DNA of 64,000 nucleotides from an uncultured Pseudomonadales bacterium. GTDB lineage: Bacteria > Pseudomonadota > Gammaproteobacteria > Pseudomonadales > Azotimanducaceae. Below, in pieces: positions 1 through 64,000 of this stretch. The DNA lies in assembly GCA_951813295.1 (NCBI GenBank), contig CATOTI010000002.1, forward strand, positions 3,296,522 through 3,360,521, written 5' to 3'. The number at the start of each line of letters is the position of its first letter. Position 1 is the first letter of the stretch. Both the position numbers and the translations under genes were made by a program. Under the pieces are notes generated by a model that was not told the origin of the DNA, did no database searches, and saw only the letters and a program-made list of their open reading frames with translations.

Positions 1-529
1 CCGGGAAGCCTGTCGGATAGATGAGTCGTTCGGCGAGGAACGGAAATGGCTTGTCGAGCTTGAGTTCGAGCGTCGTCGCGTCGACCGCGCGCACGCCCAG
101 CGATTCGACGGGCGCGTTGCCGGCGTTCACCTCGACGGCGTTTTCGATCGGGTAGAGGAAAAAGGCGAGACTCGCCGCCGTTTTCGGGTCGAGAAGTCTT
201 CTGAGTGAATAGACGAAATCGTCGGCGCCGAGTGCGCGTCCATCGGACCAGCGGGCGTCGCGACGTAAATTGAATGTCCAGGTGAGCCCGTCTTCCGAGG
301 TCGTCCAGCTCTCTGCAACGCCCGGTACGATCCGTCCGCGTTCGTCGTGTGCCGTCAGGCCTTCAAAGAGATCGGTCAACACCGTTTCTTCGAGACGAAG
401 GTTGTAGCGATGTGGGTCGAGCGTGAGCGGCTCACCGCCGAGCGCGATCTTGATCTCGTCGGCGCTCGCCGCGTTGGCGACGAGTCCCAGCAGCAGGCTG
501 AGCGTGGCGAAAAGGCGTCGATGGCGCAT
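1..529 (-). CDS. Periplasmic oligopeptide-type solute-binding protein (SBP family 5), 3' end beyond window
   Basis: The reverse-strand frame opens with ATG at 527-529 and stays open to the window edge, giving 176 N-terminal residues. Residues 1-23 are a clear Sec signal peptide (basic MRHRR, a Leu-rich core, then ANAASA before DEIK), so the mature protein should be periplasmic. The mature start GGEPLTLDPHRYN and the later RRDARWSDG and DFVYSLRRLLDP are typical of OppA/DppA-like binding proteins, which deliver peptides or similar solutes to an ABC importer. The gene follows the PhyH gene on the same strand after 53 bases. No permease or ATPase gene is visible inside the window, and the ligand cannot be predicted. 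Confidence 0.85.
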   Translation of the reverse strand, partial: MRHRRLFATLSLLLGLVANAASADEIKIALGGEPLTLDPHRYNLRLEETVLTDLFEGLTAHDERGRIVPGVAESWTTSEDGLTWTFNLRRDARWSDGRALGADDFVYSLRRLLDPKTAASLAFFLYPIENAVEVNAGNAPVESLGVRAVDATTLELKLDKPFPFLAERLIYPTGFP

Positions 530-582
530 TTTAATTGCCTTGTGACCCGTCGGTTGGTGGTCGTCGCCCGTCGAGGCGCGTT

Positions 583-1635
583 CTAGTGATCAATCAACCC
601 GAGACGCCAATGGTTCCACATGGCGTCATCGGCGGCATCTTCGGGAACTGGCGCGTCGTTCTCAACGAGTCTCGTATCTTTGAACCACTCGTACTGTCCG
701 ACCGCGCGATGCGCGTCGTCGCTCAGGACGGGCTCGTTGCGTTGATAGTCGCCGAAGAGCGCCCAGCGAATATCGTCGCCACGGTGGATTCCGCCGGAGT
801 GCACGGTCCGTCCGTGCCAGAAGATGACTGAGCCCGCCGGCGCGACGAGTTCCCAGGGTTCGATTGTCTGCGCGATCTCGGTCAACGCCGTGCCGAATCC
901 GGTGCGTGGCGACCAGTTCGACTCCGTTTCATGGAACTTGAACGTCCGCCGATGGCTCCCGGGATAGACGGTGAAGCCGCCGTTGCGTGGCTTGACGTCG
1001 TCGAGGTATGCGCAGGTGTTGAGTTGCTGACAGACGCGGTCGGTGTGTGGTCCGAGTTCCCGTCCGTGTGCTTTGCCCGTTTTGTCGCTCGGAAAGAGTG
1101 CGTAGAGGCCGCGTGTTCGTTGGTTTTCGCGGAGATCGCCGAGCAACGCTGCGCCGATCGCACGAACCGACGTGTGGTTGGGGAGCAGATCGACGAAGAA
1201 GGTCTCCGCACCGACATCGTGAATCTTCACCGTCGCGCCGTGGTGCGCGATCGGCTGTCGACCTTCGAACGGACCTTCCGTCGGTGGATCCTGCATTTTC
1301 GCCCAGCGTGGATTGCGCCAGGTCGAACGATCAGCGCGATCGATTCGCCAGTCGCTCGACGGATCGGCCGGAACCCGGTCGGTGAGTTGCTGCCAGGCAC
1401 GATCCAGAGCCGCGTGGACGATGTTGTCTTCCAGGAGCGCTTCCTTGATGAGGAAGCCGTTGGTCTTGAAGAAGTCGACCTCTTGTTGATTGAGACCGGT
1501 TCGAGTCGTCGCGATCGGCGGCATCGAAAAAGGTATCGACAATCGTTGCCGCTCGCGTCGCTCCGCGGCCTCGCGCCTGCGCGCTTCGCGAAGCTCGAGC
1601 TCTTTGTTTGTCGTTTCGGGGGCGTTTTCAGCCAT
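583..1635 (-). CDS. Phytanoyl-CoA dioxygenase (PhyH) family Fe(II)/2-oxoglutarate oxygenase
   Basis: This is a 350-residue protein. The frame is open further upstream, but the ATG at 1635 (MAENAPETT) is the plausible start, because anything earlier runs into the divergent epimerase gene. The PhyH metal triad is visible: His197-x-Asp199 in GPHTDR and distal His279 in RTVHSGG, with Arg290 (DDIRWAL) as the likely 2-oxoglutarate anchor. Residues 10-32 are a highly charged Arg/Glu helix before the catalytic domain. Family members hydroxylate acyl-CoAs or small secondary metabolites; the substrate here is unknown. The gene probably forms a two-gene unit with the solute-binding protein downstream. 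A 239-codon open frame lies antisense to it and is taken to be a shadow. Confidence 0.85.
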   Translation of the reverse strand: MAENAPETTNKELELREARRREAAERRERQRLSIPFSMPPIATTRTGLNQQEVDFFKTNGFLIKEALLEDNIVHAALDRAWQQLTDRVPADPSSDWRIDRADRSTWRNPRWAKMQDPPTEGPFEGRQPIAHHGATVKIHDVGAETFFVDLLPNHTSVRAIGAALLGDLRENQRTRGLYALFPSDKTGKAHGRELGPHTDRVCQQLNTCAYLDDVKPRNGGFTVYPGSHRRTFKFHETESNWSPRTGFGTALTEIAQTIEPWELVAPAGSVIFWHGRTVHSGGIHRGDDIRWALFGDYQRNEPVLSDDAHRAVGQYEWFKDTRLVENDAPVPEDAADDAMWNHWRLGLIDH

Positions 1636-1717
1636 AGTTTTCGTGATTGATGCCCAACCTCGGTCGAGCTTAAACGATTGCCGCGCGATGGGCGCCGCGA
1701 GCGGGCACAATCGTGCC

Positions 1718-2770
1718 ATGGCGCAGAAACGACTGTTGTTGGTAGGTGGCCTCGGCCTGGTGGGCCGCGGGCTCCTCGACACGCTCGATCGTGATCCGAG
1801 CTGGGACGTGGTCGCGGTCTCGCGACGTTCGCCGGATTTCGAGTCTCGTGCCACGTTCGTTTCTGTCGATCTTGTCGATCGCGAGCGATGCGAGAAGGTC
1901 TTTGGCGAAGCCGGTCGTTTCACGCACATCGTCTACGCCGCGCTCTACGAACGGGAGAACCTGGTAGCGGGTTGGCGAGAGGACGAGCAGATCCGGACGA
2001 ACGTCGGGATGCTGACCAACGTCCTCGATTTTGTTACCCCGACCGAACACTTCTCGCTTTTGCAAGGCACGAAAGCGTACGGCGCACATCTCAGGCCGAT
2101 GACCAACCCGGGCAAAGAGCACCATCCTCGACCGCCAGGGCCGAACTTCTATTGGCCCCACGAAGATCTCGTTCGATCGCGTGCGGCGGACGCGGGGTTC
2201 GGCTTCACGATCTTTCGTCCGCAGATCATCTGTGGCGTGGCGCTCGGTAGCCCTATGAACATGACGGCCGCGATCGCGGCGCTCGCGGCGTTACAGCAGG
2301 CGCGCGGCCAACCCCTGCATTTCCCCGGCGGAGCGACATCGATCACTCAGGCCACCGACGCGGAGCTTCTCGGTAGGGCGATCCGATGGGCGAGCGAGAA
2401 CGAGTCGACCTGGGGTGAGACGTTCAACATCACCAATGGCGACGAACTCGTCTGGCGCTCGGTGTGGCCGTCGATCGCGGACGCGTTCGGTCTGAAGGTG
2501 GGCGATGACGAACCGGCTTCCCTCACCCAGTCCATGTCGGCACGTGCCGACGAGTGGGAAGCGATTCGAGAGCGTCATCATTTACGCTACTCGCTAGATG
2601 AACTCGTCGGCCAATCCTGGCAGTTTGCGGATGCCGTCTTCGCGGGTGGACCACCGACATTGTTGAGCACGATCAAAGCGCGCCAGTTCGGCTTCGCCGA
2701 CTGCATCGACACTGAAGAGATGTTCCGGCGCCAGTTCGATGCGCTCCGTCGTTTGAGGTGGATTCCGTGA
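1718..2770 (+). CDS. NAD(P)-dependent SDR/epimerase of the PRISE (progesterone 5-beta-reductase-like) type
   Basis: This is a 350-residue extended short-chain dehydrogenase starting at ATG 1718 (MAQKRLLLVGG). The N-terminal dinucleotide-binding motif reads LVGGLGLVGRGLL. The sequence LLQGTKAYGAHL followed by NFYWPHEDL resembles the PRISE subfamily, where the Tyr of NFYY/NFYW replaces the usual YxxxK catalytic Tyr and the enzyme reduces activated C=C bonds. That substrate class is family inference only. It is the first gene of a tight operon: its TGA overlaps the GTG of the glucokinase gene (GTGA at 2767-2770). An ATG 30 bases upstream is a possible but less likely start. Confidence 0.82.
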   Translation: MAQKRLLLVGGLGLVGRGLLDTLDRDPSWDVVAVSRRSPDFESRATFVSVDLVDRERCEKVFGEAGRFTHIVYAALYERENLVAGWREDEQIRTNVGMLTNVLDFVTPTEHFSLLQGTKAYGAHLRPMTNPGKEHHPRPPGPNFYWPHEDLVRSRAADAGFGFTIFRPQIICGVALGSPMNMTAAIAALAALQQARGQPLHFPGGATSITQATDAELLGRAIRWASENESTWGETFNITNGDELVWRSVWPSIADAFGLKVGDDEPASLTQSMSARADEWEAIRERHHLRYSLDELVGQSWQFADAVFAGGPPTLLSTIKARQFGFADCIDTEEMFRRQFDALRRLRWIP

Positions 2771-3738
2771 TCCTCGCCGGCGATGTCGGTGGTACGCATG
2801 CGCGGTTCGCACTCTATGAGGGTGACGTGCCGGTCGGCGACCCGGTCGTTCTCGAAACCAGCAAGTTCGACACGGACGTCGATGTCTTCAAGGCTGCGCT
2901 CGCTTGTTTCAATTCGCCGGCGCTGACGACCGGTTGCATCGCCGTGGCAGGTCCGGTCGTGGCTGGAGTGGCGATGCTCACCAATGTGAACCTCCGCTTC
3001 ACGCAAGCCAACTTCACGAAGTACGCGGAAAAGGGCATCACGCTCGTCAACGACATCATGGCCTTCGGCGGTGGGATCCTGAGTGCCAAGGGTCAGAACC
3101 GCGCCATCGGCGAACGATGCTTCGAGCCGTCGCAGCCTGTCGCCAACGCGACCGATACGGCAGCGCTCGTGGCGGCGGGCACTGGGCTCGGGGTAGGGCA
3201 TCTCATCGACGGTCGCCCGCGGCCGTCGGAAGGGGGCCATGTGCGATTCACACCGACCGATGCCTTCGAACGCGAGCTGGTGACGTTCACCGAAATGGAT
3301 GAGGCGGCATTTCCGAAAGGATTGGGACCCGTTTGCTGGGAACACTATCTGTCAGGTCGCGGTGTGAAGAATCTCTACCGCGCGGTGTGTCATGTCTGGG
3401 GTGTGCCGGCCGAATCCTTTTCCGCCGAAGACATCACGGCACGCGGCGTCGAGGTGATCGATCCGATCTGTCATACCACCGTCGAGACCTTCGCCGGCAT
3501 GCTCGCAACTGTCTGCGGGAGCATAGCCGTCACGACGTTTGCGACCGGGGGTGTCTACCTTGCCGGGAGCGTCGTCCGGGCGGTTCGGCCGATGCTCGAA
3601 GATCGTGTATTCCAGCGCCGCTTCGAGGATTCCGCTTGGGAAGCCGAATTTCTGAACGGCATTCCCGTCTATGTTGTTGAAGATGATCTGATCGGGCTCG
3701 ATGGAGCCGCTTTTATCGCGAGGAACCACCATGGCTGA
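2767..3738 (+). CDS. glk: Glucokinase (Glk family)
   Basis: This is a 323-residue sugar kinase of the hexokinase/actin fold that phosphorylates glucose to glucose 6-phosphate with ATP in the cytoplasm. The phosphate-1 loop is [14 protein letters not shown] near the N-terminus. [13 protein letters not shown] and the EGGHVRF motif (the equivalent of EGGH.DFAP in E. coli Glk) and [12 protein letters not shown] are all present. The start is taken as GTG 2767 because it overlaps the epimerase stop (GTGA) and has AGGTG six bases upstream; a GTG at 2758 would add three residues. Its 3' end overlaps the next gene by eight bases. It looks bacterial Glk rather than ROK: there is no ROK zinc motif. Confidence 0.88.
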
Positions 3739-4459
3739 CGAAATCGAGTACGAGATCCACGGCGAGAGCATGCAATTCGTCGAAGTGTTCCTCGATCACA
3801 ATGAAACGGTCATCGCCGAAGCCGGCGCGATGCTCTACATGACCGAGGACATCGAGTACGAAGCCCGCATGGGCGATGGTTCGCAGACCGGCGTGATGAG
3901 CACGATCCTCGGAGCGGCCAAGCGCGCCCTCGGCGGCGAGTCGATCTTCATGACCCATTTCACCAACGTCGGGCGTCAACAGGAGTCGGTCGCTTTTGCC
4001 GCCCCCTACCCAGGCCAGATCATGGCGGTTGATCTCGCCGAACACCGTGGCGAACTCATCTGCCAGAAACAGGCATTCCTTGCCGCCGCGCGGGGCACGG
4101 AGCTCTCGATCACGTTCAACCGGCGCCTCGGCGCAGGGTTCTTCGGCGGCGAAGGATTCATTCTCCAGCGTCTATCGGGTGACGGACTGGCGTTCATCCA
4201 CGCCGGGGGTACGGTGGTCGCGCGCGAACTCGAGAACGAGGAAATCCGCGTCGATACCGGCTGTATCGTCGCGTTCGAATCGTCGATCGACTACGACATT
4301 CAGATGTCGGGTGGCTTGAAGTCGATGCTCTTCGGCGGTGAAGGCCTTTTCCTCGCGACGTTGTCGGGCCGCGGTCGCGTCTGGCTGCAGAGCATGCCGT
4401 TCGCACGGCTCGCCGACCGCATCATCGAGAACTATCCGATGCGTACGGGGGAAAGCTAG
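3731..4459 (+). CDS. AIM24/TIGR00266-family protein
   Basis: This is a 242-residue protein starting at ATG 3731 inside the end of glk (ATGGCTGA overlap), with GAGGAA at 3718-3723 as ribosome-binding site. The N-terminal stretch [14 protein letters not shown], the AEAGAMLYM segment and several Gly-rich beta repeats ([33 protein letters not shown]) are characteristic of the AIM24 family, a beta-prism fold found widely in bacteria and in yeast mitochondria. No enzyme function is established for it. It lacks a signal peptide and membrane segments. It closes the epimerase-glucokinase operon and is followed by a hairpin at 4485-4514. Confidence 0.85.
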
Positions 4460-4484
4460 CAGGGCGACGCGTTGCGACGCGTGT

Positions 4485-4514
4485 GCAGTTTTCTTTCTGG
4501 CGCAAGAAAACTGC
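4485..4514. terminator. 11-bp inverted repeat after the glucokinase operon
   Basis: GCAGTTTTCTT (4485-4495) and AAGAAAACTGC (4504-4514) form a perfect 11-bp stem with an eight-base loop, 26 bases past the AIM24 stop. The stem arm carries T-rich or A-rich runs rather than a trailing U tract, so it is only a probable terminator; it could also be an operator for the downstream LLM gene. Confidence 0.4.
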
Positions 4515-4569
4515 CGCATCAGCGGTGTTCTCGGGCTCGCCGTCACGACTAGCTGACGCTGGGCGGATG

Positions 4570-4575
4570 TAGAAT
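4570..4575 (+). promoter_or_regulatory. Possible -10 box (TAGAAT) for the LLM gene
   Basis: TAGAAT matches the sigma-70 -10 consensus at five of six positions and lies 28 bases before the ATG at 4604. No convincing -35 hexamer is seen at the right distance, so this is weak. Confidence 0.25.
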
Positions 4576-4603
4576 CGCGGCTCGATTTCTCAAGGCGAAA
4601 ACC

Positions 4604-5647
4604 ATGAAAGTAAGTATTGGCGTGGGCGGTGCCGCGTCCGGCGGCGAGCGTGACTTCCACGAGCATGTGGATTTTGTTGTCGAGGCGGAAAAGCTCGGCG
4701 TCGACACGGTGTGGACGGCTGAAGCCTGGGGCCAGGATGCCATCGCACCGCTGGCCTTCATTGCTGCGCGGACGGAGCGGATCAAGCTCGGTACCGGGAT
4801 CATGCAGGTGAGTGCGCGCACGCCCAGTATGACCGCGATGACGGCGCTCACGATGGCGGCGATTTCGGATGACCGTTTCATCCTCGGTCTCGGTGCGAGC
4901 GGCCCGCAGGTCGTGGAAGGTCTCCAGGGACGGCCGTTCAAAGCGCCGCTGACGCGAATGCGGGAGACGGTCGAAATCGTGAAGCTCGCGTTTGCGGGCG
5001 AGAAGATCGCGTACGACGGCAAGTACCACCAACTACCTCTGCCGGGTGGAGAGGGCAAAGCCCTACGATTGTCACAACCGGGGAATCCTGACATTCCGAT
5101 TTACCTGGCCACCCTCGGCCCCAAGGCACTCGAGTACACGGGCGAAGCTGCCGATGGTTGGCTCGGTACGTCGTTCACGCCGGAGCATGCCAGCGCGCAT
5201 CTCGACTACATCGAAGCGGGTGCGAAGCGCGCGGGGCGGAGCCTCGCGGACGTCAACATCCAGGCGGGCGGGACAATTGGTTTCGGTGATCCGGCCGAAC
5301 TCGCGGCCCCTTTGAAACGCGGTCTTGCGTTCACGCTGGGAGCGATGGGCTCCGCCAAGACGAATTTCTACAACGATGCCTACAAGCGAGGCGGCTGGGA
5401 TGAGATCGCCCGTGAGTCGCAATCCCTCTGGGTATCCGGCAAACGCAACGAGGCAGTCGACATCATCCCGGACGAGATGATCCTGCAGTCGAACCTCCTC
5501 GGTGACGAAGGCATGGTGCGCGATCGTTTGCGAGCTTATCGGGATGCGGGTGTCGAAACCTGCCGGCTGAGCCCGATGGGCCGGTCGATGGACGAGCGGC
5601 TCGAAGTGCTGGGACGCGCGATCGATTTGATCAACGGCCTCGACTGA
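4604..5647 (+). CDS. LLM-class (luciferase-like) flavin/F420-dependent oxidoreductase
   Basis: This 347-residue protein starts at ATG 4604 (MKVSIGVGGAASGG). It has the TIM-barrel pattern of bacterial luciferase-like monooxygenases: the AEKLGVDTVWTAEAWGQDA segment near residues 28-46, IKLGTGIMQVSARTP as the second barrel strand and turn, and RFILGLGASGPQVVEGL. Many relatives use coenzyme F420, others FMN; the sequence alone does not decide. Substrate is unknown. It is followed after four bases by the oligopeptidase gene, so they may be co-transcribed, although a functional link is not obvious. It is one of three LLM enzymes in the window, an unusual load for a gammaproteobacterium. Confidence 0.85.
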   Translation: MKVSIGVGGAASGGERDFHEHVDFVVEAEKLGVDTVWTAEAWGQDAIAPLAFIAARTERIKLGTGIMQVSARTPSMTAMTALTMAAISDDRFILGLGASGPQVVEGLQGRPFKAPLTRMRETVEIVKLAFAGEKIAYDGKYHQLPLPGGEGKALRLSQPGNPDIPIYLATLGPKALEYTGEAADGWLGTSFTPEHASAHLDYIEAGAKRAGRSLADVNIQAGGTIGFGDPAELAAPLKRGLAFTLGAMGSAKTNFYNDAYKRGGWDEIARESQSLWVSGKRNEAVDIIPDEMILQSNLLGDEGMVRDRLRAYRDAGVETCRLSPMGRSMDERLEVLGRAIDLINGLD

Positions 5648-5651
5648 ACGG

Positions 5652-7661
5652 ATGACGAAAAACGAACTACCGCGCTTTCAATCGATCGATCCTGCCGCGA
5701 TCGAGCCCGCGATTCGCTCGTTGCTCGAGGACAGTCGGACGGAAGTTCGCGAGGTGCTGAAGCGGGTCGAAGCCGATGGCTCGAGTTGGGATCAACTAGC
5801 GGCCCATCTTGAAGACATCGACGATCGTCTGGAGAAAACCTGGGCGCCCATTTCACATCTGAATGCGGTTGTGAGTTCCGACGACTTGCGTGCGGCCCAT
5901 GATGCTTGCCTGCCGCTCCTCGCCGAGTACGCGACAGAGATGGGACAGTCGCGATCGCTCTTCGATGCCTATCGAGCCCTCGAAAGCGACGACGGCCTGG
6001 ATCGTGCCCAACAAAAAGTGGTCGCCAACGCACTCAGGGATTTCCGCCTGGCAGGTGTCGATCTCGATGACGCGCCGAAAGCGCGTTTTGCCGAGATCCG
6101 CCAACGTTTGTCGGTGCTCTCGAGCGAATTCAGCAATCGTGTGCTGGATGCGACCGATGCCTGGTGGCTCGCGGTATCGCGGGAAGAACTCGAGGGACTG
6201 CCCGAGGTGAATCTCGATCTCGCGAAAGCCGCCGCCGAATCGCGAGACGTCGACGGCTACGTCGTGACGCTCGAGATGCCGAGCTATTTCGGCGTGATGG
6301 ATCACTGCCGTAACCGGGCGCTCCGCGAAGATATTTACCGGGCGTATGTCGCGCGCGCATCCGAGGTCGGCCCGCACGCGGGGGAGTACGACAACACGCA
6401 AACGATGCGTGAGATCGTTTCACTGCGCCAGGAGATGGCGGCGCTGCTCGGCTTTGAGAACTACGCCGAGTTGTCGGTCGCGACCAAGATGGCGACGAGC
6501 GGAGCGGAGGTTCAGGCGTTTCTCGACGACCTGTTATCCCGCTGCTTGCCGGTTGCCCGACGCGACATCGCCGAGTTGCGCGAGGCGGCGGGCGATTTCG
6601 GTATCGACGAAGTGGAACCGTGGGATGTTCGGTTCCTCACCGAGCGTGTACGTGAAACGCGTTACGCCGTCAGTCAGGAAGCGCTCAGGCCCTATTTCCC
6701 GATCGACCGTGTAGCGACAGGTATGTTCGAGATCGTCAAACGCCTCTTCGACGTCGATGTCGTCGAGGCCGATGCGCCGGATACCTGGCATGAGGACGTT
6801 CGTTTCTATCGTGTCGAGCGGGACGGCGAAACGATCGCCCATTTCTATCTCGACGCGTTCGCGCGGACGGCGAAACGTAGTGGCGCCTGGATGGCGGATT
6901 GCCACGTCCGTCGGGAGTGGGGCAACGATCGTCAGCTTCCGGTCGCCTTCCTGACCTGCAACTTCGCCCCGGGCGTCGGCGATCGTCCGGCGCTCCTGAC
7001 CCATGATGAGGTCACGACGCTGTTTCACGAGTTCGGCCACGGGCTGCATCACATGCTGACGCAACAGAAGTATGCGGCGGTGTCCGGGATCAACGGCGTG
7101 GCGTGGGATGCGGTGGAACTGCCGAGTCAGTTTCTCGAAAACTGGTGTTGGCAGCGCGAGTCGATCCCGCTGATCTCGAGCCATTTCGAAACGGGTGAGG
7201 CGTTACCCGATGACATGCTCGACCGATTGCTCGAAGCGAAGAACTTCCAGTCCGGTTGGTTCATGGTCCGCCAGCTCGAGTTCGGCCTCTTCGATATGGC
7301 GGTTCACACCGACCCCGATCCAGCGAACATCGACTTCGCGACGATTCTCATGAGCGTCAAGGAGAAGACGAATCTCCTGAGCCCCATCGCGGAGGACCGT
7401 TTTCCCTGGAGCTTCGGGCATATTTTCGCCGGCGGCTACGCGGCGGGTTATTACAGCTATCTGTGGGCTGAGGTGCTTTCGGCCGATGCCTTCGGCGCAT
7501 TTGAAGAGACGGATGTTTTCGACGTGCCGACGGGACGTCGTTTTCTCAACGCGGTGTTGGAAGTAGGTGGGTCGGAAGAGCCGGTCGATTTCTTCCGTTC
7601 ATTCCGGGGCCGCGATGCCACGCCCGATGCGCTGCTGCGCCACACCGGGATCAGTGGCTAG
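5652..7661 (+). CDS. prlC: Oligopeptidase A (M3 zinc metallopeptidase)
   Basis: This 669-residue protein matches the E. coli PrlC family in length and N-terminus (LPRFQSIDPAAIEPAIRSLL). The zinc site is intact: His459-Glu460-x-x-His463 in TLFHEFGHGLHH, with Glu489 (WDAVELPSQ) as third ligand. The family degrades short peptides, including cleaved signal peptides, in the cytoplasm. It starts with ATG 5652, four bases after the LLM stop. Its stop codon TAG (7659-7661) shares the palindrome CTAG with the stop of the convergent GNAT gene. Confidence 0.93.
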   Translation: MTKNELPRFQSIDPAAIEPAIRSLLEDSRTEVREVLKRVEADGSSWDQLAAHLEDIDDRLEKTWAPISHLNAVVSSDDLRAAHDACLPLLAEYATEMGQSRSLFDAYRALESDDGLDRAQQKVVANALRDFRLAGVDLDDAPKARFAEIRQRLSVLSSEFSNRVLDATDAWWLAVSREELEGLPEVNLDLAKAAAESRDVDGYVVTLEMPSYFGVMDHCRNRALREDIYRAYVARASEVGPHAGEYDNTQTMREIVSLRQEMAALLGFENYAELSVATKMATSGAEVQAFLDDLLSRCLPVARRDIAELREAAGDFGIDEVEPWDVRFLTERVRETRYAVSQEALRPYFPIDRVATGMFEIVKRLFDVDVVEADAPDTWHEDVRFYRVERDGETIAHFYLDAFARTAKRSGAWMADCHVRREWGNDRQLPVAFLTCNFAPGVGDRPALLTHDEVTTLFHEFGHGLHHMLTQQKYAAVSGINGVAWDAVELPSQFLENWCWQRESIPLISSHFETGEALPDDMLDRLLEAKNFQSGWFMVRQLEFGLFDMAVHTDPDPANIDFATILMSVKEKTNLLSPIAEDRFPWSFGHIFAGGYAAGYYSYLWAEVLSADAFGAFEETDVFDVPTGRRFLNAVLEVGGSEEPVDFFRSFRGRDATPDALLRHTGISG

Positions 7662-8146
7662 CGAAGCGACGCGTCGAAACGCCACTCCATCATGAGGACG
7701 GTTTTGCCCTTCGCTTGCTGTTCGCCGACACCACGAAACCCGATGGTTTCGTGGAACGCCACTGATCGCGGGTTCGGTGGATCGATATTGACCTCACAGC
7801 AGATCCGCGGCGCTTGCGCCGTGGATTCGAGGTGCTCGTAAAGCAGGCGACCGATCCCGTGACGGCGGAATGCTTCGACCACGACGATGCGGTCGACGTA
7901 CCAGAAGCTGTCGAAGCGATCGACGAAGTAGCGGTAGTTCGGGCTTTCGTAACTCGACGTTTCGTCGAGGACCAGGACGAAGCCAGCGATCGTCCCGGCG
8001 TCGTCGACCGCGATCGGGAAACTCACCGACTCTTCGGTGAGCGCTCTGAGTTCTTCGATCGTCAGCGAGTTGACGTGGGGGAGGGCCGCTTCGTTGTGCT
8101 TGAGGATCGTGTCGAGGTCTTCGCTTCGGGCCTGCCGGATCTGCAC
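7658..8146 (-). CDS. GNAT family N-acetyltransferase
   Basis: This is a 162-residue protein with GTG start at 8146, overlapping the crotonase stop by one base (TAGTG). The acetyl-CoA-binding loop is visible as RRHGIGRLLYEHL after the beta4 strand YVDRIVVVEAF, followed by the C-terminal GFRGVGEQ signature of the GNAT fold. Substrate is unknown. It is the last gene of a reverse-strand set of alpha/beta hydrolase, crotonase and GNAT, whose tight spacing (4-base gap, then 1-base overlap) indicates one transcript. Confidence 0.85.
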   Translation of the reverse strand: MQIRQARSEDLDTILKHNEAALPHVNSLTIEELRALTEESVSFPIAVDDAGTIAGFVLVLDETSSYESPNYRYFVDRFDSFWYVDRIVVVEAFRRHGIGRLLYEHLESTAQAPRICCEVNIDPPNPRSVAFHETIGFRGVGEQQAKGKTVLMMEWRFDASLR

Positions 8147-8925
8147 TAGTCGGCGGAACCGGACTGGCGGCGACCGCGGTCCTGGATCCCCTGACGGCGT
8201 GCGCGGATACCTTCGGCCGAGACTGATGCTTTCGAATGGGCACGGTTGGCCGCGCGTTCGACGGCGAGACCCTCGGCGAGGTCCGTATGCCAGCCCTCGT
8301 CCATGATCCGCTTGATCTCCATACGGGTCCCGTAATCCGTCGAAAGGATGTCCTGTGCGAGGCGATTAGCCGTTGGCAGAAGATCGTCGGCGTCGACGAT
8401 CCGGTTCACGAGGCCCCAGTCGTACGCGCGCTCGGCGTCGAGATAATTGCCAGTTAGGGAAAGCTCTTTTGCGCGGGCGATCCCGATCAGGCGCGGCAGG
8501 CGTTGTGATAGCCCCCAGCCCGGCACGACACCGACGCGAGCGTGCGTGTCGGCGAATCGTGTATTGGGGGTCGCGAGCAGGATGTCGCACATCAGCGCCA
8601 GTTCGAATCCACCCGTGATCGCGTAGCCGTTGATGGCACCGATGATCGGCACCTTGATCGCGGCCATGGCGTTCGAGACGTTCAGTTCGGTGAGGGCGTC
8701 GGCGCCATCCTTTTCGCCGCCGAGCTCCTTCAGATCGAGGCCGGCGGTGAAAGCCCGTCCAGCGCCTGTCAGGATGACGACTTCGACGGATTCATCGACC
8801 GCGATGGCTTCGAGGACCCCGGATAGTTCGTTGCGCAGCTCACCCGACAGCGCGTTGAGCGCCTCGGGGCGGTTCAAGGTGACGGTCGCGACACCACCAT
8901 TGTCTTCACGCAGGACGACGTTCAT
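8146..8925 (-). CDS. Crotonase-fold enoyl-CoA hydratase/isomerase-like protein
   Basis: This 259-residue protein is read from ATG 8925 (MNVVLREDNGG), four bases after the upstream hydrolase stop; a TTG at 8940 is a weaker alternative. Crotonase landmarks are present: AFTAGLDLKEL around the first oxyanion-hole strand, GAINGYAITGGFELAL as the second, and VGVVPGWGLSQRLPR. Against rat mitochondrial hydratase, the first catalytic Glu (position 144, in QPEILLG) corresponds to His in DTHARVG, while the second (position 164) is kept as Glu in AKELSLTG. One missing Glu makes true hydration less certain; isomerase, or another CoA chemistry, is possible. FADTHARVG-type crotonases are, as I recall, common in actinobacteria. 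Confidence 0.85.
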   Translation of the reverse strand: MNVVLREDNGGVATVTLNRPEALNALSGELRNELSGVLEAIAVDESVEVVILTGAGRAFTAGLDLKELGGEKDGADALTELNVSNAMAAIKVPIIGAINGYAITGGFELALMCDILLATPNTRFADTHARVGVVPGWGLSQRLPRLIGIARAKELSLTGNYLDAERAYDWGLVNRIVDADDLLPTANRLAQDILSTDYGTRMEIKRIMDEGWHTDLAEGLAVERAANRAHSKASVSAEGIRARRQGIQDRGRRQSGSAD

Positions 8926-8929
8926 GACG

Positions 8930-9826
8930 CTATCGCTCAACCGTCACGGCGGAGATATGGGCGACGATCGAGTCGATGATTTCGGGAATCAACGGTTCCG
9001 GGAGGTCGTGGCCCATCTTCTCGATCTCGAGCAGAGTCGCGCCCGGGATACTCGCCGCCGTGTCGCGGCCGGCTTCGACCGGCACCAGCGGATCCGCATC
9101 GCCGTGGATAACGAGGCTCGGCGCGGATACGTGGCCCAGTTCCTCGACGCGAGACCCGTCGGCAAGAATCGCGGCCAGTTGGCGGACGAACCCGATCGGT
9201 CGGTACGCGCGCTCCGCGGCGGTTCTCGCCGCGCGTCCCATGCCGACTTCGACGGAATCGAAGTGGGGTCCGCCGATGAGTCGCGCGGTCGCTTCGTTCG
9301 CGGCGACGATGGCATCGATTTCGTCGGTTTCCGGCGCACTGATCAAGGCACCGATCACCTCGGGCGCCGGTTGCGGCAGGTCCGGGTTGCCGGTCGACGA
9401 CATGATGGACGTCAGGCTGTAGGCCCGCTCGGGATGATGGATCGCCATCCGCTGCGCGATCATCCCGCCCATGGAAACGCCGACGACGTGCGCGCCGGCC
9501 TGGCCCAGGTGATCGAGGAGATCGACGGCATCGCCCGCCATGTCGCCGAGCGAATAGAGCGGATCGATCGATGAACCATCGGTACCGATGGCCTGCGCCA
9601 GTTTCTCGATGGAAGGTGGCGGTGCATCGAATTCGAACGAAAGTCCGACGTCCCGGTTGTCGAGTGCGATCACACAGAAGCCGGCGTCAGCCAGGCCTTT
9701 GATCATCGATTCCGGCCACTGCACGATCTGGCAGCCGATCCCGTGAATCAGGAGCACCCGCGGATTCGCACGTGCGCCGCTCTGCTCGAAGTAAATGTTC
9801 CCCGCTTCCGCGCGAAATGTCGGCAT
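8930..9826 (-). CDS. Alpha/beta-fold hydrolase
   Basis: This is a 298-residue hydrolase. The frame extends further upstream, but ATG 9826 (MPTFRAEAGNIYFEQ) has a strong GGGGAAAAG ribosome-binding site. The oxyanion region is LLIHGIGCQIVQW, the nucleophile elbow GVSMGGM, the acid Asp lies in HGDADPLVP and the His in KMGHDLPE, so the catalytic triad is complete. Lack of a signal peptide suggests a cytoplasmic esterase/lactonase-type enzyme. It heads the operon with the crotonase and GNAT genes, so a role in processing an acyl or ester compound is plausible. A TGTCAC/GTGACA operator-like repeat lies 27-54 bases upstream of the start. Confidence 0.87.
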   Translation of the reverse strand: MPTFRAEAGNIYFEQSGARANPRVLLIHGIGCQIVQWPESMIKGLADAGFCVIALDNRDVGLSFEFDAPPPSIEKLAQAIGTDGSSIDPLYSLGDMAGDAVDLLDHLGQAGAHVVGVSMGGMIAQRMAIHHPERAYSLTSIMSSTGNPDLPQPAPEVIGALISAPETDEIDAIVAANEATARLIGGPHFDSVEVGMGRAARTAAERAYRPIGFVRQLAAILADGSRVEELGHVSAPSLVIHGDADPLVPVEAGRDTAASIPGATLLEIEKMGHDLPEPLIPEIIDSIVAHISAVTVER

Positions 9827-9852
9827 CGATTCTTTTCCCCGTCGAACTCGAC

Positions 9853-9880
9853 TGTCACGCGGTGTCACGAAGTGGTGACA
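9853..9880. promoter_or_regulatory. Operator-like triple TGTCAC/GTGACA repeat
   Basis: TGTCAC occurs at 9853-9858 and 9863-9868, exactly ten bases apart, and its inverse GTGACA lies at 9875-9880, so the last two form TGTCACgaagtgGTGACA. The position is just upstream of the hydrolase operon. Helical-turn spacing suggests a dimeric repressor or activator site; no regulator gene is adjacent. Confidence 0.3.
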
Positions 9881-10017
9881 TGTGCCGCGTGCAGTGCTCT
9901 CCCGCAATACGACTTCGCCGAGGTCGGAACACATTGTGCTCGCGATGGTCGAATCATCCCGATCGGCGATGTCAAAGGCGCGAAATGTTAGCAAAAGGGA
10001 TCGACAAGCGAGTTCGC

Positions 10018-10046
10018 TTGACAGCTATTTTGTTGCACCGGACGAT
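10018..10046 (+). promoter_or_regulatory. Possible sigma-70 promoter for the selenoprotein-TRAP operon
   Basis: A perfect -35 hexamer TTGACA lies at 10018-10023. At a 17-base spacer the -10 position reads GACGAT, which matches only three of six. Transcription would start about 70 bases before the ATG at 10122. The rest of the 295-base gap (9827-10121) holds no gene that I can support. Confidence 0.25.
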
Positions 10047-10121
10047 GGTTCGCGTCTGCTCGAATCGATCGTTGCTTCGCGTTTCGACGCATCCGGCGAA
10101 GCACAAGCACGGATATTCGTC

Positions 10122-10703
10122 ATGAAGTTCTTCTCGAGGCTGCGTCTTGCATGCATGACGCTGGCCTTTCTCGCACTGTCGTCCCACGCGGATGCCGATG
10201 AATACGCGGACGGTTGGGGTCCGGCTGTGGGGTCGACGGTTGGCGATCTCGTCTTCGTCGGTGCCGACGGTAGCGATGCCGCACTGTCTTCGTTTCAAGG
10301 CGAAAACGGGACGTTGCTCTTTCTCAACCGTTCCGCGGATTGGTGACCCTTCTGCCAGCGACAGCTCGTGCAGCTGTCCGATTGGACGGAGCGCTATTCT
10401 CGCCACGGGATCAACGTCGTCGCGATGACGTATGACGGCCCCGAGGTGCTCGACTCGTTCGCGACGGAGCAGGAGCTCAACTACCCGCTCGTGGGCGACC
10501 GCGATGCGTCGGTCGTCAACGAACTCGGCGTGCGCAACGAGGAATATGCGCAAGGTCATCGTGCGTACGGCATACCGCACCCGGGCATCGTGTTATTCGA
10601 CGCCGAACGTCGGGTGGTTCTGAAGCGTGCCGTGGCGGGCTACCGAACTCGACCGCCCTTCGACGAACTCTTTACGGCGGTCGTCGAGCTACTCGACGAA
10701 TAG
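10122..10703 (+). CDS. Exported peroxiredoxin/thioredoxin-like protein with in-frame UGA read as selenocysteine (UxxC)
   Basis: From ATG 10122 the frame runs 193 codons to TAG at 10701-10703, broken only by TGA at 10344-10346 (codon 75). The surrounding protein is RSADW-[UGA]-PFCQRQLVQL, so the UGA sits exactly where Cys is found in the DWCPFC-type redox motif of AhpC/TSA-like proteins, giving Sec75-Pro-Phe-Cys78. Downstream homology continues in the same frame (NVVAMTYDGPEVLDSF, YPLVGDRDAS, YGIPHPGIVLFD), which excludes a frameshift. Residues 1-24 look like a Sec signal (KFFSRLRLACMTLAFLALSS, then HADA), placing the enzyme in the periplasm. A SECIS-like hairpin follows the UGA. It begins a TatT-TRAP operon, 16 bases before the lipoprotein gene. 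Standard gene callers would split or truncate it. If the organism lacks SelA/SelB/SelC it would instead be a pseudogene. Confidence 0.8.
10360..10378 (+). promoter_or_regulatory. Candidate bacterial SECIS hairpin
   Basis: GACAGCT (10360-10366), loop CGTGC (10367-10371) and AGCTGTC (10372-10378) form a perfect 7-bp stem inside the coding sequence. The loop starts 20 bases after the UGA and carries G at its second position. Both features agree with the known rules for bacterial SECIS elements (apical loop roughly 16-37 bases after UGA, G within the first two loop bases). Confidence 0.65.
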
Positions 10704-10719
10704 CCCGGTGGAAGAGCGA

Positions 10720-11592
10720 GTGAAAAAACGTGGGCGGCCTGGGCGCCGCAACAGCAGCGTCGTCGTGATGCTGGCGGCTCTCCTGGGCTTGAGCGGCTGC
10801 GCGTCGATCGTCGGCGGGTTGACGGCCGGCCTCGCGTCGGACCTCGGGACGGCGATCCTCGACAATGACGATCCATTGGTCGTGCGCGATGGTGCACCAG
10901 CATTCCTCATCATCCTCGACGCGCTCCTGAACTCGGATCCGGACAACGTCACGCTGTTGCGTGCCTCTGCTCAGCTCAACAGCGCCTATGCGTCGGCGTT
11001 CGTTGCTGAGTCCACGCGGCAAAAAGCGTTCGCGACGAAAGCGCTCGATCTTGCCCATCACGCGGCATGTCGGGAAAGCGCGTGGGCGTGTGAGGCGAAA
11101 GATCTCGACTACGAGACGCTCGAAGCGGCTATTGCCGCCGAGGACGACGTCGACCTGCTCTACAGCTTCGCGAGCGCCTGGGCGGGATGGATCCAGGCGA
11201 ACTCGGACGACTGGAAAGCCATCGCGCAACTCGGTCGGGTGAAACCGATGATGCATCGCGTGGCCGAACTCGATACCGACTACGACAACGGCGGCGCCTT
11301 CATGTACCTCGGTGTTTTCGAGACGCTCGTTCCGCCCGGCCTCGGCGGCAAGCCCGAGCTCGGCCGCGAGTATTTCGAGCGAGCGATCGAGATTTCGGAC
11401 GGTACCCACCTGATGGCCCAAGTGCTCTTTGCCGAGCAGTACGCGCGCATGCTCTTTGAGCGGGAACTGCACGACGAACTGCTCGAAGGGGTGATCGCAG
11501 CCGAAGCCCGTGTTCCGGGACTCACTCTCATCAATCGCATAGCGCAGGAACAAGCGCGTGAACTATTGGACTCTGCGGATGAATATTTTTAG
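10720..11592 (+). CDS. TRAP-associated TatT family lipoprotein
   Basis: This 290-residue protein is read from GTG 10720 with GAAGAG upstream. It has a lipoprotein signal: basic KKRGRPGRRN, a hydrophobic core and the lipobox LSGC with Cys27. The body is rich in short helices spaced like TPR repeats (LLRASAQLNSAYASAF, GGAFMYLGVFETLVPPGLGGKPELGREYFERAI), matching the TRAP-associated TatT family first described in Treponema, where a trimeric TPR lipoprotein pairs with the TRAP binding protein. It overlaps the downstream dctP gene by 14 bases, so translation is likely coupled. TatT-type TRAP systems are thought to handle hydrophobic ligands; the ligand here is unknown. Confidence 0.85.
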   Translation: MKKRGRPGRRNSSVVVMLAALLGLSGCASIVGGLTAGLASDLGTAILDNDDPLVVRDGAPAFLIILDALLNSDPDNVTLLRASAQLNSAYASAFVAESTRQKAFATKALDLAHHAACRESAWACEAKDLDYETLEAAIAAEDDVDLLYSFASAWAGWIQANSDDWKAIAQLGRVKPMMHRVAELDTDYDNGGAFMYLGVFETLVPPGLGGKPELGREYFERAIEISDGTHLMAQVLFAEQYARMLFERELHDELLEGVIAAEARVPGLTLINRIAQEQARELLDSADEYF

Positions 11593-12589
11593 GCGTCGAC
11601 GTGCCTCGGCATCTGTCGCCCTCGTGCTGGCATCGTTCTTTGCGTTCTCGGCCTCTGCGGCGACTTTGAAGATCGCGACCCTGTCGCCGGACGGGTCGTT
11701 CTGGATGGACACGATGCGTGACGCCGGCAAACGGGTGGAGGCGGCGACGGACGGCCGGGTGAAGTTCAAGTTCTACCCGGGTGGCGTGATGGGCGACGAC
11801 TACGCCGTCCTCCGCAAGATTCGCGTGGGGCAGCTGCAGGGTGGGATCGTGACGACCGGTGTCTTCGGCACGATCTATCCGGACGCGCAGGTCTACAACC
11901 TGCCCATGGTCTTCAAAAGCCTCGATGAAGTTGACGCGGTCCGCCAACGGATGGATGCGCGACTCTTCGAGGGCCTCGAAGACAAGGGGTTCGTGCCGTT
12001 CGGGTTCGCCGAAGTCGGCATGGCGCACGCGATGAGCCAACGTTACGCGCGCACGGTCGAGGACGGGCGCGGCCTCAAAGTCTGGTCGCCAGAAGGCGAC
12101 CAGGCGGCTGCTCGTGCCCTTCAGGCGTTCGGCATCTCGCCGATTCCGCTCACGATCGCCGACGTCCTCGGCGGGTTGCAGACGGGGTTGATCGATACCG
12201 TTGCATCGCCGCCCGTCGCCGCGCTGGCGTTGCAGTGGCACACGCGGATCAAGTACGTGCTGGACGTACCGATGATGTACATCTATGGCATCTTCGTGGT
12301 TTCGGATCGGCACTTCTCGCGGATCGACGAAGCCGACCGGGCGATTGTGCGGGACATCATGTCCGTGGCCGTTCGAGCGGTGGACGCGCAGAACCGGCTC
12401 GACCATCAAGGCTCTATCGAAGCACTCGTAAGCGAAGGAATCGAACTCATCGAACCCACGGCCGAGGAACTGGCGTCGTGGCAGGTGAGTGCTGACCGGG
12501 CGACGTCGGCATGGGTCGATGACGGTGTGGTCAGCCGTGAGATCTACGACGAGTTACGGCGCGAGCTTCGGGCCATTCGTGCCCCCTAG
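11579..12589 (+). CDS. dctP: TRAP transporter periplasmic solute-binding protein (DctP family)
   Basis: This is a 336-residue protein starting at ATG 11579 within the end of the TatT gene. Residues 1-27 form a signal peptide (MNIFRRRR, hydrophobic core, SASA before ATLKIA). The mature protein shows the DctP pattern: KIATLSPDGSFW, VKFKFYPGGVMGDD, the QGGIVTTGVFGTIYP hinge segment, and LKVWSPEGDQAAARALQAFG, where the conserved substrate-contacting Arg of sialic/dicarboxylate binders is not obvious. This fits the TatT-associated branch (TatP-like). It captures the solute in the periplasm and passes it to DctQM encoded directly downstream. Confidence 0.88.
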   Translation: MNIFRRRRASASVALVLASFFAFSASAATLKIATLSPDGSFWMDTMRDAGKRVEAATDGRVKFKFYPGGVMGDDYAVLRKIRVGQLQGGIVTTGVFGTIYPDAQVYNLPMVFKSLDEVDAVRQRMDARLFEGLEDKGFVPFGFAEVGMAHAMSQRYARTVEDGRGLKVWSPEGDQAAARALQAFGISPIPLTIADVLGGLQTGLIDTVASPPVAALALQWHTRIKYVLDVPMMYIYGIFVVSDRHFSRIDEADRAIVRDIMSVAVRAVDAQNRLDHQGSIEALVSEGIELIEPTAEELASWQVSADRATSAWVDDGVVSREIYDELRRELRAIRAP

Positions 12590-13076
12590 TCTGCAACGCG
12601 TTCAGCGATTGCTGGCGGGGGTAGAGACTGGCCTTCTCGTCGCCCTGCTCCTCGTCATGATCGGCGTTGCGGTCTATCAGGTCCTGGCGCGCAACCTTGC
12701 TGGAACGGGACTGGTCTGGGGCGATGAGATGGTGCGCGTCGCAGTCCTCTGGATCACCATGGTGGGTGCATCGGTCGCCGCGAAGTCGAACTCGCATATC
12801 AGCATCGACGTTGTCGCGCGGTTCAGTACGCCCCAGATGCGCGGCATCGTCGACCGGGTGACATCGCTTTTCACCGCGGCGGTTTGTGCGGCCCTCGCCT
12901 GGTATTCCCGGACGATGATCGAATGGGATTACATCGACGGGACGACTGGTTTTGGTCCCGTGCCGGCCTGGATCTGTGAGTTGGTGATCCCCGCGACCGC
13001 TGTCTTGATCGCCGTTCGTTATGCCCTGCGTGCCGTCTTTCCTCCGCCGCCGGAAGACGAGACGGAAGCCGAATGA
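12579..13076 (+). CDS. dctQ: TRAP transporter small permease subunit (DctQ)
   Basis: The small membrane subunit has about 165 residues and four hydrophobic segments: GLLVALLLVMIGVAVYQVLA, the MVRVAVLWITMVGAS region, the LFTAAVCAALAWY region and LVIPATAVLIAVRYAL. Between them lies the family motif GDEMVRVAVLW followed by KSNSHISIDVV. The start is uncertain: GTG 12579 overlaps the dctP end by 11 bases and is used here, since the frame is open further upstream but antisense-like in composition. Its stop overlaps the dctM start (ATGA at 13073-13076). Confidence 0.85.
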   Translation: MPPSLQRVQRLLAGVETGLLVALLLVMIGVAVYQVLARNLAGTGLVWGDEMVRVAVLWITMVGASVAAKSNSHISIDVVARFSTPQMRGIVDRVTSLFTAAVCAALAWYSRTMIEWDYIDGTTGFGPVPAWICELVIPATAVLIAVRYALRAVFPPPPEDETEAE

Positions 13077-14347
13077 TCACTCTAGCGGCCATCGGCCTGG
13101 TGGTGATGGCGATTCTCGGCGCGCCGCTTTTCGCCGTCGTTCTCGGCGCTGCGATGCTGGGATTCATCGCCTCCGATATCGATCTTGCGGTGGTTGCCAT
13201 CGAACTGTATCGGATTACCGATACGCCGCTACTCGTGGCTTTGCCGTTCTTCACGTTCGCCGGATACGTCATGGCACGCGCGAACACCTCGCATCGTCTG
13301 ATGGCGATTACGAAGGCGGTTTTTGGCTGGATGCCCGGCGGGTTTGCGATCGTCGGCTTTGTTGCCTGCGCGGTCTTCACCGCGCTCACGGGCGCATCGG
13401 GTGTGACGATCGTCGCGCTCGGTGCTTTGCTTTTGCCGGTGCTCAAAGAAGCCGGGTATTCGGAGCGTTACAGCCTGGGTCTCGTCACGGCGTCGGGCAG
13501 CCTCGGGCTTTTGATCGTGCCGTCGGTGCCCTTGATTCTCTACGGGATCATCGCCCAACAGATGGACGTCGGTGAGCGGTTTGCGATCACCGATCTTTTC
13601 CTCGCCGGTGCCTTGCCGGTCATCCTGATGATCGTCTTGCTGGTCGCCTGGACGTTGTGGCGGCACGGCGATGGGGTGAAGACGACGCCGTTCGTCGCCG
13701 CTGAGGTATGGCAAGCGTTGAAAGAGGCACGCTGGGAGTTACCGCTGCCCTTTGTCGTGCTCGGCGGTATCTACTCCGGTTGGTTCGCGATTTCAGAAGC
13801 CGCTGCGCTCACTGCGCTCTATGTGTTGTTCGCGGAAGTGGTCATGTATCGCGAGGTGAAGCCGAAAGCGTTGGTCGAGGTGATCCGTGAATCGATGGTG
13901 ATGGTCGGCAGTATCATCCTCATTCTCGGCGTCGCGCTTGCCTTCACGAACTTTCTCGTCGATGCAGAGGTGCCGCAGCGACTGTTCGAGTTCATGCAGG
14001 AGCACGTCAGCAGCGCGCTGACGTTCCTCATCCTGCTGAACATCCTGCTTCTCTTGCTCGGGGCGATCCTCGACGTCTTCTCGGCGATCGTGATCATGGT
14101 GCCGTTGCTCCTGCCGGTCGCGGTCGGTTACGGCATTCACCCTGTCCATCTCGGTGTGATTTTTCTCGCGAATCTGCAGATCGGCTATTTCACGCCGCCG
14201 ATCGGCATGAACCTCTTCATTGCGAGCTATCGATTCGAAAAGCCGATTCTGGATCTATACGCAGCGAGCATCCCGTTCATGGTGGTGTTGCTCATCGCGC
14301 TGCTCATCATCACCTACGTGCCGGCGCTTTCCCTCTGGTACCTGTGA
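13073..14347 (+). CDS. dctM: TRAP transporter large permease subunit (DctM)
   Basis: This is a 424-residue polytopic inner-membrane protein, the normal length for DctM, with about 12 hydrophobic segments. Family motifs include LLVALPFFTFAGYVMA, the GASGVTIVALGALLLPVL region, TASGSLGLLIVPSVPLILYG and IFLANLQIGYFTPPIGMNLF near the C-terminus. It uses the sodium gradient to import the solute delivered by the DctP protein. It begins at the ATGA overlap with dctQ and ends the operon; the stop lies inside a compact hairpin shared with the convergent phosphotransferase gene. Confidence 0.92.
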   Translation: MITLAAIGLVVMAILGAPLFAVVLGAAMLGFIASDIDLAVVAIELYRITDTPLLVALPFFTFAGYVMARANTSHRLMAITKAVFGWMPGGFAIVGFVACAVFTALTGASGVTIVALGALLLPVLKEAGYSERYSLGLVTASGSLGLLIVPSVPLILYGIIAQQMDVGERFAITDLFLAGALPVILMIVLLVAWTLWRHGDGVKTTPFVAAEVWQALKEARWELPLPFVVLGGIYSGWFAISEAAALTALYVLFAEVVMYREVKPKALVEVIRESMVMVGSIILILGVALAFTNFLVDAEVPQRLFEFMQEHVSSALTFLILLNILLLLLGAILDVFSAIVIMVPLLLPVAVGYGIHPVHLGVIFLANLQIGYFTPPIGMNLFIASYRFEKPILDLYAASIPFMVVLLIALLIITYVPALSLWYL

Positions 14348-14360
14348 CGCGGGGCGTCAC
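14344..14360. terminator. Compact hairpin covering two convergent stop codons
   Basis: GTGACGC (14344-14350), loop GGG and GCGTCAC (14354-14360) form a perfect 7-bp stem. The dctM TGA (14345-14347) sits in one arm and the phosphotransferase TGA (reverse of 14357-14359) in the other. No U tract follows, so termination is inferred from position and symmetry. Confidence 0.35.
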
Positions 14361-15466
14361 GCGCCGATCGATTCGAGCAACTGCCCCGCTGAACTGACGT
14401 AGCCGGGGATCCCTTCGGCGATCGTCTCCATCCGGGGATCGGTCGAGTCACCAACGGCCCATCGGTGGTGGAGTTGCTGAACGACCGCGGCCGTCTTCCA
14501 CTGGCCAAACGCTTCGTACCAGGCGATCTTCGAGACATCGAGGCCGGCGAGTTCGCCGTACCGTGCACTCACTTCGGCGCGTGTGACCAGGCCCATTCGA
14601 TCCATGCCCGCATGACTGAAACGTTTGGCGTCTTCGGTGTCGCTCGGATCGGGCCAGTAGTTCAGCAGCGTGCCGACATCGATCAGCGGGTCGCCGAGCG
14701 TCGTCATGTCCCAGTCGAAGATCGCGCTCACGCGATCGGGGTTGTCTGGCTCGAACATGCAGTTATCGAGCTTGAAGTCGTTGTGTACCAGGGCGACACG
14801 TTGCGGTTCGGGTAACGACTGCGCCAGTCGATCATGGATCTCGGACATAGCGCCGTGGTGTTGCTCGGTTTGCACGAGGTCCCATCGTTTTTTCCAGCCG
14901 GCGACCTGGCGTGTGACGAAACCGCCCGGTCTGCCGAGGTCCGCCAGGTCACAGTCGATCGGGTCGAGGCGGTGGAACTCGGCGATCCGGGCCACGAGCG
15001 CTAAGCCTATTCGCCGGCCGACGGCGTCGAAGCGACGCATCGACTCTGGAATCACGCCGCGAATCACCTCGCCGCGACGTCGTTCCATCACGAAGAAGTC
15101 GGCGCCTGCGATGCTGACGTCGTCGCAGAAAACGTATGCACGGGGCGCCGCATCGAAGTGGCGCCAGAGTCGGGACAGCACCTTGAACTCGCGTCGCATG
15201 TCGTGGGCGCCAGGCGCTAACGTGCCGAAGGGAGGACGGCGCAGAACGAGTTCGGTCGGACCGAAGTGGAGGCAGTACGTCAGGTTTGCGGAACCGTTGG
15301 GAAACTGCTCGATCGTCATCGGCTGCGAAATGTCGAGTTCGGCCGGGAGTTCGGCGCGCAGGTAAGCCTCGATCGATGTCCAGTCCAGTTCCTCGCCGGG
15401 GCGCACGGCGCCCAGCTCCGGTACCGGCTCGTCCGCGTAAGGGTCGACGTCTTGATCGAGGTCCAC
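14357..15466 (-). CDS. Phosphotransferase family protein (APH-like, acyl-CoA-metabolism type)
   Basis: This 369-residue kinase-fold protein has the aminoglycoside-phosphotransferase signature: catalytic loop VHNDFKLDNCMF with Asp230, and the metal-binding FDWDMTTLGDPLIDVG with Asp251. The N-terminal segment NLTYCLHFGPTELVLRRPP and GAHDMRREFKVL are typical of the subfamily encoded beside acyl-CoA dehydrogenases and related to human ACAD10/11 kinases, which phosphorylate hydroxylated acyl-CoAs, rather than antibiotic-resistance enzymes. The start is ATG 15466. It lies 71 bases downstream of the YhbS-like gene on the same strand, separated by a short tandem repeat. Confidence 0.85.
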   Translation of the reverse strand: MDLDQDVDPYADEPVPELGAVRPGEELDWTSIEAYLRAELPAELDISQPMTIEQFPNGSANLTYCLHFGPTELVLRRPPFGTLAPGAHDMRREFKVLSRLWRHFDAAPRAYVFCDDVSIAGADFFVMERRRGEVIRGVIPESMRRFDAVGRRIGLALVARIAEFHRLDPIDCDLADLGRPGGFVTRQVAGWKKRWDLVQTEQHHGAMSEIHDRLAQSLPEPQRVALVHNDFKLDNCMFEPDNPDRVSAIFDWDMTTLGDPLIDVGTLLNYWPDPSDTEDAKRFSHAGMDRMGLVTRAEVSARYGELAGLDVSKIAWYEAFGQWKTAAVVQQLHHRWAVGDSTDPRMETIAEGIPGYVSSAGQLLESIGA

Positions 15467-15500
15467 GGTATTTTCTCCTTGATGTTCGCTTGGTCTTGAG

Positions 15501-15553
15501 ACGCCGATTTCGGTTTCCTAACCGCCGGTTTCGTTTTCTAAACGCCGATTTCG
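15501..15553. repeat. 20-bp imperfect tandem repeat, about 2.6 copies
   Basis: Units begin at 15501, 15521 and 15541 and share ACGCCGATTTCGGTTTCCTA with a few substitutions. The third, partial unit encodes the last codons of the YhbS-like protein (reverse strand, EIGV-stop), so the array looks like a slippage duplication of that gene's 3' end. Confidence 0.6.
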
Positions 15554-16035
15554 CGGAACGCGTCGACGTATCGGGCTGCACCGCGGATAGGAGCCAATGC
15601 ATCTGGCGTCAGTTCTCGGTGCATGAACGCATCCGTTGCCCCGTACTCGTTCGCCAGGTGACTGGTGACGAAGCCGAAGCGCTGGTAGTACGCGGGGTTA
15701 CCGAGAAGAAAGAGTGCGTCGATGCCGTCAGCTTGAGCGTGTTCGATCAGGCGATGCATGAGGGCTGATCCGACGCCGTTTCCCTGGGTTGATGGATCGA
15801 CGGCCAGAGGCGCGATTCCCAAGGTCTTGAGGCCGACCGGCGGATCGATCGTGATCGGTGAGGCGACCACAAATCCGACAACATCGTCTTCCTCGCATGC
15901 GACGAGCGGATAGCGCATCGAGCCGCGCTCGCGCAGACGCGCCACCAGATCGGCTTCGTCCTGCTTCCCGAACGCTTCGCGCACAATACGTTCGACGGCG
16001 ACTTCGTCGGGTTGGCGTTCTTCTCTGATCATCAT
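15538..16035 (-). CDS. YhbS-like GNAT N-acetyltransferase
   Basis: This is a 165-residue acetyltransferase from ATG 16035 (MMIREERQPDE; a second ATG follows immediately). The sequence LGIAPLAVDPSTQGNGVGSALMHRLIE covers strand beta4 and the acetyl-CoA pyrophosphate loop, and LFLLGNPAYYQRFGF is the COG3153/YhbS signature (GxPxYYxRFGF). The substrate is unknown. The frame is open for another 34 codons upstream, but those codons overlap the possible GST remnant on the other strand and do not resemble the family. Confidence 0.85.
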   Translation of the reverse strand: MMIREERQPDEVAVERIVREAFGKQDEADLVARLRERGSMRYPLVACEEDDVVGFVVASPITIDPPVGLKTLGIAPLAVDPSTQGNGVGSALMHRLIEHAQADGIDALFLLGNPAYYQRFGFVTSHLANEYGATDAFMHRELTPDALAPIRGAARYVDAFREIGV

Positions 16036-16099
16036 GGCTGCGCAAGCTATCAGAAGTCGGCGGAAACGTTTGCTCGTGTGGACATCACGGCGAACCGTC

Positions 16100-16210
16100 A
16101 TGAAACTCATCCACGGGAATCCAACGAGTCCGGTCATGGCGGATACCTTCCCTCATCAGGGTCACGCGTTTTCCGAGGCGCTGAAGCGTGGCCTCGAGAG
16201 CGTTCGCTAG
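16100..16210 (+). pseudogene. Possible remnant of a glutathione S-transferase gene
   Basis: A 36-codon frame starts MKLIHGNPTSP, which closely resembles the first beta strand of glutathione S-transferases (MKLxxxPxSP), and then continues VMADTFPHQGHAFSEALKRGLESVR to a stop just before the DNA ligase start. A full GST needs about 200 residues, so if the match is real this is the N-terminus fused by deletion to a tail. It could equally be a chance short frame. It lies between the divergent YhbS-like gene and the ligase gene. Confidence 0.3.
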
Positions 16211-16213
16211 TCG

Positions 16214-17743
16214 ATGCTCGAGACGCTTGCGCTAGCCTCGCTTGCGGTCGAGGCGACCCGGTCCCGAAACGCCAAGCGTGATCGTCTGGCCGAGACGTTC
16301 AAATCGCTGTGCCCCGACGATGTGCGCCTGGCGTCGCATTACCTGACGGGCACGCTGCCGCAAGGCCGGATCGGTCTCGGCCCCAAGATCCTTCGTGAAA
16401 TCGTCGGCACGACGGCTGCCGCCGAAGCCACGCTTTCGCTCGTCGAGTTGGACGCGGTGTTCGAATCGATTGCGTCGACGAAGGGGGCCGGTTCTCAAGG
16501 CAAGAAGACAGCGGTGTTGCGCGAGCTCTTTGGGCGGGCGACCGCCGACGAGCAACGTTTTCTATTCCACCTTCTGATCGGCGAAATGCGCCAGGGTGCG
16601 CTCGAAGGTGTCATCGTCGATGCCCTTGCGGTCGCGTTCGGCGTGGACACGGCGGCGATGCGTCGTGCCCACATGCTGCTCGGCGACATCGCCCAGGCGG
16701 CCTTCCTCGCCGCGTTGTCGGGACCGTCGGGCATCGCCTCGGTACGCCTGACCGTCGGGCGCCAGATCGGTTCGATGCTGGCGCAACCGGGGACGCTGAC
16801 CGATGCGCTCGACGGTCTCGACGAGGCCATCGTCGATCTCAAGCTCGACGGTGCGCGGGTTCAGGTACACAAGGAGCACTCGGACGTGGCCGTCTTTTCG
16901 CGCCACGGCACTGACGTGACCGACCGCGTGCCGGAAGTCGCCGAAGCGGCGCTGGCAATCGACCTTCCCACCGTGATTCTCGATGGCGAAGCCCTCGCGC
17001 TGAAATCCGACGGCCGCCCGCTGCCTTTTCAGACCACGATGCGTCGCTTCGGCCGGCGCACCGACGTCGCGACCGCGCGTCTCGAATTACCGCTCTCCGT
17101 CCAGTTCTTCGACGTCCTGCATGTCGATGGCCGCGACGTCATCGATGCACCGTTGCGCGAACGACTCCCGGTGCTTGAAGAGCACGTTGCGGACGATCAA
17201 CGGGTTCTTTCCGTGCGCACGGACAAGGCGGAGGCGATCGAGCAGTTCTTCGATCGAGCGCTGGAGGCCGGCCACGAGGGCGCGATGGTCAAGGATCCGT
17301 CATCGCCTTATCTGGCGGGTGGTCGCGGGCGTGCATGGCGCAAGCTCAAACAGGCGCATACGCTCGATCTGGTCGTACTCGCGGCGGAGTGGGGAAGTGG
17401 CCGCCGGCAAGGCACGCTCTCGAACCTGCACCTCGGGGCATGGGATCCGGTCGCGGAAGCGTTCGTCATGCTCGGCAAGACATTCAAAGGGCTGACGGAC
17501 GAGTTACTCGCCTGGCAAACCGAAGCATTCCAGGAAATCGCGGTGCGCAGCGATCGGCACACGATCTATGTCGAACCGCGCTATGTCGTCGAAATCGCCT
17601 TCAACGACGTGCAGGTGAGTCCGCAATACCCCGGCGGCGTGGCGCTGCGGTTCGCGCGCGTCAAACGTTATCGGCCCGACAAGGAGCCGCGGGAGGCCGA
17701 CACGATCGATCGGGTCGTCGCGCTTGCGCCTCAGGACGTCTGA
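16214..17743 (+). CDS. ATP-dependent DNA ligase, archaeal/mycobacterial LigB type
   Basis: This is a 509-residue enzyme that seals DNA nicks using ATP. The N-terminal DNA-binding domain occupies about residues 1-190. The adenylation motif I is LKLDGARVQVH with nucleophile Lys210, then FSRHGTDVTDRVPEV (motif Ia/III area), ILDGEALAL (motif III), EGAMVKDPSSPY (motif IV), and WRKLKQ (motif V). The OB domain follows with EIAFNDVQ and GVALRFARVKRYRPDKEP at the end. Length and domain order match archaeal and LigB ligases (about 500-560 residues) rather than the short periplasmic Lig E types or LigD. Replicative NAD-dependent LigA is not in the window, so this is probably an accessory repair ligase, perhaps laterally acquired. 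Confidence 0.9.
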   Translation: MLETLALASLAVEATRSRNAKRDRLAETFKSLCPDDVRLASHYLTGTLPQGRIGLGPKILREIVGTTAAAEATLSLVELDAVFESIASTKGAGSQGKKTAVLRELFGRATADEQRFLFHLLIGEMRQGALEGVIVDALAVAFGVDTAAMRRAHMLLGDIAQAAFLAALSGPSGIASVRLTVGRQIGSMLAQPGTLTDALDGLDEAIVDLKLDGARVQVHKEHSDVAVFSRHGTDVTDRVPEVAEAALAIDLPTVILDGEALALKSDGRPLPFQTTMRRFGRRTDVATARLELPLSVQFFDVLHVDGRDVIDAPLRERLPVLEEHVADDQRVLSVRTDKAEAIEQFFDRALEAGHEGAMVKDPSSPYLAGGRGRAWRKLKQAHTLDLVVLAAEWGSGRRQGTLSNLHLGAWDPVAEAFVMLGKTFKGLTDELLAWQTEAFQEIAVRSDRHTIYVEPRYVVEIAFNDVQVSPQYPGGVALRFARVKRYRPDKEPREADTIDRVVALAPQDV

Positions 17744-17751
17744 CGAGCGCT

Positions 17752-18099
17752 TCAGGCGGTGAAGAAGTCGGCGCGAGGATTGCCGCTGTCGTCGTAAACC
17801 GGCTCGGCCAGGTCGACACGGTACTTCAATACGTCGGCGCCGCGGATCCCGTGCGCGGCGATCGTCTCCCGCATTTCGAGATACCAACGGGTCGTGAAAT
17901 GGCTCGCGAGCGATGCCTCGTCCTCCCAGCGTTCGAACACCCGAATCCGGCCTGGGATGAGGGGATCGGGGCACCAGTCGTAGTCGAGGCACCCGGGTTC
18001 GGTGAGCGCGCCCTCGATCAGCGGACGACCCGCTTCGAGCGCCGTTTCGCGCTGGTCCGGGTCGACGTCGACCGTGCCCGAGATGATGATAATGGCCAT
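17752..18099 (-). CDS. Antibiotic biosynthesis monooxygenase (ABM/quinol monooxygenase-like) protein
   Basis: This is a 115-residue dimeric ferredoxin-like domain protein starting at ATG 18099 (MAIIIISGTVDVDPDQ) with GGGGGAT upstream. The ABM pattern includes GCLDYDWCPDPLIPGRIRVFERWEDEASLASHF, in which RxRVFExWxDxxxLxxH is the family core. Such proteins oxidise quinols or aromatic polyketides without metal or cofactor, or serve as scaffolds. It is transcribed divergently from a second ABM gene 54 bases away, which suggests shared control. Confidence 0.85.
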   Translation of the reverse strand: MAIIIISGTVDVDPDQRETALEAGRPLIEGALTEPGCLDYDWCPDPLIPGRIRVFERWEDEASLASHFTTRWYLEMRETIAAHGIRGADVLKYRVDLAEPVYDDSGNPRADFFTA

Positions 18100-18153
18100 G
18101 GCGATCCCCCTTCGGTTTGTGCCTTAGTATGTGGACCGCTAGAGGAGATGCCC

Positions 18154-18552
18154 ATGGCCACGTTGGTTGCGCACATCCGAATCCGATCTGGATGCGAAGA
18201 GCGCTGGGAAGCCGTGATGACCGAGATGGTCGAGAAGACGCTCGCAGCGGAAGAGAACGTGGTCCGCTACGAGTACTGGAAACGGCAAGCGCCGCGTGAG
18301 TACTTCTGCCTTTTGGCGTTTCGCGACAATCTGGCGTTCTTCGAGCACCAGGCCGCCGACTACCACGTCAATGCGCCTTTCGGTGATCTCATCGAGGCGA
18401 TTGAACTCGAGTGGGTCGACCCGGTGGACGGGGCATCGCCGCTTGCTCGCACACTCGATCCGCCGCTCAGCGCTGACGTGCCGAAGGACGTGAGCGCCTG
18501 GCGCGAACAAACGCCGGTTCAGTTGGCGGACTGGTGGAGTGAGCGTCGTTGA
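18154..18552 (+). CDS. Second ABM-domain putative quinol monooxygenase
   Basis: The frame continues far upstream, but ATG 18154 (MATLVAHIRIRSGCEERWE) has an ideal AGAGGAG site (18141-18147) six bases away, giving 132 residues. The ABM core is NVVRYEYWKRQAPREYFCLLAF followed by FFEHQAADYHV, matching the E-x-W...F..H pattern. A C-terminal extension of about 40 residues (VDGASPLARTLDPPLS onward) is longer than the usual 95-110 residue proteins. It heads a run of same-strand genes (ThuA, SDR, ThuA, LLM, symporter) and is likely part of that pathway. Substrate unknown. Confidence 0.82.
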   Translation: MATLVAHIRIRSGCEERWEAVMTEMVEKTLAAEENVVRYEYWKRQAPREYFCLLAFRDNLAFFEHQAADYHVNAPFGDLIEAIELEWVDPVDGASPLARTLDPPLSADVPKDVSAWREQTPVQLADWWSERR

Positions 18553-18587
18553 AACGTGACGTCTCTGTAGAGGTGGCGGGCTGAAGC

Positions 18588-19343
18588 ATGAAGAACGTCC
18601 TGGTCATCACCAAAGGCCATCCGTTCGAACGCGAGCCCTTCTTTTCGATATTCGATGACATGGAAGGCGTCGCCTGGACCCACGTGGAGCATCCCGCGGC
18701 GCCCGCGGTGTTCGATCCGCACTACGCGTCCGCGTTCGATGCGTTCGTCTTTTATGACATGCCGGGGGTGCAGTTCGGCGCAAACGGCCCGCGCTTCCCG
18801 GACCCGCCCGAACGATTGGTCGAGGACCTCGAAACCCTGACCGGGCATGGGATGGGTCTCGTGTTCCTACATCACGCGATCGCCGGTTGGCCGTCCTGGC
18901 CTGACTACGGTCGGATGATCGGCGGCCGGTTCTACTACGTGCCGACCGACGGCTGTCAGGATTCGGGTTATCGGCACGGTCTGACGCACAACGTTTCGGT
19001 GCTCCGTGAGCATCCCGTGACGAAAGGATTGCCGCCAAGGTTCACGATGACTGACGAGTTGTATCTCGGCGAGGTGAACGAGGCTGACGTGACGCCGCTG
19101 CTGGCGAGCGACTACGACTTCGAGGAGGAGAATTTCTATTCGGCTGCCAAGGTCGTGCTCGAGGGAAAGATGTTCGACAACGACGGCTGGACACACCGAT
19201 CAGGTTCGAACCTCGTCGGTTGGGCACGTGAGCAAGACAAGAGCCGAATCGTTTATCTACAAGGTGGCGATGATCCAGTCGCGTATGCGAACGAGCACTA
19301 CCGGCAGCTCATTGCGAACGCGATCGATTGGGTATCAAGCTGA
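18588..19343 (+). CDS. ThuA domain protein (first of two)
   Basis: This 251-residue protein has the glutamine-amidotransferase-like ThuA fold: KNVLVITKGHPFER at the start, MGLVFLHHAIAGWPSWPDYGRMIGG in the middle (family pattern GLVxxHxAxxxWxxYxxxxGG), then HPVTKGLPPRFTMTDELYLGE. ThuA proteins occur in sugar-utilisation operons, first in rhizobial trehalose/sucrose uptake, and related keto-sugar metabolism. No signal peptide is seen. It starts at ATG 18588 and lies 36 bases after the ABM gene. Together with the second ThuA gene it flanks an SDR gene. Confidence 0.87.
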   Translation: MKNVLVITKGHPFEREPFFSIFDDMEGVAWTHVEHPAAPAVFDPHYASAFDAFVFYDMPGVQFGANGPRFPDPPERLVEDLETLTGHGMGLVFLHHAIAGWPSWPDYGRMIGGRFYYVPTDGCQDSGYRHGLTHNVSVLREHPVTKGLPPRFTMTDELYLGEVNEADVTPLLASDYDFEEENFYSAAKVVLEGKMFDNDGWTHRSGSNLVGWAREQDKSRIVYLQGGDDPVAYANEHYRQLIANAIDWVSS

Positions 19344-19489
19344 TTTTGGTGCGCCGCGGGCATCACGGCATCGATGTCACTGGCGAAGGTGTTTTTGTCA
19401 TTATCGAAGCACGCAGGATGCAGGCAATCGTCGTTCGCACATTCGAGCGGCTGAACGAAAAACAGACTCAAGTTTTTATGGGGTGAATC

Positions 19490-20248
19490 ATGGATCTACA
19501 ACTCAACGGACAGAAAGCGCTCGTCACGGGCGGCACCAAGGGAATCGGCCGCGCGATCGCGGACCGACTCGCTGACGAGGGCTGCGCGGTCGGCGTTTGC
19601 GCGCGTACGGCGGCCGATGTCGAAGCGGCGGTCGAAGCGCTCAAGGCGAAGGGCGTCGCGGCGACCGGTTCGGCGTTTGATGTGGGTGACGCCGATGCGC
19701 TCAAAGGTTGGATCGCGTCGGCGGCCGAGGAACTCGGTGGAGTCGATTGTTTCGTCTCGAACGTCTCGGGCGGCAACGGTCAAGGTGAAGCGGCGTGGCG
19801 GGCGAGTTTCGACTACGACGTGATGGGTGCCGTGCGTGGTGTCGAGGCGGCTCTGCCTTTCCTCGAGCAGTCTGAAAACGCGAGCATTGCGATGATCTCG
19901 TCGACGGCGGCGCTGGAGAAGTTCCTGGGCGCGAGTTCCTACAACGCCATGAAAGCCGCGCTGATCCAGTATGCCGGCGCGCTTGCGCAGGACGTCGGCG
20001 CCAAGGGCATTCGCGTCAACGCCATCAGCCCCGGACCGATCATGATCGAAGGCGGCGCATGGGAAATGATCAAGAACAACGTCACGCCGCTCTATGAGGC
20101 GACGCTCAAGGACATTCCCGTCGGCCGGATGGGTTCGGCTGGGGAAGTTGCTGCACAGGTTGCCCTGCTCGCCAGCCCGCTCGGCGCGTACACGACCGGC
20201 GCCAACGTCGTCATCGACGGTGGGTTCACGAAACGGATTCAGTTCTGA
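19490..20248 (+). CDS. Classical SDR oxidoreductase
   Basis: This is a 252-residue NAD(P)-dependent dehydrogenase. The cofactor motif is TGGTKGIGRAIA, the structural Asn motif SNVSGGN replaces the usual NNAG, the catalytic Ser lies in MISSTAA and the catalytic Tyr-Lys pair in SSYNAMKAAL. The end, ASPLGAYTTGANVVIDGG, is the normal SDR C-terminus. It starts at ATG 19490 after a 146-base gap in which I see no gene. Its TGA overlaps the next ATG by one base (TGATG), so the following ThuA gene is translationally coupled. In this setting it probably oxidises or reduces a sugar or polyol hydroxyl. Confidence 0.9.
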   Translation: MDLQLNGQKALVTGGTKGIGRAIADRLADEGCAVGVCARTAADVEAAVEALKAKGVAATGSAFDVGDADALKGWIASAAEELGGVDCFVSNVSGGNGQGEAAWRASFDYDVMGAVRGVEAALPFLEQSENASIAMISSTAALEKFLGASSYNAMKAALIQYAGALAQDVGAKGIRVNAISPGPIMIEGGAWEMIKNNVTPLYEATLKDIPVGRMGSAGEVAAQVALLASPLGAYTTGANVVIDGGFTKRIQF

Positions 20249-21000
20249 TGGCCGACGAGCAAAGAAGTATCGCGGTCACGCTGGTCGCGGCGGGTCAATA
20301 CCACGATATCGACTACGCTCGGTTGGAGCTGCTGAAGTTGCTGGCCGAGGATGAACGCATCCGAACGCGTGTCGTTGCCGACTATCATGACGTCGATGCG
20401 CTGACGTCGAGTGACTTCATCATCTCCTACACCTGCAACCTGGTTCCGGAGGAGAACGAGCAGCAGGCGCTGAAGGCGTATGTCGAAGGCGGAGGACGCT
20501 GGCTTGCCTTGCACGGCACGAACGCGATCCTGCAGTTCACTGCCGACGGCGTGGCCACACCCGAAACGGCGCCGGTACTGATGGAAACGCTCGGTACGCA
20601 GTTCATCGCCCATCCGCCGATCGCGCCCTATCGAGTAGAGCTCACGCAGCCGGATCATCCGCTCGTGTCGGGGGTTGAGCCATTCGATACCGATGACGAG
20701 CTCTACTTGTGTCGGATCCACGGTGATCTAGACGTGCTCATGCACACCCACTTCACGGGTGCGGCGACGGGTTTCGTCGAGGCCGACTGGCCGAATGACG
20801 AACCTCGGCCGGTCTACTACATCAACTCCGTCGGCTCGGGCGAGGTGCTCTATCTGACGCTCGGGCATTGTCGTGGCCACTACGACATGCAGCCGGTGAT
20901 GGACTTCTATCCGACGATCGAGCGCGGTTCTTGGGAGGTGCCCGAGTACTACGAGCTGCTGCGTCGTGCGATCGCGCACTGCGCGGACGGTGTAGCTTAG
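20248..21000 (+). CDS. ThuA domain protein (second of two)
   Basis: This is a 250-residue ThuA-like protein, quite divergent from its neighbour. Landmarks are VTLVAAGQYHDIDYARLEL at the start, YVEGGGRWLALHGTNA (the GGGxxxxHG motif), HPPIAPYRVELTQPDHPLVSGV, FDTDDELYLCRIHGD, and VYYINSVGSGEVLYLTLGHCRGHYD near the end, where ThuA proteins carry GxGRVFyxxLGH. It begins in a TGATG overlap with the SDR stop and ends in a TAGTG overlap with the LLM gene, so SDR-ThuA-LLM form one tightly coupled unit. Confidence 0.87.
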   Translation: MADEQRSIAVTLVAAGQYHDIDYARLELLKLLAEDERIRTRVVADYHDVDALTSSDFIISYTCNLVPEENEQQALKAYVEGGGRWLALHGTNAILQFTADGVATPETAPVLMETLGTQFIAHPPIAPYRVELTQPDHPLVSGVEPFDTDDELYLCRIHGDLDVLMHTHFTGAATGFVEADWPNDEPRPVYYINSVGSGEVLYLTLGHCRGHYDMQPVMDFYPTIERGSWEVPEYYELLRRAIAHCADGVA

Positions 21001-21971
21001 TGGCTCGTCCCTTCCGGTTCGGCGTTCAGAGCTTCAACGCCGAGAGCGGCGCCGAGTGGGCCGAACGGGCACGTCGAGTCGAAGCGCTCGGCTACTCGGC
21101 CCTGCATCTCGCCGACCACATTCTCGGCCCGGGTGACGCGATCGCGAAAACCAATCACCCGGTGCAAAACCTGGCGGCAGTTCCGGCGATGGCCTTTGCC
21201 GCTGCCGCGACGACGACGCTCAAGATCGGCTGCCGCGTCTTTTGCATCGACTACCGGCTGCCGGTGGTGTTGACGAAGGAAGCAATGACCCTTGACCTTC
21301 TCTCCGACGGTCGGCTGGAGCTCGGCCTCGGGGCGGGCTGGCTCGAGGAGGAATACCACGCCGTCGGAATCCCGTTCGATTCGCCGGGACGGCGCATCGA
21401 TCGGCTCGAGCGTGTCGTCAAAGCGATCAAAGCCGCGGGCGAGGATGGCGCGATTGCGATCGACGACGACGATATCGCCTGGCGCGACTTCGACCCGTTG
21501 CCGAAGCCGGTCCAGCGTCCACATCCGCCGATCATGATCGGGGGCGGTGCGCCGAAGGTCCTGGGCCTCGCGGGGCGGGAGGCCGACATCGTCAGCCTCA
21601 ACTTCAACAACCGCTCGGGCATGATCGGCCCGGATGGCGTAAAGCTCTCGACCGCGGCCGAAACCGACAAGAAGATCGGCTGGATTCGTGATGGTGCCGG
21701 GGATCGGTTCGAGGAGATCGAGATCGAGATCGGCGCCTACTTCACGTTTGTGATGGACGACGCGGCGCCGATGGTCGGCAACTTCGCCAAGAACTTCGGC
21801 TTCACCGAAGACGAGATGCGCGAGCACCCGCACGCGCTCTTCGGTTCACCCGCCGCGATTGTCGACGAGTTGCTCGCGCGGCGTGAGCGCTACGGCATTT
21901 CGTATGTCACGGTCGGCGATCAGGCGATCGATGCGTTTGCACCGGTGGTTGAGGCGTTAGCGGGCAAGTAG
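21000..21971 (+). CDS. LLM-class flavin/F420-dependent oxidoreductase
   Basis: This 323-residue protein is read from GTG 21000, which overlaps the ThuA stop (TAGTG). LLM features: FGVQSFNAESGAEWAERARRVEALGYSALHLADHIL at the N-terminus, TLKIGCRVFCIDYRLPVVLTKEAMTLDLLSDGRLELGLGAGW, and PHPPIMIGGGAPKVL. The order and the PIMIGGGAPKVLxLAGREADI segment match the TIGR03621-like F420 LLM group. Frame continuity upstream is accidental. It could oxidise a product released by the SDR/ThuA steps, but the substrate is unknown and use of F420 versus FMN is unproven. Confidence 0.86.
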   Translation: MARPFRFGVQSFNAESGAEWAERARRVEALGYSALHLADHILGPGDAIAKTNHPVQNLAAVPAMAFAAAATTTLKIGCRVFCIDYRLPVVLTKEAMTLDLLSDGRLELGLGAGWLEEEYHAVGIPFDSPGRRIDRLERVVKAIKAAGEDGAIAIDDDDIAWRDFDPLPKPVQRPHPPIMIGGGAPKVLGLAGREADIVSLNFNNRSGMIGPDGVKLSTAAETDKKIGWIRDGAGDRFEEIEIEIGAYFTFVMDDAAPMVGNFAKNFGFTEDEMREHPHALFGSPAAIVDELLARRERYGISYVTVGDQAIDAFAPVVEALAGK

Positions 21972-21995
21972 ACACATCGTTTCCGGGGGTGAAGG

Positions 21996-23393
21996 TTGGC
22001 GGAACAACGGCTCGATAAGAAGACGCTTTTCTATTACAGCCTGACCGATTTGCCGGTCAGCATGTCGATCTTCCCGGTCATCGTCTTCATCCCGCGCTTC
22101 TACGCGACCGATATTGGTGTTCCGCTTGCGCTGGTCGGCACGATCATGTTCGCGGTGCGCATCTTCGACGTCTTCACGGACCCCTTCATGGGGTATCTGA
22201 GCGATCGCACCGAAAGTCGTTTTGGTCGTCGCAAACCGTGGGTAGCGGTGAGTGCGCCCCTCATGATGGTTGCGATCTATCAACTCTTCTTGCCCGGCGA
22301 CGGCGCGGGCGCTCTGCATTTCCTGATCTGGAGCATGGTCCTTTCGCTCGCGACGACGATCATGCTCATCCCCTACTACGCGTGGGGGGCGGAACTCACG
22401 ACCGACTACAACGAACGCGCCCGCGTGACGGGTGCGCGAGCGATGGCGGGCGTGGTCGGGAGTCTGGCCGCGCAAGTGGCGCCGGCGATCGTGCTCCTGA
22501 CCATGGGGCTGGGCGGCAGTGCGGTTGTTCTCGAAGTCGTTGCCGTGACGATGCTCGTGCTGACGCCTATCTGTGTCGCGATCACGCTCTATTTCGCGCC
22601 GGAGAAGCCGCACCGAATCACGACGAGGGTACCGGTCTTGCCCGGGCTCAAACTCATGTGGAACAACGGTCCGTTCAAGCGCCTGGTCATCGCCTTCATG
22701 ATCGGCTCGATCGGACTCAACATTACGACGCCGCTCTATATCTTTTTCATCGCCGACGTCCTCGACGCGGAAGATCAGGCGATCTACATGCTGACGTTCT
22801 TCTACCTCACGAATTTCATCGGCGTGCCGTTCTGGGTGGCCTTATCAAGGCGGATCGGCAAGCACCGCGCGTACATGGGCGCGTTCTTCCTGATTGCCGC
22901 GGCGCACCCGTTTTACCTCCTGCTCGGTCCGGGTGACTTCTGGTGGATGCTGCCGATCACGATCGCGACCGGATTTGCCGCCGGCGGCTTTTCCCAGTCG
23001 TTGCCGAACGCGATGAAGGCGGACGTGATCGATCTCGACACGCTCGAGAGTGGTGAGAACCGCGCGGCGCTCTTTTTCTCGGCGTGGTCATTCGCACAGA
23101 AGGCGACCGCGTCGGTGGGAGCGGCACTCGCGATGTTCGGTCTCGCGGCGTTCGGGTTCGATGCGACACAAGGTGCGCTGAACGGAGAGGAGGAACTCTT
23201 TGGCCTCAGGTTCCTCTTCTCGACGTTCCCGTCGATCTTCTACATCGCCGGCGCGCTGTTGGTCTGGGGGTTCCCGCTCGACGCTGCACGCCAGGCCGAG
23301 ATCCGTGCCGAGATCGACAAACGCGACAGGGCGAATGAGCCCGGCAGTGATGCGGAAACGTCGGCGGTAGAGCCGACGCCGACGCGTTCCTGA
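21996..23393 (+). CDS. GPH-family sugar:cation symporter (MFS)
   Basis: This is a 465-residue polytopic membrane protein starting at TTG 21996 with GGGGGTGAAGG in front. About twelve hydrophobic segments are visible. The glycoside-pentoside-hexuronide signature is clear: FDVFTDPFMGYLSDRTESRFGRRKPW in the loop after helix 2 and PYYAWGAELTTDYNERARVTGAR after helix 4. GPH transporters import glycosides, pentosides or hexuronides with Na+ or H+. Its place at the end of the ABM-ThuA-SDR-ThuA-LLM run suggests that the pathway substrate is a sugar derivative or glycoside taken up here. Confidence 0.88.
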   Translation: MAEQRLDKKTLFYYSLTDLPVSMSIFPVIVFIPRFYATDIGVPLALVGTIMFAVRIFDVFTDPFMGYLSDRTESRFGRRKPWVAVSAPLMMVAIYQLFLPGDGAGALHFLIWSMVLSLATTIMLIPYYAWGAELTTDYNERARVTGARAMAGVVGSLAAQVAPAIVLLTMGLGGSAVVLEVVAVTMLVLTPICVAITLYFAPEKPHRITTRVPVLPGLKLMWNNGPFKRLVIAFMIGSIGLNITTPLYIFFIADVLDAEDQAIYMLTFFYLTNFIGVPFWVALSRRIGKHRAYMGAFFLIAAAHPFYLLLGPGDFWWMLPITIATGFAAGGFSQSLPNAMKADVIDLDTLESGENRAALFFSAWSFAQKATASVGAALAMFGLAAFGFDATQGALNGEEELFGLRFLFSTFPSIFYIAGALLVWGFPLDAARQAEIRAEIDKRDRANEPGSDAETSAVEPTPTRS

Positions 23394-23423
23394 TTCGAAA
23401 CGCGCCGGTTCGCTCGGGCCCGG

Positions 23424-23996
23424 TTAGAGCTTGACGGGCTCGTCGAGCGTGTCCGAGTGGCCTGTCACGTCGTGCGTCATGATCACGAGGTCGCGCGGCG
23501 TGCCGTTGCGATCGTCGACGTAATCCGCGAGTAGCGCTTCGGCGATGAAGCCGAGGCGACGGAAAGCCGCCTGAGCGCCTTTCTGGTCCGAGGTCATGCT
23601 GGCCGTCAGCTTGCGCAGTTCCAGGCCTCGCGCGACGTCGAAGATCTCCGAGGTCAGCCGTCGACCGAGTCCTTTGCCCCGGTAACCGCGACCGACGTTG
23701 ACCCGGATCTCACCGATCTTTCGTGTCCATCGAGCGGAGTTACGATGCACGGTTGCATAGCCGATGAGGCCGATCGCGTCGAAGGCGGCTAGCGACAGTG
23801 AGTCGCCCGCCTCGATCTGTTGAATCCATTGCTCGACCACGTCGGGCTGGGTGATGTCCGTGCGCAGAAAGAGAAGGTCTTCTTCCGGGAGCTGTCGCGC
23901 AAAATCGAGAAGTGCGGCGCTGTCGGTGCGGCCCACTATACGAATCTCGACCTCACCGCCGCCGTCGAGGGCGACTTTTTTTGGGTAGTTGTCCAA
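23424..23996 (-). CDS. GNAT family N-acetyltransferase
   Basis: This is a 190-residue acetyltransferase read from TTG 23996 (LDNYPKKVALDGG) with AAGGA upstream. The acetyl-CoA loop is NVGRGYRGKGLGRRLTSE, preceded by KIGEIRV, and the end carries AFRRLGFIAEALLADYV. Its N-terminal region resembles YhhY/RimI-like broad GNATs; the substrate is unknown. It lies 30 bases downstream of the wax ester synthase gene on the same strand, so the two are probably co-transcribed. A run of seven T at 23975-23981 on the plus strand is a possible slippage spot but the frame is intact. Confidence 0.83.
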   Translation of the reverse strand: MDNYPKKVALDGGGEVEIRIVGRTDSAALLDFARQLPEEDLLFLRTDITQPDVVEQWIQQIEAGDSLSLAAFDAIGLIGYATVHRNSARWTRKIGEIRVNVGRGYRGKGLGRRLTSEIFDVARGLELRKLTASMTSDQKGAQAAFRRLGFIAEALLADYVDDRNGTPRDLVIMTHDVTGHSDTLDEPVKL

Positions 23997-24026
23997 CGTT
24001 GTGTTCCTTCCAGTCTTGAGCTTGGG

Positions 24027-25469
24027 TCAAGCCGCGTTGGCGTGCGCGACGTCGAGCAATTCGGCGAATACGTCCTGCGCGGCATCCGCGAGGACATCGA
24101 GATCGGGTAGCAGATTGGGATCACAGATGAACGAGAAGAAGAGCTGTTTGTTGTAGCTCAGAATCGTGATTCCCAAGCCGACGTTGCCGGTGAGGACGAG
24201 GAGTCCGACGGTATCGAGGACCTCGTGGCCGCACATGTACTGCGGCACTTGGACGCCTGGTACGTTCGTGCAGACGAAGTTGATGCCGGCGTTCGGCGGT
24301 CGATAGCCACCGATCGCGGGCGTTGCCGGGATCCGCATGCGCGCGGCGGCGGCGGTCGGATCCATTGCCGTGCCGACGAGCTGGGTCGGCCACATGGCCA
24401 CGGGCGGTACGTGCGGCATCGAGTCCTGCATGAGCGTCATGAGTTGCGCTTCTTCGTTGCGCTTGCTTCGTTGGGTCTCGGCGATGACGGCGTTCAGACG
24501 TTCGGCCGGAGGGATCGGCACCGCCGGTAGCCTCGGGAAGATCGCCGATACTTCGTTGCCGAGCGCACCTTGCTTGTCCTCGGTTCGCACGTTCACCGGA
24601 CACATGATGCGTAAAAAGCCGTCCTCGGCCCGCTCATCTCTTGCCGCGAGGTAGCGTGCAACCGCCTCCGACACGACTGTCAGTACGACATCGTTGATCG
24701 TGCCGCCCAGGGACTTGCGGATCGTGCGGATATCGGCGAAGTCCTGCTTCATCCAGCGCGCGTGACGCTTCGGGCCGACGACGCCGGCATTGAACGGCGT
24801 AGTGACCACGGGCTGAGTCGCGAACTGGCTCATCACACGACTGGCCTGCTGCAGCCGGTTCGCGTTGGCCGCGGCGTTGGCGATGAGGCGCATCGGGTTC
24901 TTTTCGTTGAACGCCTGCATGTTGTCGCGCATCGCGTCGGCGACGAGTTGTGCTGGCGGTGGTGCAGGTTCCGGTTCCCACGGCTCGTTCGGTGGAACGG
25001 GTTCTCCCGCGTCACGTTCGAGGTCGAAGAGAATGAGCGTCAGTTCGACCCCGGAAGCGCCGTCGATCATGGCGTGGTGAGCCATCTGCAGGAGCAATGT
25101 CTTGCCTTCGACGCCCGAGATCATGATGACCTTCCACAGCGGACGTTCGCGCGTGAGCAACGGTTCGTTCAGTGCGACGGCGGTATCGAAAGCGTCCTCG
25201 ACGCTCGCCCCGGCGGGGAGTTCGTGATGCACCACGTGGTTCGAGAGGTCGAATTGCGGGTCGTCGACCCAGATCGGATGCGCGAGGCTGAAAGGTACCT
25301 GCTGGAGCTTTCTTCGGTACGAGGGGACTTGGTGTATGCGCTTCTCGAAGCGATTCATGAGGGCGCGGAAATCGAGTTCGCCGTCGAGTACGTAGACCGA
25401 TGAGATGTGCATCGGGCTGCTGGCGGACTCACCGTAAATGAAAGAAGCGTCTGCTGCGGTCAGTCGCAT
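24027..25469 (-). CDS. Wax ester synthase/diacylglycerol O-acyltransferase (WS/DGAT)
   Basis: This is a 480-residue bifunctional acyltransferase that makes wax esters or triacylglycerol from acyl-CoA. The active-site motif HHAMIDG (His131, His132, Asp136) is intact; the second His is the catalytic one. N-terminal signature MRLTAADASFIYGES, the PLWKVIMISGVEG segment, NDVVLTVVSEAVARYL (the NDVVLA motif of the C-terminal domain) and GINFVCTNVPGVQVPQYMCG also match. The start is ATG 25469. It points to storage-lipid formation, as in Marinobacter, Alcanivorax and actinobacteria. The 181-base gap upstream (25470-25650) contains no gene I can support. Confidence 0.92.
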   Translation of the reverse strand: MRLTAADASFIYGESASSPMHISSVYVLDGELDFRALMNRFEKRIHQVPSYRRKLQQVPFSLAHPIWVDDPQFDLSNHVVHHELPAGASVEDAFDTAVALNEPLLTRERPLWKVIMISGVEGKTLLLQMAHHAMIDGASGVELTLILFDLERDAGEPVPPNEPWEPEPAPPPAQLVADAMRDNMQAFNEKNPMRLIANAAANANRLQQASRVMSQFATQPVVTTPFNAGVVGPKRHARWMKQDFADIRTIRKSLGGTINDVVLTVVSEAVARYLAARDERAEDGFLRIMCPVNVRTEDKQGALGNEVSAIFPRLPAVPIPPAERLNAVIAETQRSKRNEEAQLMTLMQDSMPHVPPVAMWPTQLVGTAMDPTAAAARMRIPATPAIGGYRPPNAGINFVCTNVPGVQVPQYMCGHEVLDTVGLLVLTGNVGLGITILSYNKQLFFSFICDPNLLPDLDVLADAAQDVFAELLDVAHANAA

Positions 25470-25650
25470 GATGATCTCAAGTGGGTGAAGGGGCTCGAGG
25501 CGAAGCCGTCGTCGGATGCGTGCGTGGTTGAGGCGGGGGCGTCGAACGTCCCCAGACGCCGGGGGCGAAACGGCTATCGACGAGCGGGCGCGATTCTATT
25601 CAACAATCGCGCCAAACGCTCGTGTAGGTCGTGCAATCGTTGCGTCGGTC

Positions 25651-26598
25651 CTAACGGAAGTTCGGGACGACCTCTTCGGCGAAGAGTTGCGCCGGTTCCT
25701 TGGTGTCCTTGCCGAAGAATTCGATGACGAACATCGTGCAGCCAAGGTCGATGTGCTTCTGGATCTTTTCGGAGCATTGCTCGGGCGTGCCGGTAATCGC
25801 CAGCGGGCCCATCGGGTCACCCATGTGGCCGCCAAAGATCTTCTGTGCGGTCTCGGCCATGGGCTTGGCCCTCGCTTCGTCGGGCGCGATCGTCACGAGA
25901 CACTGCTGGCTTTTGACGATCTCGTCGGGATCGCGGTCGATCTCGTCGCAATGACGCTTCAAGACCTCGATCTTGTGCGCGAGGTCCGGTTGGCTACCGG
26001 CGAGGTTGTTCCAGATATCGGCTTCGCGTGCGACGAGTTTCAACGTGACCTTCTCGCCGCCTCCGCCGATGAGCACCGGGACCTTGCGTGGCGGTTTGGG
26101 CTGACAGACGACCTGATCGGCCTTGACGAAATCGCCGTCGAACGTGACTTCCGACTCGTCTTCCGACCACATGCGCCTGAAGAGTTCGACGGTTTCCTCC
26201 AACTGCTTGAGCCGGTCGCGGACGGATAGGAACGGCATGCCGAAGTCAGTGAACTCGCGCTGCATCCAACCGCCGCCGAGGCCGGCGATGACGCGGCCGC
26301 CCGCAATGCTATCGGCGGTCGCGATCACTTTGCCGAGCTGCGCGGGGTTGCGCATGCCGGCTGGGGTCACCAACGTTCCGATCTCGACATGATCGGTGAT
26401 GGCCGCGACCGCGGAAATCATCGTCCATGCCTCGAGTATCGGTAGCTGCGGAGACTGCGGTCCGTAGAGGTGATCGCACACCCATAGTGAGTCGTAACCC
26501 ATCTCCTCGAACGCGATCGACGCGTCACGCGCGGCGACCCAGGGTCGCTTGATTTGCGGAAGTGTTGCACCGAAATGTGCGCGGGCCGATTGGGCCAT
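25651..26598 (-). CDS. LLM-class F420-dependent-type oxidoreductase
   Basis: This 315-residue protein is read from ATG 26598 (MAQSARAHFGATLPQ) with a strong GAGGGGGGAT site; the longer open frame upstream is ignored. It shows the family pattern GYDSLWVCDHLYGPQ, IEIGTLVTPAGMRNPAQLGK-like second strand, GGRVIAGLGGGWMQREFTDFG and KVPVLIGGGGEKVTLKL. GGGWMQREF and the PILIGGGGE-type segment are typical of F420-linked LLM enzymes of actinobacteria. It is divergent from the NHL-repeat gene, with an inverted repeat between them. Substrate unknown. Confidence 0.86.
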   Translation of the reverse strand: MAQSARAHFGATLPQIKRPWVAARDASIAFEEMGYDSLWVCDHLYGPQSPQLPILEAWTMISAVAAITDHVEIGTLVTPAGMRNPAQLGKVIATADSIAGGRVIAGLGGGWMQREFTDFGMPFLSVRDRLKQLEETVELFRRMWSEDESEVTFDGDFVKADQVVCQPKPPRKVPVLIGGGGEKVTLKLVAREADIWNNLAGSQPDLAHKIEVLKRHCDEIDRDPDEIVKSQQCLVTIAPDEARAKPMAETAQKIFGGHMGDPMGPLAITGTPEQCSEKIQKHIDLGCTMFVIEFFGKDTKEPAQLFAEEVVPNFR

Positions 26599-26618
26599 GA
26601 GATCCCCCCTCGAGATTG

Positions 26619-26640
26619 GCGAACGGCGTCCTGCGTTCGC
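26619..26640. promoter_or_regulatory. Operator-like dyad between divergent genes
   Basis: GCGAACG (26619-26625), an eight-base spacer and CGTTCGC (26634-26640) form a perfect 7-bp inverted repeat in the 104-base region between the LLM and NHL-repeat genes. Its size and place suit a dimeric regulator; the HTH gene at 27702 is the nearest candidate. Confidence 0.3.
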
Positions 26641-26708
26641 GACGGCGTGCAAGAAACGACGCGTGCTAGCCTACCACCGTTCAGTGGGTCGATTGTTTTG
26701 AGGTGGGC

Positions 26709-27677
26709 GTGGCCGGTATCGAATACGAGGTGCTCGAGGGCTGGGAGAAGCTGCCGGAGGGCTGGAGCTTCGTCGAGGTGGCGGGCGTCGCCACGGACTC
26801 GCAAGACCGGGTCTATGTGTTCAATCGGGGCGAGCACCCGATGATCGTTTTCGACGCCGATGGGCATTTCCTCGAGGCCTGGGGCGAGGGCGTATTCACC
26901 AACCCGCACGGCATCTTCATCGGCAACGACGACACCATCTACTGTGCCGACAACTTCGATCACACCGTGCGGATCTTCGAGCGGGATGGAACGCTCGTCC
27001 ACACGCTCGGCGAACCGGGCCAACCATCCGATACGGGCTTCGTGCCCGGTGAGACCCCGGTTCAGTTCGGCGGCGATCCTTTCAACATGGTGACCAATGT
27101 CGTCCTCGACAGCGGCGGTGATCTTTTCGTTTCCGACGGCTACGGCAACGCGCGCGTACATCGTTTTTCGCCCGATGGCACGCATTTGAAGTCCTGGGGT
27201 GAGCCGGGCGGCGGACCGGGCCAGTTCCGCCTGCCGCATGCGATCGCCGTCGACCAGGACGATCGAATTTACGTCGCGGATCGGGAGAACTCCCGCATTC
27301 AGGTCTTCGACAACGACGGCAACTATCTTCGCGAGTGGGACCACGTCATCCGGCCGGACGACCTCTACATCGACCGCGAGGGCATCCTCTACGTGGCCGA
27401 ACTCGGCGAAATCGCGGGGCGCAGCCCCGACATCGAAATCCTCCCGCATACACCACATGCGCGCGTGTCGCTGCTCGACCTCGACGGCAACGTCATCCAT
27501 CGCTTTGGTGGCGACGATCCCGTGCGGCCGGGCAATTTCTTTGCACCGCACGGTATCTGGGCGGATTCCAAGGGTGATCTGTATGTCGCCGAGGTGATTT
27601 ACAGCGGTGGTGGAAATCGCGGACTGGTTCCGCTCGACATGCATTCCCTGCAGAAATTCGTGCGGATTCGCGAGTAG
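26709..27677 (+). CDS. NHL-repeat beta-propeller protein (peptidylglycine-lyase-like)
   Basis: This protein has about 322 residues, taken from GTG 26709 with GAGG a few bases upstream; GTG 26703 would add two residues. It consists of NHL-type blades: GVATDSQDRVYVFNRGEHPMIVFD, NPHGIFIGNDDTIYCADNFDHTVRIFE, and repeated units such as LPHAIAVDQDDRIYVADRENSRIQVFD. This fits a six-bladed propeller of the kind seen in peptidyl-alpha-hydroxyglycine lyase domains, and many bacterial copies are annotated that way without proof. No signal peptide is present at this start, so a cytoplasmic place is likely. It is followed after 24 bases by the HTH regulator gene. Confidence 0.82.
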   Translation: MAGIEYEVLEGWEKLPEGWSFVEVAGVATDSQDRVYVFNRGEHPMIVFDADGHFLEAWGEGVFTNPHGIFIGNDDTIYCADNFDHTVRIFERDGTLVHTLGEPGQPSDTGFVPGETPVQFGGDPFNMVTNVVLDSGGDLFVSDGYGNARVHRFSPDGTHLKSWGEPGGGPGQFRLPHAIAVDQDDRIYVADRENSRIQVFDNDGNYLREWDHVIRPDDLYIDREGILYVAELGEIAGRSPDIEILPHTPHARVSLLDLDGNVIHRFGGDDPVRPGNFFAPHGIWADSKGDLYVAEVIYSGGGNRGLVPLDMHSLQKFVRIRE

Positions 27678-27701
27678 CGATCCGAACCAGCAGGAGGGGC
27701 C

Positions 27702-28442
27702 ATGGGGACACAAACGCGCCGGCTCGTCGATTCACTCAAACGCGCCCTGAAAGCGGCGGGGATCACCTACCGGGACGTCGCTGCCGCGCTATCGCTGAGT
27801 GAATCCCGCGTGAAACGTCTCTTTGCGGATGCCGACTTCTCGCTCGACCGCTTGGAGACGATCTGTGCGCTCGCCGATATTTCCTTGAGCGATTTGATCC
27901 GCGGCGCGGCGGCCGATGATGACCGGCCCGTGCGCTTGTCGCTCGATCAGGAAAAAGCGCTCGCCGACGATGGCGTCTTGTTGACCGTCTTCTACCTCGT
28001 TCTCGCGGGCTGGACGCAGGAAGACCTGATGGCCAACTACGAGGTGGACGAGATTTTCCTGACGCGGCAATTTGCGGCCCTCGACCGGCTCGGCCTCATC
28101 GACCTCCTGCCTGGCAACCGTGTACGGCTCAAAACCGCGACGGCGATCGACTGGCGCGACGACGGACCGGTGCGCCGGGCTTACGAACGGGCGGCTCTGT
28201 CCGAGTTTCTGTCGGCCGATTTCGAATCGGAATCGGGCGTTCGGCGAACGTTGACCGGGGAACTCTCCGCTCAGTCGGCGGCGATGATCGCCCGCAAGCT
28301 CGACCAGGTGCGTGAGACGTTCGTCGAACTCGTCAAGGTCGATCGCCACCTGCCCGTGGAAGAACGCCGCGGGATGGGTGTGCTGCTGGCCATGCGACCG
28401 TTCGTCTTCTCGGTGCTGAAGTCTCGGCATAAGCCGGATTAG
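27702..28442 (+). CDS. XRE-type helix-turn-helix regulator
   Basis: This is a 246-residue protein with ATG 27702 after an AGGAGGGG ribosome-binding site. An N-terminal Cro/CI-type helix-turn-helix is clear within residues 10-65 (LKAAGITYRDVAAALSLSESRVKRLF, then LDRLETICALADISLSDLI). The rest, about 170 residues, has no recognised domain but resembles the C-terminal part of other proteobacterial XRE proteins of this size (QEKALADDGVLLTVFYLVL). It likely acts as a local regulator. It lies between the NHL-repeat gene and the peptidase-like gene in one orientation, six bases before the latter, so it is probably co-transcribed. Confidence 0.83.
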   Translation: MGTQTRRLVDSLKRALKAAGITYRDVAAALSLSESRVKRLFADADFSLDRLETICALADISLSDLIRGAAADDDRPVRLSLDQEKALADDGVLLTVFYLVLAGWTQEDLMANYEVDEIFLTRQFAALDRLGLIDLLPGNRVRLKTATAIDWRDDGPVRRAYERAALSEFLSADFESESGVRRTLTGELSAQSAAMIARKLDQVRETFVELVKVDRHLPVEERRGMGVLLAMRPFVFSVLKSRHKPD

Positions 28443-28448
28443 CACCTG

Positions 28449-29447
28449 ATGAACGAGGCTTTCGCGACACTCGCTCGAGCGGCCGGTGATATCGAACTGG
28501 CTCGACGCGGGACGAGCGCCGCGGAAATCGAGCGCTTCGAACTGACCGAACCGACGACGATCAGTCTTGATCCAGGCGTTTGTGCCCGTGCAGGGCGCGC
28601 CTTGTGGGAAGCGTCGCGAGGTGGTGACGACCGTCGGCTCTATTGGCGGCGGCTCGCGGGCGTGCACTCTCGACTCGAGTCGGTCGATGCGTTCACGGCT
28701 TTTGAGTTCGCGTCCCGCGGATTCGTAGAACCCACGTCGGTGGCGAGTGATTCCATCGTGGTGGTGACCGGCTTCGACCCGTTCCATCTCGATGACGATG
28801 TTGGCCAGAGCAACCCGTCGGGACACGCCGCACTCGCACTCGATGGCGAGACGATCGGCGCCGCAACGATTATCGGAGCCGTTTTCCCGGTCCGGTTCGA
28901 TGCGTTCGATCGTGGCGTCGTCGAGGCCGTGCTCGGCGGTTGGACGCAAGATCCGCGCGTTCGCGCGATCGTCACCGTGAGCATGGGCCGCGACGGCTTC
29001 GACCTCGAACGTTTTCCGGGGCGGCGACGCTCGAGTGATGCGTTGGATAACGCGAGAGCGCATGGCGGCTGGAGCGCGACGAATCCGGTGCCTTCGACTT
29101 CGGGGCCCGAATTCGTCGAATTTTCGCTGCCTGTCGATCACGCAGCCCGGGTCGCGGGACCATTCGCTGTGCGCGACAACCACCGCGTGCGGACGCTCGA
29201 AGACGGTTGGATCGAGGTGGAGAAGCTCGCTGATCTCGCCGGCAAAACCGCAGTTGACGGATCGGGTGGCGGTTATCTCTCGAACGAGATCGCCTATCGC
29301 GTCGCCCGGTTACGCGATCGATACCGCCCCGACCTCGCCGTCGGCCACATCCATACGCCACGGGTCGTTGGTGCGCCGGCCGAGCAACTCGACGCCATCG
29401 TCGCGCAAACGAGAGATCTGATCGAAGCGGTGGTCGTCTCGCTCTAG
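28449..29447 (+). CDS. Pyroglutamyl peptidase (C15)-like protein with Ser at the catalytic Cys position
   Basis: This is a 332-residue protein. From about residue 103 it looks like pyroglutamyl peptidase I: VVTGFDPFHLDDDVGQSNPS matches VTGFEPFxxxxxNPS, Glu187 lies in DLERF (family E-R-V/A), and VGHIHTP (His300, His302) matches the GFIHxP His motif. In the nucleophile motif GxYxCN, however, it reads GGGYLSNE with Ser278. The N-terminal 100 residues are extra compared with the roughly 215-residue enzymes. Either this is a Ser variant or an inactive paralogue. It follows the HTH gene by six bases, and its TAG shares CTAG (29444-29447) with the convergent DAHP synthase stop. Confidence 0.7.
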   Translation: MNEAFATLARAAGDIELARRGTSAAEIERFELTEPTTISLDPGVCARAGRALWEASRGGDDRRLYWRRLAGVHSRLESVDAFTAFEFASRGFVEPTSVASDSIVVVTGFDPFHLDDDVGQSNPSGHAALALDGETIGAATIIGAVFPVRFDAFDRGVVEAVLGGWTQDPRVRAIVTVSMGRDGFDLERFPGRRRSSDALDNARAHGGWSATNPVPSTSGPEFVEFSLPVDHAARVAGPFAVRDNHRVRTLEDGWIEVEKLADLAGKTAVDGSGGGYLSNEIAYRVARLRDRYRPDLAVGHIHTPRVVGAPAEQLDAIVAQTRDLIEAVVVSL

Positions 29448-30496
29448 GCGGTGCGCGCGGCGACGGCGGCCGCGAGGTTCTCGAGGCATCGAACGGTGTC
29501 GTCCCACGCGATGCAGGCGTCGGTAATGCTCTGGCCGTACGTCAGCTCGTCGGAGAGGTCCTGGCGTCCGGCGACGAGATTGCTCTCGATCATGACACCG
29601 AGGATTCGATCCTCGCCGGCGCGAAGCTGCGCGGCGATGTCGTCACAGACAGCGATCTGGCGCTGGTGGTCCTTGTTGCTGTTAGCGTGGCTCGCGTCGA
29701 CCATCAACCGCGCTGGAAGATCGGCGGCGTCGAGTCGTCCCGCGGTCGCCTCGATCGAATCGCTTCCATAGTTCGTCTGTCCACCGCCGCCCCGCAGGAT
29801 GACGTGGCAGTCGTCGTTGCCGGACGTTGAGAAGATGGCGGAGTGGCCCGCCTTCGTGACGGAAAGGAAGATGTGCTGATGGAGCGCCGATTTCACAGCG
29901 TCGATGGCGACCTGTGTGTCACCGTTCGTGCTGTTCTTGAACCCGATCGGACATGACAATCCCGACGCGAGCTGGCGGTGGATCTGGCTCTCGGTCGTCC
30001 TCGCGCCGATCGCGCCCCACGACACCAGGTCGCCGACGTACTGCGGCGTTATCGGGTCGAGGTATTCGGTACCGGCACCCACGCCCAGCTCGGCGATGTC
30101 GCTCAATAGGCGCCGCGCGATTCTCAACCCCTCGTTGATGTCGAAGCTCGAGTCGAGCGAAGGATCGTTGATGAGCCCTTTCCAGCCGACCGTGGTGCGC
30201 GGCTTCTCGAAGTAGACGCGCATGAGAATGCAGAGATCGTCCGCGAGGTCGTCGGCGAGTCCGCGCAGCTTCTCGGCGTATTCGAGTGCGGCCGCCGTAT
30301 CGTGGATCGAGCATGGCCCGACGACGACGAGCAGCCGACGGGCATCGGCACCGTGGATGATCGCGCTTGCTTCGCGACGCAGTCGAAAGATGAGGCTCGA
30401 AGCCTCCGCCGAGACCGGTAACTCATCGATCAGAGCGGAAGGCGCGAGCACCTCTTCCATGCCGGTGATGCGGACGTCGTCGGTGAGGTACTGCAC
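29444..30496 (-). CDS. 3-Deoxy-7-phosphoheptulonate synthase (class I DAHP synthase)
   Basis: This is a 350-residue enzyme condensing phosphoenolpyruvate with erythrose 4-phosphate, the first step of aromatic amino-acid synthesis. It starts at GTG 30496; the N-terminus VQYLTDDVRITGMEEVLAP aligns with AroG/AroF (NDDLRI...PPVAL). Metal and substrate motifs include VVGPCSIHD (metal-binding Cys), EKPRTTVGWKGLINDP and GARTTESQIHRQL, and LMVDASHANSNKDH. Which feedback type (Phe, Tyr or Trp) cannot be read from this. It is divergent from the holD-like gene, 73 bases away. Confidence 0.93.
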   Translation of the reverse strand: MQYLTDDVRITGMEEVLAPSALIDELPVSAEASSLIFRLRREASAIIHGADARRLLVVVGPCSIHDTAAALEYAEKLRGLADDLADDLCILMRVYFEKPRTTVGWKGLINDPSLDSSFDINEGLRIARRLLSDIAELGVGAGTEYLDPITPQYVGDLVSWGAIGARTTESQIHRQLASGLSCPIGFKNSTNGDTQVAIDAVKSALHQHIFLSVTKAGHSAIFSTSGNDDCHVILRGGGGQTNYGSDSIEATAGRLDAADLPARLMVDASHANSNKDHQRQIAVCDDIAAQLRAGEDRILGVMIESNLVAGRQDLSDELTYGQSITDACIAWDDTVRCLENLAAAVAARTA

Positions 30497-30569
30497 GGGG
30501 GAATGTCCACGGCTCGTTGAGACCGCGGCACACTAGCCGCTCGAATCTGATTGATGCAATGCTTATTCG

Positions 30570-31181
30570 ATGGTCGACCAAGCCACATCGGACGCCAGGC
30601 GAAAGCGGCAGTTTTTTGCTTCCCTCGGGATCGACGTCTGGGTACGCCGCGAGGAGCGTTCATCGAATTCGACGTCGAGCGAATCAGTTCCCGCCGACTC
30701 GGTGGCGCATTCTGATCCGGTCGAGACATCCGCCGTCGCCGCGCCGGTGGATGCGGCCCCGCGCGGTGCGGGTCAAACCGCTACAAAAGAAACCGCGTGG
30801 CCCGCCGCGTTCACGATTCACTGTTTTCACCTGGGGTCCGTGTTCGTCGCGGTCGACGAGGCACTTTGGAGCAAACGCCGGTTTTTCCTCGATGTGGCGC
30901 GCGCCTGGGACGGTTACAGCGCCGCCGAACGCCAGATGGTGCGTTTCGACTGGCCGCAGGGCGGCCTCGATACAGGCGCGGATCGGTCGTTCCAGGCGTT
31001 TTTCGAGCATCAGGCATCGACGGCGAGCCATCGCCTCGTTTGCGGGCCGCTGGTCCTTTTGCTGTTAGGAGAAACACCGCCGGCCGACGTTTCCCGGGTT
31101 GGCGGTGCGGTCTACCTGGATGGACAGACGACACCGGCGGCCAAAATCAGGATATGGCGGCACCTTCTCGAGGCGACGTAG
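30570..31181 (+). CDS. Putative DNA polymerase III psi-like protein (holD position)
   Basis: This is a 203-residue protein whose N-terminus, RKRQFFASLGIDVWVRR, resembles the short leader found in many gammaproteobacterial proteins encoded just before rimI. In E. coli that place is held by holD (psi subunit, order holD-rimI-yjjG-prfC), and here the order is this gene, rimI, prfC. A Ser/Ala/Pro-rich linker (residues 30-70) separates the leader from a C-terminal domain (FTIHCFHLGSVFVAVDEALW ... LVCGPLVLLLLGE), which ends like psi proteins (IWRHLLEAT). The assignment rests on position and a weak resemblance. Start at ATG 30570 is the first good one. Confidence 0.55.
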   Translation: MVDQATSDARRKRQFFASLGIDVWVRREERSSNSTSSESVPADSVAHSDPVETSAVAAPVDAAPRGAGQTATKETAWPAAFTIHCFHLGSVFVAVDEALWSKRRFFLDVARAWDGYSAAERQMVRFDWPQGGLDTGADRSFQAFFEHQASTASHRLVCGPLVLLLLGETPPADVSRVGGAVYLDGQTTPAAKIRIWRHLLEAT

Positions 31182-31190
31182 GCCCTGCGC

Positions 31191-31667
31191 GTGATCGTTC
31201 CGCCGCATCCATCGCTTCGTGTCATGAAAAGCGCGGATCTCGACGAGGTGATCAGCAACGAGGCTGCCGCCTATCAGTTTCCGTGGACTCGCCAGAATTT
31301 CGTCGATTGCCTGCGGTCGCGATACGAGTGTTGGGTGATGGAACTGGAGCAGAAGGTGGTTGGACATGGGCTCGTCAGTGTGGCGGCGGATGAATCACAT
31401 CTTTTGAACGTGTGTATTCACCCGGCGTACCACAGCCATGGGCTTGGCCGACAGTTCACGCGCTTCTTGATGGATCGCGCCAGGTTGCGCGACGCGGGCG
31501 CGATGTTTCTCGAGGTACGGCCGAGCAACGTCCCGGCAGTAGGGCTCTACGAATCCCTCGGTTTTCGGGAGATTGGCCGGCGGCGGGACTACTACCGCGC
31601 GCTCGGCAATCGACGCGAAGACGCGATCGTGATGGCGCTGGAGCTCGAGGGAGGGACCCCGCAGTGA
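31191..31667 (+). CDS. rimI: Ribosomal protein bS18 alanine N-acetyltransferase
   Basis: This is a 158-residue GNAT that acetylates the N-terminal Ala of ribosomal protein S18. RimI hallmarks: FPWTRQNFVDCLRSRYECWVME near the N-terminus, DESHLLNVCIHPAYHSHGLGRQFTRFLM as the acetyl-CoA site, FLEVRPSNVPAVGLYESLGFREIGRRRDYY, and the terminal EDAIVMALEL. It starts at GTG 31191, ten bases after the holD-like gene, and is followed by prfC, in agreement with the classic holD-rimI-prfC order. Confidence 0.93.
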   Translation: MIVPPHPSLRVMKSADLDEVISNEAAAYQFPWTRQNFVDCLRSRYECWVMELEQKVVGHGLVSVAADESHLLNVCIHPAYHSHGLGRQFTRFLMDRARLRDAGAMFLEVRPSNVPAVGLYESLGFREIGRRRDYYRALGNRREDAIVMALELEGGTPQ

Positions 31668-31719
31668 GTGCGATCGGGCGGCGTGCTGCGCGAAACGCGG
31701 GTGCGCCTATCGTCATCTC

Positions 31720-31726
31720 TTATAAT
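31720..31726 (+). promoter_or_regulatory. -10 box (TTATAAT) for prfC
   Basis: A perfect TATAAT at 31721-31726, 25 bases before the prfC ATG, is the best -10 match noticed in the window. The -35 region (CGGGTG at a 17-base spacer) is poor. It would give prfC its own promoter in addition to read-through from rimI. Confidence 0.4.
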
Positions 31727-31751
31727 CGCGCGCCTTTTTGCGGAGCGTGAC

Positions 31752-33338
31752 ATGCCTGATTCGGATTACGGCCGGCGGCGGACGTTCGCGATCATCTCCC
31801 ATCCCGATGCCGGTAAGACGACCGTAACCGAAAAGCTGCTGCTCTTCGGCAAAGCGATCAAGTTGGCGGGTACGGTCAAGGCGAGAAAGTCGGATCGTCA
31901 CGCGACGTCGGATTGGATGGCTATGGAGCAGGCGCGCGGTATCTCCGTCACGACCTCCGTGATGCAGTTCGACTTCCACGATCGAGTCGTGAACCTGCTC
32001 GACACACCGGGGCACGAAGACTTCTCGGAGGACACCTACCGCACGCTGACGGCCGTGGACTCGGCCATGATGGTGATCGATGGCGCGCGCGGCGTTGAAC
32101 CGCGCACGATCAAGCTGTTGGAAGTGTGTCGTTTGCGGGACACGCCGATTCTCACGTTCATCAACAAGCTGGATCGTGAAATTCGTGACCCTATCGAGAT
32201 TCTCGACGAGATCGAGGACGTCCTGCAGATCGAATGTGCGCCGATGAACTGGCCGATTGGGATGGGTCGGCATTTCCGCGGGATCTACGACTTCGCGAAG
32301 GACAAGATCACCTGCTACGAAGGTGGTCACGGCGCGACCGTGCATGCCTTTGCCACGATTGAGGGGCTCGATTCCGAGGCAGCGACCACCTGGCTCGGTC
32401 ACGACGCGGACGACTTTCGAGAGGAGGTCGAACTCGTGCGCGGCGCGAGTCATACCTTCGATCACGACGCCTTCCTCGAAGGCACGCGATCGCCCGTGTT
32501 CTTCGGCACCGCGCTTGGCAACTTCGGCGTCGACAAGGTCCTCGAGCATTTCGTCGAGTACGCGCCGGCGCCGCGGGCTCGCGCCACACACGATCGTGAA
32601 GTCACGCCGGACGAAGATGCGTTCTCGGGTTTCGTCTTCAAGATTCAGGCGAACATGGATCCGAAACACCGCGACCGGATCGCCTTTCTGCGCGTTTGCT
32701 CCGGCCGGTACCGGCAGGGCATGCGAATGCGTCACGTGCGGTTGGGTCGCGACGTGAAGGTGTCGGATGCGGTGACCTTCATGGCGGGCGACCGTGTGCA
32801 GGCGGAAGAAGCCTTCGCCGGGGACATCATCGGGATGCACAACCACGGATCCATCCAGATCGGCGACACGTTCTCGGAAGGTGAAGCGCTCGCGTTTCGG
32901 GGCATTCCAAACTTTGCGCCGGAGCTTTTTCGAGTCGTGCGGGTGCGTGACCCGCTCAAGACGAAGCAACTCGAGAAAGGGGTTCGCCAGCTAGCGGAGG
33001 AAGGGGCTACACAGGTCTTCTTTCCCATGACGCGCAATGCCATCGTGATCGGCGCCGTCGGCGTGTTGCAGTTCGATCTCGTGGCGTATCGACTGCAGGA
33101 TGAGTATCGGGCGGACTGTGTCTTCGAGACGTCGAGTGTTTTCACTGCTCGCTGGATCGAGTGCGACGACGCGAAGATGCTTGGCGACTTCCGAGCGAAG
33201 AACGAAGACAACCTCGCCATCGACGGCGGTGGATACCTCGCCTATCTCGCGCCGACTCGCGCCAACCTGATGCTCGCCCAGGAACGTTGGCCGGACGTGC
33301 GTTTCGTTGCGACCCGAGAGCACGTCGCGCTCGGTTGA
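31752..33338 (+). CDS. prfC: Peptide chain release factor 3
   Basis: This is a 528-residue translational GTPase, near-identical in length to E. coli RF3 (529). GTPase motifs: G1 SHPDAGKTT, switch I with [16 protein letters not shown]3 DTPGHEDF, G4 NKLD. It recycles RF1/RF2 from the ribosome after peptide release. The start is ATG 31752 ([18 protein letters not shown]); the open frame extends upstream but not in family-like sequence. It follows rimI by 84 bases and has a good -10 box of its own. Confidence 0.96.
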
Positions 33339-33360
33339 AAAAAGCGTTTAGGCTCAGTTT

Positions 33361-34134
33361 ATGGACGAATTACCACACGCCAGAGCCCTCGAGGAGTTCC
33401 TCGGCCAGGGCGTGAGTGCGCTCGAGGGGGCGTTGATCGTCGCTCGGATCGTCGACGCCGAAAAAGCCGACGAGGTCGCCGCGCGACGTCGGATCGACGA
33501 ACTCGCCGCTGCTGTGCGCGAACCGCGCGCCGCGGGGGTCGTCGAAACGCTCATCGAGCAGGACTTCGCGGGTGCCGGCGACAACTACTACGACGTCAAC
33601 AATAGCGTCATCGACTACGTCCTCAGCGAGAAGCGCGGTATTCCGATCAGCCTCGGAGTCGTCGCTATGGGCGTCGCCGAGCGCCTTGGGCTCGACACCG
33701 TCGGAGTCAACTTCCCACGCCATTTTCTGATCACGATCGAAAACGACCTCGTCGACCCTTACGGCTTGCGCGTGACATCGGTCGCCGAATGTCGTCGTTG
33801 GCTCGAGGCCAACAAGGTCGCCGAAGCGGATGCGTTCGCGGTCGCGAAACCGGGCGATATCGTCCTGCGGATGCTCAACAACGTGCGAATCCTTCTGCAT
33901 CGACAACGCGATTTTTCCCGAGCGTTGGCGATATCGGACTACCAGCTTCTGATCGTCCCTGATCACTACGGCCTCTACATCGAACGGGCTGACGCGTGGG
34001 GCGCGCTCGGGGCGCCCGACATGGCGAAGGGCGAACTCGAGAAGGCGTTGTCCTGCGCGCCGAGCGAGGCCATCGCGAAGCGGTTGCGCGATCGTATCGA
34101 TCAGACGGGCGCGCCGCCTTCGGTCCTCAACTGA
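33361..34134 (+). CDS. SirB1 family (transglutaminase-like/TPR) protein
   Basis: This is a 257-residue protein. The N-terminal half carries the SirB1 transglutaminase-like signature YYDVNNSVIDYVLSEKRGIPISLGVVAMGVAERLGL and VNFPRHFLITIE with the DPYG motif; the C-terminal part (residues 170-250) has TPR-like helices (MLNNVRILLHRQRDFSRALAISDYQLLIVP). In many proteobacteria sirB1 is near prmC/hemK; function is not established. It starts at ATG 33361, 22 bases after prfC, and ends two bases before the HAD gene, so a prfC-sirB1-HAD operon is plausible. Confidence 0.87.
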   Translation: MDELPHARALEEFLGQGVSALEGALIVARIVDAEKADEVAARRRIDELAAAVREPRAAGVVETLIEQDFAGAGDNYYDVNNSVIDYVLSEKRGIPISLGVVAMGVAERLGLDTVGVNFPRHFLITIENDLVDPYGLRVTSVAECRRWLEANKVAEADAFAVAKPGDIVLRMLNNVRILLHRQRDFSRALAISDYQLLIVPDHYGLYIERADAWGALGAPDMAKGELEKALSCAPSEAIAKRLRDRIDQTGAPPSVLN

Positions 34135-34136
34135 CC

Positions 34137-34961
34137 GTGGCTGATGTCGCGATGGTCGTGAGCGACCTCGATGGCACGTTACTCGATGGCACCAGTCAGC
34201 TTTCTCTCGGGAATCGCGCGGCGCTCATCCGGTTGGGTGAAGCCGGCATCGTTCGGGTCGTCGCGACCGGCCGATCGCTCTTTGCGGCCCGGCGTGTCAT
34301 CGATGCTGAGTTCCCGATCGATTATCTGGCGTTTTCGTCCGGGGCCGGGATCGTTCACTGGCGATCGCAGAAGCTGCTGCGGACGTGGCACCTGGCACCC
34401 GTCCGAGCGGCGCAGGCACGTAATGTCTGCCGCGAGCTCGATCTCGACTTCATGGTGCATGACGCGATCCCAAACAATCATCGGTTCGAGTACGAACGAT
34501 CGCATCGCCGGAACGCGGATTTCGATCGGCGTCTCGAGCGTTATGCGGCGTTTTCATCGCGCGGTTCCGGCGCGTCGTTTCGGCGCGTTACGCAGCTCGT
34601 CGCGGTCGCCCGTCCGGACGAGCGAGATCGATTCGATGCGGTTCGAGACGCGCTGACCGGCGTCAATGTCGTCTTGGCGACGTCGCCGCTCGATCACGAG
34701 TCGCACTGGATCGAAATCCTCAACCGGCGCGCCAGTAAATCCCACGCCGCGAGTTGGCTCGCTGCAATCGCCGGTATCAGCCCACGCGCAGTGGCCGCGA
34801 TCGGGAACGACTACAACGACGTCGATCTCTTGCACTGGGCAGGCGACGGGTACGTCGTGGCGAATGCACCGGAGGAACTCCGGTCGGGTTTCACGACGCT
34901 GCCCGCGAACTCGGCCGATGGCTTTAGCGCGTTGGTCGACCGGGTCGTAGCGGGCGCGTGA
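34137..34961 (+). CDS. Cof-type HAD family hydrolase
   Basis: This is a 274-residue phosphatase read from GTG 34137, two bases after the SirB1 stop (GTGGCTGATGTC). HAD motif I is VVSDLDGTLLDG with the nucleophile and general-acid Asp, motif II ATGRS, motif III the Lys of SKSHAASWL, motif IV AIGNDYNDVDLL. The C2-type cap lies between motifs II and III, typical of Cof/IIB sugar-phosphate or cofactor phosphatases. Substrate unknown. The stop (34959-34961) is followed at once by a hairpin shared with the convergent fabY gene. Confidence 0.87.
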   Translation: MADVAMVVSDLDGTLLDGTSQLSLGNRAALIRLGEAGIVRVVATGRSLFAARRVIDAEFPIDYLAFSSGAGIVHWRSQKLLRTWHLAPVRAAQARNVCRELDLDFMVHDAIPNNHRFEYERSHRRNADFDRRLERYAAFSSRGSGASFRRVTQLVAVARPDERDRFDAVRDALTGVNVVLATSPLDHESHWIEILNRRASKSHAASWLAAIAGISPRAVAAIGNDYNDVDLLHWAGDGYVVANAPEELRSGFTTLPANSADGFSALVDRVVAGA

Positions 34962-34964
34962 TTC

Positions 34965-34981
34965 GGGCGCGAGGCGCGCCC
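34965..34981. terminator. Perfect 7-bp hairpin between convergent HAD and fabY genes
   Basis: GGGCGCG (34965-34971), loop AGG and CGCGCCC (34975-34981) fill the 20-base gap exactly between the two stop codons. There is no U tract on either side; the role as a bidirectional terminator is inferred from position. Confidence 0.4.
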
Positions 34982-36832
34982 TCAGGACATGTCGTCGAAC
35001 GGATTCTCGAGGTTCAAGAGCACGGGTTGTCCGAAGCCGGGGATCTCGATCGCGCTGTCCGAGAGGGTCAGGTCGTCACCTTCGAGCACCCCTTCACCGA
35101 ACTGATAGATGGGTGATGCTTCGCCCGCGGTCGCGGCAGCGTCGTAGTCCATCGCGCTCGCCCGTACCGCTTCGTTGCGTCTTGCGTGCTCGGTCAATGC
35201 CGCTTGGCCGTGACGTGCGGCGAGCATCTTCTTGGTGGTGTGAGGTGCCAACACGAGTCCGGTGGCGTTGTTGCCGCCGAATCCTTTCGAATTCACGAAC
35301 GTGATGTCCATGGACTCGGGGTCGAACTGCGTGTGATCGCTTCCGATGATGAGGTTACTCGCGAAGACGTCGTCGGCCGGTTCGTTGATGGTCGCGATGC
35401 CGGGGATCAACCCGTATTGCCAGGCGCCGAGAGAGAAGGCGACTTGATCACCGGACGCCGGTGCGAGCGTGTGGCCGAGGTAGGCCTTGATCGCGGCGAC
35501 TGGCCATTTCTCGATGCCGAATTGCTTCGCCATCTCGTTCAGGATATGCGACTCGGTCACGCGGTTCTGCGGGGTTCCCGTGCCATGCGCGTGAACGTAC
35601 GAGCGGTGTCGGATCGCCTCGGCGCCGAGCATGGATCGGCCGAGTGACAGGGCTTTGCCCACGGTCACGTAGTTGCCGACGCCGGGCCCGGGGATCGACT
35701 TTTTGAACCCGTCTGCGTTGACGAAAACATCGGGGATCGCGCCGTAGATATCAGCACCGATTTCGAGCGCCAGTTCGTCGTCGACGAGCACTACGTAGAC
35801 GGCCGCTTCGGCCAGCGTAAATCCGGCGTTCTCCGCGAACGGTCGGCAAGCCCGGCGATTGTCGACGACGTCGGTGCCGTCGATCGCCATCAGGGTTTCG
35901 TCTTCGGCGAGTGCACCCATGGTGCGATACGCCTCGACGATCTCCGGAATGATCGGGGCTTCGGCGCCGCCGACGACCGCAACGCGGCATCTTCCGGCCC
36001 GAATGTCGTGCACGGCATTGCGCAGGTTGTAGAGGAACGTTGCGCAGGCGCCGATGACGCCGCCGGTCGATCCGACGCTGCCGATGACGTAGGCGTTGAT
36101 GAAATCCGCGGGCATCTCGCAGAGCCCGAGTGCCGCCTGTTTCGAGGTCGGCCGCTTGCCCATCATCGGAGCCTGCATCATGCCGCCGCTGCCGTACGCG
36201 TCGAGCTGGCCCATGGCCGACCCCGAGTACGCGGCAAACTCATCCGGGCGAACGAGATTCTTGATGTCCTGCCACGCGATACCGACCGATCGGATTGCAT
36301 CGGAAGCCCCGTAGACCGTGAGCTGAAGCCCGCGCGGATGACTACGTGACTGGTACAGCGAGCCGGGGTCGAACCCCGTCGGTGCTTGGCCCGCCGACGA
36401 CACCTTAGAGACCCGTGTGTCCGAGATGAGCACATCGGCCTTTTCGACCGTGACCTGGATCGCGCCGTCGGCGAGTTCGGTCACGTTCCAGTTATCGGGG
36501 AGTGTCTCCGGTCGGTGGCGCGCGGAGAGCGTGAACGTGACGTGTGAGTTCCCGTCACTGGGCTGAAGTTTCGCGCTCCGTTGAATATGAATGGCATCGG
36601 GATCGAAACAGTCGACCCGTCGAATGAGTGTGTTGTCGTTGATGTGGTCACGAACCGCCGCGTCGGTCGACGGTTCGTCGATGTTCATGAGTCCGGCGAG
36701 ACTCGCATATGTGTCGTCGACATCATTCTTGGCGAGCGCGTCGATCACGGTGCGCCGATAGGCGTGGTGAAACGAGATTCTCCCGGCGGGGTTGACGCCG
36801 CCGAGACCGACGATGACGGGAAGTCGCTGCAC
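34982..36832 (-). CDS. fabY: Beta-ketoacyl synthase of the FabY type
   Basis: This 616-residue protein resembles Pseudomonas aeruginosa FabY (PA5174, about 634 residues): the N-terminus MQRLPVIVGLGGVNPAGR, then FHHAYRRTVIDAL, is close to my recollection of it. FabY starts fatty-acid synthesis by condensing acetyl-CoA with malonyl-ACP, replacing FabH. The thiolase-fold triad is Cys263 in VIGACATFL, His416 in VHAHGTGTP and His454 in YLGHTLAPASGD. It lies 26 bases downstream of a thiolase gene on the same strand, and about 6 kb from a fused acyl-CoA carboxylase, which would supply malonyl-CoA. Confidence 0.88.
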   Translation of the reverse strand: MQRLPVIVGLGGVNPAGRISFHHAYRRTVIDALAKNDVDDTYASLAGLMNIDEPSTDAAVRDHINDNTLIRRVDCFDPDAIHIQRSAKLQPSDGNSHVTFTLSARHRPETLPDNWNVTELADGAIQVTVEKADVLISDTRVSKVSSAGQAPTGFDPGSLYQSRSHPRGLQLTVYGASDAIRSVGIAWQDIKNLVRPDEFAAYSGSAMGQLDAYGSGGMMQAPMMGKRPTSKQAALGLCEMPADFINAYVIGSVGSTGGVIGACATFLYNLRNAVHDIRAGRCRVAVVGGAEAPIIPEIVEAYRTMGALAEDETLMAIDGTDVVDNRRACRPFAENAGFTLAEAAVYVVLVDDELALEIGADIYGAIPDVFVNADGFKKSIPGPGVGNYVTVGKALSLGRSMLGAEAIRHRSYVHAHGTGTPQNRVTESHILNEMAKQFGIEKWPVAAIKAYLGHTLAPASGDQVAFSLGAWQYGLIPGIATINEPADDVFASNLIIGSDHTQFDPESMDITFVNSKGFGGNNATGLVLAPHTTKKMLAARHGQAALTEHARRNEAVRASAMDYDAAATAGEASPIYQFGEGVLEGDDLTLSDSAIEIPGFGQPVLLNLENPFDDMS

Positions 36833-36858
36833 GTTGATGTCCTGAGTGGGTACGACCG

Positions 36859-38004
36859 TTAAACCGTCTCGATTGCCACGGCGGTTGCTTCGCCGCCGCC
36901 GATGCAGAGCGATGCGATGCCGCGTTTACCGCCTGTCGCCTCGAGCGCGTGGACGAGCGTCACGATCAAGCGCGAGCCGGTCGATCCGATCGGGTGCCCT
37001 TGTGCGCAGGCACCGCCGTAAAGATTGACTTTGTTGACGTCGAGACCGAGCTCGTCGATTGCCATCATCGGCACGCAGGCAAAGGCTTCGTTGATTTCGA
37101 AAACATCAACGTCGTCTTTCGACCATCCGATGTTGGCCAGAAGTTTCGCCATCGCGCCCGCTGGTGCGACCGTGAATTCGGATGGATGAATCGAATGTGT
37201 GGCGTGGCCGACGATGCGAGCGAGTGGATTCATGCCCGCGGCGGCTGCCTCGTTTGCGATGACGAGAGCTGATGCCCCGTCGGAGATCGAGCTCGCGTTT
37301 GCCGCGGTGATCGTGCCGTCTTTCTTGAAGGCGGGGCGAAGCGACGGAATACGGTCGACCTTCGATCGCCGCGGTTGTTCGTCTTCATTCACGTCGTCGA
37401 GCGCGCTGATCTCGCTCGTGAGCGACCCGTTTTCCATGGCCGCGAGCGCCTTCGTGACGGAGCTGATCGCGAATTCGTCCATCGCCTCACGCGTCACCTG
37501 GCGGGAGTCGGCCGTGTCCTGCGCGAAACTGCCCATCGATCCGCCGGATTCGGCGTCTTCGAGTCCATCGAGGAACATTGAATCCTTGACCTCGCCGTGG
37601 CCCATCCGGAAGCCGCTGCGCGCCTTCTCGATGAGGTAGGGGGCGTTGGTCATGCTTTCCATGCCCCCGGCGACGACGCACGACGCGCTGCCGGCACGAA
37701 TCAGATCGGTCGCGAGCATCGTGGCCTTCATCCCCGAGCCGCAGACCTTGTTGATGGTCGTGGCGCCCACGGCATCGGGCAGACCGGCCTGACGCATCGC
37801 CTGGCGGGCCGGTGCCTGTTTGACGCCGGCACTGACGACGTTGCCGATGAAGACCTCGTCGACGGCATCGTCCGCGACACCGGCGTGCTCGAGCGCTGAG
37901 CGGATCGCGTGCCCGCCGAGATCCGGTGCGGAGTACTTCGACAAAGCGCCTTGAAAGCTGCCAATGGGGGTGCGTTTCGCGCCGAGGATGAAAGCGTCTG
38001 TCAT
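36859..38004 (-). CDS. Acetyl-CoA C-acyltransferase (thiolase)
   Basis: This is a 381-residue thiolase. The acylated Cys88 lies in NKVCGSGMKA; EINEAFACVPM (usually NEAFA), GGACAQGHPIGSTGSR (catalytic His) and SLCIGGGEATAVAIE (second Cys, usually CxGGG) complete the active site. The N-terminus reads DAFILGAKRTPIGSFQGALSK, as in biosynthetic or degradative thiolases of about 390 residues. It cleaves or condenses 3-ketoacyl-CoAs. It is probably co-transcribed with fabY downstream; the upstream gap to moaB is 48 bases. Confidence 0.92.
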   Translation of the reverse strand: MTDAFILGAKRTPIGSFQGALSKYSAPDLGGHAIRSALEHAGVADDAVDEVFIGNVVSAGVKQAPARQAMRQAGLPDAVGATTINKVCGSGMKATMLATDLIRAGSASCVVAGGMESMTNAPYLIEKARSGFRMGHGEVKDSMFLDGLEDAESGGSMGSFAQDTADSRQVTREAMDEFAISSVTKALAAMENGSLTSEISALDDVNEDEQPRRSKVDRIPSLRPAFKKDGTITAANASSISDGASALVIANEAAAAGMNPLARIVGHATHSIHPSEFTVAPAGAMAKLLANIGWSKDDVDVFEINEAFACVPMMAIDELGLDVNKVNLYGGACAQGHPIGSTGSRLIVTLVHALEATGGKRGIASLCIGGGEATAVAIETV

Positions 38005-38052
38005 GGTGGGTCCTTAATCAGAACTGGGCTAATCGGGTGTTCCGGTCGAGCA

Positions 38053-38571
38053 TCACGCGGGAGCGGTTTCTTTGAAGCGTGGAATCAGCTCCGCAAAGTT
38101 ACAGGGCCTAAAGTCGACGTCCAACTGGTTGCGCAGGATCTTCTCCCAGCCGGTCCGACAGGCGTTCGTCGACCCTGGTAGGGCGAAGATGAGCGTGCCG
38201 TTGGCGAGGCCGCCGACCGCTCTGGACTGAATCGTCGAGCTTCCAATCTCGTCGAATGAGATCGCACGAAAGAGTTCACCGAATCCCTCGATGGATTTAT
38301 CGAACAGTGGCTGAAGCGCTTCGGGGGTGCTGTCGCGACCGGTGAACCCGGTGCCGCCGGTCGTCACGATCGCGTCGACGTCGTCCCGTGCGATCCAGCC
38401 GGAGACGACCGCACGGATTCGATAAATGTCGTCCTGGACGATCTGACGGTCCGCGAGCCGATGGCCGTCCTCGGTGAGCTTCTCCTCGAGAAGGTCACCC
38501 GACCGATCGTCGGCGAGCGTGCGCGTGTCCGAAACCGTCAGGACGGCGATTGCCAGGGGAAGACCAATCAA
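38053..38571 (-). CDS. moaB: Molybdenum cofactor biosynthesis protein B
   Basis: This is a 172-residue MoaB/Mog-fold protein, cytoplasmic, acting in adenylation of molybdopterin. It matches E. coli MoaB throughout: IAVLTVSDTRT, VVSGWIARDDVDAIVTTGGTGFTGRD, PLFDKSIEGFGELFRAISFDEIGSSTIQSRAVGGLANGTLIFALPGS and RPCNF near the end. The start is uncertain: TTG 38571 with AGAGAGG upstream gives a family-length protein, whereas GTG 38610 would add 13 residues unlike MoaB. A strongly structured region lies upstream (38654-38745). Moco is needed by molybdoenzymes; none is in the window. Confidence 0.9.
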   Translation of the reverse strand: MIGLPLAIAVLTVSDTRTLADDRSGDLLEEKLTEDGHRLADRQIVQDDIYRIRAVVSGWIARDDVDAIVTTGGTGFTGRDSTPEALQPLFDKSIEGFGELFRAISFDEIGSSTIQSRAVGGLANGTLIFALPGSTNACRTGWEKILRNQLDVDFRPCNFAELIPRFKETAPA

Positions 38572-38653
38572 TGCGCTTTTTCCTCTCTTACTATCCTGTC
38601 GCGTTCGCACGGTTTACCGGCGCTTTCGCTCTATTGGCTGACGCTTTCGCTTC

Positions 38654-38704
38654 GTCTCGAGCGTTAGCCGCGGTGTTGTTTTGCTATCGGCTTGCGCTCG
38701 AGAC
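38654..38704. promoter_or_regulatory. Long imperfect hairpin upstream of moaB
   Basis: GTCTCGAGCG (38654-38663) pairs perfectly with CGCTCGAGAC (38695-38704). Inside, AGCCG (38666-38670) pairs with CGGCT (38688-38692), leaving a 17-base loop. On the reverse strand this lies 83-133 bases before the moaB start and is followed by two GCGAAAGC mini-hairpins (GNRA-type loops). It could be a moaB leader element or part of a small RNA read on the plus strand. Confidence 0.35.
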
Positions 38705-38722
38705 CCGACGTCAGATCATTTC

Positions 38723-38745
38723 CGGCGCGCGTGCGCCGAATTTTT
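38723..38745 (+). terminator. Rho-independent terminator-like hairpin with T run, no upstream gene
   Basis: CGGCGC (38723-38728), loop GCGT and GCGCCG (38733-38738) are followed by AATTTTT. This is a good intrinsic terminator on the plus strand, yet no plus-strand gene precedes it: moaB is on the other strand. It may end an unrecognised small RNA that includes the hairpin at 38654-38704. Confidence 0.4.
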
Positions 38746-39217
38746 GCTGAAGGGCTGATGAAGGGTTAATTGAGAAAGCGCCGCTATCGGGGCCATGAGG
38801 GCGTCACAAACCTCGTTCGCTTGGTCGAAATCGTTCGGAACATCCTTGGGCGAGCACGCAAAATCGGCCGCGCAAATTGCGGTCAATGTGACGAGTACAT
38901 TACAGTAGCGCGCTGACTTCGTTCAATCGAACACGCGTCGTAAACGCCCGGATTTTCTACAAATAACCGCTTGCGGCCGCCCCTCGTTCATGGATGCGAA
39001 TCTCCCTTTGCCGAATAGCCCGAAAGTGCCAACCAGGCGCCGGCGTCATCGGCCGACGGTGTCGTACACGTCACCGTTTACTCGTCTGGAATCAATGTGT
39101 TGTGCAACCTCACGGGCTAAGTTGCGGCTTTGTTCGCAGGCGATCACCACGGTAGCATCCGCGAATTCTCATGATCGGTCGGCGCTTTGAAGCTTTGAAT
39201 AGGCACCTCGAAATCGC
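38746..39217. other. Non-coding leader region of the carboxylase gene
   Basis: These 472 bases hold no gene that I can support. Reading frames are short and carry no family motifs, and no tRNA-like fold or strong promoter was recognised. The region presumably contains the promoter and 5' leader of the large carboxylase gene. Confidence 0.5.
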
Positions 39218-42200
39218 ATGTCTGTAGAAGCGATGCAGAACGGGTCGGGTGATCAGCTCTTCCTGATCGCTGAGACGCTGGCGCAGGACACTTCGCTCCT
39301 GCCGGCGACGCAAGAAGCCTTTGACCCGCCGTTGCGGGGCGTGTTGTCCGAACAGGCCATCCGGCGCGAGGCCGAGCAACTCGATCATCTGGACATCGAT
39401 TCTTATATCGAAGCGGTGGTCAATCGGGTCGAGGATCCCGCGCGCCAAGCGGCACCCGAGATCATTCGCGAACTCGGCGTCGTGATGGAGGAGACCTCGG
39501 AGGGTCCCTTCTTTGCCGCGGTCGTGCGGATGGATTTCGGCGACGTGCAGCGCGCGATCGGCTTCATCGCCCAGGATCGTGCGGTGCGAAGCGGCGAGTG
39601 GATGCCCGAGCATCACCTCATGGCGGCCGAGAAAATCGAGGATTTCTGTAACCGAAGCTTGCCGATCGTGAGCTTGATGGACACGCCCGGCGCTGCTGGA
39701 AGCGCCGAGGCGAATCGTGCCAATCAAGCTCACTCCATCTCCCGGCTCATCGCCGAGATGTCCAACACGGACGTGCCGAACATCGGGGTCGTCTATGGCG
39801 TCGGCTATTCGGGCGGGGCGATCCCGCTGGCAGCCAGCAACCTGATCCTGGCGCTGCGCGATGGCGTCTTCTCGACGATCCAGCCGCGCGGCCTCGCGAG
39901 CATCGCCCGGCGGCTGAACCTCTCCTGGCAACAGTGCGCCAAGCAGGTCGGAATTTCCGCGATCGAGCTGAAGACGCAAGGCAACATCGACGCAGTGGTG
40001 GACTTCGTGCCGGGCGAGGCGGTGGCGAACTTAGCTGACGCGATCGTTTCCGGCGTACAGCACATCGAAGAGAGCACGAAGCGGTTCGTGCGTGAAAACC
40101 CCTACATCATCGATCACTACCGGTTGAGCCTCGAACGTTACTTGAATCCATCGGAGCGACTGCGGGCATTCGAAGCGAGTGCGGCGCTCACGCTGACGAA
40201 GAACCCGACCGAATACCTCAACGTGTTCGGCGTGGCTTATCGATACCTACGCTATCTCCGCGTGCGCCGACGTATCCGCGCCACATCGTCGTCGGCCTAC
40301 GGGCGACTCTCCGAGCAGGAGACCCCGGCGGGTGAACTGGGTGCTCGGGCCGACCGTGAACGGCGCCTGACCTATCTGCGCTGGCTCCAGGATCCGGACC
40401 GCGTGATTTACGACGACACATTGTCGAAGGCGTGGAAGAACTACGGCGAAAAGCTCGCCGCGGTGGACGGGGATCGTGGACGAATCGCGCAGATCTTCCT
40501 CGGTGAGCCGAAGCAGAAATACGACGAAGCCCGGACGAACCTGCTGCACGCGGTCGGCAAGTACATGTACAACCGCTGGAAAGGCGACGCGGCCGGAAAT
40601 TTCGCCGCCCTCGCCGCACTCGCGAAGACGCCTGAAGACGCGGGTCACGTCATCCGCGTCGGTGATCTCGTCGATCCGCGTCAATTCATCGTCGCGATCC
40701 GCAACGACCGCGTGCTCGGCTCGGTGTTGCGAGAGCAATTCAGCCACGAGGGTGCGAAGCTTTTCGTCGACGAACTCGCGGACAAGTCGGACGCGTTCCT
40801 GCGCGCCGAACTCGCCGTCCAGCTCAACATGCTGCTCACTGGCGGGCCGCTCATCGAGCATGTCGCCGAGGATGAACTCGCCGTCGAGATCAAGAACCGT
40901 GTGCACGCGCAGCGCTCGACGCTGGCGGCGAATCGGACGTTGATCGACGCGTTCTTCGAAGCGCAACTCCTTCGCGCGGAGCGAGATACCACCGATAGCG
41001 AGCTCACGATCGTCGATCTCGTGCTGCGGGAGGAACTCTCCGAGGATTTCGTCGGCGAGTGCGAGAACTTCCTGCTGTTCGACTCGGTATACGACCAGGT
41101 GCTCGAGAACCTCGACACGATCGCCCAGGAAGCCGAGTCGACCCGGGCGCTCGCGAGAGATTCCGTGCGCCAGTTGATCGACAAGACGCTGGGTCTTGCC
41201 CTTGCGGCCTTCGGAGACGACGACCCGGGCGAGAGCCGCCGGGCACGTTTCCTCGACTGGTACCTGTCGGTCGTCGAAGCGCCCAAATCGGCAGAGTTCT
41301 TCCACGCGGTCGAGGAGTGGAAGAAGACCTCGTTCGCGCACGCATCGGACACGCTTCTGACGGTCGTCACGTTCCTTTTCGAGCGATTGCTCGTGAGCTA
41401 TTTGCGATCGCAATGGGACGGTCGCAAGTACGACGGGCGCATCGCGCCGAAAAACATCGGCCGCAAGAAGGACTTCTGGAACCGGCTCAATCAGGCGTAC
41501 CGGGACCTTCGTCTACACAACACGCTGCGCCGCTACACGACGCGCGTTCACTACCAGGATTTCCTCGACCGATTCTTCCTCGAATGGACCGAGACGAACC
41601 CCGAGCTCTTGAGCTCGGATCCGTGCCAGTTCCCCGGGTTCCGGCTCTCGATCGAATCGGCGCTCAACGATGGCAAAGCGCCTGCGGGTGTCGTCACGGG
41701 CATCGGCCGGTTCGACAGCGGCGCCGGCGGGGTCGAGGTGGGCGCGGTCATTTCGAACGCCGACTTCAAAGCCGGCGCATTCGACATGGCGAGTGCCGAG
41801 AAATTCTGCAAGCTCATGGTCGAGTGTGCCCAGCGACAGCTCCCGATCGTCTGTTTCATCTCTTCGAGCGGGATGCAGACGATGGAAGGCGCTGGCGCGC
41901 TCTTTTCGATGGCTGCGGTGAACGATCGCCTGACGCGGTTCGTCCGCGACTTCAATCTGCCGGTGATCGTCTTCGGCTACGGCAACTGTACCGGCGGCGC
42001 GCAGGCGAGCTTCGTGACGCATCCGCTCGTGCAGACCTACTACTTTTCCGGCGCAAGCATGCCGTTCGCCGGCCAGATCGTCGTCTCGAGCCATCTGCCG
42101 GCCGACTCGCAGATTTCGAACTACCTATCCAACGCAGCGGGCGCTATGCAGGGCCTCGTCAAGCATCCCTTCATCGAGGAACTGGACGGCGCGCTGCGTG

Positions 42201-44092
42201 AGATCGACCCGAACATTCCCGTTCCCCAGGAAGACGTGGTCGACGTTGTCCGACGCGTGCTCGCCGGGGCGTTGACGCAGGAACGTCGTCATCTGGCGCC
42301 GCTCCGACGGGCAATCCCGGAAACCGAGCTCTACCGTCCCGTCCGACGGATGCTCGTCCACGCGCGCGGCTGTACGGCGGTGAAGCTCGTCACCGTGGCG
42401 CAACGTAACGATATCGACGTGGTGCTCGTGCAATCCGATCCGGATATGGAATCCGTCGCGGCGGACATGCTCACCGAGCGTGATTCGCTGGTCTGCATCG
42501 GCGGTAACACGCCGGATGAAAGCTATCTGAACGCGATGTCGGTGATTTCGATCGCGGACCACGAAGGTGTCGACTCGGTCCATCCCGGTATCGGCTTTCT
42601 GTCCGAAAGCAGCCAGTTCGCCGAACTCGTGCGATCACACAACATCAACTTCATCGGTCCGCCGGTTTCCAGCATGGATACGATGGGTAACAAGTCGAAC
42701 GCCATCAATACGGCACTTCGGCTCGGTGTACCGGTCGTTCCGGGCAGCCACGGCATCCTGACCGACGGTGATCGCGCCGCGCAGACGGCGCTCGAGATTG
42801 GCTATCCGGTGCTCATCAAGGCGGTACACGGGGGTGGCGGTAAAGGCATCCAGGTCGTCGAAGACCCCGCCGAGTTCAACGAGCTTTTCCACCGGGTCGG
42901 CGTCGAAGCGCGCGCGGCCTTCGGTAACGGCGACGTCTACCTCGAGAAATACGTCACGTCGCTGCGCCACATCGAGGTTCAGCTCTTGCGCGATCTGCAC
43001 GGCAACACGAAAGTGCTGGGCCTGCGTGACTGTAGCGTGCAGCGCGACAAGCAAAAGATCATTGAAGAATCGAGTTCGACTGCGCTTTCCCAAGAACACG
43101 TCGCGTCGGTTCTCGCGCATACCGCCGCCATCGCCGACGAGGTCGGGTATGTCGGCGCGGGCACGGTCGAGTTCATCTACGACCTCAAGTCCGACGCTGT
43201 CTACTTCATGGAAATGAATACACGGCTGCAGGTCGAGCACCCGGTCACCGAACTCGTCTCCGGCGTCGACATCGTTGCGCAGCAGTTCGAGATCGCGGCC
43301 GGCGCGAACATCGCCGACCTTGCGATCGGCGAAGACGGTTATGCGATCGAAGCGCGCATCAATGCCGAACGGATCGTCCGCAACGCCGACGGCACGCTCG
43401 GTTTCCAACCGAGCCCGGGTTCGATCACAACCTGCGAGATGCCCGAAGAAGACGGCATCGAGATCATTACGAACGCGGCGGAAGGCAAGTTCGTCTCACC
43501 CTACTACGACAGCATGATCGCTCAGATCATCGCGCACGGAACCGATCGGACCGCCACGGCGGCGAAGCTCGTCGAGTACCTCGAGCGCGTGTCGATTCGT
43601 GGCATCGCGACCAACATCCCGCTGCTGCGACGTGTCCTGCGTGATGACGTATTCCTCGACGGGGTCTACGACACCGACTTCCTGCCGCGCTTCTTCGAGC
43701 GCGTCGACATGGACGAGATCATCCTCGAGATCGCCGAGGCCAGCGGCGCAGCCGACACCTCGATCGGGGCGGAAGCGATCGCCATCGAAGGTTCGGACGA
43801 AGTCAAAGTCCTCTCGCCGGTGACGGGCATCTTCTATACGTCGCCCTCACCGACCGAACCGCCGTACGTCTCGGTGGGTGAGACGATCGCGGCCGACGCG
43901 ACGCTCTGTCAGATCGAAGCGTTCAAGATCTTCACCCCGCTCCACCTCGGCGACTACAACGACGCCGGCGAAGAACCGCTCTACCCCGATGACAAGTTCT
44001 ACGAAGTCACGCGCGTGAACGTCGCGACCGGCCAGCAGATCAACCCGGGGGATTTGTTGTTTGTGGTGCGGCCGGGGGCGGCGAAGGCGTAG
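39218..44092 (+). CDS. Single-chain acyl-CoA carboxylase: CT-alpha, helical region, CT-beta, biotin carboxylase, BCCP
   Basis: This is a 1624-residue cytoplasmic enzyme with all parts of a biotin-dependent carboxylase. Residues about 60-300 resemble AccA (LPIVSLMDTPGA at 148, GYSGGAIPLAAS near 197). Residues about 335-780 are a helical region with no family I recognise. Residues about 780-1015 resemble AccD (PIVCFISSSGMQTMEGAGA at 875, GGAQASF at 926) without the AccD zinc finger. Residues 1041-1500 are biotin carboxylase (KAVHGGGGKGIQVV near 1202, EMNTRLQVEHPVTE near 1333). The C-terminal domain carries the biotin site as EAFKIF with Lys1570, where EAMKM is usual. The alpha-before-beta order is the reverse of eukaryotic ACC and most fused carboxyltransferases. 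It may carboxylate acetyl-CoA or longer acyl-CoA; nearby fabY suggests malonyl-CoA supply. Confidence 0.9.
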   Translation: MSVEAMQNGSGDQLFLIAETLAQDTSLLPATQEAFDPPLRGVLSEQAIRREAEQLDHLDIDSYIEAVVNRVEDPARQAAPEIIRELGVVMEETSEGPFFAAVVRMDFGDVQRAIGFIAQDRAVRSGEWMPEHHLMAAEKIEDFCNRSLPIVSLMDTPGAAGSAEANRANQAHSISRLIAEMSNTDVPNIGVVYGVGYSGGAIPLAASNLILALRDGVFSTIQPRGLASIARRLNLSWQQCAKQVGISAIELKTQGNIDAVVDFVPGEAVANLADAIVSGVQHIEESTKRFVRENPYIIDHYRLSLERYLNPSERLRAFEASAALTLTKNPTEYLNVFGVAYRYLRYLRVRRRIRATSSSAYGRLSEQETPAGELGARADRERRLTYLRWLQDPDRVIYDDTLSKAWKNYGEKLAAVDGDRGRIAQIFLGEPKQKYDEARTNLLHAVGKYMYNRWKGDAAGNFAALAALAKTPEDAGHVIRVGDLVDPRQFIVAIRNDRVLGSVLREQFSHEGAKLFVDELADKSDAFLRAELAVQLNMLLTGGPLIEHVAEDELAVEIKNRVHAQRSTLAANRTLIDAFFEAQLLRAERDTTDSELTIVDLVLREELSEDFVGECENFLLFDSVYDQVLENLDTIAQEAESTRALARDSVRQLIDKTLGLALAAFGDDDPGESRRARFLDWYLSVVEAPKSAEFFHAVEEWKKTSFAHASDTLLTVVTFLFERLLVSYLRSQWDGRKYDGRIAPKNIGRKKDFWNRLNQAYRDLRLHNTLRRYTTRVHYQDFLDRFFLEWTETNPELLSSDPCQFPGFRLSIESALNDGKAPAGVVTGIGRFDSGAGGVEVGAVISNADFKAGAFDMASAEKFCKLMVECAQRQLPIVCFISSSGMQTMEGAGALFSMAAVNDRLTRFVRDFNLPVIVFGYGNCTGGAQASFVTHPLVQTYYFSGASMPFAGQIVVSSHLPADSQISNYLSNAAGAMQGLVKHPFIEELDGALREIDPNIPVPQEDVVDVVRRVLAGALTQERRHLAPLRRAIPETELYRPVRRMLVHARGCTAVKLVTVAQRNDIDVVLVQSDPDMESVAADMLTERDSLVCIGGNTPDESYLNAMSVISIADHEGVDSVHPGIGFLSESSQFAELVRSHNINFIGPPVSSMDTMGNKSNAINTALRLGVPVVPGSHGILTDGDRAAQTALEIGYPVLIKAVHGGGGKGIQVVEDPAEFNELFHRVGVEARAAFGNGDVYLEKYVTSLRHIEVQLLRDLHGNTKVLGLRDCSVQRDKQKIIEESSSTALSQEHVASVLAHTAAIADEVGYVGAGTVEFIYDLKSDAVYFMEMNTRLQVEHPVTELVSGVDIVAQQFEIAAGANIADLAIGEDGYAIEARINAERIVRNADGTLGFQPSPGSITTCEMPEEDGIEIITNAAEGKFVSPYYDSMIAQIIAHGTDRTATAAKLVEYLERVSIRGIATNIPLLRRVLRDDVFLDGVYDTDFLPRFFERVDMDEIILEIAEASGAADTSIGAEAIAIEGSDEVKVLSPVTGIFYTSPSPTEPPYVSVGETIAADATLCQIEAFKIFTPLHLGDYNDAGEEPLYPDDKFYEVTRVNVATGQQINPGDLLFVVRPGAAKA

Positions 44093-44209
44093 CTGGGTTC
44101 CTGGGAAGATTTGCGTTGCCGGGGGAGGGTTCCTGGGACCTGCCGGTCGATGATCTGGAAAGCGTTGACTGACCGGAGGAGTAGGCTGGATTGCAGCTTG
44201 CTCTTTCTT

Positions 44210-44228
44210 GTGGGGGCTCTGCCCCCAC
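44210..44228. repeat. 8-bp perfect palindrome with TCT loop
   Basis: GTGGGGGC, loop TCT, GCCCCCAC. Elements of the form GGGGGCTCTGCCCCC recur in intergenic regions of several high-GC genomes, so this may be a REP-like element; it may also end transcription from the carboxylase gene. Confidence 0.5.
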
Positions 44229-44318
44229 GCCCCCGCCGGATCGGCGCTGAGTCTGAGTTGGCGGATGGGGGAATCTCGCCGCGCGCCCATTGCGGCGCGG
44301 AATCGCTGCGGGTGGTTC

Positions 44319-44344
44319 CCCCCTGCGCGCTTTGCGCGCGGGGG
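44319..44344. repeat. 11-bp hairpin with one bulge
   Basis: CCCCC-T-GCGCGC, loop TTT, GCGCGC-GGGGG, with a single bulged T. A second hairpin, CCGGCG (44346-44351) with CGCCGG (44363-44368), follows directly. Confidence 0.5.
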
Positions 44345-44585
44345 CCCGGCGGAAGGCGAGTTCGCCGGAGGGCGTTGTTGGATATCGAGCGCGATTCGCA
44401 GGATGTGCTGCTGAGCGTTTGCAGGATCCTGCAGCTCCCTCCGCTCGATGTCCTGGAACGGATTCGCAGGCTGCTCGGTTCGCTACAGAGTTCCTAAGGG
44501 CAAATTAGTTCTAAAGCCGGCAAACCCCAATCAGCAAAATCGATGACCTCGAGCCGGCGCGGCGCGAGCCGCGACGCCAGGGGGG

Positions 44586-44618
44586 TCCTAGGGGGGATGC
44601 GGAGCATCCCCCCTAGGA
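44586..44618. repeat. 15-bp perfect hairpin with GGA loop
   Basis: TCCTAGGGGGGATGC (44586-44600), loop GGA and GCATCCCCCCTAGGA (44604-44618) pair without mismatch. It lies 62 bases from the 3' end of the serine hydrolase gene. It is the longest perfect palindrome noticed in the window and could be a repeat unit or a strong terminator. Confidence 0.6.
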
Positions 44619-44679
44619 GAAAGAGCCCACGCAATTGCAGTCTCAAACTGCCGTCAGATCGACACTTCCCAGCGCCCAC

Positions 44680-45768
44680 CTAGCGAGCCGCTTCTAACAC
44701 CCGATTAATCACCCCGTTCGGATCCCCCGCCCAGCGCGTGACGATCACCAGGTCGTGCTCCGGAATGACCGCGACGAGGTTGCCGCCGGCGCCCATGGCG
44801 GCGAAGGCGTCGTCGCGAGTTTGCCAGGTGGCGCTGTTGGGGTTCAGCCACCACATGAAGCCGTAGGCGGGATTGATCGGGCACGGTGTCGTGGCGGCGT
44901 CGATCCAGGCTTTGGAGAGCAGGCGTCGGCCGTTCCAGACGCCGCGGTTCAGGAACAGGTGGCCGAAGCGGGCGTGGTCGTTGGCGGAGATCCAGAGTCC
45001 GCCGCCCCAGTGACCGCCGCCGGGCACGGACGGCATGCGGAGACCGTCGATACCGAGATAGGCGTGATCGTAGGGATGCCACTGCCAGCGCGTGGTGGCG
45101 CCGATGGGCTGCATGACGCGCGCGGCGATCAGTTCGGCGAGCGGGCGTCGCCACAGCTTCAAGAGCGCGGCGCCGAGGAGATTGACGCGGACGTCGTTGT
45201 ATTCCCAGAACGTACCCGGGGCTTTGCGTCGACGTTCTTCGCCCTTGACGGCGTCGGTGTCGAAGGCGCCGGAGTCGCGGCCGACGGCGCGGTTGTGATC
45301 GACGGTGTCGGGGATGTCGAACAGCGTGCCGGCCCATTCGCTCGTCTGCTGGAGCAGGTGCCGCCAGGTGATCTCGGCGTTGGCGTCGTCGAACCAGGTG
45401 CTGGTGATCGAGTTGGCGACGGGGGCGTCGAGATGATCGATGAGCCCGTCGTCGTAGGCGAGTCCGGCGCAGGTGGACAGGTAACTCTTCGTAGCGCTGA
45501 AGGTCATGTCGACGCGCGAAGGGTCGCCCCACGAGGCGATTTGCCGACCGTGACGGATGACGAGGCCATTGGCGCTACCGCGCGGTTTGGTAGGGCCGAA
45601 CGTTCGGTTGAAGGGCGGTGGATCATCCCGGGCAACGAGCGCGCTGACGTCCTCCGGCCAGTCGATTTCGGTATCGATCGCATATTGGATCGCATCGTTG
45701 AGTGCCGACGGGTCGAATCCCGCGGCGGCGGGGTGGGCGGTTGGCCATTCGGTCGTGGGAAATTCCAA
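44680..45768 (-). CDS. Serine hydrolase of the beta-lactamase/EstB-like (class C) fold
   Basis: This is a 362-residue protein starting at ATG 45768 (MEFPTTEWPTAHPAAAGFD). The nucleophile motif SxxK is SATKSYLST (Ser91, Lys94), the second motif is EYNDVRVN (Tyr-x-Asn type) and a third element is GGGHWGGGLWISANDHARFGHLFL. There is no signal peptide, so it is probably a cytoplasmic esterase or amide hydrolase like 6-aminohexanoate-dimer hydrolase or EstB rather than an antibiotic beta-lactamase. It lies 25 bases downstream of the TauE gene on the same strand. G+C and codon use look like those of the neighbours. Confidence 0.85.
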   Translation of the reverse strand: MEFPTTEWPTAHPAAAGFDPSALNDAIQYAIDTEIDWPEDVSALVARDDPPPFNRTFGPTKPRGSANGLVIRHGRQIASWGDPSRVDMTFSATKSYLSTCAGLAYDDGLIDHLDAPVANSITSTWFDDANAEITWRHLLQQTSEWAGTLFDIPDTVDHNRAVGRDSGAFDTDAVKGEERRRKAPGTFWEYNDVRVNLLGAALLKLWRRPLAELIAARVMQPIGATTRWQWHPYDHAYLGIDGLRMPSVPGGGHWGGGLWISANDHARFGHLFLNRGVWNGRRLLSKAWIDAATTPCPINPAYGFMWWLNPNSATWQTRDDAFAAMGAGGNLVAVIPEHDLVIVTRWAGDPNGVINRVLEAAR

Positions 45769-45793
45769 AGCGCTGCTCGTGTTGTTGCTTGGG

Positions 45794-46540
45794 TCAGATC
45801 AGGTCCGTGACACCTTTGACGATACAGACCGTGCCGAGGGCTAGGATGATCCAACCGGAGACTCGGCGAAACGTCTGGTCGTCGACGTAGTTCAGTATCC
45901 AGGTGCCAACGCGTGCGCCGAGAATCGCCGCGACGATTCCGAAACCGATCAGCAGCAGGGTCGTCTGTTCCGTCAGCGATGTGCCGACGGTGTCGAGGGC
46001 GACGCCGTAGTAGACGAGTTTGATGAGATGCCCGAGCGTCTGGGTGAACGCTTTCGTCGCGATGATCTTGAACCGGTCGACGGGGGTGTTGACGTAGAAG
46101 ACGTCGAGTAGCGGTCCCGAGGCGCCGGCGAGGAGTTGAGCGGCGGTCACCGTCACACCGCAGACCACGCCGATCTTTGGCTCCCGGATATCGAGCCCTC
46201 GGCTCGCGGGAATGATCCGGGCGACCCAGGGCAGGGCGCCGATCAGGATCAGGACGATGGCGGGATCGGGGACGAAGGTGAGCGCCAGGAACGCCATCAC
46301 GGTCACGCTGGCGCCGAGCGCGTAAGGCCCCAGCACGTGCCACATCATGTGTTCGCGCAGGAAGATGAAGCGGGCGCCGTTCGAGGCGGCCTGGACCGCG
46401 CCATGCACGACCATGGCGGTCGCGACGGAGAGGGTGGTGACGAGCACGCCCATCAGGACGATGCCCCCTGCCATGCCGACGATGCCGGATAGCACGGCCG
46501 TCAGAAAAACCGCGACGGTGATGCCGATGACGAGCCCCAT
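45794..46540 (-). CDS. TauE/SafE family sulfite/anion exporter
   Basis: This is a 248-residue membrane protein with about eight hydrophobic segments, starting at ATG 46540 (MGLVIGITVAVFLTAVLSG). The TauE/SafE signature occurs twice, as usual for this duplicated fold: GIVGMAGGIVLMGVL with SNGARFIFLREHMMW in the first half and AAQLLAGASGPLLDVFYV with FKIIATKAFTQTLGHLIKLVYYG in the second. Family members export sulfite, sulfoacetate or other organic anions. It is divergent from a LysR-type regulator with a LysR-like dyad between them, so it is probably that regulator's target. Confidence 0.88.
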   Translation of the reverse strand: MGLVIGITVAVFLTAVLSGIVGMAGGIVLMGVLVTTLSVATAMVVHGAVQAASNGARFIFLREHMMWHVLGPYALGASVTVMAFLALTFVPDPAIVLILIGALPWVARIIPASRGLDIREPKIGVVCGVTVTAAQLLAGASGPLLDVFYVNTPVDRFKIIATKAFTQTLGHLIKLVYYGVALDTVGTSLTEQTTLLLIGFGIVAAILGARVGTWILNYVDDQTFRRVSGWIILALGTVCIVKGVTDLI

Positions 46541-46599
46541 GGCGCGGCACTTTGCCGGGGTCGCTCGGAGTGAACCAGCGAGATCGGGGCAAGTTAATC

Positions 46600-46618
46600 A
46601 TTCTTCAGGGGAAAGAAT
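46600..46618. promoter_or_regulatory. LysR-type operator candidate
   Basis: ATTCTTCAGGGGAAAGAAT is a 6-7-6 perfect dyad with the T-N11-A pattern of LysR-family boxes. It lies in the 140-base region between the divergent TauE and LysR genes, 60 bases from the TauE start and 63 bases before the LysR start. Confidence 0.45.
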
Positions 46619-46680
46619 TACTTCGCTATGATGCCGGCCGAGAAATTATCGAAGCGGTGTCGCTTCGGTGGGAGATCGTC

Positions 46681-47535
46681 GTGATCGAAAACCTCGAAAC
46701 GCTCATCGAACTGTCGAAAACCGGCACCATGATGGAAACGAGCACGGTGCTGAACATCTCGCAGAGCGCGGTCAGCAAACGCATCGCTGCTCTCGAGCGT
46801 TATTACAAGCGCCCGCTGATCGAACGCGAAGGCCGCCGCGTCGTTCTCACGCATCACGGCACGCGGCTCGTCGAGAAAGTTACCCCGCTCGTCTCCGAAC
46901 TGCGTCACGTCTTCCTCGAAGACAACACGCTCGGCACGGGCAAGATCATCGTCGGCGTTTCGGACGCCATCCTCTGTAGCTGGGGGTCACGGCTCTTCGG
47001 CGAAGTGCGGGATCGAATGGCGGAGGTCGAGTTCACATTCCACGCCCAGCGATCACCGGTGGTGCTCGACCGGATACGGTCGGGCGAGTACATGGTCGGC
47101 GTCTGCACCGGTTCGGCGGACAAGGACAGCGATCTGCAGTCGGAGACCATTCGCCTCGAGCCGATGGTGCTGATTCCCTCGAAGCGTGAACCGCTCGACT
47201 ACACCTTGGGACGACCGCTCGACGTGATCACCATCGAGTCACGTTCGGGTGCCTGGGCGTCGATCGAGGAGGACATGCGCCGGCTCGAGATCACGCGGAG
47301 CGCGTCGCTCGAGTCGTTCTTTTCGGTCGCCCAGATGGCGATCGCGGGGTTCGGGCACGGCCTGGTGCCGGAGGGTGTGGCGCGGACGTTGGGCGTCGAG
47401 CGTGACGAGTACATCCCGCTCGGTCAGGAAGGCCTCAACCGCCCGGTTCGATTCGTTGCCCGCAAATCGATGTTTTCACGCCCGCTCGTGCAGTCGTTCT
47501 ACCAATCGGTTCGTGAACTCGCGGACCTGCTCTGA
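46681..47535 (+). CDS. LysR-family transcriptional regulator
   Basis: This 284-residue protein is read from GTG 46681 with GGGAG upstream; the longer open frame is discarded because the LysR N-terminus fits here. The winged helix-turn-helix is LETLIELSKTGTMMETSTVLNISQSAVSKRIAALERYYKRPLIER, followed by GRRVVLTHHGTRLVEKV, and then the periplasmic-binding-like effector domain to the end. It is divergent from the TauE gene, its likely target, together with its own promoter. The effector is unknown; an organosulfonate or other anion would fit. Confidence 0.88.
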   Translation: MIENLETLIELSKTGTMMETSTVLNISQSAVSKRIAALERYYKRPLIEREGRRVVLTHHGTRLVEKVTPLVSELRHVFLEDNTLGTGKIIVGVSDAILCSWGSRLFGEVRDRMAEVEFTFHAQRSPVVLDRIRSGEYMVGVCTGSADKDSDLQSETIRLEPMVLIPSKREPLDYTLGRPLDVITIESRSGAWASIEEDMRRLEITRSASLESFFSVAQMAIAGFGHGLVPEGVARTLGVERDEYIPLGQEGLNRPVRFVARKSMFSRPLVQSFYQSVRELADLL

Positions 47536-47546
47536 CGGCTCATGCG

Positions 47547-48896
47547 CTATGCGACCGAGTCCCAGAACGCGTCGTCCTCGTGGCCCTCGATGACCTTGAA
47601 GCCCGGATGGATATCCAGCGTCGCGGAATGTTCGGGCCACCAGTCGGGCGGCCTCCCGTATTGCGCAAAGTCGCTCCACAGGCTTCGGATGCTGGCGGAA
47701 AGCGGCGCCGCGCCGGAACCGACGAATTTCTGTGTCGTGCGGTCGGCAAGATTGCCGAATACGAACGGGATCTCGATCGCGTGGCAAGCCCCGAGCCACC
47801 CTTTGAGTCCAGTTGATGCCCAGTTGAATCGATAACACCAGGTGTTGCGCTCGCGAACGTCCGCGTATTGCCGCGCGCGGCGGCGGTAATAGAGTTCCGT
47901 GTCGGCGGCCGCCAGGATCGCGGCGTTTTCGAACTCGGCCGGATAACGGCCGGCGTGGAAATCGTGCACTCGTTTCGCGTTGCCGGGAAACCGTGACTCG
48001 AGCCGACGTAGGAGCTCCGATGTGGTGATGCGTTCGCGCGGATTGATGTAGCTGCGTTGTTCGTCACGATTCCAGCCGATGATCAAAGGCACATCCGCGC
48101 CGAACGCGGCTGCCGTGTCCGGGTGCGCCGGTAATACGTCGCCATCGATCCACGGCCGGAACGCCGTGCGCCGGTGGTTCTCGAAAAACGCCGCCGAGGC
48201 TTGCCGTTGGGCATCGAGCAGGGCTTCGGGTTCGTCGCCGTCGAGAAAACCGAAGAAAAGTGCCGCGGCTTCATCCGCTTGCGCTCGCGTCGCGACGTTC
48301 TCACCCGCTCCACTCTGCGCAATCGCGCGGTGGAAGAGGCCTTTTGCTCTCGGCATCGTGAGCAACGTGCAGATGCTCATCGCGCCGGCCGACTCACCGA
48401 ACAGGGTGATGTTGTCGGGATCGCCGCCGAACGAATGGATGTCGCGTCGAATCCACTCGAGCGCGGCGATCTGATCGGTGAGCCCGAGGTTCGCGTGATC
48501 GCCGGAAAGAAAACCGAAGACGCCCAGGCGATAGTTGATTGTGACCACGACCACATTGCCGGCTTCCGCCAGCGCGCGCCCATCGAACATCGGATCGGCG
48601 CCGTCACCGTTGACGTATCCACCGCCGAAGATCCACACCATGACGGGTCGCTCGGCGTCGTCACGGGCGGGCGTGAAGATGTTGAGGTTGAGGCAATCCT
48701 CGGACATCGGATTCGATGTGCCGCGGAGTCCCAGTCCGCGGACGGGCAGTTGCCACGGGGCGGGACCGGGCCGATCCGCTACGTGTTGGAGCGAGCCAGC
48801 GGGTTCGGCCGGACGGAAGCGGTCCGCGTGCGCGTAGCGGATGCCGAAAAACGCCTGGACGTCGAGCGGCGGCCGGCCCGGACTAGAGGTCGTCAA
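47547..48896 (-). CDS. Type-B carboxylesterase/lipase
   Basis: This is an esterase of about 449 residues. The nucleophile is Ser169 in LFGESAGAM, the oxyanion hole is VMVWIFGGGYVNGDG, SEDCLNLNIFTP is the family signature 2 and the catalytic His lies in GACHAIEIPFVFG. The start is uncertain: TTG 48896, overlapping the hemH stop by 14 bases, gives TTSSPGRPPLDVQAFFGIRYA. That N-terminus is shorter than in most relatives, which have about 15 more residues before the FxGIxYA motif. No signal peptide is seen. It ends 11 bases from the convergent LysR gene. Confidence 0.85.
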   Translation of the reverse strand: MTTSSPGRPPLDVQAFFGIRYAHADRFRPAEPAGSLQHVADRPGPAPWQLPVRGLGLRGTSNPMSEDCLNLNIFTPARDDAERPVMVWIFGGGYVNGDGADPMFDGRALAEAGNVVVVTINYRLGVFGFLSGDHANLGLTDQIAALEWIRRDIHSFGGDPDNITLFGESAGAMSICTLLTMPRAKGLFHRAIAQSGAGENVATRAQADEAAALFFGFLDGDEPEALLDAQRQASAAFFENHRRTAFRPWIDGDVLPAHPDTAAAFGADVPLIIGWNRDEQRSYINPRERITTSELLRRLESRFPGNAKRVHDFHAGRYPAEFENAAILAAADTELYYRRRARQYADVRERNTWCYRFNWASTGLKGWLGACHAIEIPFVFGNLADRTTQKFVGSGAAPLSASIRSLWSDFAQYGRPPDWWPEHSATLDIHPGFKVIEGHEDDAFWDSVA

Positions 48897-49896
48897 AGTA
48901 TTGATCGGGGGACGTCGCCCAACCGACGATCGTCGCCGCGAGCGCCGGACTCGCGTTGAGGCACGGCACGAGGTACAGGTTTTTGCCGCCGGCCGCGCGG
49001 AACGCCTCGGTGCCCTGGATCTCGATCTCTTCGAGCGTCTCCAGGTTGTCGGCAATGAACGACGGACAGAAGACGGCGAGTTCCTTGATGCCCGTTTCCG
49101 CCAACCGGGTCAGTTCGTTCGCGGTATACGGGGTCAACCACGGCAGTCGCCCCAGCCGGCTCTGAAAACTCGTCGACGTCGGTCGATCGACGGCCTCCTT
49201 CAGAAACCGTGAAGTCGCCAGGCACTGGTGGCGATAGCAGGTCGCGTGGGCGGGTGATGCCGTTTCACAGCAATCGGGGTTTGCGAGGCAGTGGGATCGG
49301 GTCGGATCGGCCTTCCTGACGTGCCGTTCCGGCAGGCTGTGGTAGCTGAACAACACGTGCTCGGCTTGGGCTGGAAGATGTTCGATCAGATGGTTCGTCA
49401 ACGCGTCGACATACGCGGGGTCATCGAAAAACGGGCGCATGACCCGGATTCGGCGATTCGACCCCGCGCGTTCGACGTGCTCGATGGTTGTCGTCCGGGT
49501 CGAATCGGCGTGCTGTGGATAAAGCGGGACTACGAGGATGTCATCGCCCAGTTCACCCAGCGCGTCGACGAACGCCGGCTGGCCGTATCGCATCGCGATG
49601 GCGACCTGACCGTCGTAACGCTCCCGTACGCTTGCCGCGAGTTCTTCCGTGTAGTGCAACAGCGGTGACCCCGGCTCTTCGGAGCGCCAGATCGATCGGT
49701 ACGCCGCCGCGGATTCCTTGGGGCGATTGCGAAGGATGAGGGAGACGACGAGGCGCCGTACGAGCCATGGCGAATCGATGACGAACCCATCCATCAGGAA
49801 TTCATCGAGGAATTCCCGGACGGCACCTTCGTCCGGACTCGATGGCGACCCCAGGTTGGCGAGGAGAATGCCCGGGTTCGTCGTCTCACTCGCCAA
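48883..49896 (-). CDS. hemH: Ferrochelatase with Cys-rich insertion
   Basis: This 337-residue enzyme inserts Fe(II) into protoporphyrin IX to make haem. The start is TTG 49896 (LASETTNPGILLANLGSP) with AGAGGA upstream; the longer frame would overlap the divergent hisH start. Motifs: LLANLGSPSSP, AMRYGQPAF, VPLYPQHADSTRTT (substrate loop), FSYHSLPERHV with the metal-binding His, and FCPSFIADNLETLEEI. A segment HCLANPDCCETASPAHATC and then YRHQC holds five Cys, as in some bacterial ferrochelatases with a [2Fe-2S] cluster. It is divergent from hisH and overlaps the esterase gene. Confidence 0.93.
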   Translation of the reverse strand: MASETTNPGILLANLGSPSSPDEGAVREFLDEFLMDGFVIDSPWLVRRLVVSLILRNRPKESAAAYRSIWRSEEPGSPLLHYTEELAASVRERYDGQVAIAMRYGQPAFVDALGELGDDILVVPLYPQHADSTRTTTIEHVERAGSNRRIRVMRPFFDDPAYVDALTNHLIEHLPAQAEHVLFSYHSLPERHVRKADPTRSHCLANPDCCETASPAHATCYRHQCLATSRFLKEAVDRPTSTSFQSRLGRLPWLTPYTANELTRLAETGIKELAVFCPSFIADNLETLEEIEIQGTEAFRAAGGKNLYLVPCLNASPALAATIVGWATSPDQYFDDL

Positions 49897-49972
49897 ACTG
49901 CCGTCCTCTTCTCGCCTGAATTCAAGATTGAGAATAGTATCCGCGCTCCTCGAACGAGCGCGAACGATCTTC

Positions 49973-50596
49973 ATGTCCACCGTCATCATCGATTACGACG
50001 CCGGCAACCTGCGAAGTGTGCTGCGCGCGTGCCATGAAGTCGGCCTGGATGCGGAGATTTCCAACGACCCCGAGCGCGTCAGGCGTGCCCCCCGCATCAT
50101 TTTTCCGGGGGTTGGCGCGGCGGGTAGCGCGATGAAGAGCGTCGATCGAAACGGTGTCGGTGAAGCACTGCTTTCGGCTTTCCAGGCGGGCACGCCGATC
50201 CTCGGGATCTGCCTGGGGCTGCAGATCTCGCTCACTTGCTCGGAAGAGAACAACACGACGACGCTAGACCTCATTCCCGGCAAGGTGCGCCGATTCGCGC
50301 TCGATGACCCGAGCCTCAAAGTGCCGCATATGGGATGGAACGCCGTCCACGTTCGCCGCGAGCACCCGGTGCTTGCAGGAATCGAACCAGGTGACGAGCT
50401 CTATTTCGTCCACGCCTACTATCCGGATCCCAAGAACGCGAACGACGTGCTCGCGACCGCGTTCTACGAGCGCGATTTCTGTTGCGCCGTCGCGCATGAG
50501 AACTACGTCGCGACCCAGTTCCACCCGGAGAAGAGCGGGCGCGTTGGGCTCGATCTGATTCGTCGGTTCGCTGATTGGAATGGCGATGCTCAGTAA
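49973..50596 (+). CDS. hisH: Imidazole glycerol phosphate synthase, glutaminase subunit
   Basis: This is a 207-residue class I glutamine amidotransferase that supplies ammonia to HisF in histidine synthesis. The nucleophile Cys80 is in ILGICLGLQ, and the His-Glu pair in QFHPEKSG. Other conserved parts: [31 protein letters not shown] and FVHAYY. It starts at ATG 49973 and overlaps hisF. TAGTAT at 49935-49940, 33 bases upstream, could be a -10 box but lacks a clear -35. Confidence 0.95.
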
Positions 50597-51365
50597 ACGC
50601 GTGATCGCCTGTCTCGATGTCCGCGACGGACACCTGGCGAAGAGCGTCAAGTTCGTCGACACGAAGAACATCGGCGATCCGGTCGAGAAAGCGCGTGAGT
50701 ACTACATCGATGGGCTCGACGAGTTGGTGTTCTACGACATCACGGCCTCCTCTGACGGTCGGAAGATCATCCTCGACGTCGTCGAGAAGGTCGCCGAACA
50801 GGTGTTCATCCCGTTGTCGGTCGGTGGCGGTATTCGCTCTGTCGACGACGCGACGGATCTGCGCCTCGCCGGCGCCGAGAAGATCAACGTGAACTCGGCG
50901 GCGGTCGTTCGGCCGGCGTTGATCAGCGAATGCGCGGAAGCGATCGGAAGTCAGAACGTGGTCCTCTCGATGGACATCCGCCGTGTCGAACCGACGGCAG
51001 AACTGCCGTCCGGCTATGAGATGGTCATCAACGGTGGACGAAAACCGATGGGTATCGATGCACTCGAGTGGGCGCGCGAAGGCGAAGCGCTCGGCGCGGG
51101 TGAGTTGGTCGTCAACTCGATCGATGCCGACGGCACCCGGGCGGGCTATGAACTCACGCTCACTCGGTCGATCTCGGAAGCCGTTCGGATTCCGGTGATT
51201 GCCTCGGGCGGCGCGGGTGAGCCCGACCATCTCGTCGATGTCCTGACGCAAGGGCGCGCTGACGCGGCCCTCGTCGCCTCGATGGTGCACTACGGCGATT
51301 ACACGGTCAGTGGTTTGAAACAACACCTCCACAATCAGGGGGTCAAGGTGAGGATGTCCTGGTGA
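50586..51365 (+). CDS. hisF: Imidazole glycerol phosphate synthase, cyclase subunit
   Basis: This is a 259-residue TIM-barrel enzyme that turns PRFAR and ammonia into imidazole glycerol phosphate and AICAR. With ATG 50586 as start ([12 protein letters not shown]) the catalytic Asp residues fall at 11 and 130, the same numbers as in Thermotoga HisF; ATG 50580 would add two residues. [16 protein letters not shown] and [17 protein letters not shown] form the phosphate loops. It overlaps the end of hisH by 11 bases and the following oxidoreductase start by one. No hisA, hisB or hisI is nearby. Confidence 0.95.
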
Positions 51366-52330
51366 TGCGAGCAATCGTCGTCAATGACGGCAAGCTGACG
51401 GTAGGTGAAGCGGACGCTCCGACGCCGGGTGTCGGTGAGGTTCTGATCGAAAACCGGGCAACGGCCATCAACCGGGCCGACCTCGCGCAAGCTGCGGGTG
51501 GTTATCCTCCACCACCGGGCGCAAGTCCGGTCCTTGGCCTCGAGTGTGCGGGCGTCGTGACGGCGATCGGCGAGGGCGTTTCACGCGTCGCCGTCGGTGA
51601 CGAGGTTTGTGCGCTGCTGGCGGGCGGCGGCTATGCCGAGCAGGTCGCGGTGCCGGCGGGCCAGGTGCTTGCCAAACCATCGAATTTGACGTTTGCGGAA
51701 GCGGCGTCCATCCCCGAGGTCTATGCGACGGCGTATCTCAACATCTTCATGGAAGCGCGCGCCGAACGCGGTGATCGTGTTCTGCTGCACGCGGGGGCGA
51801 GTGGTGTCGGTACGGCCGCGATTCAGATGTGCGCTGCGTTCGGCAATCCCTGCTTCATCACGGCGGGGTCGAACGACAAGATCGAACGTGCACGAACGCT
51901 CGGCGCCGATGGCGGCTGGAATCGCCACGATGGCAGCTTCGTCGATGCGGTCGCGGAGTGGAGCGAAGGTGCCGGCGCCGACGTGATTCTCGATCCGGTG
52001 GGTGCGGAGTACCTCGTCGACAACCTGAAATCGCTCGGCATCGACGGTCGCCTCGTGATCATTGGTCTTTTGGGCGGCGCCAATGTCGAGGTCCCGCTCG
52101 GTCTCATGATGGTGAAACGTCAGCGCATCATCGGATCGACGTTGCGGGCGCGGTCGGTCGCCGCGAAAGCGGCGGTGATGGACGAACTCAAGGAGCGCGT
52201 CTGGCCGCTGCTCGAAACGGGATCCATCGTGCCAGTCGTCGATGCGGAACTTCCGCTCGCCGAGGCTCAGCGCGCGCACGAACTGATCGCCAGCAACGAC
52301 ACCTTCGGCAAGGTGGTGCTGACGATCTGA
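51365..52330 (+). CDS. Zinc-free MDR-family NAD(P)H quinone oxidoreductase (PIG3-like)
   Basis: This is a 321-residue medium-chain reductase starting at ATG 51365 within the hisF stop (TGATG). It matches the PIG3/TIGR02824 group: IENRATAINRADLAQAAGGYPPPPGASPVLGLECAGVV, VCALLAGGGYAEQVAVP and LLHAGASGVGTAAIQM (NADPH site), then LGLMMVKRQRIIGSTLRARS. Zinc-binding residues of alcohol dehydrogenases are absent. It probably reduces quinones or enones. The coupling to hisHF looks positional rather than functional. Confidence 0.88.
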   Translation: MRAIVVNDGKLTVGEADAPTPGVGEVLIENRATAINRADLAQAAGGYPPPPGASPVLGLECAGVVTAIGEGVSRVAVGDEVCALLAGGGYAEQVAVPAGQVLAKPSNLTFAEAASIPEVYATAYLNIFMEARAERGDRVLLHAGASGVGTAAIQMCAAFGNPCFITAGSNDKIERARTLGADGGWNRHDGSFVDAVAEWSEGAGADVILDPVGAEYLVDNLKSLGIDGRLVIIGLLGGANVEVPLGLMMVKRQRIIGSTLRARSVAAKAAVMDELKERVWPLLETGSIVPVVDAELPLAEAQRAHELIASNDTFGKVVLTI

Positions 52331-52347
52331 CGCTAACCGGCCCGGCG

Positions 52348-52379
52348 GCGCTCGGCTCTCGAGTGAATCAGCCGAGCGC
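52348..52379. terminator. 10-bp perfect inverted repeat at the convergent quinone reductase/valS ends
   Basis: GCGCTCGGCT (52348-52357) and AGCCGAGCGC (52370-52379) form a perfect stem with a 12-base loop. The valS stop (reverse of 52368-52370) lies at the edge of the loop. Position between convergent genes suggests bidirectional termination; no U tract. Confidence 0.4.
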
Positions 52380-55169
52380 GCCCAGCTGACCTTTCATGGC
52401 GTCGAGTTGTTCGGCCGTCGCGGCTTCCTTGTCGCGCTCTTTCTGGACCACGGCATCGGGTGCCTTGGCGACGAAGTTCTCGTTGCCGAGTTTCGCCTGG
52501 ACCCGGGCGAGATCCTTCTCGAGCTTGACGATCGCTTTGTTGAGGCGCGCACGTTCCGCCTCGGGATCAATCAGACCTTCCATCGGCACGATGGCTTTGA
52601 GAGCACCGACCGGCTGAACGGAGGCGAGCGGCGGTTCGGCGTCATCAGCGAGCCAATCGATCGACTCGATCTTGCCGAGGCGTTTGAGCAGCGTCTCCGA
52701 TTGGGCCAGGTTTTGGCGATCAGTGGCATCGCCGCCCTGTAGGAGGAGTGGAATCGTCTGCCCCGGCTTGATGTTCATCTCGCCGCGAATGTTGCGGATC
52801 GCGACGACGATGCCTTTGAGCCAGGCGATCGCACGATCGGCTTCAGGATCGACGGCAAGATCGACAGTCTGAGGAAACGGTTGAACCATGATCGTCTCAC
52901 CCGGCTGACCGACCAGCGGCGAGACGCGTTGCCACAACGTTTCCGTGATGAACGGAATGATCGGATGGGCGACGCGTAACAGGACTTCGAGGACCTGCAG
53001 AAGCGTCGTTTGCGCGGCGCGCACCTCGGCGTCGTCGGCATCCTGGGCGAAGAACGTCGGTTTCGTGAGCTCCACGTACCAGTCGCAGAACTCGTGCCAC
53101 GCAAACTCGTAGACAGCCTGGGCGTAGAGGTCGAAGCGGTAGGTCTCGAGTGCACGATGTGTGCGGGCGACGAGTTCGGCCAGTTGCGATTGGATCCAAC
53201 GGTCCGCCATCGACGGCGCGACGGGTCCGCCGTCGAGCCGATCGGTGTGCTGGAGCGCGTATTTCGTCGCGTTCCAGAGCTTGTTGCAGAAGTTGCGGTA
53301 GCCCTCGATCCGCTTCAAGTCGAAGGCGATGTCGCGGCCTTGTGAGGCCATGGCGCAGAACGTGAAACGCAAGGCATCCGTGCCATAGGACGGCAGCCCG
53401 TCGGGGAAGTCACGGCGCGTACGCCGCTCGATGTCGGCCGCCATTTGCGGCTGCGTCATCGCGTCGGTGCGCTTCTCGACCAGCTCCTCGATGGAGATCC
53501 CGTCGACCAGATCGAGCGGATCGAGACCATTCCCCTTCGTCTTCGACATCTTCACGCCATCGGCATCACGGACCATGCCGGTGAAATAGACTTTCTTGAA
53601 CGGCACCTCGCCCATGAACTTGAGCGTCATCATGATCATCCGGGCGACCCAGAAGAAAATGATGTCCCATCCGGTGACGAGTAAATCGGTCGGGTGGAAC
53701 TTCTCGAGCTCCGGCGTTTCCTCCGGCCAACCGAGCGTGCCGAACGTCCAGAGGGCGGAGGAAAACCAGGTTTCGAGGACGTCGGGATCGGGGGTCAGTG
53801 CGGTGTCGGCGCCGAGGTCGTATTTCGTCCTGACCTCTTCTTCGCTCCGGCCGACATAGACCTGACCGTTGTTGTCATACCACGCCGGGATCGAATGTCC
53901 CCACCACTGTTGGCGTGAAATGTTCCAGTCCCTGATGTCGCGCATCCACGCGAAATACATGTTCTCGTACTGCTTCGGGACGAACTCGATGTCGCCATTT
54001 TCGACCGCTTTGATCGCCGGGTCGGCGAGCGGTTGGATCTTCACGAACCACTGATCGGTCAACCACGGTTCGATGATGGCTTCCGACCGATCACCGCGCG
54101 GCACCGTGTGCTGGTGCGCCTCGACCTTGTCGAGAAGCCCGATGGCGTCGAGATCGGCAACGATTCTCTCGCGCGCAACGAATCGGTCGAGCCCACGGTA
54201 AGCCGCTGGGACATCGTCGGTGAGCTTCGCGCCGGCCGTCAGGACGTTGATGAGATCGAGGCCGTGGCGTTCGCCGACCTCGTTGTCGTTGAAATCGTGT
54301 GCCGGAGTGATCTTCACGCAGCCGGTGCCGAACTCACGATCGACGTAGTCGTCGGCGATGACTGGGATGCGTCGGCCGACGAGCGGTAGATCGACATATC
54401 GACCGACCAGATCCTGGTAGCGCTCATCGTCCGGATGAACGGCCACCGCGGAATCGCCGAGCATCGTTTCGGGACGCGTCGTCGCGACGACGAGATAGCC
54501 CTTGCCATCGGCGGTTGTCGCGCTGTCCGCGAGTGGGTAGCGGAAGTGCCAGAGATGGCCGGGTTCTTCGCTGTTCTCGACCTCGAGGTCGGAGATCGCC
54601 GTACCGAGTTCGGGATCCCAATTGACGAGCCGTTTGCCGCGGTAGATCAAACCTTCGTCGTAGAGCTGGACGAAAACTTCGAGCACCGCGCGCGAAAACC
54701 CTTCGTCCATCGTGAAGCGTTCGCGGCTCCAGTCGACGGAAGACCCCATGCGGCGCATCTGCCGGGAGATCTCGTTGCCCGACGAATTGCGCCACTCCCA
54801 GACCTTCTCGACGAAGGCGTCGCGTCCGATGTCCGCGCGCTCGATCCCGCTTTCCTGAAGCTGCCGTTCGACGAGCATCTGTGTGGCGATGCCGGCGTGG
54901 TCGGTTCCGGTCTGCCACAGTGCCTGCTTGCCGTTCATCCGCTCGTAGCGGATGAGCGCGTCCATGATGGTGTGCTGGAAGGCGTGCCCCATGTGCAGCC
55001 GCCCCGTCACGTTCGGCGGCGGGATGGCGATCGAGTAGGGCGAGCCGTTCCCCGACGGAGCGAAGTGGCCGGATTGTTCCCAGGTCTCGTAGAGCGACCC
55101 CTCGATGCCGTGCGGATCGAAGGCGCCCTCGAGCTGATCTTTCGTGTCGGTTTCGGTCATTTCAGTCAT
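52368..55169 (-). CDS. valS: Valyl-tRNA synthetase
   Basis: This is a 933-residue class Ia synthetase that charges tRNA-Val. The HIGH-type motif is [13 protein letters not shown] near the N-terminus, [15 protein letters not shown] is the KMSKS loop, and the editing domain carries [14 protein letters not shown] ([10 protein letters not shown] context). The C-terminal coiled-coil arm runs from [21 protein letters not shown] to the end. Length is close to E. coli ValS (951). It starts at ATG 55169 ([11 protein letters not shown]), nine bases after the holC stop, in the conserved pepA-holC-valS order. Confidence 0.97.
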
Positions 55170-55178
55170 TCGCCTCGA

Positions 55179-55604
55179 TTATTCCCACTCGTCGAGGTCG
55201 TGGTGGAACAGCGGATAGCCGCGGTCGCGGTAGAACCGATATCGCTCGCGGCCGGTGTCACGCTCTGAAGAGAGCACGATCTCGGAAACGCGATCGAACC
55301 GGGGAAAGAAAATCGGTACGTCGCCACCCAGATTGATCAGAACCTCGGTCACTGTCGGTTCGTCGGCGGCGTTGGCGAGAACCACCGGCGCCTTCGTGTC
55401 GCCGTCGCTCAGACGGCGGTGTGGCAGAAACTGTTCGGGCGGATAAGCCCAGAGCAATTCACCAAGTGCGTCGACCCGGCTCTCTTCACAACGGAGGTGC
55501 ACCAATTGCCCCGCGCTGGCGGCGCGGTAGGCAAGCCGACAGGTGAATCGCTCTTTGGCGTCGGCGTGGACATCGGGGAGCAGGTAGAAGTCGACGCGTG
55601 TCAT
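55179..55604 (-). CDS. holC: DNA polymerase III chi subunit
   Basis: This is a 141-residue clamp-loader accessory protein that links the polymerase III holoenzyme to SSB. It matches the HolC family: RVDFYLLPDVHADAKERFTCRLAYRA at the start, VDALGELLWAYPPEQFLPHRR (the LW.f....FiPH motif), VLINLGGDVPIFFPRFDRVSEIV, and RYRFYRDRGYPLFHHDLDEWE at the C-terminus. It starts at ATG 55604 directly at the pepA stop and precedes valS, as in most Gammaproteobacteria. Confidence 0.94.
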   Translation of the reverse strand: MTRVDFYLLPDVHADAKERFTCRLAYRAASAGQLVHLRCEESRVDALGELLWAYPPEQFLPHRRLSDGDTKAPVVLANAADEPTVTEVLINLGGDVPIFFPRFDRVSEIVLSSERDTGRERYRFYRDRGYPLFHHDLDEWE

Positions 55605-57035
55605 TTATGCCGTATCGAGTAGGTATTGGAAGAGGGCCCCCAACGGGCGCCCGGTCGCCTTCTTCGCGCGGAAAGCCGGTCCCGCCACGTCGATGTGTGC
55701 CCACGGAATACCGTTGGCGAAACGCGACAGGAAGCACGCGGCGGTGATCGAGCCCGCTTCGCGCCCGCCGACGTTCTTCATGTCGGCTACCGGGCTCTTC
55801 AGTGCGTCCTGGTACTCATCCCAGATCGGCAGGCGCCACATTCTGTCGTTGGCTCGATCGCCGGCACCGGCGAGTGCGGCGGCGAGATCGTCGTCGTTCG
55901 AGAAAAGTCCGGCGGCGGTTGCGCCGAGGGCAACAACCTGGGCACCGGTAAGGGTGGCCACGTCGATCATCGCGCGCGGCTTGTAGCGCTCGGCGTAAGT
56001 CATCGCGTCGCACATCACGAGCCGTCCCTCAGCATCGGTGTTGAGGATTTCGACGGTCTGGCCGGACATCGTCGTGACGACATCGCTCGGCCGCGACGCG
56101 CGACTGCCCGGCATGTTCTCGGCCGCGGCGACGATGGTGATCAGGTTGATCGGTAGCTTGGCTTCGATCACCGCACGCGCGGTACCCAGTACCGCCGCTG
56201 CGCCGCCCATGTCGAACTTCATCTCGTCCATCCCCGGGCTCGGCTTGATGTTCGTCCCGCCGGTGTCGAACGTGATGCCCTTGCCGATCAGAACGACCGG
56301 CTTCTGGGTCTTACCGCCCTTGTAGTTGACGATGATGAGCTTCGCCGGTCGCGCGCTTCCCTGGGAGACGGAGAGCAGGGCGCCCATGCCATGTTTCTCC
56401 ATCGCCTTTTCTTCGATCACGTTGACGGTGACGCGACCCGGTTCGGCCATCTTCTTGGCTTCGCTGGCGAGGAACGCGGGATCGCAGACGTTCGGCGGAT
56501 GATTGCCGAGGTCTTTGGTGAGTGTCAGTCCTTCGGCGATGGCCGAGCCGTGTCGAATACCGCGCGTGACGTCGCCGCGTGATTCGGCATCCGCTAACAC
56601 GACGAGCCGGCTCAGCGTCGGCGCCTTGGGCTTTTTCGAGCGGTACTCGTCGAACCGATACGTTTCGTTGGCAAAAGCCTGCACTGCCTGGCGTGCGAAG
56701 AGGTACGCGTCGTCGGGCTCGAACGACGCCATGTCGATCGTGACGTCGCGTGCTGTCGTTCCCGCGACCGTTCTCGCCGCGGCGGCGAGATCCTTTGCGA
56801 GGGCCTGGCTCGATCCCACGCCGCCGTCGGATCCGACGATGGCGACGATGGTCGGCTTCTTGTCCGCAAAGACGCTCACGGCACTTCCGCCCGAACCCTT
56901 GGTCGAGTCGAGAGCAGCTTGCACACGGTCTTCGATACCGAGCGCCTTCGCGGCGGCTTGTGCGTTTTTGCGTGCGATCACGATCGACTGGGTGTTCGCA
57001 GCGGACACGTCGCCGAACTTCGAGCTAAATTTCAT
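55605..57035 (-). CDS. pepA: Leucyl aminopeptidase (M17)
   Basis: This is a 476-residue di-metal aminopeptidase that trims N-terminal residues from peptides; in E. coli PepA also binds DNA. The metal and active-site motifs are VVLIGKGITFDTGGTNIKPSPGMDEMKFDMGGAAAVLG and the signature NTDAEGRLVM, followed by DVATLTGAQVVALG. The N-terminal domain (residues 1-160) is the variable regulatory domain. The start is ATG 57035 (MKFSSKFGDVSAAN); more upstream codons are open but unlike the family. It is divergent from lptF with 52 bases between. Confidence 0.95.
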   Translation of the reverse strand: MKFSSKFGDVSAANTQSIVIARKNAQAAAKALGIEDRVQAALDSTKGSGGSAVSVFADKKPTIVAIVGSDGGVGSSQALAKDLAAAARTVAGTTARDVTIDMASFEPDDAYLFARQAVQAFANETYRFDEYRSKKPKAPTLSRLVVLADAESRGDVTRGIRHGSAIAEGLTLTKDLGNHPPNVCDPAFLASEAKKMAEPGRVTVNVIEEKAMEKHGMGALLSVSQGSARPAKLIIVNYKGGKTQKPVVLIGKGITFDTGGTNIKPSPGMDEMKFDMGGAAAVLGTARAVIEAKLPINLITIVAAAENMPGSRASRPSDVVTTMSGQTVEILNTDAEGRLVMCDAMTYAERYKPRAMIDVATLTGAQVVALGATAAGLFSNDDDLAAALAGAGDRANDRMWRLPIWDEYQDALKSPVADMKNVGGREAGSITAACFLSRFANGIPWAHIDVAGPAFRAKKATGRPLGALFQYLLDTA

Positions 57036-57087
57036 GTGTTGGTGACTCGGGACCGGATGGAATGAAGCCGGCAATACTATCGGATCA

Positions 57088-58152
57088 ATGTCAGTGGTCG
57101 TAGCGTTCCGCTACATCACGCGCGAGCTTTGCGGCGTTTTTGTCGTCGTTTTCGTGCTGCTGCTGCTCGTCGGTCTCGGCGGACGATTCATCGGCTTCCT
57201 GCAGGATGCGGCCGCGGGTCGATTCGCGCCCGAAGTGCTGGGCCTCCTGGTTGTCCTGCGCATGCCGGAGTTCGTACAGGTAACCGCACCTTTCGCTTTC
57301 GTTCTCGCGATGATCCTGACGCTTTCTCGACTCCATGCGGAACGAGAGTTCGTCGTTCTGACCGCGGGTGGGGTGCGCCCGCGCCGCATGCTCCGGTGGA
57401 TCGCGATCCAGGTGGCGCCCGTGGCCCTGCTGGTCGGCGTTTTGAGCCTCTACGTGACGGACGCGGCTAGGCGTGCGTATACGGAAGTTTCGCTCGAGCA
57501 GCTCGAGATGAGCGAGTTCGACGCGATTACGCCTGGGGTTTTCCATCTCTTCGACCATGGCCAGCGAGTGACGTACGCCACGGGCCTCGATCGGGAGACA
57601 CGCGAACTCGAGGGGGTCTTCTTGAACGAACACCAGGACCGGGTGAGCGTCACGCAGTGGGCCGAGACGGGTGTGATCCTGCGCGAAGGTGATTCGAAGA
57701 CGCGGTATCTCGTGCTCAGGAACGGCACGCGATACGAAGGTGAGATCGGCACGTCCGAATACCGAGAGATCGTCTTCGACGAGCTCGGCCAGCGTATCGA
57801 TCCGCCCGGGATCGTGCGGCTCGTCGACGATGTCAGGACCTATCCGACGGTGTCATTGTCGACTGCCGATGCGTCACAGGCCGCCGAAATGCACTGGCGT
57901 CTGTCGTTACCGATCCTGACGATCGTCGGGGCGTTCATCGCGCTCGGCATATCGCGCGTGAAGCCGCGCGCAGGTCGTTTCGCGAAGGTCCTGCCAGGAA
58001 TCGGGATGTTCGTCGTCTACTACCTTCTGGTGGTGGTCGCCAAAAACCTCATCGAAGGCGGTGGATTTCCGTTTGCGGTGACCGTCATTCCACACGTTTT
58101 GATGGCTGCCGCGGCCTTCGTGATGGTCAGGCGAAGTTACTATCCGGCCTGA
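57088..58152 (+). CDS. lptF: LPS export permease LptF
   Basis: This is a 354-residue inner-membrane protein of the YjgP/YjgQ family, part of the LptB2FG ABC extractor that pulls lipopolysaccharide from the inner membrane. It has three hydrophobic segments in the N-terminal third (REL-CGVFVVVFVLLLLVGLG, the PEFVQVTAPFAFVLAMILTL region, RMLRWIAIQVAPVALLVGVL), a periplasmic beta-jellyroll domain (residues 130-265) and three C-terminal helices. The start at ATG 57088 is fixed by MSVVVAFRYITREL. It is the first gene of a four-gene run ending with lptG, and it is divergent from pepA as in many Gammaproteobacteria. Confidence 0.93.
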   Translation: MSVVVAFRYITRELCGVFVVVFVLLLLVGLGGRFIGFLQDAAAGRFAPEVLGLLVVLRMPEFVQVTAPFAFVLAMILTLSRLHAEREFVVLTAGGVRPRRMLRWIAIQVAPVALLVGVLSLYVTDAARRAYTEVSLEQLEMSEFDAITPGVFHLFDHGQRVTYATGLDRETRELEGVFLNEHQDRVSVTQWAETGVILREGDSKTRYLVLRNGTRYEGEIGTSEYREIVFDELGQRIDPPGIVRLVDDVRTYPTVSLSTADASQAAEMHWRLSLPILTIVGAFIALGISRVKPRAGRFAKVLPGIGMFVVYYLLVVVAKNLIEGGGFPFAVTVIPHVLMAAAAFVMVRRSYYPA

Positions 58153-58180
58153 GCTTCGACACGGTGTGGACGTCGAGCGC

Positions 58181-58186
58181 TAAAAT
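58181..58186 (+). promoter_or_regulatory. Possible -10 box (TAAAAT) for the ABC exporter genes
   Basis: TAAAAT matches the -10 consensus at five of six bases and lies 21 bases before the GTG at 58208, in the 55-base gap after lptF. The -35 area is weak (TTCGACA at a long spacing). It would give the exporter pair expression independent of lptF. Confidence 0.25.
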
Positions 58187-58207
58187 AGTCGGTTTCCACT
58201 CGAGGTC

Positions 58208-60166
58208 GTGCTGATCGAACCCGCGCCGCCCCAATCGCCATCGGACAGCACGTCGTCGACGGGTGCCGTCGATCCAAAAGCGCCGCCGCCTCGCGTCGAG
58301 CGCGATGCCGAACGGGCCAAAAAGCGTGACTTCAGTCGCTATCGTCCGGACTTCGAACGCGAACGTTCGGGGTTTCGTCACCTCGGCCACCTCAAGCGTC
58401 TGAGCCCCTACGTCGTCCGCTACCGGTTCATGCTCTCGGCGTCGATCGGTGGATTCCTGCTCGGGCGGGTGCTCGACGCGATGGTGCCGCTCTACATGAT
58501 GGAGGCGATCGACAGCCTCGCGGACGAGAACATCGAGCCGAACGTCGTCGTTCCGGCCGTCATGATGCTCATCCTCGTGGTCGTCCGGTTCGGTGTTCTG
58601 GTCTGGTCTCGTGGTGTTCTGCGCCGTATGGCGGTCGCGGTTTCCTACGATCTGCGCAAACGCGTCTTCGATCACACGCAGATACAGGGCGCGCCGTTCT
58701 TCGGGCGCTATTCGACGGGCGATCTGATGTCACGCTCGATCAACGACATCAGCATGATTCGCCAGGTCGTCTCGTGGGGTGCTCCGAACGTGATCGTGTT
58801 CCTGTTCGCGATCCTCGTCGGCGTTTATTTCATGATGACGCTATCACCCGCGTTGACGTTCTGGGTGATTCTGCCGTTACCGTTCGTCGCGATCGTCGGC
58901 TTCCTGCTTTCGCGCGGCATGTTCCCGTACTACCGCGAACAGCAGGAAGGCATGGCGACCGTCACGGCCTTCACGCAGGAGAACCTCAACGGCATCCGCA
59001 CGATCCAGGCGATGGCGGAGGAAGAGGAAGAGGTGCGGCGGTTCAACGAAGTCAGCACCCATTACGCGCAGATGGTCTATCGGGCGACGCGCTACAACGG
59101 CTACGTCAACCTCGTGATGCCGCTCCTGACGTCGGTCTCGCCGGTGATCATCCTGTTCTACGGCGGCGCGCTCGTCCTCAACGGTGAATTGAGCGTCGGT
59201 ACGTTCATCGCGTTTTTCTCTTACATGATGATGGTGACGATGCCCGTGCGCTGGATCGGCATGTCACTCGCGATGTTCACGGGATCGGCAGCGGGCGCGC
59301 AGCGGATCTTCGAGGTGCTCGACTACGAGGTCGACGTCAAGGATGAACCGAGCGACGATCTTCCCGAAGCGATCGCCGGTCGCGTGACCTTCACCAACCT
59401 CACGTTCCGCTATTCGTCGGCGAAGGATGATGTGCTCTCGGACATCAGCCTCGATGTCGCGCCGGGAGAAACGGTCGCGATCCTCGGTCGAGTGGGTTCG
59501 GGCAAGTCGACGCTCTTGAAAAGCGTCGTCCGGCTGATCGACACGCCGCAGGGTGGGGTGAGGATCGACGGCGACGATGTTCGATCGTTCCCGCTCAAAC
59601 GCCTGCGCGAAATCGCGACGCTCGTACCCCAGGACCCATTCCTCTTTTCGGAAACGTTGCGCGTCAATCTCACCTACGACGACCCGTCGAGAGCTGACGA
59701 GCGAATCTGGGAAGCGGCCGATGCGGCGGCACTGACGAGCGCGATCAGCGATTTCAAGGACGGTCTCGAAACGGCGGTCGGGGAACGCGGCATCACGCTC
59801 TCAGGTGGCCAGAAACAACGCGCGACGCTAGCCCGGGGGTTGATCCGAGAAGCGCCGATCCTGCTGCTCGACGACTGTTTCTCGGCCGTCGACACCGAAA
59901 CGGAAGAGCGCATTCTGTCGGGGCTCAGCCGCCTGCGGGTCGGCAAGACGACGATGCTCATTTCACACCGCGTGTCGACCGCGCGTCACGCTGATCGAAT
60001 CGTCGTTCTCGACGAGGGAAGAATCGTCGAGGCAGGCACGCACGAGGAACTGCTCGCCGCCGGCGGCTACTACTCGAACCTCGAGGCCGTGCAGAGTAAC
60101 CAGGACGAGGATCAGGCGCGGCGTGAGGGGCTTCTGAAGAGTCTGTCGGCGGGGGCGCAATCGTGA
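58208..60166 (+). CDS. MdlA-like half ABC exporter (ATPase-permease)
   Basis: This is a 652-residue type IV half transporter: six membrane helices between residues 75 and 345 and a C-terminal ATPase. The first 70 residues are a polar Pro/Ser/Arg-rich tail. ATPase motifs: Walker A LGRVGSGKST, signature TLSGGQKQRATLARGL, Walker B LLLDDCFSAVD, H-loop ISHRVS. The catalytic Glu after Walker B is Asp, the degenerate site typical of one half of heterodimers such as MdlA or TM287. The start is GTG 58208. Its stop overlaps the next gene (GTGA at 60163-60166), whose ATPase is canonical. Substrate unknown. Confidence 0.9.
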   Translation: MLIEPAPPQSPSDSTSSTGAVDPKAPPPRVERDAERAKKRDFSRYRPDFERERSGFRHLGHLKRLSPYVVRYRFMLSASIGGFLLGRVLDAMVPLYMMEAIDSLADENIEPNVVVPAVMMLILVVVRFGVLVWSRGVLRRMAVAVSYDLRKRVFDHTQIQGAPFFGRYSTGDLMSRSINDISMIRQVVSWGAPNVIVFLFAILVGVYFMMTLSPALTFWVILPLPFVAIVGFLLSRGMFPYYREQQEGMATVTAFTQENLNGIRTIQAMAEEEEEVRRFNEVSTHYAQMVYRATRYNGYVNLVMPLLTSVSPVIILFYGGALVLNGELSVGTFIAFFSYMMMVTMPVRWIGMSLAMFTGSAAGAQRIFEVLDYEVDVKDEPSDDLPEAIAGRVTFTNLTFRYSSAKDDVLSDISLDVAPGETVAILGRVGSGKSTLLKSVVRLIDTPQGGVRIDGDDVRSFPLKRLREIATLVPQDPFLFSETLRVNLTYDDPSRADERIWEAADAAALTSAISDFKDGLETAVGERGITLSGGQKQRATLARGLIREAPILLLDDCFSAVDTETEERILSGLSRLRVGKTTMLISHRVSTARHADRIVVLDEGRIVEAGTHEELLAAGGYYSNLEAVQSNQDEDQARREGLLKSLSAGAQS

Positions 60167-62070
60167 GCGAGGCGACCGAGCGGCAAGCCGAAGCGTCGAA
60201 GCGAGGCAACGAAATCGTCGCTCGGGACTACTCGGCTTTCGACGCCGAACTGACCCACCAGGCTTTCAATTTCCGTCTTTTCGTGCGCTTGCTCGGTTGG
60301 CTGCGCCCCTATCGGGTCACGGTCCTCGTCAGCATCCTGCTGGTATTGGGGGGCGCCGTGGCGGGCGTCATGATGCCGGTGATGACCGGTCGGGTCGCGA
60401 TCGACTCGATTCTCTTGCCGGCGTCGAGCGGGGCTCAAGCACCGGACTACGGCCTCGTCGATCTCAACCAGTGGCTTGCTTCGTCCGCGGGCATCGAGCC
60501 GTTGACGGCCGCAACGATTCTCTACGTTCTGCTCGTCGTGCTGAACGCTCTGTTGATGCTCGCGCATCGGCTGACGCTTGCGAGCGCCGCCCTCAAGGCG
60601 CTGCGCGACTTGAGGCTAGATCTCTTTCGCAGCCTCGAAGCCAAGCCCGCTTCGTTCTTCGACCATGTCGCGATCGGCCGTGTGATGACGCGGGTGACGA
60701 ACGACATCGAAAACCTCTTCATGCTGATCAGCGGATTCGGCATGTTGGCGGGCGAGTTCGTCCCGTTCGTGTTGGCGCTCGGTCTCATGCTGATGATGAG
60801 CGTCGAAGTCACGGGCGTCGTCCTGATCGCGGTACCCCTCGCGGCGATTGCGACGGTGCTGTTTCGCCGGGCGATGCGCGACATCTTTCGACTGATCCGC
60901 AACTCGGTTTCCGCTCTCAATCAGTACATGCAAGAAAACCTCGTGGGGATGGAGGTCGTGCAACTGTCCGGGCGTCAGGACCAGAACGCGCGCGAATACG
61001 GCGATCTCAACCGCGACAACCGGTACCAGGAATACCGGGCGATCAACTACGAGGTCATCTACGATGCGTTCAACAACAGCCTCATCGGCGCGGCGAGCGC
61101 GGCTGTCGTCTGGTTTGGCGGCGGCGAGGTCATTCAGGAAGAGATCTCACTCGGCTCGATGGTCCTCTTCACGCAGCTCGTGGCTATGCTGGTGATGCCG
61201 GTTGTAGCCCTCGGTCAACAGTTCAACACGTTGTTTCGTTCGATGGCGTCAGGCGAGCGGATCTTCCAGGCGCTCGATTGGGATGAACGTCAGAAGGAAC
61301 CGTCCGAGCCCGTTGCGCTGCCGGATCGTCTCGATGGACGGGTCGAATTCCGCGACGTGCACTTTCGCTACGTGCAGTCCGACCCCGTCCTCAAAGGCGT
61401 GTCGTTCGAGATCCCGGCGGGGCACAAGCTCGCGATCGTCGGGCCGACGGGATCGGGCAAGAGCACGATCATCCGCCTGTTGGCGCGGTTCTACGATTTC
61501 GCCGACGATCAGGTGTTCCTCGACGGTATCGACGTCAACCGGATCGCGAGCGCCGATTTGCGCCGCCGTCTCGGGATCGTTCTGCAGGATTTCCACGTCT
61601 TCTCGGGCACGGTGCTCGACAACATCACGTTGAACGACATGACGATTTCCCGTGAACGCGCGGTCTGGGCCGCGAAGATGGTCAACGCCGACGGCTTCAT
61701 CTCGGAACTACCGGACGGCTACGACACGCGCTTGTCGGAGCGGGGCCAGAATCTGTCCCAGGGACAGCGTCAGCTGCTGGCGTTCGCTCGTGTGCTTGCG
61801 CGAGATCCGGAGATCCTCGTGCTCGACGAAGCGACCGCGAGCATCGACACCGCCACTGAGATCCTGATTCAGGACGCGTTGCGTCGTCTGACCGAAGGGC
61901 GCACTTCGATCATCATCGCGCATCGACTTCAGACGATTCAGGAGTGCGACTCGGTGCTTGTTCTGCACCATGGCCAGGTCGAAGAGCACGGCAGCCACGA
62001 AGAACTCCTCGCCGCGAAAGGCATCTACTACACCCTCCACGAGCTACAGTTCCAAGACGTCTCCGAGTGA
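60163..62070 (+). CDS. MdlB-like half ABC exporter (ATPase-permease)
   Basis: This is a 635-residue partner half transporter starting at GTG 60163, overlapping the MdlA-like gene by four bases. Membrane domain: residues 45-330, including a short insertion of about 30 residues after helix 1 (LLPASSGAQAPDYGLVDLNQ). ATPase motifs: Walker A GPTGSGKST, signature NLSQGQRQLLAFARVLAR, Walker B LVLDEATASID with the catalytic Glu, H-loop IAHRLQT. LSQGQRQLLAFARVL with a canonical Glu is the MdlB/YheH-type half. Together they form a heterodimeric exporter placed between lptF and lptG. The physiological substrate is unknown; a lipid or amphiphile is plausible from context. Confidence 0.92.
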   Translation: MSEATERQAEASKRGNEIVARDYSAFDAELTHQAFNFRLFVRLLGWLRPYRVTVLVSILLVLGGAVAGVMMPVMTGRVAIDSILLPASSGAQAPDYGLVDLNQWLASSAGIEPLTAATILYVLLVVLNALLMLAHRLTLASAALKALRDLRLDLFRSLEAKPASFFDHVAIGRVMTRVTNDIENLFMLISGFGMLAGEFVPFVLALGLMLMMSVEVTGVVLIAVPLAAIATVLFRRAMRDIFRLIRNSVSALNQYMQENLVGMEVVQLSGRQDQNAREYGDLNRDNRYQEYRAINYEVIYDAFNNSLIGAASAAVVWFGGGEVIQEEISLGSMVLFTQLVAMLVMPVVALGQQFNTLFRSMASGERIFQALDWDERQKEPSEPVALPDRLDGRVEFRDVHFRYVQSDPVLKGVSFEIPAGHKLAIVGPTGSGKSTIIRLLARFYDFADDQVFLDGIDVNRIASADLRRRLGIVLQDFHVFSGTVLDNITLNDMTISRERAVWAAKMVNADGFISELPDGYDTRLSERGQNLSQGQRQLLAFARVLARDPEILVLDEATASIDTATEILIQDALRRLTEGRTSIIIAHRLQTIQECDSVLVLHHGQVEEHGSHEELLAAKGIYYTLHELQFQDVSE

Positions 62071-62080
62071 GCGTATCGCC

Positions 62081-63148
62081 ATGCTGACGAGTATGGATCG
62101 CTACATCGCGAGGATCGTCCTGCAATCGCAGGGCGTGGTACTCCTCAGCCTCGTCGTCTTGATGACGCTCTTTTCGTTCATCGACGAACTGCAGGACGTT
62201 GCGATCGGTTACGAAGCACGCCATGCGCTCGCCTACATTGCACTGACGACGCCGCGAAGAGCCTACGAGGTGATGCCTTACGTTGCCTTTGTCGGCACGC
62301 TCATCGGTCTCGGCATTCTCGCGAACTCATCCGAGCTGACCGTGCTTCGAAGTGCGGGTGTTTCGCTCCAGCGCCTCTTTCTGTCGGTGGCGGTACCGGC
62401 GAGTGTTCTGCTCGTGTTGAACCTTGCGATGGGCGAGACGATCGCGCCGGATTTCGAAGCGCGGGCGACGGCGCTCAAGCTCGACGCGCAGCAGCACGCT
62501 GCGGAACGCCCGCGCAACTCGTCCAACTGGTTCCGTGAGGGAAACCTTTACACGAACGTCGATGGGTTCGGCGGTGAGGGCGTCCTGTTGGGCGTGCGGC
62601 AGTTCGAACTCACCGACGACGGCCGCCTCGAGCGAACCGTTCGCGCCGCAAGGGCAGTCTTTGAGGGCGACCATTGGCTGCTCGAGGACGTTGAGGCCAC
62701 CTACTTCATGGGCGATGCGACCGAAGCCAGAAAGCTCGAAACACTCCGATGGGAGTCGCTCGTCGAGCCTGAGTTCCTGTCGGCCAAATCGTTGATCGAC
62801 CCACAGAAGCTCGGTGTTCGCGATCTTGCCCAAACGATCGACTATCTGGAGCGGGAGGCGCTAGAAACGACCCGTTACGAGGTCGCACTGTGGGGGCGTC
62901 TGCTGCAACCGGTCGCGATTCTCGGACTGGTCTGGCTCGCGACCGGATTCGTGGTCGGCCCCCTGCGCGAGGTGAGCATGGGCGTACGCTTGTCCATGGG
63001 GCTCGCGGTCGGTCTCGGCTTCAAGTATCTGCAAGACCTTTTTGCGCCCATGGCGACGGTCTTCGGTGTGAGCTCGTTCATCGCCGTCATCGTGCCGATC
63101 CTGATCTGCTGGGCGGCCGGGTTCGTGCTGGTGCGGCGCGCGGCCTGA
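62081..63148 (+). CDS. lptG: LPS export permease LptG
   Basis: This is a 355-residue YjgQ-family membrane protein that completes LptB2FG. Three N-terminal helices (IVLQSQGVVLLSLVVLMTLFSFIDEL, the MPYVAFVGTLIGLGILANSSELTVLRSAGVS motif, LFLSVAVPASVLLVLNLAM), a periplasmic beta domain and three C-terminal helices are seen. The NSSELTVLRSAGVS stretch with the RSAG motif is the LptF/G coupling helix. The start is ATG 62081; ATG 62093 (MDRYIARIV) is also possible. It follows the ABC exporter pair after ten bases rather than lptF directly. The 3' stop forms CCTGA-GTC-TCAGG (63144-63156) with the convergent RDD stop. Confidence 0.92.
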   Translation: MLTSMDRYIARIVLQSQGVVLLSLVVLMTLFSFIDELQDVAIGYEARHALAYIALTTPRRAYEVMPYVAFVGTLIGLGILANSSELTVLRSAGVSLQRLFLSVAVPASVLLVLNLAMGETIAPDFEARATALKLDAQQHAAERPRNSSNWFREGNLYTNVDGFGGEGVLLGVRQFELTDDGRLERTVRAARAVFEGDHWLLEDVEATYFMGDATEARKLETLRWESLVEPEFLSAKSLIDPQKLGVRDLAQTIDYLEREALETTRYEVALWGRLLQPVAILGLVWLATGFVVGPLREVSMGVRLSMGLAVGLGFKYLQDLFAPMATVFGVSSFIAVIVPILICWAAGFVLVRRAA

Positions 63149-63151
63149 GTC

Positions 63152-63514
63152 TCAGGACTTCGCGCGACGCACGATCAGGGTGTTCGAGAAGATATCGGGC
63201 CAGGTGCGCCGCTCGGCGTCGAACCACATCCAGATGTAGCCGAACCCGAGCGTCAGAAATGAAGCCAGGGCGCCGACGAACCGTTTCGAGGCATCGATCG
63301 CGTTCATGCGCGATCGCCCCTTGATCTCGAGCCGCCAGGCGAGCATGCCGATCGTTTGGCCACGAAACATCCACGAAAGCGTAAAGAAGGCGTAGAGCTC
63401 GAGAAACAGCAGCGATTGGAGCCAGGCGCCGACGACGACGTCGCCCGTGATGGCGACCAGGATGACGACCGTGAAGACCCAGAAGGCCATCACGACGAGG
63501 CCATCGTAGATCAT
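63152..63514 (-). CDS. RDD family membrane protein (start uncertain)
   Basis: This is a protein of at least 120 residues from ATG 63514 with three hydrophobic segments (GLVVMAFWVFTVVILVAITGD, the LLFLELYAFFTLSWMF segment and FVGALASFLTLGFGYIWMWF), the RDD pattern. The conserved Asp in MIYDG and GQTIGMLAWRLEI (the GqTlGkrll-type motif) support this. Family proteins usually begin with a leader like PLxRRLAAxxYDG; here PAPLRYRLAAM is encoded just upstream in the same frame, but that 28-codon stretch has no ATG, GTG or TTG. Either a rare start is used or the true start was lost. Function unknown. Confidence 0.75.
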   Translation of the reverse strand: MIYDGLVVMAFWVFTVVILVAITGDVVVGAWLQSLLFLELYAFFTLSWMFRGQTIGMLAWRLEIKGRSRMNAIDASKRFVGALASFLTLGFGYIWMWFDAERRTWPDIFSNTLIVRRAKS

Positions 63515-63666
63515 GGCGGCGAGCCGGTAGCGCAGCGGCGCCGGCGTCGTAGTCGGCTGGATATCGATCCCCAGGGTTTTGTGGAACGGCGCGTCATTCT
63601 AGGAGGGCATCGTGGTCGTTTTCGAGGTCGGCCGCGGTGCGTGCGATTTCCGCCCTTCGAGTCTTC

Positions 63667-63696
63667 GCGCGGCTGGAAATGGCGCGGCTGGAAATG
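63667..63696. repeat. 15-bp perfect tandem duplication
   Basis: GCGCGGCTGGAAATG is present twice in direct succession (63667-63681 and 63682-63696) in the spacer between the RDD gene and malate synthase, 47 bases before the glcB ATG. It may have changed the promoter or leader of glcB; no promoter was recognised. Confidence 0.6.
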
Positions 63697-63743
63697 GGCA
63701 GGGACGTTCAGTATGTTGCGCCGGCTCAACACAGGGGAAAGCC

Positions 63744-64000
63744 ATGGTAGATCGCGTCGATCGGGCAGGATTACAGGTTGCGTCGGTTTTGGACCGCTTC
63801 ATCAACGAAGAAGCGCTACCGGGTACCGGAGTCGACCCGGAGCAATTCTGGCAGGGCTTCAGCGCGATCGTGAGCGATCTGACGCCGAAAAATCGTGCGC
63901 TTCTCGCCAAGCGGGTCGAGCTGCAGGCGAAGATCGACGAATACCATCTGGCGCGCCGTGGTCAGCAGCACGATGCCGACGCGTACAAGGCTTTCCTGAC
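63744..64000 (+). CDS. glcB: Malate synthase G, 5' part only
   Basis: The first 85 codons are present, from ATG 63744 with AGGGGAAA upstream. The protein MVDRVDRAGLQVASVLDRF, then EALPGTGVDPEQFWQGFSAIVSDLTPKNRALLAKR matches the N-terminus of malate synthase G (in E. coli: DEEVLPGTGLDAAAFW...FDEIVHDLAPENRQLLAER). The enzyme makes malate from glyoxylate and acetyl-CoA in the glyoxylate cycle, which fits growth on fatty acids or C2 compounds suggested by other genes here. The gene continues past the window edge. Confidence 0.93.
   Translation, partial: MVDRVDRAGLQVASVLDRFINEEALPGTGVDPEQFWQGFSAIVSDLTPKNRALLAKRVELQAKIDEYHLARRGQQHDADAYKAFL

Follow-up and report, generated by a model that had tools for sequence, protein, structure and literature searches.

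The window, a stretch of 64,000 nucleotides from an uncultured bacterium of the order Pseudomonadales, contains a gene for a predicted exported redoxin with a TGA codon inside its reading frame, followed on the same strand by a set of transporter genes. The features of the locus are the following:

10122-10703, + strand: gene for a putative exported UxxC redoxin selenoprotein, 193 codons, stop TAG; export signal recognised by eye and hydropathy
10344-10346, + strand: predicted selenocysteine (Sec) codon TGA, codon 75
10353-10355, + strand: Cys78 codon, partner thiol of the UxxC motif
10361-10377, + strand: predicted bacterial SECIS hairpin with a 6-bp stem, 10361-10366 / 10372-10377
10367-10371, + strand: apical loop CGUGC of the hairpin, beginning 20 nt after the UGA
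10569-10583, + strand: G-I-P-H-P, residues 150-154
10720-11592, + strand: TRAP T-component lipoprotein TAtT (PF16811, 234.4 bits; lipobox LSGC; GTG start at 10720, or at 10708)
11579-12589, + strand: TRAP substrate-binding protein DctP (PF03480; its ATG at 11579 overlaps the end of TAtT)
12489-13076, + strand: TRAP small membrane subunit DctQ (PF04290; putative start)
13073-14347, + strand: TRAP large membrane subunit DctM (PF06808; 4-nt overlap with dctQ)

The first of these frames is interrupted by one internal TGA only, codon 75 in the context NRSADW-U-PFCQRQ, in agreement with the sequence-only reading of a 193-codon frame with a single TGA set as DW-U-PFC. That reading had also expected ordinary gene callers to report two broken pieces, which is right for ORFs beginning with ATG, GTG or TTG under translation table 11, as these are 9882-10346 and 10368-10703. 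As the read-through protein is in addition below the cut-off of every NCBIfam model, routine annotation would probably miss the gene. With the TGA read through, the protein matches the Pfam families AhpC-TSA (PF00578; 72.7 bits, cut-off 26) and Redoxin (52.5 bits, cut-off 26.6). Homology on both sides of the TGA is borne out by a profile made from the 34 other rows of a 35-row alignment of relatives (A3), which matches each half separately (48.1 bits for residues 1-74 and 154.3 bits for residues 76-193, with 224.2 bits for the entire protein); with Pfam, the C-terminal half alone reaches 53.6 bits, above the cut-off, and the N-terminal half alone gives no match. An antisense ORF of 202 aa (9972-10580) that covers the TGA site was rejected as a real gene, having no Pfam match. 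When the window was scanned for other TGA genes, with at least 40 residues on each side and outside long ORFs, 12 distinct sites came up, none of them convincing by eye; the scan is a weak one, missing even the known gene, which the antisense ORF masks.

The split of the frame into two ORFs under table 11 is also what a real stop or an error would produce, in which case the locus would be a pseudogene, a mis-assembly or a pair of peptides. This can be judged from the relatives. Searches gave some match in 212 of 293 genomes of the order at E <= 0.001, 10 loci in a pattern-based scan of GTDB species genomes, and the window's own genome only in a class-wide search of 369 genomes at E <= 1e-20. 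Among the 39 sequences with E <= 1e-15, the window included, the codon-75 column, proposed earlier as the place to look for Cys, holds Cys in 20, TGA in 18 and Ser in one, and the second Cys is conserved in all 39 as well as in all 35 rows of A3; three further TGAs, located where the alignment ends on the C-terminal side, were taken as real stops. The threshold dropped the second (minus-strand) redoxin of locus L050, two further hits at L056, and L061. For the tree, L062, L063 and L068, which are not among the 39, were added to give 42 rows, and A3 leaves out seven of these (L036, L040, L048, L050, L051, L059 and L068).

In the window's own family, 104 of 150 genomes match at E <= 1e-20, at 120 places in all; some of these are paralogues, and a few belong to proteins of a longer type. 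At 119 of them the matched stretch is interrupted by a single in-frame TGA and by no further stop, with the position of the TGA read in the fetched loci only, and the stop-free (Cys) form is absent among the 120 places. Other stops in relatives, which would have pointed to decay, are thereby confined to a single exception, in genome G305 (L142, G305:C49:33500-38500, minus strand): here the Sec codon is TGG, TAA and TAG follow further on, and the truly decayed redoxin copy is still found upstream of retained transporter genes. Decay can happen in this family, but it does not account for a TGA that 18 of 39 diverged sequences have in one and the same column, that is the single one in the matched stretch at 119 of 120 family places, and that is accompanied by a hairpin under selection only where the TGA is present. 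A real stop or an error at codon 75 is very improbable on this evidence.

The SECIS-like hairpin that had been claimed to follow the TGA lies at 10361-10377. The bacterial SECIS model, as summarised in PMC13188914, asks for a loop of 3-9 nt located 16-37 nt after the UGA, with a G within the first two loop bases, on a stem of 4-16 bp and with an MFE of -7.5 or lower. The window passes with its loop CGUGC at +20, 6 bp and -15.2 kcal/mol. The stability of the region is less distinctive, as the fold of -18.3 kcal/mol over 50 nt is only 1.7 sd below shuffled sequences, 7 of 200 of which were as stable, and at positions 10000-11000 Rfam gave nothing beyond two matches at chance level (E 2.9 and 7.3). 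Relatives using UGA were compared with relatives using Cys. Two sets were used, 22 Sec genes, including L062, L063, L068 and the minus-strand redoxin of L050, which are not in the 39, and 20 Cys genes, with the Ser row L051 in neither. The full model with its energy limit is passed by 16 of the 22 Sec genes and by 4 of the 20 Cys genes, compared with 88 of 440 and 94 of 400 codon-shuffled controls, respectively. All five core helix pairs in the same register are present in 21 of 22 Sec genes versus 2 of 20 Cys genes. When the helix is taken as 7 bp, 89.6% of cells are paired in the Sec genes, with 31 double-change cells (shuffle mean 11.1, reached in 0 of 500 shuffles), while the Cys genes have 65.0% paired and 9 double-change cells (shuffle mean 8.0, 190 of 500). 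RNAalifold likewise places a 6-bp helix in the Sec alignment and none in the Cys alignment.

As the protein motif Q-[LF]-x-[QE]-L itself tends toward such a stem, synonymous codons were permuted among genes with the same amino acid. The resulting z values are inflated by kinship and some identical rows: 11.1 for 48 Sec genes (285 of 288 six-pair cells formed, mean 251.2, 0 of 2000 permutations), 7.0 for the first 22 of these (130 of 132 cells) and 7.5 for the 26 added later (155 of 156 cells, mean 141.1), whereas the 20 Cys genes under the same treatment are without effect (82 of 120 cells, mean 81.0, z 0.6, 800 of 2000). L140 and L141 duplicate L062 and L063 and were left out of the set of 48, in which three or more pairs of rows are identical over 48 nt, including one pair across the two Sec sets in which the new row equals L052. 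The loop begins with GU in 45 of 48 Sec genes versus 1 of 20 Cys genes, a contrast that may be partly driven by the protein since GU also begins a Val codon. Judged from these results, the hairpin is a bacterial SECIS element, under selection in genes with UGA but not in those with Cys. The relatives thus amount to a clean natural experiment, set within much the same protein motif.

Selenocysteine insertion requires a dedicated machinery, and the sequence-only reading had accordingly predicted selA, selB, selC and selD in the genome. All four are present in the window's assembly, which comprises 5.97 Mb in 3 contigs and is flagged as 98.6% complete and 7.4% contaminated. Matches to selA (540.6 bits), selB (394.4 bits) and selD (272.4 bits) exceed the curated cut-offs, which are passed in one, two and two of 14 control genomes, respectively. 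The selD match (L020, C1:321939-322841) sits within an open frame of 749 residues, which makes a fusion of SelD with a further domain probable. Rfam detects a tRNA-Sec gene (68.3 bits, gathering 47), and ARAGORN calls it as well, as tRNA-SeC with anticodon tca; the Rfam model is unspecific when used alone, passing in 5 of the 14 control genomes. A second Rfam match at C2:2734807, near an elongation-factor gene and barely over gathering at 47.4 bits, is probably an ordinary tRNA. The four sel genes are all on contig C1 and the window is on C2, with the sel stretch and the window having GC of 0.621 and 0.624 and a tetranucleotide correlation of 0.98; for stretches of five other genomes of the order this correlation ranges from -0.23 to 0.90, partly due to the difference in GC.

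A frame with an internal TGA would equally be open under any genetic code that reads this codon, so that the UGA could be decoded as Trp or Cys through a changed code or a suppressor. Of the 43 non-overlapping window ORFs with at least 200 aa (a mechanical set that includes the antisense ORF), 24 terminate in TGA, from which it follows that TGA is an ordinary stop here. The rows without TGA have Cys or Ser at codon 75, with Trp occurring only in the decayed copy, and both tRNA-Sec and the SECIS element are present. Decoding as Trp or Cys is accordingly an extremely improbable account, and selenocysteine is almost certainly inserted at codon 75.

The distribution of the machinery among relatives agrees with this. 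In the genomes with the TGA form other than the window's, selA is found in 16 of 16, as opposed to 5 of 13 genomes whose redoxin has Cys or Ser instead (Fisher p 0.0003, uncorrected for kinship). That five of the latter nevertheless have selA implies that the Cys form is not simply a mark of lost machinery, and as four of the five belong to one family (f44), Cys must there have replaced Sec, or the reverse, despite the machinery. A minimum of five changes in the Sec/Cys/Ser state is required on the tree of 42 proteins; for the Sec label, well supported branches force three. Within f44, a well supported clade (100/99) of five Cys proteins is nested in a group (100/100) to which two Sec proteins also belong.

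The N-terminus of the product is MKFFSRLRLACMTLAFLALSSHADA; judged by eye and from hydropathy, roughly the first 24 residues resemble a cleavable signal peptide. Across the 35 rows of A3, the invariant positions are G63, R70, W74, U/C75, C78, Q81, D105, D126, G150 and R177, a list that excludes the Ser row since L051 is left out of the alignment. The G-I-P-H-P segment, with G150 in 35, P152 in 33 and P154 in 34 of the 35 rows, resembles the cis-Pro loop of thioredoxin-fold oxidoreductases, where the cis geometry would have to be assumed. In TlpA and ResA, a W precedes the redox residue in a W-C-x-x-C motif and a GxP loop follows downstream. The canonical active-site motif of peroxiredoxins is PxxxTxxC. 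This motif is absent from the window protein: with Cys78 as the last residue, Ser71 is at the place of the Pro and Sec75 at the place of the Thr, and the motif present is UxxC (U75-P-F-C78). Membership in the true peroxiredoxins was rejected, as neither this motif nor the PxxxTxxU form given in PMC13188914 is found. The earlier description of the protein as peroxiredoxin-like therefore stands at the level of the superfamily only and fails at the active site, which with W-U-x-x-C and GIP is like that of TlpA and ResA.

There is nonetheless a smaller chance that the protein is a true peroxidase instead of reducing disulfides, using either Sec75 or Cys78 as its peroxidatic residue against H2O2 or lipid peroxides. 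AhpC-TSA is the best Pfam family, the thiol-peroxidase models PRK09437 and PrxQ are among the best NCBIfam matches, all of which are below cut-off, and a Sec residue might react with peroxides even where the classic motif is lacking. Set against this are the absence of PxxxTxxC and the TlpA/ResA-like combination of a W ahead of the redox residue with a GIP loop; the closest solved structures by sequence are mixed, with the AhpC/TSA protein 5enu as the best and several ResA structures next. Thiol-disulfide or peroxide reductase chemistry in the broad sense is likely. The favoured product is a periplasmic selenol/thiol oxidoreductase in which Sec75 would attack and Cys78 would resolve. It would have in common with ResA and TlpA (NF002854; PDB 3c71, 1jfu) the W-[C/U]-x-x-C motif, the GxP loop and export, and it differs from ResA in its score (46.1 bits, cut-off 170) and in the replacement of the first Cys by Sec. 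The SelL-related redox protein NF040769 covers a similar region, with the window protein (34.5 bits) and its paralogues L062 (47.2 bits) and L063 (41.3 bits) all far under the cut-off of 120.

Selenoproteins of this kind have been described before. Table 2 of PMC2398784 contains "Prx-like 1" UxxC selenoproteins of PF00578 with 225 sequences, and both a 2026 review (PMC13188914) and PMC9312934 name a "Prx-like thiol:disulfide oxidoreductase" as well as a UxxC "Redoxin family protein". By its sequence, the window protein is of the known UxxC "Prx-like thiol:disulfide oxidoreductase" kind, which, as far as these sources describe it and Prx-like 1, shares with it the Pfam family, the UxxC motif, the exchange of Sec and Cys and a hairpin after the UGA. 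Compared with Prx-like 1 as presented in that table, the sequences here have R-S-x-x-W-U-P-[FY]-C in most rows (the 225 published marine sequences may include this group), the window protein has a predicted export signal, and one bacterial family has been met with the TGA form only and with a linked TPAT operon.

This operon is formed by the genes downstream of the redoxin. The matches to PF16811, PF03480, PF04290 and PF06808 are all above the Pfam cut-offs and make up a complete TPAT gene set, in which the T-component, with the starts of TAtT and DctP assigned by reading the sequence, probably begins 16 nt past the redoxin stop. The order redoxin(Sec)-TAtT-DctP-DctQ-DctM is found at 9 of 30 loci (window 10122-14347, L052, L064, L065, L067, L069, L070, L072 and L073), belonging to the window itself, to seven further genomes from its family and to the gammaproteobacterial MAG JAPOTD010000062. 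The 21 loci without the five-gene order include the two paralogues in the window's genome and all scanned loci of the Cys type, and two of the 21 (L054, L059) are short contigs. A T-component is downstream at 21 of 25 further family loci, a proportion biased upward as these loci were the best matches, and is not adjacent at the other four. It is also missing next door to L062 and L063 (same genome), L068 (the second copy of a relative) and the redoxins L066, L071, L077 and L079, from four other genomes of the family. Starting from the T-component, a redoxin within the 1.5-kb flank is found at 5 of the best 30 of 79 places in the order, all five in the window's family. Among the same best 30, no redoxin is beside the 23 T-component genes outside this family; upstream sequence is cut short and uninformative at a 24th (L100), and within the family L106 has no redoxin in its 1.5-kb flank.

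Such a neighbourhood could have been kept by descent only, with the redoxin unrelated to the transporter. The linkage is seen in one family only, plus one unplaced MAG, and paralogues without a transporter exist, as would be expected in this case. Gene order and nearness persist, on the other hand, among redoxins that are merely 38-51% identical to the window protein. Descent alone has somewhat less than an even chance of being the full explanation, and a functional coupling of redoxin and transporter is an evenly balanced proposition. A possible partner for the redoxin would be the C-x6-C pair of the T-component, likely a structural or redox disulfide as judged from its conservation. As a mark of redoxin-linked operons, this pair failed: it is carried by 33 of 34 distinct T-components (L082-L111 included), redoxin linked or not, and so does not single out a dedicated partner.

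TPAT systems are thought to carry hydrophobic molecules, those of proteobacteria being mostly from hydrocarbon degraders (PMC5812351), and a sterol-binding protein is a relative of the T-component (PMC10942540). The TatT/TatP system of Treponema (PMC5812351) likewise combines a T-component lipoprotein with DctP and homologues of DctQ/DctM; a selenoprotein gene heads the operon here, and none is mentioned for TPAT in the part of that paper concerned. Titles and the opening lines of abstracts gave no link between selenoproteins and TRAP transporters, although one could be in print nevertheless. For the function of a UxxC Prx-like selenoprotein, its linkage to this operon is a clue that can be tested.

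Comparison of genomes thus supports the integrity of the gene, the exchange of Sec and Cys, selection on the SECIS element, the presence of the machinery and the recurrence of the operon, and it is highly probable that the locus encodes an exported oxidoreductase with Sec75 and Cys78 that is made together with the TPAT transporter. SelA, SelB, SelC and SelD of the cell would read the UGA of codon 75 as selenocysteine, steered by the SECIS hairpin downstream, and the product would be exported to the periplasm via its signal peptide. With a thioredoxin fold, as predicted from sequence, and Sec75/Cys78 as its redox pair, the protein may attack a disulfide or a peroxide through Sec75, after which Cys78 would resolve the selenyl-sulfide. 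The redoxin is presumably co-transcribed with the downstream TPAT genes and might serve the transporter as a reductant, either of the C-x6-C pair in the T-component or of oxidised or peroxidised hydrophobic ligands on their way in; each such detailed idea about the substrate is by itself unlikely. The wider notion of a selenium-dependent TPAT, in which a dedicated periplasmic selenoprotein keeps the T-component reduced or reduces ligands in transit, is speculative and rather doubtful; if true, the uptake of hydrophobic solutes would depend on selenium.

The window gene is one of several candidates in its genome. AhpC-TSA genes over the cut-off number 18, of which 11, the window gene included, have exactly one in-frame TGA, and one more single-TGA match (L148) is below the cut-off. 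The codon context was read in all 12, and the window gene shares its W-U-x-x-C context with seven others. Besides the window gene, the 12 comprise the following, each AhpC/TSA-type with one active-site TGA:

C2:292976: PxxxTxxU type (L143)
C2:562871: WAxxUGC type (L147)
C2:596946: W-U-x-x-C type (L063)
C2:659751: WAxxUGC type (L145)
C2:1236121: W-U-x-x-C type (L114)
C2:1939815: W-U-x-x-C type, below cut-off (L148)
C2:2388514: PxxxTxxU type (L144)
C2:2583244: W-U-x-x-C type (L146)
C2:2647378: W-U-x-x-C type (L113)
C2:3439883: W-U-x-x-C type (L112)
C2:3613479: W-U-x-x-C type (L062)

A search of the genome for the SelW type (PF10262) found nothing. In PMC5029168, selenoprotein-rich is defined as six or more selenoproteins, a threshold that this genome exceeds, as a single Pfam family contributes no fewer than 11 apparent selenoproteins. 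Gammaproteobacteria, to which the MAG with the nearest named operon-bearing relative (L052) also belongs, are outside the three phyla or clades highlighted as rich in the part of PMC5029168 concerned, which lists single species as well. Both the transporter operon and the size of this selenoproteome go beyond what the sequence-only reading had mentioned.

Pairs of redoxins occur at some loci of relatives. Tandem Sec redoxins about 100 nt apart are found at L139 (G421:C10), G394:C27:60324-61530 and G414:C36:21477-22677, and at L139 a T-component gene follows one redoxin of the pair. At L050 (G280:C22:179570-181248), two TGA redoxins on opposite strands face each other in a stretch of 1.7 kb, and the same contig carries selA some 4 kb away.
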